A stretch of DNA of 14,996 bases from an uncultured Lysobacterales bacterium (GTDB lineage: Bacteria; Pseudomonadota; Gammaproteobacteria; Xanthomonadales; SZUA-36). Position 1 is the stretch's first letter. Every line of letters starts with the position of its first letter. Below the pieces are notes generated by a model that saw only the letters and a program-made list of their open reading frames with translations, had not been told where the DNA came from and did no database searches. The stretch is from NCBI GenBank assembly GCA_937995275.1, contig CALKKN010000308.1:1-14996 (forward strand). Reading direction: 5' to 3'. Both the position numbers and the translations under genes were made by a program. Positions 1 to 14,996 of the stretch are shown piece after piece.

Positions 1-125
1 TGATCAGCATGGTGGTCATGTTCTTCATGCACCAGCTCCAGCTGATCCAGGAACGGCTGGTGCTCGATACCTACGCCTACAGCGAGAACCGCCTGCTGCG
101 GTTCCTCAGGTCAGAGAACGTATGA
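1..125 (+). CDS. C-terminal end of an upstream membrane protein, possibly MotA/TolQ/ExbB-type channel subunit (partial)
   Basis: An open frame runs in from the left edge and stops at TGA 123-125, giving about 40 residues. It starts hydrophobic (ISMVVMFFM), as at the end of a membrane helix, and continues as a charged amphipathic helix with a YAYSENRLLRFLR tail. TolQ/ExbB-family proteins end in a similar way, with a cytoplasmic helix after the third membrane segment. The stop overlaps the next ATG (ATGA, 122-125), so the gene is translationally coupled to the operon. The family call is an inference. It rests on this short tail and on the ExbD-like helices encoded two and three genes downstream. 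A different polytopic membrane protein is possible. That a coding frame ends here is much more certain than its identity. Confidence 0.5.
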   Translation, partial: ISMVVMFFMHQLQLIQERLVLDTYAYSENRLLRFLRSENV

Positions 126-1390
126 AGATCGCCGCGCTGGAACTCAACGATCTGTCGCTACTGATCCAGGCCGAGGACGGTGCCCTGCATGCCGAACCCG
201 GCTATGCGCGCCTGACCACGGACGGCATCGTAACCGGCGAAGAAGCGCGCGCCGTGGCCTGGCGCGAGCCGCAGCACGTCTACAATCAGCACTGGTGCAA
301 CCTCAACCAGACCTCGCTGCCGATCCGGCACCGTTTCGCGAGGCACCATGCCGACATCGCTTTCGCGCAACTGCGCAGGCTCTGGCAGAACGCCGGCTCG
401 GCCGAATCGCTACTGGTGCTGGCGCCGGGCAGCTTCGCGGATGCGCAGCTCGCGCTGGTGCTGGGCATGATCGAGGCTCTGCCGTCGCGCACCGCCGCCG
501 TGGTGGACAGCGCGCTGGCGGCCTGCATGGACATCGAGGCGGACACGCTGTACATCGACCTGCAGATGCACGAGTCGGTGCTGACGGTCTGCCGGCCGCA
601 GGAGGGCTCGGTCGGCATCGTGGACCAGGAGATCTTCCCCGGCCTGGGCATGGTTCAGATTCAGAATTCCCTGGCCCGGCACATCAGCGACCTCCTGATC
701 GACAGCTACCGATTCGATCCGCTGCACTCGTCGGCGACCGAGCAGGCCATCTTCGACGAGATACCGCACTGGCTGACCCGCCTGCGCTGGGAACGGGACG
801 TCTCCATCAAGCTGGCCTCGGAAATGGGCGAGCACCCCTGCATCCTGCTTCGGGATGCCGTCCGGGCCCGGATCGGCGAACGGCTCGCGAGCGCGCGTTC
901 CTTTCTCGACAAGTGGCAGGGCTGCAACGTACTGCTGTCGCACGCCTCCAGCCTGTTGACGGGCCTGGCGGATGAATTCGAGGCCGCCGAGGTGATCGAC
1001 CAGACGACCACGACCCAGCGATGCCTCTCGCGCCATGCCGATATCCTGGAGCAGGTCGACGACCTGTACCGCCTGCGCTCCCTCGACCGCCCCGGTTCGA
1101 GTCCGGCCCCGACCGGGGAAATGAACGGGGACCGGCTCGCCACGCACCTGTTGTGCGGCGACCTGGCCCTGCCGCTGAGTAAGCCGGTCAGCATTCGCAT
1201 GGCGGAAGACGGTCCGTGGATGAGCAACGAACTCGATAAGGGCGCCGCGCTGACCGTGGTGCTGCGTAATCGCGTACTCGAGACGCTGCATCTCGGCGCG
1301 GACGTGTCGTTACCGCAAAGCTGCCGGGCCGGCGAGTCCATTCGTATCGGGGGCCACGAGCTGAAACTGATCCGGGTCGGCAATGATTAA
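122..1390 (+). CDS. Degenerate Hsp70/actin-fold (ASKHA) protein, envelope operon
   Basis: The 422-residue protein has no signal peptide or membrane segment, so it is probably cytoplasmic. Its layout resembles Hsp70-like ASKHA proteins. A first beta hairpin lies at about residues 2-16, a G-x-x-A style strand region at 25-50, and a PGSFADAQLALVLGM segment at 101-116. VVDSALAAC follows at 127-135, a second phosphate-type hairpin (TLYIDLQMHESVLTV) at 142-156, and an adenosine-site-like NVLLSHASSLLTGL at 269-282. The glycines that normally bind nucleotide phosphates in all three loops are missing, so ATPase activity is doubtful. Residues about 338-422 form a separate strand-rich tail ending in IRIGGHELKLIRV. 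The start overlaps the upstream stop (ATGA) and the end overlaps the next gene by 8 bases. The fold call is by pattern reading. The role in the operon, perhaps regulatory or scaffolding, is inferred. Confidence 0.55.
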   Translation: MKIAALELNDLSLLIQAEDGALHAEPGYARLTTDGIVTGEEARAVAWREPQHVYNQHWCNLNQTSLPIRHRFARHHADIAFAQLRRLWQNAGSAESLLVLAPGSFADAQLALVLGMIEALPSRTAAVVDSALAACMDIEADTLYIDLQMHESVLTVCRPQEGSVGIVDQEIFPGLGMVQIQNSLARHISDLLIDSYRFDPLHSSATEQAIFDEIPHWLTRLRWERDVSIKLASEMGEHPCILLRDAVRARIGERLASARSFLDKWQGCNVLLSHASSLLTGLADEFEAAEVIDQTTTTQRCLSRHADILEQVDDLYRLRSLDRPGSSPAPTGEMNGDRLATHLLCGDLALPLSKPVSIRMAEDGPWMSNELDKGAALTVVLRNRVLETLHLGADVSLPQSCRAGESIRIGGHELKLIRVGND

Positions 1391-2441
1391 GAACCGGCGA
1401 TTCACTGCCTTCAGCCTGTCCTTCTTGGACATCATGGCGTGCGGTTTCGGCGCGGTGACACTGCTGTTCCTGATCCTGCGCCACAGCGTGGTCGAGGAAG
1501 TGCAGCCCGATCCGAGGCTCAGCGCCGAGGTGGAGATGCTGAAGGAGGACGTCAGCGAGGCCGAGGAGGAGCGCAGCGACCTGCTGAACAGCATCGAGGA
1601 ACTCGAACTTCAGCTGGTCACCACTCAGGGCCTCAGCACGCGCTACCTGACCGAAGTAGAGGAAGTCGAAGAGAGCATCCAGTCAGACCCCGAGGAGCGC
1701 ATTGCCATGCTCCGCCGGCAGGTCGAGGAACTGGAGCGCGAGACGGCCGATATGGAAGAGGTCGAGTTCGGCGACAAGGTGCGCCAGTTCCTCGGCGATG
1801 GCAACCGGCAGTACCTCACCGGACTGGTGCTGGGCGGCGAACGGGTGATGATCCTGGTAGACGGCTCTGCAAGCATGCTGGCGGACACCGTCGTGAATGC
1901 CGTGCGGCGCCGCAACATGGAGCCCGAACGGCGGGTCGAGTCGCCCAAGTGGCAATGGACGGTGCGCACGGTCGAGTGGCTGCTGGCCCAGTTGCCGCCC
2001 AGCAGCCGCTTCCAGGTGTACATCTTCAACAGCCAGCCCGTCCCGGCCGTGGAAGGCAGCGAGGGCGAATGGCTGGATGCTGCCGACTCGCTGCAGCTCG
2101 AGGAGGCCGTCGAGGGCCTCAAAGCCTTCGCGCCTGACGGCGGCACCAGCCTCGAAAACGCACTCACGATGCTGAAGGACTTCACGGAAAAACCGGACAA
2201 CCTGTTCCTGCTGACCGACGGTTTGCCAACCCAGGGCAAGTCGCCGCCCGGTTCGGCCATGGTGAGCGGCGAAGAGCGCCGCCGCAACTTCCTCAGCGCG
2301 GTGGGACAGCTGCCGGCTGGCGTTCCCGTGAACACCATCCTGTTCCCGATGGAGGGCGACCCGGAAGCGGCAGCGCTGTTCTGGCAGTTCGCGATGGCCA
2401 CGAACGGCGCGTTCATCTCGCCCTCGAGGGACTGGCCATGA
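1383..2441 (+). CDS. Membrane-anchored vWA-domain protein with ExbD-like N-terminal helix (first paralogue)
   Basis: The protein has 352 residues. A short basic N-terminus is followed by one membrane helix (about 13-32) with the motif SFLDIMACGFGA. Asp16 lies at the start of the helix, as does the ion-binding Asp of ExbD/TolR/MotB. Residues about 42-128 are Glu/Arg-rich and read as a coiled coil, followed by a linker. A von Willebrand A domain then runs from about 153 to the end. Its metal site looks complete: DGSAS at 160-164, Thr255 in DGGTS, and Asp279 in TDG. The likely topology is N-terminus in the cytoplasm and coiled coil plus vWA domain in the periplasm. The gene overlaps its upstream neighbour by 8 bases and its downstream neighbour by ATGA. 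Assignment to the vWA superfamily is firm. The function, periplasmic metal-dependent protein binding coupled to a motor-like helix, is inferred. Confidence 0.85.
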   Translation: MIKNRRFTAFSLSFLDIMACGFGAVTLLFLILRHSVVEEVQPDPRLSAEVEMLKEDVSEAEEERSDLLNSIEELELQLVTTQGLSTRYLTEVEEVEESIQSDPEERIAMLRRQVEELERETADMEEVEFGDKVRQFLGDGNRQYLTGLVLGGERVMILVDGSASMLADTVVNAVRRRNMEPERRVESPKWQWTVRTVEWLLAQLPPSSRFQVYIFNSQPVPAVEGSEGEWLDAADSLQLEEAVEGLKAFAPDGGTSLENALTMLKDFTEKPDNLFLLTDGLPTQGKSPPGSAMVSGEERRRNFLSAVGQLPAGVPVNTILFPMEGDPEAAALFWQFAMATNGAFISPSRDWP

Positions 2442-3427
2442 TCAAGCGGCGCCGCGGCACGCTGGAAGCCAGCGTCTCTTTCCTGGATGTAATCAGCTGC
2501 GGTTTCGGCGCCATCGTGCTGCTGCTGATAATTGCCCCGGTGGGCGACCCGGTGGCCCTCGAGGAAGCGGAGACGAATCTGCAGGCCATCGTCCAGCAAC
2601 TGACCGAACGGCTGTTCGACGCCCGTGGCGAATCGGTGGTGCTGAGCGAGGACCTGAAGTCGCGCAAGGAGCAACTGTCGGACCTCGAAAAGCGCGTCGC
2701 CCGACTCAAAGCCCAGCTGGCCAGCGTCGAGAAACAGTCCCGCGAGATCGCGCAATCCAAAATCGTCGAGGAGGAGCAACTCAAGCTGGCGCTGCAGGTG
2801 CTGACCGAGGAAATGGAGCGGCTGGTGCCGCAGGACAGTGTCAAGAACCAACTCATTGGCGGCGTGCCGGTAGACAGCGAGTATGTAATTTTCGTGATCG
2901 ACACTTCCGGCAGCATGCAAATGGCGGCCTGGCGCCGGCTGCAGAAGGAAATGCTGAACATTCTCAACATCTATCCCACCGTGAAAGGCATCCAGGTGAT
3001 GAACGATATGGGGCAATACATGTTTCCGGGCACCCGCAGGGCCTGGATGAACGACAGTCCCCAGACCCGCAACCGGATCATGAACGCTCTTGATACGTGG
3101 GGGCCGTTCAGCAATTCCAGCCCGGTCGAAGGAATCAACGCCGCCATCCAGTCTTACTATCGGCCGGACCGCAAGATCAGTATCTACACGCTGGGGGATG
3201 ACTTCTCCGGGCGATCGATCCGGGCCGTGGTGAAGGCCGTGGACAACCTCAACCAGGCCCACCGCGGCGCCGAACGCCTGGTGCGAATCCACGCGATCGG
3301 CTTCCCGGTGCATTTCACGCGCGGGCAGACGCCCAGCGAGTCGGCCATCAAATTTGCGGCGTTGATGCGCGAGCTCAGCTACAACAACGGCGGCACCTTC
3401 ATTGGACTGACCAGCCTGCAACCGTAA
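2438..3427 (+). CDS. Membrane-anchored vWA-domain protein with ExbD-like N-terminal helix (second paralogue)
   Basis: This 329-residue protein has the same architecture as its upstream neighbour. A basic N-terminus leads into a membrane helix at about 14-33 with SFLDVISCGFGA. Asp17 is at the ExbD-like position and the segment matches the neighbour closely. A coiled coil spans about 41-128. The vWA domain begins with VIFVIDTSGSM (MIDAS Asp155, Ser157, Ser159). The other MIDAS positions differ from the standard. The usual threonine region reads SNSSPVEGI (about 225-233), so a serine may replace Thr, and the TDG strand reads LGDD (252-255). An insert rich in Met and aromatic residues (about 186-205) follows the first helix. 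The start is coupled by ATGA to the previous stop. The shared N-terminus suggests that duplication produced the pair and that the products work together, perhaps as a heterodimer. That last point is inference. Confidence 0.83.
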   Translation: MIKRRRGTLEASVSFLDVISCGFGAIVLLLIIAPVGDPVALEEAETNLQAIVQQLTERLFDARGESVVLSEDLKSRKEQLSDLEKRVARLKAQLASVEKQSREIAQSKIVEEEQLKLALQVLTEEMERLVPQDSVKNQLIGGVPVDSEYVIFVIDTSGSMQMAAWRRLQKEMLNILNIYPTVKGIQVMNDMGQYMFPGTRRAWMNDSPQTRNRIMNALDTWGPFSNSSPVEGINAAIQSYYRPDRKISIYTLGDDFSGRSIRAVVKAVDNLNQAHRGAERLVRIHAIGFPVHFTRGQTPSESAIKFAALMRELSYNNGGTFIGLTSLQP

Positions 3428-3466
3428 TGCGCATGGGGAGATTGGCCTGAGCAGCCGAACCACAAC

Positions 3467-4081
3467 ATGAAATATTGCAGGTACATAACCGGTCTGCTGG
3501 TATTGACGATGGCCTCGATGGCCGGCTGTGCCACGACCCTCAATGTCGACGTCGAGCAAACGTTTCCGGAGGTCGTGGCGGAACCCCGCGATCTGAGCGC
3601 AACACTCGTGATGGATCAGGAATTCCGCACCTACCAGGCACAGCCCAATGCCAAGACCCGGATTCAGATCGGGCAGCCGCAGGTCGACCTGATGACCAAG
3701 GCATTCAGCGGGTTGTTCGCCGAGGTAATGGTGGTATCCTCCAGGGAACAGGTGAGGCCCGGTACGGATCTCGTAATCATCCCGTCGGTGCGGGAAGTTC
3801 AGCTTTCCACGCCGTCGGAGTCCTATCTCAACGTGTATGAGGTGTGGATCAAATACAATCTCGACATCGAAACCGGCGATGGGGTGCCAGTCGACAGCTG
3901 GTTCCTGCCCGCGTATGGAAAAACGCCATCGTCCTATTTGCTTTCCCGAACCACGGCGATCGAGGACGCAACCATCGTCGCGCTGCGCGACGCGGGCGCG
4001 AAGCTGATGCTGGACTTTTACAGGATTCCGGCAATCAACGGCTGGCTGCAGCAACAAGCAGCCTTGCAGGCAGAATCGTGA
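3467..4081 (+). CDS. Outer-membrane lipoprotein of unknown function (first of pair)
   Basis: The protein has 204 residues. A basic N-terminus and a hydrophobic stretch lead to the lipobox MAGC, with Cys21 as the predicted lipidated residue. The residue after Cys is Ala, not Asp, which by the Lol sorting rule favours the outer membrane. The mature part alternates strands and helices. One recognisable stretch is TDLVIIPSVREVQL (about 103-116). The C-terminal helical part is AIEDATIVALRDAGAKLMLDF. The shape is reminiscent of small envelope lipoproteins such as those with a LpoB/CsgG-like fold, but I do not recognise the family. The gene follows the second vWA gene after 39 bases with no strong ribosome site close to the ATG; the GGGGAG at 3435-3440 is too far away. 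Its stop overlaps the GTG start of the next lipoprotein. It is probably an outer-membrane partner of the vWA proteins. Confidence 0.75.
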   Translation: MKYCRYITGLLVLTMASMAGCATTLNVDVEQTFPEVVAEPRDLSATLVMDQEFRTYQAQPNAKTRIQIGQPQVDLMTKAFSGLFAEVMVVSSREQVRPGTDLVIIPSVREVQLSTPSESYLNVYEVWIKYNLDIETGDGVPVDSWFLPAYGKTPSSYLLSRTTAIEDATIVALRDAGAKLMLDFYRIPAINGWLQQQAALQAES

Positions 4082-4740
4082 CGTACCGGACGCTCACAGC
4101 GCTGGTGGGGGCACTGGCTCTGGCCGGATGCGCGTCCACGACGACCGTCGACGACTACCGGCCCACCAGCGAGCCCATCGACATCGAGCCGGGCGAGAAG
4201 GTGGCGATCCTCGGGCGTCGCGACGCCGGGCATTACGAGACCGACACCGATTTCGTGGAGTGCCTGGCCGACAGGATGGGCCAGTCGGATTTCCAGATCA
4301 TGTCGGAACAGGAATTCATCGATGCGCTGTATCCGTGGTTCGAGCCTCGGACCGCGCCCAAGCATCTCAAGCGTCTCCAGCGCCTCATGCAGGAACCCGT
4401 ACTCCAGGAGAAGATTCGCGAGGAAAATCTTCGCTACCTGGTCTGGCTCGACGGTGAGGTGGAATCGCACGGCGCCACCGGGGCCATGAGCTGCGGGATG
4501 GGACCGACGGGCGCGGGGTGTTTCGGTTACACCTCCTGGGACAAGGAGGCGGTGTTCGAAGCCATCGTGTGGGATCTCGTGGACCTGACCGAGGAAGCCC
4601 GCATCCAGGTGGATTCGGAGGGCACGTCGTATGTAATCGGCATCGTGGCGCCGATCCCTTTGTTGACCCGGGTGGAGAGCCAGGCCTGCTCGGGCCTGGG
4701 CAAACAGCTGCGGTCCTATTTTTCCCATGAGGGTCGGTGA
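4078..4740 (+). CDS. Outer-membrane lipoprotein of unknown function (second of pair)
   Basis: I place the start at GTG 4078, which overlaps the upstream stop (GTGA) and gives 220 residues opening with a good lipoprotein signal. The hydrophobic ALVGALALAGC ends in a lipobox with Cys18, followed by Ala, consistent with outer-membrane sorting. A longer open frame reaches upstream to 3844, but that part runs inside the previous gene and lacks export features. The mature protein reads as an alpha/beta domain: GEKVAILGRRD (about 38-48), then a helix, then a conserved-looking EQEFIDALYPWFEPRTAP (about 80-97), then NLRYLVWLDGEVE. The layout is like the N-terminal domain of TolB or CsgG/LpoB-type lipoproteins, though no specific family is claimed. 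Several cysteines follow (about 141-152 and near the C-terminus) and could form periplasmic disulfides. Its end overlaps the protease gene by 14 bases. Confidence 0.75.
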   Translation: MTYRTLTALVGALALAGCASTTTVDDYRPTSEPIDIEPGEKVAILGRRDAGHYETDTDFVECLADRMGQSDFQIMSEQEFIDALYPWFEPRTAPKHLKRLQRLMQEPVLQEKIREENLRYLVWLDGEVESHGATGAMSCGMGPTGAGCFGYTSWDKEAVFEAIVWDLVDLTEEARIQVDSEGTSYVIGIVAPIPLLTRVESQACSGLGKQLRSYFSHEGR

Positions 4741-6145
4741 GTTTCCCCGTCGCGGCCGCACGGCCCTTGCGGTCCTCGCCCTGCTCCTGGCCGCGCCCGC
4801 GTTCGGCGGCCCCGGGGGCAAGGAGATCCATGCCGAAATGCTGGCATCGGTCGGGGCCTACGACGACCCCGAACTGACCGCCTACCTGGAGGGCCTCGTC
4901 GGCGAGATCGTCTCGGTGTCGGAAATGTCCGGCGACGCATTCATCTTTACTTTGCTCGACTCGCCGGAGCTCAATGCCTTCGCCACCGCGGACAACTACG
5001 TTTATCTGAACCGGGGCCTGCTCAACTTCATGGCAAACGAGGCGCAGTTGGTCTCCGTGCTGGCGCACGAGGTCGGCCACATCACCCAGAAACACGTCAG
5101 CCTGATGCCCGTTGCCGCCGGCGGCGCGAGTTTCCTCGCGTGGCTGGCCGGGGCCCTGTCGGGCAGCCCGGAGGTGTACCAGGCCGGCATGGAGTACGCG
5201 AATTCCCTGCTCAAGGGTCATGGCCGCGACAACGAACTGGACGCCGACGAGGCGGCCGCCCGGTACATGGTGAGGCTTGGCTACGACCCGGACGAGATGC
5301 TCGAAATGCTCGGGACCATGAAGGATCTCGAGACGATGCAGAAAGAACGTGCCGCGCAGCAGGGCGTGCGGCGTTCATACCACGGCCTGTTCGCCTCGCA
5401 TCCCCGCAACGACACCCGCCTGCGCAGCGCCGTCGGCAGGGCCAAGACCGAGGACTCGCCGGCCACCCGCGGCTCGGGTGAGACCCGCTATCGCCAGCTG
5501 ACCGAGGGGCTGGTTTGGGGGGAGAATTTCAAGGAAAAGGACCCGAAGCCGGAGCGCTACTCCGACATGACGCTGCGGGTACGCTTCGATTTTCCCGATG
5601 GCTGGACCCAGAGCAAGGACGACCAGACACGGCTGGTCTCCGGCGAACCTGAGGGTGGCGCGGCCCGCCTGAGCATGCAGCCGCATCCGCGCACTCCGCA
5701 GACGGCGGAGGAGTATCTCTACAACTACCTCGACATTGAACACCTCCGTGACGGCCGCGAGATCAGTCCGGCGCGGTTGAAGGGTTTTACCGGCATCCTG
5801 CCCGGTACAGGGGGCAACCCCGACCGGCGCATCGCGGTGGTCTATTACAAGTTGAATGCCTACCTGTTCACCGGCGAGGTCAGCAGGCAGGACGAGTTCG
5901 GCGAATTCGATGCGCTGTTCCTGGACTCCATCGACACGTTCCGGCCGATCTCCAGCCGCGAGATCGAAGGCCAGAAGCCGCAAACCATCCATTACGTGAA
6001 AGCCACCGAGGCGACCACCTTCACCGCCCTGGGTGAGCACCTGGGGCTGGACGAATACGAAGTGCAGGACCTGCGTCTGATCAACGGCTACTACCCGACC
6101 GGAGAACCCAGGCCCGGCGAATGGATCAAGATCTTCAGGCAATGA
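4727..6145 (+). CDS. Secreted M48-family zinc metalloprotease with LysM-like C-terminus (BepA-like)
   Basis: The 472-residue protein starts with a cleavable signal peptide: positive residues at 2-11, a hydrophobic core at 12-26, and likely cleavage near AFG/GPG. The peptidase domain has the signature HEVGH at 114-118 and a downstream NELDAD (169-174). The Glu170 there is the probable third zinc ligand, as in M48 proteins such as BepA and LoiP. ELNAFATADNYVYLNRGLL just before the active site is typical of the family. A glycine-rich loop at about 130-148 may be a membrane-proximal hydrophobic segment. Residues about 266-400 form a second domain of unknown type. The last 50 residues (TFTALGEHLGL, LRLINGY, PGEWIKIF) look like a LysM peptidoglycan-binding module. 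It probably acts in the periplasm on envelope proteins, and the lipoprotein neighbours are plausible substrates or partners. The start overlaps the upstream gene by 14 bases. Confidence 0.9.
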   Translation: MRVGEFPRRGRTALAVLALLLAAPAFGGPGGKEIHAEMLASVGAYDDPELTAYLEGLVGEIVSVSEMSGDAFIFTLLDSPELNAFATADNYVYLNRGLLNFMANEAQLVSVLAHEVGHITQKHVSLMPVAAGGASFLAWLAGALSGSPEVYQAGMEYANSLLKGHGRDNELDADEAAARYMVRLGYDPDEMLEMLGTMKDLETMQKERAAQQGVRRSYHGLFASHPRNDTRLRSAVGRAKTEDSPATRGSGETRYRQLTEGLVWGENFKEKDPKPERYSDMTLRVRFDFPDGWTQSKDDQTRLVSGEPEGGAARLSMQPHPRTPQTAEEYLYNYLDIEHLRDGREISPARLKGFTGILPGTGGNPDRRIAVVYYKLNAYLFTGEVSRQDEFGEFDALFLDSIDTFRPISSREIEGQKPQTIHYVKATEATTFTALGEHLGLDEYEVQDLRLINGYYPTGEPRPGEWIKIFRQ

Positions 6146-6978
6146 GCAGACCTGTTTTTGTGATCGGCTCCCCGAGATCCGGGACGAGCATCCTGACCTG
6201 GAGCCTGGGCCAGCACCCGAACCTCTACCCACTCGAGGAAACGGTCTGGTTCGGCCCGTTCGGGCGCGCGGCTGAGAAGGCCTTCGAAATCGGTTCGTCG
6301 CGGGGCGAGTTTTCACAGCTCAGCGGCATGGGCGTCACGGAGGAGCGTTTCATGCGCGGGCTGGGGGCGGCAATCGACACGCTGATCCTCGAGCATCGGT
6401 CGTGGCCCGAACATGATGTGGCAGAGGACAATCCCTTCGCCCGGGCCCGCCGCACGGGCGACCCGAAGCAGCGATGGGTCGACGGCACGCCCGAAAACTC
6501 CCATTGCGTGAGTCAGCTGACTGCCCTGTTCCCGGAGGCCCGTTTCATTCACCTGCTGCGTGACCCTGCTGCGGTGGTGCGCTCGCTCGGAAACTTCGAC
6601 AGGGTTGGCGGCGAACCGCAGCAGGCGGACGACGCCTGCCGGCAGTGGTTGCGCCACGTCAAGCCCTGTCTGGACGCCGAGCGCAGCCTGCCGCCCGAAA
6701 CGGTCATGCGGCTTGCGCATGCCGACCTGGACAGCAGCCCTGAGCCGTCCCTGCGCCGGTGCCTGGAATTCCTGGGCGAGCCGTGGAGCGCCGATTGCCT
6801 CAAGCCGCTCGGGCACCGTATCAACAGCTCGGCGCCGCGTGATCCGGAGGCAACCATCCACGTGGACGCGAACCTGTTGGCCGAGGCACGCAGCATCTGT
6901 GCGGAGGCGGGTCTTGATCCACCCGATTCCATGGTCGGACGGGAGGATTCCGAAGCTTCACGGGAACACGTTGCCTGA
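6142..6978 (+). CDS. Sulfotransferase family protein (PAPS-dependent), substrate unknown
   Basis: I choose ATG 6142, which overlaps the protease stop (ATGA). An in-frame ATG at 6121 would add seven residues before the nucleotide loop. The 278-residue protein begins at once with the beta strand and PAPS-binding loop VFVIGSPRSGTS (5'-phosphosulfate loop at about 9-16). The second signature, FIHLLRDPAAVVRSL (about 135-149), is the 3'-phosphate-binding region, and Ser148 is the likely contact. A C-terminal helical part contains SSPEPSLRRCLEFLGEPW, a common pattern in this family. The enzyme would move sulfate from PAPS to a hydroxyl or amine of a carbohydrate, lipid, peptide or small molecule; the sequence does not say which. 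There is no signal peptide, so it is cytoplasmic. It is translationally coupled to an envelope protease operon, which hints at sulfation of an envelope component, but this is inference. Confidence 0.85.
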   Translation: MSRPVFVIGSPRSGTSILTWSLGQHPNLYPLEETVWFGPFGRAAEKAFEIGSSRGEFSQLSGMGVTEERFMRGLGAAIDTLILEHRSWPEHDVAEDNPFARARRTGDPKQRWVDGTPENSHCVSQLTALFPEARFIHLLRDPAAVVRSLGNFDRVGGEPQQADDACRQWLRHVKPCLDAERSLPPETVMRLAHADLDSSPEPSLRRCLEFLGEPWSADCLKPLGHRINSSAPRDPEATIHVDANLLAEARSICAEAGLDPPDSMVGREDSEASREHVA

Positions 6979-7016
6979 CGCGGGTGCCAACGCCTTGTCC
7001 CGCCGAGGTATCAGGC
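6973..7016 (+). terminator. Possible weak hairpin after the envelope operon
   Basis: The stop codon region of the sulfotransferase gene begins a two-part inverted repeat. GCCTGA (6973-6978) pairs with TCAGGC (7011-7016), and inside it GCGGG (6980-6984) pairs with CCCGC (6999-7003). No T-run follows, so it is at best a weak or Rho-assisted end. The two arms could also be chance in GC-rich DNA. Confidence 0.25.
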
Positions 7017-7053
7017 TGTCCCGTCGCAGCGGCGCGCGATGACTGGCGCCGAC

Positions 7054-7059
7054 TATAAT
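7054..7059 (+). promoter_or_regulatory. Perfect -10 box for the molybdenum hydroxylase genes
   Basis: TATAAT matches the sigma70 -10 consensus exactly. It sits 43 bases before the small-subunit ATG in an otherwise GC-rich gap of 123 bases. No good -35 hexamer is present 16-18 bases upstream, where the sequence is GC-rich, so an activator may be needed. A transcript would begin near 7066 and have a leader of about 36 bases containing the ribosome site GGAG (7092-7095), six bases before the ATG. Confidence 0.5.
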
Positions 7060-7101
7060 TCACCCACTGCATGCTGGCGGTAATCGGGACCGGAGCTTTC
7101 C

Positions 7102-7572
7102 ATGATTCGTTTCACTGTAAACAGGCGGCCCGTGTCCTTCGACGGGCCCGACGACACACCGTTGCTGTGGGTGCTGCGCGACCACCTCAAGCTGACCGGC
7201 GCCAAGTACGGCTGCGGCATAGGTCGCTGCGGCGCCTGTACCGTGCACGTCGGCGGCGAGGCGACCACAGCCTGCACCTTGCGGGTGGGCGCGCTCGACG
7301 GGGCCGAGGTGCTGACCATCGAAGGCCTCGCCGGGCCCCAGGGCGACTTGCACCCGGTCCAGCAAGCCTGGCTCGACGAGGACGTACCGCAATGCGGCTA
7401 CTGCCAGCCCGGGCAAATCATGGCAGCCGTGGACCTGTTGTCGAGAAAGCCCGTTCCCAGCGATGCGGACATCGAGCGTCACATGAGCAACCTGTGCCGT
7501 TGCGGCACCTACGTCCGCATCCGCAAGGCGATCCATCGCGCCGCGGGGCTGCTGGCGGGTAGCCCGTCATGA
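7102..7572 (+). CDS. [2Fe-2S] small subunit of a molybdenum hydroxylase (isoquinoline 1-oxidoreductase alpha type)
   Basis: The 156-residue protein is a complete xanthine-oxidase-family iron-sulfur subunit. A plant-type ferredoxin domain occupies about 1-75 with cysteines at 38, 43, 46 and 58 (CGIGRCGAC, then C). An all-helical second [2Fe-2S] domain has CGYC (98-101) and CRC (132-134). All eight ligands are present and the length matches the family (about 150-160). It passes electrons from the molybdenum centre in the large subunit to an outside acceptor. There is no signal peptide, so if the complex is periplasmic this subunit must be co-exported with the Tat-tagged large subunit. The start has a GGAG ribosome site six bases upstream. 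The stop overlaps the large-subunit start (ATGA). The true substrate, an N-heterocycle or aldehyde, cannot be read from this subunit. Confidence 0.95.
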
Positions 7573-9836
7573 GCCGGCGGCGGCAAATCGACGAGGCCGT
7601 CGATCTCGGCCGGCGCCGGCTGCTGATCGGGGGTCTGACGGCCGGCGGCGGCTTCCTGCTCGGATTTCCCGCGATGCATTGGGCCGGCGACAGCCCCGAG
7701 GACGCCAATGGCGGACAGATCGGATTTTTCGTGGAGATACGCCCCGACAACCAGGTCGTGATCGGCGTGGCGCAACCCGAAATCGGTCAGGGTGTCCGTA
7801 CCTCTATGCCGATGCTGGTGGCCGAGGAACTGGATGTGGAATGGTCCTCGGTCAGCATCCGCCAGATGCCCCTCGGCATCGTCAAGACCGCGGACGGCTT
7901 TGCCTGGAAATACGGCGGCCAGGGCGCCGGCGGCAGCACCAGCGTCACCGACAACTGGACCTATCTCCGCGAGGTCGGCGCGACCGCGCGCCAGATGCTG
8001 GTGCAGGCAGCCGCGAATCAGTGGAAGACCTCGCCCGACCAATGCCGCACGGAACCCGGCTGGGTGATCTGTGATTCGCGCGGCCAACGGGCCAGCTACG
8101 CTTCCCTGGCCGCCGCGGCGGCAGCGCTGCCGGTGCCGGACGGCAAGCCGGACCTCAAGGAAGCCTCTTCGTTCCGCATCATCGGCCAGGCGGCGAAGGT
8201 GATGGACGCCCGTGCGATCGTCACCGGCCGGGCGCAGTACGGTATCGATACGGATCGGCCCGGCATGCGCTATGCGGTCATCCAGCGATGCCCGTTTCTT
8301 GACGGCACCGTTGTGTCCTTCGACGACAGCGAGGCGCGCAAGGTGCCGGGCGTGCTGGATGTATTCACCATCGACGGGCCGAAGCCCGGTGAACCCTACG
8401 TGATACTGGCCAGCGGGATCGCGATCGTCGCCACCTCGACCTGGGCCGCGATGCAGGGGCGCGAGGCTCTGCAGATCGAGTGGGACCGCGGACCCCATGC
8501 TCAGGAAAACACCCCGGCTTTCTGGCGCCAGGCCGAGACACTGCTGGCTGGCACGGGTCAGGTCGTCCGGACTGACGGCGATTTCGACGCCTCCGCGGGA
8601 ACGGCCGAGCAGGTCGTCACGGCGCGCTATCGGGTGCCGTTCGTCAACCACGCGCCAATGGAGCCCCAGAACTGCTTCGCCCACGTGCGCGAGGACGGGG
8701 CCGATATCATCGCGCCCACGCAAATGCCGGCCGGGGCAAGCCGGGCGGTCGCAGCGGTGACCGGATTGCCGCGCGAGAACATCCGGGTGGAGATGACCAT
8801 GGCCGGCGGCGGCTTCGGACGCCGGCTGACCAACGACTACGTGGCCGAGGCCGCGATGATCTCGAAACGCATCGGGGCGCCGGTGAAGTTGCAGTGGAGC
8901 CGCGAGGATGACGTCCGCCACGATTTCTACCGGCCTTCCGGCCTCCACGAAATGAAGGCCGCCCTCGACGATGACGGCCGGATTACCGCCTGGACGCAGC
9001 GGCTGGCGAGCGCCGGCAAGTACTACCGCCGCCCGAACGTCAAGCCCGAGGAACAATACGCCCCCGAACTCTATGTGGACGACTTTCCGGCCGGCATCGT
9101 CGAGAATCTGCGGGTCGAGTGGTTCGAGGTGCAGTCGGGGGTGCCGCGCGGATCCTGGCGCGCGCCCGCACACACCGCCAACGCGTTCGTCGTCCAGTCC
9201 TTCCTGGACGAAATTGCGCATGCCACCGGGCGTGATCCGCTGCAGATGCGGCTCGAAATGTACGGCGAGAATCGCGACCTGCCCTATGGCCAGCACGGCG
9301 GCCCGGTGTTCAATCCCTGGCGGCTGTCGCGGTTGTTGAAACATGTCGCCGCCCGCATCGATTACGATCGCCGGCGGCCGGAAGGCCGGGGTGTCGGCCT
9401 CGCATCGCATTTCACGTTTGGCGGCTACGCCGCCCACGCCGTCGAAGTTTCGGTGGGCAGCCGGGGCGAGTTGAACGTGGAGCGTATCGTGGCAGCCGTG
9501 GATTGCGGCGCGGTAGTCAATCCGCTGGGGGTCGACGCGCAGCTGCAGGGCGGCACGATTGACGGTTTGAGCACCGCGCTGAACCTGGAAATCACGGTTC
9601 GCGACGGCCAGATCGAACAAAGCAATTTCCACAATTACCGACTGCTCGGGCTGAAGGACGTGCCAGTCGATTTCGAGACGCACATTCTCCCGTGGGGCGA
9701 CAAGCCGGCCGGCATGGGCGAGATCGGGCTGCCCAGTCTGGCGCCCGCGCTCACCAATGCGATCTTCAGGGCCTCGGGCGTGCGGATTCGCGCGCTGCCG
9801 ATCGGCAAACAGCTGCAGGAGGCGATTCGGGCCTGA
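7569..9836 (+). CDS. Molybdopterin-binding large subunit (isoquinoline 1-oxidoreductase beta type), Tat-exported
   Basis: The 755-residue protein opens with a twin-arginine signal. GRRRLLIGG (14-22) is followed by a glycine/alanine/leucine-rich hydrophobic core to about residue 36. It belongs to the IorB-like branch of the xanthine oxidase superfamily, which carries the cofactor in one chain without an FAD domain. Visible family landmarks are the cofactor-contact segment GGQGAGGST (116-124), HAPMEPQN (361-368), GGGFGRR (413-419), [10 protein letters not shown] (about 535), and near the C-terminus GMGEIGLP, whose Glu718 is the predicted catalytic base. The enzyme would hydroxylate an N-heteroaromatic ring or oxidise an aldehyde with water as oxygen source. 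The start overlaps the small-subunit stop by ATGA. No maturation genes (XdhC/MocA-like) or cytochrome partner follow, so those must lie elsewhere. The exact substrate is unknown. Confidence 0.93.
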
Positions 9837-9840
9837 GGCG

Positions 9841-9853
9841 CGGCACAGTGCCG
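9841..9853. repeat. Short perfect palindrome after the large-subunit gene
   Basis: CGGCAC and GTGCCG form a 6-bp inverted repeat around a single A, four bases after the large-subunit stop. It abuts the larger inverted repeat at 9857-9900. It may help end transcription or be part of the same element. The one-base centre means a real hairpin would lose one or two pairs. Confidence 0.3.
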
Positions 9854-9856
9854 GGG

Positions 9857-9900
9857 TCAGGGTAAAGCGCCGGTACAGTTACTCAGGCACTTTACCCTGA
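9857..9900. repeat. 15-bp inverted repeat between convergent genes, probable two-way terminator or REP-like element
   Basis: The left arm TCAGGGTAAAGCGCC (9857-9871) and right arm GGCACTTTACCCTGA (9886-9900) are inverted copies that match at 14 of 15 positions. The one mismatch still pairs as a G-U wobble in RNA. The loop is 14 bases. The element lies between the convergent large-subunit and phosphatase genes, and the right arm contains the phosphatase stop codon and last two codons. There is no clear T-run. Similar arms beginning TCAG-x-GTAAAG are, as far as I recall, dispersed in other marine gammaproteobacterial genomes, which would fit a REP-like repeat. That recollection is unverified. 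Confidence 0.7.
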
Positions 9901-10422
9901 TCGTTTCAGCGAACGCGCCCGGGTCAGGGAAAGCAGTTGACCGGTCCCGGCGCCGAGTTCGGTCCAGGGGACGCCGATCCGCAGCCTGGCGACGGCGGCA
10001 GTCGGCATCAGCTTGCCGTCGGCTGGTCTGGGCACCCTGCCCTCGCTCAGGGTTTCGACCAGGTCTTCGAGGCCCGGGTTATGGCCGGCAATCATCACGC
10101 GCCGCGCTTCGGCGGGACTCTCCCGCAGCACTTCGATCAGGTCCCGTGTCCAGCCGCCGTAAACCCGTTCATCCCAGCAAATGCGCTGCGCCTCGACGCC
10201 CAGTTTGCGGCAGACCAGCATCACGGTCTGCTTCGCCCGCAGCGCCGGCGAACTGACGACGTAGTCCGGAATCAGGCCTTGCTCGAAGAGCCACCGGCCG
10301 ACGCGCGGGGCGGCTTTCTCGCCGCGTTTGGCCAGCGGCCGCTCGAAGTCGGAAGGGGCGCCCGTGTCCCAGGCGGACTTCGCGTGCCGAAGTATGAGCA
10401 GTTCATGGTCCATGCGGGTCAT
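9892..10422 (-). CDS. sixA: SixA-like phosphohistidine phosphatase (histidine phosphatase superfamily)
   Basis: The 176-residue protein has the SixA form of the RHG motif, LILRHAKSAW (about 8-17), where His12 is the nucleophile. The second catalytic histidine lies in MIAGHNPGLEDL (about 110-121). Between them SSPALRAKQT (58-67) is another family hallmark. SixA removes phosphate from histidine of phosphotransfer proteins: in E. coli it acts on ArcB and on the nitrogen PTS protein NPr. The length is close to the family norm (about 160). The start could be ATG 10422 or the in-frame ATG 10413, which puts the protein start right at the first strand (MDHELLIL). Neither has a good ribosome site. The stop codon and final residues are encoded by the right arm of the inverted repeat at 9857-9900, so the tail may have been altered by that element. 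Only 38 bases separate it from the divergent gene. Confidence 0.88.
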   Translation of the reverse strand: MTRMDHELLILRHAKSAWDTGAPSDFERPLAKRGEKAAPRVGRWLFEQGLIPDYVVSSPALRAKQTVMLVCRKLGVEAQRICWDERVYGGWTRDLIEVLRESPAEARRVMIAGHNPGLEDLVETLSEGRVPRPADGKLMPTAAVARLRIGVPWTELGAGTGQLLSLTRARSLKRSG

Positions 10423-10460
10423 TATGGTCGATTAACTAAATCTGCGCGAATGGTCTATGG

Positions 10461-10781
10461 TTGAAGGAACAGCTGCCCCTGGCCACATTGGAAAATTTGA
10501 TGCATCCGCATGGTTTGACCCGCCGTCGCTTTGTCGCCGCCGCGCTGGCCGCGCAGTCCGGCGGCCGCTGGCAGGATCTGGATGCCGCGGCACAGATCGA
10601 GGCCATGCGCGGCCTCGGGAACGAGGCCTTTTTTGCCGCCATCCAGAACCAGGTGCGGGCCGGGATCTACATGGGGGCTGCGTACTGGAAACACGTCGGC
10701 TATCCCGGTCCGTCGAAGGACTTCGGCGGTTACCTGAGGCGCGGCGCCGGCGAAATCGACTGGTTGGGGGAGGATTCCTGA
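10461..10781 (+). CDS. Short gluconate 2-dehydrogenase subunit 3-like protein (truncated)
   Basis: The frame gives 106 residues from a TTG at 10461. An ATG at 10500 (residue 14) would give 93 residues and place a Tat-like start, LTRRRFVAAALAA, at the very N-terminus. The C-terminal part (NEAFFAAIQNQVRAGIYMG, YWKHVGYPGPS, and GGYL with IDWL) matches the end of gluconate-2-dehydrogenase subunit 3-type proteins, which help export and assemble a GMC-type flavoenzyme. Such proteins are usually about 170-240 residues, so the N-terminal half is missing here. The stop overlaps the ATG of the GMC gene (TGATG), which fits its usual partner. The neighbouring GMC gene is also shortened, so the pair looks degraded. 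Start choice and function remain uncertain. Confidence 0.6.
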   Translation: MKEQLPLATLENLMHPHGLTRRRFVAAALAAQSGGRWQDLDAAAQIEAMRGLGNEAFFAAIQNQVRAGIYMGAAYWKHVGYPGPSKDFGGYLRRGAGEIDWLGEDS

Positions 10782-11560
10782 TGGCGCGCCGCTACGAACT
10801 GGACGATGAATCCGTCGTTGTCGTGATCGGCTCCGGCGCCGGGGGCGGTACGGTAGCCAGCGAACTGGCCCAGAAGGGTGTCGACGTCGTCTGCCTGGAA
10901 GCCGGCGGCCGGCTGACGCTGGCCATCATGCCCGGCCCCGTGGATTTCCATCGCGGCACGCGGCAATCGGGGCTCATCCTGGATGAGCAACGCCACGACG
11001 ACTCACGCGGCTTCGCGGGCGGCTACATCGTCGAGACCGGGGCCGACCAGCCCTATGGCATCGCCGCCATTCTCGGCGGCTGGGGCGAGGATGTCGCGGA
11101 TTTCCTCGAGCACTACCGCAACCTGGCCGGCTGCTGGATCACCGGCGAGGACCCGCCCGAAGCGCACAATCGGATTACCCTGCACCCCACCGAGCGGGAC
11201 GCCCACGGCCTGCCCGTGCCGGTGCTCGAGTACCGGGATCATGCCAACTCCGTGGCGATGAAGGAACACGCCCGGCGGCAAGGCGAGCGTATTTACGAAT
11301 CGCTGGGCGCCAGGCGAATCGCGTCCCGGCCGAATGTCGGCCACGGTTGCCACAACATGGGGGTGGCGCGGATGAGCGAGCGCCCCGCCGACGGCGTCAC
11401 CAACCGCTGGGGCCGCCTGCACGAGATGCCCAACCTCTTCGTCAGCGACGGCAGCCTGTTTCCCAGCAGCGCCGCCCCCAACCCGACACTGACCATCGTC
11501 GCCCTGGCCATCCGGCAGGCTGAGCACATCGCGGACACCATGGCGCGGCGCGAAATTTGA
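10781..11560 (+). pseudogene. GMC oxidoreductase (gluconate 2-dehydrogenase large-subunit type) with large in-frame internal deletion
   Basis: The start is ATG 10781, preceded by a strong ribosome site (GGGGGAGG, 10766-10773). The same frame is open back to 10457, but that part overlaps the subunit-3 gene. The 259-residue product has a normal FAD-binding N-terminus: GSGAGGG at 17-23, then VVCLEAG with Glu40 for the ribose. After about residue 45 it jumps to IMPGPVDFHRGT, a segment that in full-length relatives (about 520-590 residues) lies hundreds of residues later. The C-terminal GMC domain is then intact: GHGCHNMG with His191, and PNPTLTIVALA with Asn234 as the probable catalytic pair. The missing middle holds the GG-type FAD motif and most of the substrate domain, so activity is unlikely. 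The frame is kept, so this could be a decayed gene, a real small protein, or an assembly error. I label it a pseudogene on that balance. Confidence 0.7.
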
Positions 11561-11621
11561 ATCGCCCGGCGGCTGTGCTCACGCTGGCGCGGCCGTCGAA
11601 ACCGATCCCGTTCAAATCGGG

Positions 11622-11627
11622 TATGAT
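11622..11627 (+). promoter_or_regulatory. Candidate -10 box and structured leader for the secreted protein gene
   Basis: TATGAT matches the sigma70 -10 consensus at five of six positions. It lies 86 bases before the ATG, in the 153-base gap after the GMC gene. No convincing -35 is seen. A transcript from here would begin near CTCCCGG (11633-11639), which is complementary to CCGGGAG (11669-11675), so the leader could fold before the ribosome site. Confidence 0.3.
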
Positions 11628-11700
11628 CCGTCCTCCCGGAAACAGCTGATTGCTCGTGCCTGGGTCGCCCGGGAGCCAGCGAGGCAAAGAAACTAACCAA

Positions 11701-11707
11701 AGAGAGG
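11701..11707 (+). promoter_or_regulatory. Ribosome binding site that decides the start at 11714
   Basis: AGAGAGG ends six bases before ATG 11714. An overlapping ATG at 11710 lies only two bases from the site and opens a different frame of short length, so the ATG at 11714 is the better start. Confidence 0.6.
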
Positions 11708-11713
11708 TCATGA

Positions 11714-12697
11714 ATGCGAACAAGACACTATCTGTTATCGGCGTTCCTCTTGCTGGCGACGGTATCACCCGAACTGCTGGCCAAGGCACTCGGTCCCCCG
11801 GTCGAGGATCTGCTGGGCGCATCGGAGCGTGTCCGGATCGTCGTTGCGAACGCCCGGGAGAAGACGGGGCCCGACAAGATACGTTTTGACGTCAGCGAAC
11901 GGCTATCCGGAGAAGCCCCGGACGAGGTTGTTATCCGAACCGACGAACGCACTTTCGCCGATGTGACGGTTGGGACGAGCTACGTTGTGGCCTTCAGTTA
12001 CCTGCGCAAGGACCGCATGTTTCGCAAAGGATGGGAGGAAGATCCGGAGGGTCCCTCTACCGTCTCCACGATGGGACTGGGCACCACCGCGCTGTTCGAG
12101 GCCACACCCGAGCTGAAGTATCTTTTCTCTGCGGGTGCTAATTCGAATCCCGACGGCGCTGCCCGGCTGGTCGACGCCTTGCTTGACGTGGTCGCGCAGG
12201 AAGACACCCGCGGTCGGGGCCTGGCCGTGGAGGAGTTGTCCCTGCGCGGGGACCTGACCGGGCAGATGGAAGCGGCACAGGCGGAAAAACTGAAATCGGT
12301 GTTACAGGACGTCGAACTCGGTCCGCGACACCACGATTTGTTTCTGCAGGCGGCACTCCGCGTATCCCCCGAACTGACCACGCCCTGGCTGTTCGAGGAA
12401 CTGCGGAGGATCATCATCTGGCACGGCACTCAGTACGATCTGGGAACGTTCGTCCCGACGCTGATGCGCACCGCGGCCCTGGGGCTAAAGGAGGCCGGTG
12501 ACCCGTCGGACATCGGGCTGCTCAGCCTGCTGCTGTACGCCAACCATCCGGGCGTGTCCAAGGCAGCCCTGGCCAGCATGGCACATCTCAACCGCGCGGC
12601 GGCTGCAGCCAAGGCGGATCAGGCGCTCGATCGCGGCTGGATTCTCGACGAGACCCGGGGGGCGCTGACGCGGTTCCTCGACGAGAGCGGGCCCTGA
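11714..12697 (+). CDS. Secreted protein of unknown function with helical-repeat C-terminus
   Basis: The 327-residue protein begins with a signal peptide: MRTRHY, then a hydrophobic core LLSAFLLLATV, with likely cleavage near LLA/KA at about 23. I do not recognise a family. Residues about 35-130 read as a beta-rich domain: RVRIVVANA, then IRFDVSERLSG, then VGTSYVVAFSYLRK. The pattern is like small barrel domains in secreted proteins where a strand pair ends in 'LxGe' and 'GxxYVV'. Residues about 150-325 are almost all helical. They contain repeated leucine/alanine-rich helices (PWLFEELRRIIIW, ALGLKEAGD, LLSLLLYANHPGVSKAALASMAHL), which suggest HEAT-like repeats. It stands alone between a leader and a strong terminator and faces a convergent gene. 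The periplasm or cell surface is the likely place of action. Confidence 0.75.
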   Translation: MRTRHYLLSAFLLLATVSPELLAKALGPPVEDLLGASERVRIVVANAREKTGPDKIRFDVSERLSGEAPDEVVIRTDERTFADVTVGTSYVVAFSYLRKDRMFRKGWEEDPEGPSTVSTMGLGTTALFEATPELKYLFSAGANSNPDGAARLVDALLDVVAQEDTRGRGLAVEELSLRGDLTGQMEAAQAEKLKSVLQDVELGPRHHDLFLQAALRVSPELTTPWLFEELRRIIIWHGTQYDLGTFVPTLMRTAALGLKEAGDPSDIGLLSLLLYANHPGVSKAALASMAHLNRAAAAAKADQALDRGWILDETRGALTRFLDESGP

Positions 12698-12739
12698 GGC
12701 GCGGTCGCGCGAGTGCCTGATATTGCAGCTCATACAAGA

Positions 12740-12764
12740 GAGGCCGGCGCAATGCGCCGGCCTC
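12740..12764. terminator. Strong hairpin terminator shared by convergent genes
   Basis: GAGGCCGGCGC (12740-12750) and GCGCCGGCCTC (12754-12764) form a perfect 11-bp stem with a three-base AAT loop. It lies between the stop of the + gene (12697) and the stop of the - gene (12793), so it can serve both. There is no long T-run on either side. Confidence 0.8.
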
Positions 12765-12792
12765 GTCGGTACTTGCCGTTCTTCTCGGAAGC

Positions 12793-14556
12793 TTAGTTCT
12801 GGCCGCTGGCGTTGCTGCTCGTGAGCTTGAACGCGCAGACGCGGGTATTGAAGTCAAAACTGCCGGAGTTCTCGTAGTATTCCCCGGTGAACCAGAAGGT
12901 GGTCTTGTCCTTCGGATCCACGCTCATGGAGGAGTAGTCGCCCCAGCGATTGGACGAGCCGATCTGTGAGCCCGTACCGGCGTGGCATTCGGTCTCCGCG
13001 CCCAGCGTGCCCAGGGGATCATTCACCCGGCGGCCGGCCAGGCGGATCGACGGGAAGGTGGCGGTGCTAGAGACGTTGTAACCGATAGCGATGTCGCCGG
13101 TCTGGTTCATCGATGCCGCGCCCATCCAGCGGTTCTCGCCGTCGTTCGGCGCATAGGTGCCGGCTTGGTGCACGACGTAGCCGCCACCCGAATCGCGCAG
13201 CTCGGCCCAGCGCACGCCTGCGGTATCGAAACCGTCGGTGTCAACCGTATGGCTCACCACGATCGATTCGTGGCGGGTGCCGCCAGGGTAGTCGTCCTCG
13301 ACGAAATGCTGGTATGACGCCCGGTACATGGTGAACTGGCTTAAAGTATCCAGATCGTCGTTGGGGGAGACCGCCGGCACCGGCTGCGGCACGCACGGGC
13401 CGTAATTACACATGTTGGCGTCGAAGGCCGGGCTGGGAATCAACCCCAGGGGGGTGAACGTGGGCGGCCCGGGGAAATTCGCGTTGAAGGCCCAGTGGTA
13501 GTAACCGTCCTGGCCGCCGCCATTGCCCCAGGTTTCGTCATCGAAGGCCTGCACGAAAATGTTGGGCGCACCCGCCGGCGGAGCGTGGTTCGAGGCCTCC
13601 CAGTGCGAGGGCTGGAGGCTGTAATAAACAGGCGCGGCGCCGGTGTTAGGCAAAATTAGCTTCCATCCCGACGCCGGTGCACCCGCCAGCATAGCTGCCC
13701 GGTCGACCACGCCCAGGCTGGCACCAACGAAGAAAGTTGGGCTACCGTACTCGAATTCGTTTACAGAAATATAGTAGCCGTCCGGCCAGACCGTCACCTT
13801 GGGATAGTCGTTAAGTGCCGCGTATCCGCCGAAACTCGGCGTGCTGTAGATGAAGTCATACACGTAATAGGCACCCGTCGGATCGCTGGTCTGAGAAACG
13901 GCGAAGCACTGGTGGCTGACGAAAATATCTGGCCCCGGGATGAACTCGAAGATTGCGAACTGGCTGAAAATCCAGCGCTCGGCGTCGTGGTCGTACAATG
14001 CGATCGGATCACCATCGTTAAACACATCACACGCCGTGCCCGTGCCGTTCCAGAATATGTTGTTGGGCAGCGGGCCGATCACGCTGGCTCCGGTTTTCTT
14101 GTCGAAGCACTCGAACACCACGTTGTTCATCTGGCAGAAGTAGTTCTTGCCCACGTCGCCGTTAGTGTCGGGCGGCACAAGGCGATAACCGACCAGAGCC
14201 GCATTGTCATCATCCGAAGTGCCTTCGAAGTTCCGCCTCAGATCGACGCGAGTTCCACCCGGTGCCTTCAGCAGGGGGTCGGGCGTCGCCGGGGCTGCCT
14301 GGGCCGCGAGTTCTTCCGGGGTCTTGAATGAAAACCGGGTCTGGTTGGGAACGACGCGCTCGGGCTTGCCCGCTTGCTGCGCGCGGAATTCTTCCCAATC
14401 GAAATTCCGCTCGAGGTCCCTGAGTGCCGGTGTGGCGCCCTGATATGCCGTCTCGACGCTGAGTTGCGTCGGACCACTCGGCTGGGCGAACGCCGCCGGT
14501 ATGAGGGCCAGCGCGCACAACGCAACGCCAGCTTGTCTGACTAATCTTGCTTCCAT
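12793..14556 (-). CDS. Large secreted propeller-like protein of unknown function
   Basis: I prefer ATG 14556 as the start, because the ribosome site GAGGAG (14565-14570) then lies at the usual eight-base distance. ATG 14562 is only two bases from the site and would add two residues. The 587-residue protein has a classic signal peptide with cleavage near AFA/QPSG. A helical, Arg/Glu-rich pro-region (to about 110) is followed by a long beta-rich body. It contains many aromatic-glycine strands and repeated Asp/Asn-Gly turns, such as PPDTNGDVGKN and NDGDPIALYDHDAERW. Late in the protein are RWMGAASMNQTGDIAIGY and RWGDYSSMSVDP followed by TTFWFTGEYY. This style fits a beta-propeller, like secreted BNR/sialidase-fold proteins. 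No catalytic signature is clear. Several cysteines suggest disulfides. It is monocistronic, with its own candidate promoter, and is probably exported to the periplasm or medium. I know similar unannotated proteins but no assigned function. Confidence 0.8.
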   Translation of the reverse strand: MEARLVRQAGVALCALALIPAAFAQPSGPTQLSVETAYQGATPALRDLERNFDWEEFRAQQAGKPERVVPNQTRFSFKTPEELAAQAAPATPDPLLKAPGGTRVDLRRNFEGTSDDDNAALVGYRLVPPDTNGDVGKNYFCQMNNVVFECFDKKTGASVIGPLPNNIFWNGTGTACDVFNDGDPIALYDHDAERWIFSQFAIFEFIPGPDIFVSHQCFAVSQTSDPTGAYYVYDFIYSTPSFGGYAALNDYPKVTVWPDGYYISVNEFEYGSPTFFVGASLGVVDRAAMLAGAPASGWKLILPNTGAAPVYYSLQPSHWEASNHAPPAGAPNIFVQAFDDETWGNGGGQDGYYHWAFNANFPGPPTFTPLGLIPSPAFDANMCNYGPCVPQPVPAVSPNDDLDTLSQFTMYRASYQHFVEDDYPGGTRHESIVVSHTVDTDGFDTAGVRWAELRDSGGGYVVHQAGTYAPNDGENRWMGAASMNQTGDIAIGYNVSSTATFPSIRLAGRRVNDPLGTLGAETECHAGTGSQIGSSNRWGDYSSMSVDPKDKTTFWFTGEYYENSGSFDFNTRVCAFKLTSSNASGQN

Positions 14557-14564
14557 ATTCATGT

Positions 14565-14570
14565 CTCCTC
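14565..14570 (-). promoter_or_regulatory. Ribosome binding site deciding the start of the propeller-like gene
   Basis: On the minus strand GAGGAG is followed by AC and then ATG AAT ATG. Its distance is two bases to the first ATG (14562) and eight bases to the second (14556). The second spacing is normal for translation, so the second ATG is favoured. Confidence 0.65.
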
Positions 14571-14671
14571 AGATTCGTCGATAGATGAGCGCAGGCACAG
14601 CTGCAGCACAAACTGGCACGCCTGAACTCTGGAATGCCTTTCTGGCTGCAGAAATATGCTCCTCACTTAGT

Positions 14672-14700
14672 GTAGTAGCAGTTGTGCATGCGGCGGTCAA
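14672..14700 (-). promoter_or_regulatory. Candidate sigma70-like promoter for the propeller-like gene
   Basis: Reading the minus strand, TTGACC (14695-14700; five of six to the -35 consensus) is followed after 17 bases by TACTAC (14672-14677), a poor -10 match. A transcript would have a leader of about 105 bases. The strong -35 and correct spacing support it; the weak -10 limits confidence. Confidence 0.35.
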
Positions 14701-14713
14701 GCAAACCCACAAG

Positions 14714-14749
14714 AAAAAGGGCCTGGACCAGGGCTAATGCACCTGCTCC
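14714..14749 (-). terminator. Candidate terminator for gltA
   Basis: On the minus strand, GGAGCAGG (14742-14749) can pair with CCTGGTCC (14725-14732) with one central mismatch and a nine-base loop. After six more bases a run of five T follows (14714-14718). It lies about 120 bases after the gltA stop. The distance and mismatch make it moderate evidence only. Confidence 0.4.
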
Positions 14750-14871
14750 CGTGTACTCAATTGCTTCCCCGTGTGATAACCGCAGGCCGCGAACCGGGGA
14801 ATGGCGCGCGGTACGGTGACTTCGCCTGGCGAGCCGGCCATCTCTCAGATGACCAGCCCGCCAGTTGTCAG

Positions 14872-14996
14872 TCAGCTCCGCTGTTCGATCGGAACGTAGT
14901 CGACTTCGGTGTTGCCCTGGTAGATCTGCCGCGGACGGGTGATCCGGTGAGTCGGATCGTCCATCATTTCTTTCCACTGGCCGATCCAGCCGGGCA
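14872..14996 (-). CDS. gltA: Citrate synthase, C-terminal end (partial)
   Basis: The minus strand from the right edge encodes about 40 residues ending at TGA (14872-14874). It contains GWIGQWKEMMDDP, then RITRPRQIYQG, then a short tail. The tryptophan segment followed by an R-PRQ-Y-G motif near the C-terminus is the hallmark of proteobacterial type II citrate synthase, which condenses acetyl-CoA and oxaloacetate at the entry of the TCA cycle. In E. coli the equivalent end reads ARPRQLYTG. The remaining roughly 390 residues lie beyond the window. The identification is strong despite the short length. Confidence 0.9.
   Translation of the reverse strand, partial: PGWIGQWKEMMDDPTHRITRPRQIYQGNTEVDYVPIEQRS

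Follow-up and report, generated by a model that had tools for sequence, protein, structure and literature searches.

Does the gene block at the start of this contig encode one machine that spans the cell envelope, and what would drive it? The window, the whole stretch of DNA analyzed here, is a complete contig (CALKKN010000308.1; 14,996 nucleotides), and the contig end cuts its first gene. We approach the question through gene content, gene order, the nesting of modules, sequence motifs and a profile-level relationship to Hsp70. Our reading is that the operon encodes an ion-driven trans-envelope motor with a putative heterodimeric vWA axle, to which we give a probability of about 0.6, and that, as part of this same reading, the gene block is the 3' half of a larger operon.

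Gene layout and the truncated channel gene

Re-checking the open reading frames bore out the coordinates, the frames and the overlap of six of the seven junctions, with stop/start overlaps at 122 (ATGA), 1383, 2438 (ATGA), 4078 (GTGA), 4727 and 6142 (ATGA) and a sole intergenic gap at 3428–3466 (Table 1). Of the members listed in the original prediction, the channel, the ASKHA protein, the vWA pair, the lipoproteins and the M48 protease stand; the sulfotransferase does not, and at least six further genes that belong to the operon, upstream of those in the window, had been missed.

Table 1. Features of the window and the evidence for each assignment.
Feature	Coordinates	Strand	Evidence
Channel, C-terminal 40 residues, 5'-truncated	3..125	+	likeness to complete MotA-type C-termini
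Degenerate Hsp70-like (ASKHA) protein	122..1390	+	hhalign vs DnaK
vWA1: TM helix, periplasmic coiled coil, vWA head	1383..2441	+	VWA_2 (PF13519), 1.2e-6
vWA1 Asp16 codon, predicted trans-pore helix	1428..1430	+	near-invariant in homologues
vWA2: architecture as vWA1	2438..3427	+	hhalign to vWA1, weak Pfam vWA
vWA2 Asp17 codon, predicted trans-pore helix	2486..2488	+	helix motif in homologues
LP1 lipoprotein, lipobox Cys21 codon 3527–3529	3467..4081	+	invariant Cys21
LP2 lipoprotein, GTG start, lipobox Cys18 codon 4129–4131	4078..4740	+	invariant Cys set
Exported M48 metalloprotease, HEVGH codons 5066–5080	4727..6145	+	PF01435, 9.6e-28
Sulfotransferase, overlapping neighbour	6142..6978	+	PF13469, 9.4e-31

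The suspicion that the first gene encodes a MotA/TolQ/ExbB-family channel proved correct, as the whole gene is present in relatives. The truncated product is similar to the C-terminal ends of full-length MotA-type proteins encoded at the same gene place, where homologues match PF01618 (2.1e-14), and positions 1–150 of the window are 87.3% identical to a co-binned contig, C100, that carries a complete channel gene (PF01618, 5.5e-14). C100 was rejected as the sequence that directly precedes the window; at 87.3% over 150 bases it is a near relative binned with it. All 72 named loci long enough to contain the channel gene (among the best 80 of at least 576) have it, as do 14/15 family, 23/25 class and 7/7 phylum stretches; of the three misses, two come from cut contigs and the third is a true one (G251), where the vWA pair stands without a channel gene on the 16 kb around it. 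The ring threonine is present at the G-T-V site in 107/107 unique channel homologues; at the N-x-T site, a pattern finds it in 103/107 and inspection by eye in the other four. Counting against the motor reading, the complete channel of C100 has two hydrophobic stretches, not three, at the threshold used.

The vWA pair, the Hsp70-like protein and the accessory proteins

vWA1 and vWA2 are homologous over their full length (hhalign probability 100%, E 7.8e-78), and vWA1 was seen in 80/80 vWA2 loci (the best 80 of at least 576 named), so that the two form a heterologous pair. Besides VWA_2, vWA1 matches VWA_3 (1.9e-6), and vWA2 matches VWA_3 at 0.0016, below the cut-off; a PDB search with the vWA2 profile found no credible match. 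The helix motif with the aspartate is present in 136/137 vWA1 and 116/119 vWA2 unique homologues and DxSxS in 135/137 and 118/119, respectively; the further metal-loop residues are less uniform under a strict pattern (67 and 108 of 137 for vWA1; 109 and 107 of 119 for vWA2). The heptad periodicity of the predicted coiled coils was matched by 2/1000 shuffles for vWA1 and 11/1000 for vWA2; PDB matches of the coiled coils had E 0.02 or worse, and their matches in Pfam, NCBIfam and PADLOC were rejected as homology. The description of both proteins as ExbD-like holds for the N-terminal helix with its conserved aspartate and not for the rest, as PF02472 (ExbD/TolR) matched neither of them nor any other operon protein scanned with Pfam. 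Because each protein combines an ExbD/MotB-like helix, in which an aspartate is near-invariant, with a vWA head on a coiled coil, vWA1 and vWA2 probably form a heterodimer that serves as the axle of a 5:2 ion-driven motor.

The ASKHA assignment of the second product is supported at the profile level. An alignment of 95 homologues matches DnaK with 80% probability (E 1.4e-5) over 239 colinear columns, and with 43% on trimmed columns, where 40 column shuffles reached at most 0.3%; the same profile gives 0.3% with MreB and 0.1% with PilM. PilM and DnaK are true relatives, yet they scored only 0.2% against each other in this test, so its misses carry little weight. Unlike in the nucleotide-binding domain of DnaK, the phosphate loop DLGGGT is replaced (by DLQMHES in the window and DLQMSES in an aligned relative), and the glycines of an intact phosphate-binding loop are missing from the alignments; neither the single protein nor the alignment of its homologues matches a Pfam family, HSP70 included, and the best PDB match has E 0.19. 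The protein, which is thought to be cytoplasmic, contains a single borderline hydrophobic stretch (residues 97–115) and an uncertain FHA-like tail, matching one small FHA-like set at 46% and another at 7%. As far as literature searches reach, a degenerate Hsp70-like subunit of a motor locus appears to be new.

Both lipoproteins carry a lipobox. In LP1, Cys21 is invariant in 16/16 sequences and a lenient lipobox pattern is found in 90/96 homologues; in LP2, the lipobox Cys18 and four more cysteines (62, 139, 148 and 204) are invariant in 16/16, and the pattern is found in 83/93. No aspartate occurs at position +2 among those 90 and 83 sequences. Pfam gave chance-level matches for the single lipoproteins and nothing for the alignments of their homologues, and PDB searches with the two profiles found no credible match. 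Compared with a large protein encoded upstream, for which the window's own MAG gave no match, LP1 scored 53%. The protease belongs to Peptidase M48 (PF01435, 9.6e-28), with HExxH in 80/80 unique homologues; the peptidoglycan binding proposed for it found no Pfam support in the window's protein or the relatives scanned, and PsbP-like matches below the cut-off lie C-terminal to the M48 domain in two of three relatives scanned and are absent from the window's own protein. The sulfotransferase, despite its overlap at 6142, is a neighbour and was rejected as a member of the envelope operon: a search with a single-sequence profile found it in 0/80 named loci (0/69 with room; the best 80 of at least 576).

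Among the upstream genes, one encodes a PEGA/FGE-fold protein (PF03781, 2.1e-41). A catalytic cysteine is a feature of the formylglycine-generating enzyme, and a catalytic FGE was rejected, as all 10 of the sequences having the RG[AGS]SW segment (11 examined) have no cysteine in it. A further operon gene encodes a TPR protein with a TonB-like C-terminus (TonB_C, PF03544; E 0.005 and 0.016, both below the curated cut-off) and was found in 46/80 named loci (the best 80 of at least 576), most of the others being too short to judge; in the sampled genomes it occurs mostly where LP2 does, and none was seen near many full-core loci.

Distribution and nesting of the gene set

Without the sulfotransferase, the gene set recurs as a unit. 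Nine genes, in the order TPR, PEGA/FGE-fold, channel, pseudo-Hsp70, vWA1, vWA2, LP1, LP2 and M48, are all present in 64/80 named loci and colinear in 64/64 of these complete loci. The named loci are the best 80 of at least 576 confirmed and therefore the closest relatives by construction; in those with the recurring order vWA2 is 50–80% identical to that of the window, and the order extends across many genera, with labels including Porticoccaceae, Halieaceae, Microbulbifer, Thalassomonas, Colwellia and Pseudoalteromonas. Loci without room for a gene were left out of each n, two loci with runs of X (L089 and L096) were excluded from the upstream profiles, and some named loci coincide with contigs of the sample genomes (e.g., L048 and G007).

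Across 369 sampled gammaproteobacterial genomes, vWA2 is present in 28 and the pseudo-Hsp70 gene in 18, all within those 28; LP2 is present in 13, 11 of them carrying the pseudo-Hsp70 gene as well (hypergeometric co-occurrence, with genome relatedness ignored: 8e-24 for pseudo-Hsp70/vWA2 and 6e-15 for LP2/pseudo-Hsp70). Absences in these samples are not certain, because the profile search scored few candidates per genome. The family sample contained 20 genomes with a close vWA2, the window's own included, and flanks were read in 15 of them; flank reading left out two vWA2-positive class genomes (G191 and G355) and nine of the 16 phylum-sample matches, the window's genome among them. The original prediction had staked itself on an upstream channel, which is there, and on vWA genes that do not occur without the other members, which fails at core-only loci, where the ASKHA protein, LP1, LP2 and M48 are missing. 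As loci without them exist, these four are dispensable modules. Other departures are a locus with LP1, LP2 and M48 and no Hsp70-like gene (L057) and three loci without M48, all among the best 80 of at least 576; a genome with LP1 and LP2 on another contig (G205); and two genomes with LP2-like genes and no vWA2 match (G122 and G202).

Proposed motor, rival readings and known systems

We infer the assembly, stoichiometry, ion coupling, partners and cellular places of the motor as follows. Five MotA/TolQ-type subunits would ring an axle of one vWA1 and one vWA2, whose helix aspartate, facing the ring threonine, would take up a proton (or Na+), and the ion flow would turn or swing the axle. The predicted coiled coil of about 90–100 residues would pass the motion to the two vWA heads. 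These keep the first metal-binding loop and may hold or let go of partners located at the peptidoglycan or the outer membrane, the lipoproteins, the TPR proteins and the PEGA/FGE-fold protein being candidates. On the cytoplasmic side, the Hsp70-like protein, its nucleotide-binding loops lost, could serve as an adaptor or a regulator. The M48 protease may trim or quality-control outer-membrane parts. As to the job of the motor, envelope maintenance or outer-membrane transport is our guess.

An unlikely alternative is that the motor serves surface movement or adhesin/secretion traffic, with the vWA heads pushing cargo along the envelope. The AglRQS-Glt system of myxobacteria and the GldLM-T9SS system of Bacteroidota are likewise built from a TolQ/MotA-type motor linked to parts in the periplasm and outer membrane, and PEGA, vWA and FGE folds, the last here without the catalytic cysteine, serve binding; however, no secretin, porin or other barrel family was found among the operon proteins scanned with Pfam, and no phenotype for the system in the literature searched. 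Gliding has been suggested for another vWA family in PMC12204202.

Zorya-type anti-phage defence, in which the channel would sense envelope damage and trigger an effector, is improbable. Zorya ZorAB likewise pairs a MotA-type channel with a periplasmic partner that has one helix, and the family has another twin-vWA cluster, which carries kinase, FHA and CHAT genes, but PADLOC returned only coiled-coil matches and no Zor model for the six window proteins scanned, on which defence was rejected as the leading reading; no nuclease family was found among the operon proteins scanned with Pfam, and the gene order is the same over many genera (the best 80 of at least 576 named loci). Quite as doubtful is a TonB-like energiser in which the vWA proteins take the place of ExbD and pass force on to the TPR-TonB-like protein: the TonB_C matches and the frequency of that gene, mostly with LP2, point towards it, whereas the matches stay below the curated cut-off and the gene was not seen near many full-core loci, and therefore is not a universal output unless located elsewhere. 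Envelope genes that act separately, conserved as a cluster with common regulation, would account for the separable modules (core-only loci, G205, G122 and G202) and is likewise improbable, as colinearity in 64/64 loci (among the best 80 of at least 576) and near one-way nesting are better explained by a core machine with add-ons.

The genes of the block look like part of a widespread, little-studied bacterial machine that would harness ion flow across the inner membrane to drive a rod extending in the direction of the outer membrane. A fuller version of the motor reading, which we hold tentatively and at somewhat below even odds, is that of a distinct gammaproteobacterial ion-driven machine whose axle is a vWA heterodimer and whose cytoplasmic clutch is a dead Hsp70, built in layers from the core motor through the pseudo-Hsp70 to an outer-membrane module (the lipoproteins, the TPR-TonB-like protein and M48); if it is true, the evolutionary steps can be read from living genomes. 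To our knowledge, the job is known for few of the 5:2 ion-driven motors, and a putative heterodimeric axle with binding heads in one colinear block (named loci, the best 80 of at least 576) would allow the motor's job to be studied layer by layer in cultured hosts.

Among known systems, ExbBD-TonB and TolQRA-Pal have in common with the proposed motor a TolQ/ExbB-family ring, a one-helix partner with an aspartate and force at the outer membrane, and Tol-Pal also has TPR and lipoprotein genes nearby, as here; in contrast to ExbBD and TolQR, the vWA proteins here have no ExbD/TolR domain and carry vWA heads on coiled coils, and the locus has an Hsp70-like protein and M48. In the MoxR-vWA ternary conflict systems, vWA, FGE-fold, PEGA and FHA domains recur and the main text of their description does not mention MotA or ExbD (PMC7159879), whereas no MoxR AAA+ ATPase was found among the operon proteins scanned here. 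The same architecture was described for the TPH-vWA pairs in section 8 of PMC12204202 (Williams-Jones et al., 2025), an unnamed system with an Idiomarina seed in which a TolQ-like motor with paired vWA proteins is independently read as a PMF motor. As in those pairs, a tolQ-like gene (72/72 loci with room, among the best 80 of at least 576) adjoins a heterologous vWA pair, with the helix aspartate and the ring threonine present. The claim that no named system has this set is therefore half true, since the motor with paired vWA proteins had been described there without a name. The main text of PMC12204202 contains none of the terms PEGA, sulfatase, formylglycine, M48, Hsp70 and ATPase, and therefore neither the accessory set nor its nesting. 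The motor core was proposed in 2025 (PMC12204202), and, as far as searches reach, the colinear accessory set and its nesting are new.

Gene content of the operon and its upstream genes

The genes, starts and overlaps of the original prediction proved correct when the sequence was re-read, with six of the seven junctions overlapping and a 39-base gap 5' of the lipoprotein gene LP1 as the only exception. The proposal that the truncated first gene encodes an ion channel was also borne out, since the 40 residues that can be read are similar to the C-terminal ends of MotA/TolQ/ExbB-family proteins and relatives have a protein of this family at the same gene place (PF01618, 2.1e-14). The window makes up the entire contig C308 of its metagenome-assembled genome (MAG G000; 2.59 Mb, 78% complete). 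A second contig of this MAG, C100 (L202, 1-4088), carries a partial TPR gene, a PEGA/FGE gene, a gene whose small product has a signal-like N-terminus, an uncut MotA-type channel gene (PF01618, 5.5e-14), and the start of an Hsp70-like gene. C100 overlaps window 1-150 at only 87.3% identity, which rules it out as the true upstream neighbor and marks it as the copy of a close relative binned together with the window; at this locus, the MAG is apparently a mixture from two close genomes.

A scan for relatives of vWA2, at one genome per species, confirmed at least 576 loci, of which the best 80 were kept; their labels were recognised as gammaproteobacterial, bar one labelled plain 'Proteobacteria'. 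Genes were counted with per-gene profiles among the loci with room beyond the gene's nearest found neighbor. Among these best 80 loci, the counts were 48/48 for a low-complexity lipoprotein, 65/65 for a large (lipo)protein, 67/67 for TPR, 70/70 for PEGA/FGE, 71/72 for the small protein, 72/72 for the MotA-type channel, 72/73 for the Hsp70-like protein, 76/76 for vWA1, 79/79 for LP1, 77/77 for LP2, and 68/71 for the M48 protease. The sulfotransferase, originally listed with the operon, was found by profile in 0/69 loci with room, and a TPR-TonB-like gene was found in 46/80, with full room for it in one locus only. The nine genes TPR, PEGA/FGE, MotA-type, Hsp70-like, vWA1, vWA2, LP1, LP2, and M48 occur together in 64 of the 80 loci and are colinear in all 64. 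In a SAR92 MAG (L057), LP1, LP2, and M48 are present but the Hsp70-like gene is missing from its place between the channel gene and vWA1.

The window also holds the genes listed below. No flavin subunit gene was found between or directly after the molybdenum hydroxylase genes; the histidine phosphatase has a length that we take to be SixA-like, and the middle part of the GMC-type frame is apparently missing.

Other features of the window
Feature	Position	Strand	Domain evidence
Two-gene molybdenum hydroxylase	7102-9836		2Fe-2S subunit + molybdopterin subunit
Histidine phosphatase	9892-10422	minus	PF00300
GMC-type oxidoreductase frame, 259 aa only	10781-11560		FAD-binding start + GMC C-terminal domain

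Module distribution in wider samples

In the window's own family, close vWA2 homologues (E < 1e-80) occur in 20 of 39 genomes, and seven further genomes have a match at E <= 0.001. Four of these seven were read and carry a second type of twin-vWA cluster, also seen in the window's own MAG (C217, which is L040) and at L045 and L046. This type comprises a MotA-type channel, a vWA pair whose helix motifs read SAVDLFA/SAIDLFA, FHA proteins, and a protein kinase; CHAT-TPR and Usp genes lie nearby. In an even gammaproteobacterial sample, vWA2 (E 1e-20) was present in 28/369 genomes; the Hsp70-like gene was present in 18, all within the 28. Of the 13 genomes with LP2, 11 belong to these 18 and two (G122 and G202) had no vWA2 match. 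LP2-like genes lie at L265 (G122) and at L264 (G202), the latter with an LP1-like gene too, and the LP1-LP2 pair may have a role outside the motor. The location of LP2 is variable (on another contig in G205; 5' of the operon in G055, G313, and G013).

The original prediction would give way if the vWA genes occurred without the other members, and this is the case for the Hsp70-like gene, LP1, LP2, and M48 and hardly for the channel. Two loci of the family (G023 and G034) and four of the class (G398, G243, G157, and G221) lack those four genes while keeping the low-complexity lipoprotein, large protein, TPR, PEGA/FGE, MotA-type, vWA1, and vWA2; the four genes are therefore add-ons. The Hsp70-like gene is also absent from G033 and G035 of the family, the stretch of G035 ending before the downstream genes. 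In one family from a different class of the same phylum, which supplied 13 of 16 hits among 398 sampled genomes, it is absent from 5/5 stretches, and LP1, LP2, and M48 were not found in the three of these five that have downstream sequence. This compact version (L257, L258, L259, L260, and L263) is possibly a transfer. The channel gene lies 3' of vWA2 in G129 and G352, and in G251 none was found within the 16 kb read around the vWA locus, with 11 channel-family members elsewhere in the genome.

Proposed axle and channel ring, and Hsp70-like protein

vWA1 and vWA2, the proposed motor axle, are homologous over their full length (hhalign E 7.8e-78). In the window, each has one above-threshold hydrophobic stretch, near its start, containing the motif S-F-L-D-(I/V)-x-x-C-G-F-G, which in slightly looser form is kept in 136/137 (vWA1) and 116/119 (vWA2) unique homologues. 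The charge-rich ~90-100 residues that follow show a heptad periodicity equalled by 2/1000 and 11/1000 shuffles, respectively. In the vWA head, DxSxS is kept in 135/137 and 118/119 unique homologues, and further metal-loop residues are less uniform by strict pattern ([GD]GT[SND] 67/137 and TDGLP 108/137 in vWA1; SNSSP 109/119 and GDxF 107/119 in vWA2). Both ring sites hold Thr in all 107 unique channel homologues; in four of them, the second site was read by eye. The helix Asp and ring Thr positions face each other in ExbBD/MotAB structures. This facing has been stated for such vWA proteins (PMC12204202, section 8).

Pfam HSP70 was not matched in 20 Hsp70-like members scanned (stray matches only, best E 0.032), and a PDB profile search ranked Hsp70 first, but at E 0.19. 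In profile-profile comparison, a 95-homologue profile matched DnaK at 80% probability (E 1.4e-5, 239 colinear columns), or 43% with trimmed columns. None of 40 shuffles of its columns, nor its reversal, nor the vWA2, M48, and TPR profiles of the operon exceeded 0.3%. Against MreB and PilM, of the same superfamily, it gave 0.3% and 0.1%; as positive controls, MreB matched DnaK at 96.8% and PilM failed (0.2%). Because the phosphate loop is lost, we call the protein a putative pseudo-Hsp70, judging from sequence. Its single borderline hydrophobic stretch (residues 97-115) is taken for protein core, not membrane, and its tail may be FHA-like, with weak profile support. The PEGA/FGE protein has an FHA-like N-terminus in 7/16 frames without an Hsp70-like gene on the stretch (one of the 16, L185, being a piece of a genome with that gene elsewhere) and in 3/97 frames with it, duplicates included; of six such proteins scanned with Pfam, one gave a weak FHA score (E 0.045). 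This distribution hints that a cytoplasmic module has taken the place of another.

Envelope parts and comparison with known systems

The lipobox pattern is present in 90/96 LP1 and 83/93 LP2 homologues, none of which has Asp at +2, and in 47/66 of the large upstream proteins. In E. coli, a lipoprotein with no Asp at +2 is expected at the outer membrane. C100 encodes a PEGA/FGE protein with a single helix at its N-terminus, and the FGE catalytic-site Cys is missing in the relatives examined. HExxH is kept in 80/80 M48 proteins.

A motor with paired vWA proteins has been proposed as PMF-driven (PMC12204202, section 8); the main text of that paper contains no PEGA, sulfatase, formylglycine, M48, Hsp70, or ATPase. 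MoxR-vWA conflict systems are described without MotA or ExbD in the part of PMC7159879 consulted, and PMC12905483 cites PMC12204202, with no vWA mention in the portion seen. Among the papers that full-text searches of the open-licence literature brought up, no other describes the gene set in its title or at the start of its abstract. The operon is a real, conserved, multi-gene envelope system, probably working as an ion-driven motor; its motor core is already proposed in PMC12204202, and the full parts list and module layering are apparently new to the literature.
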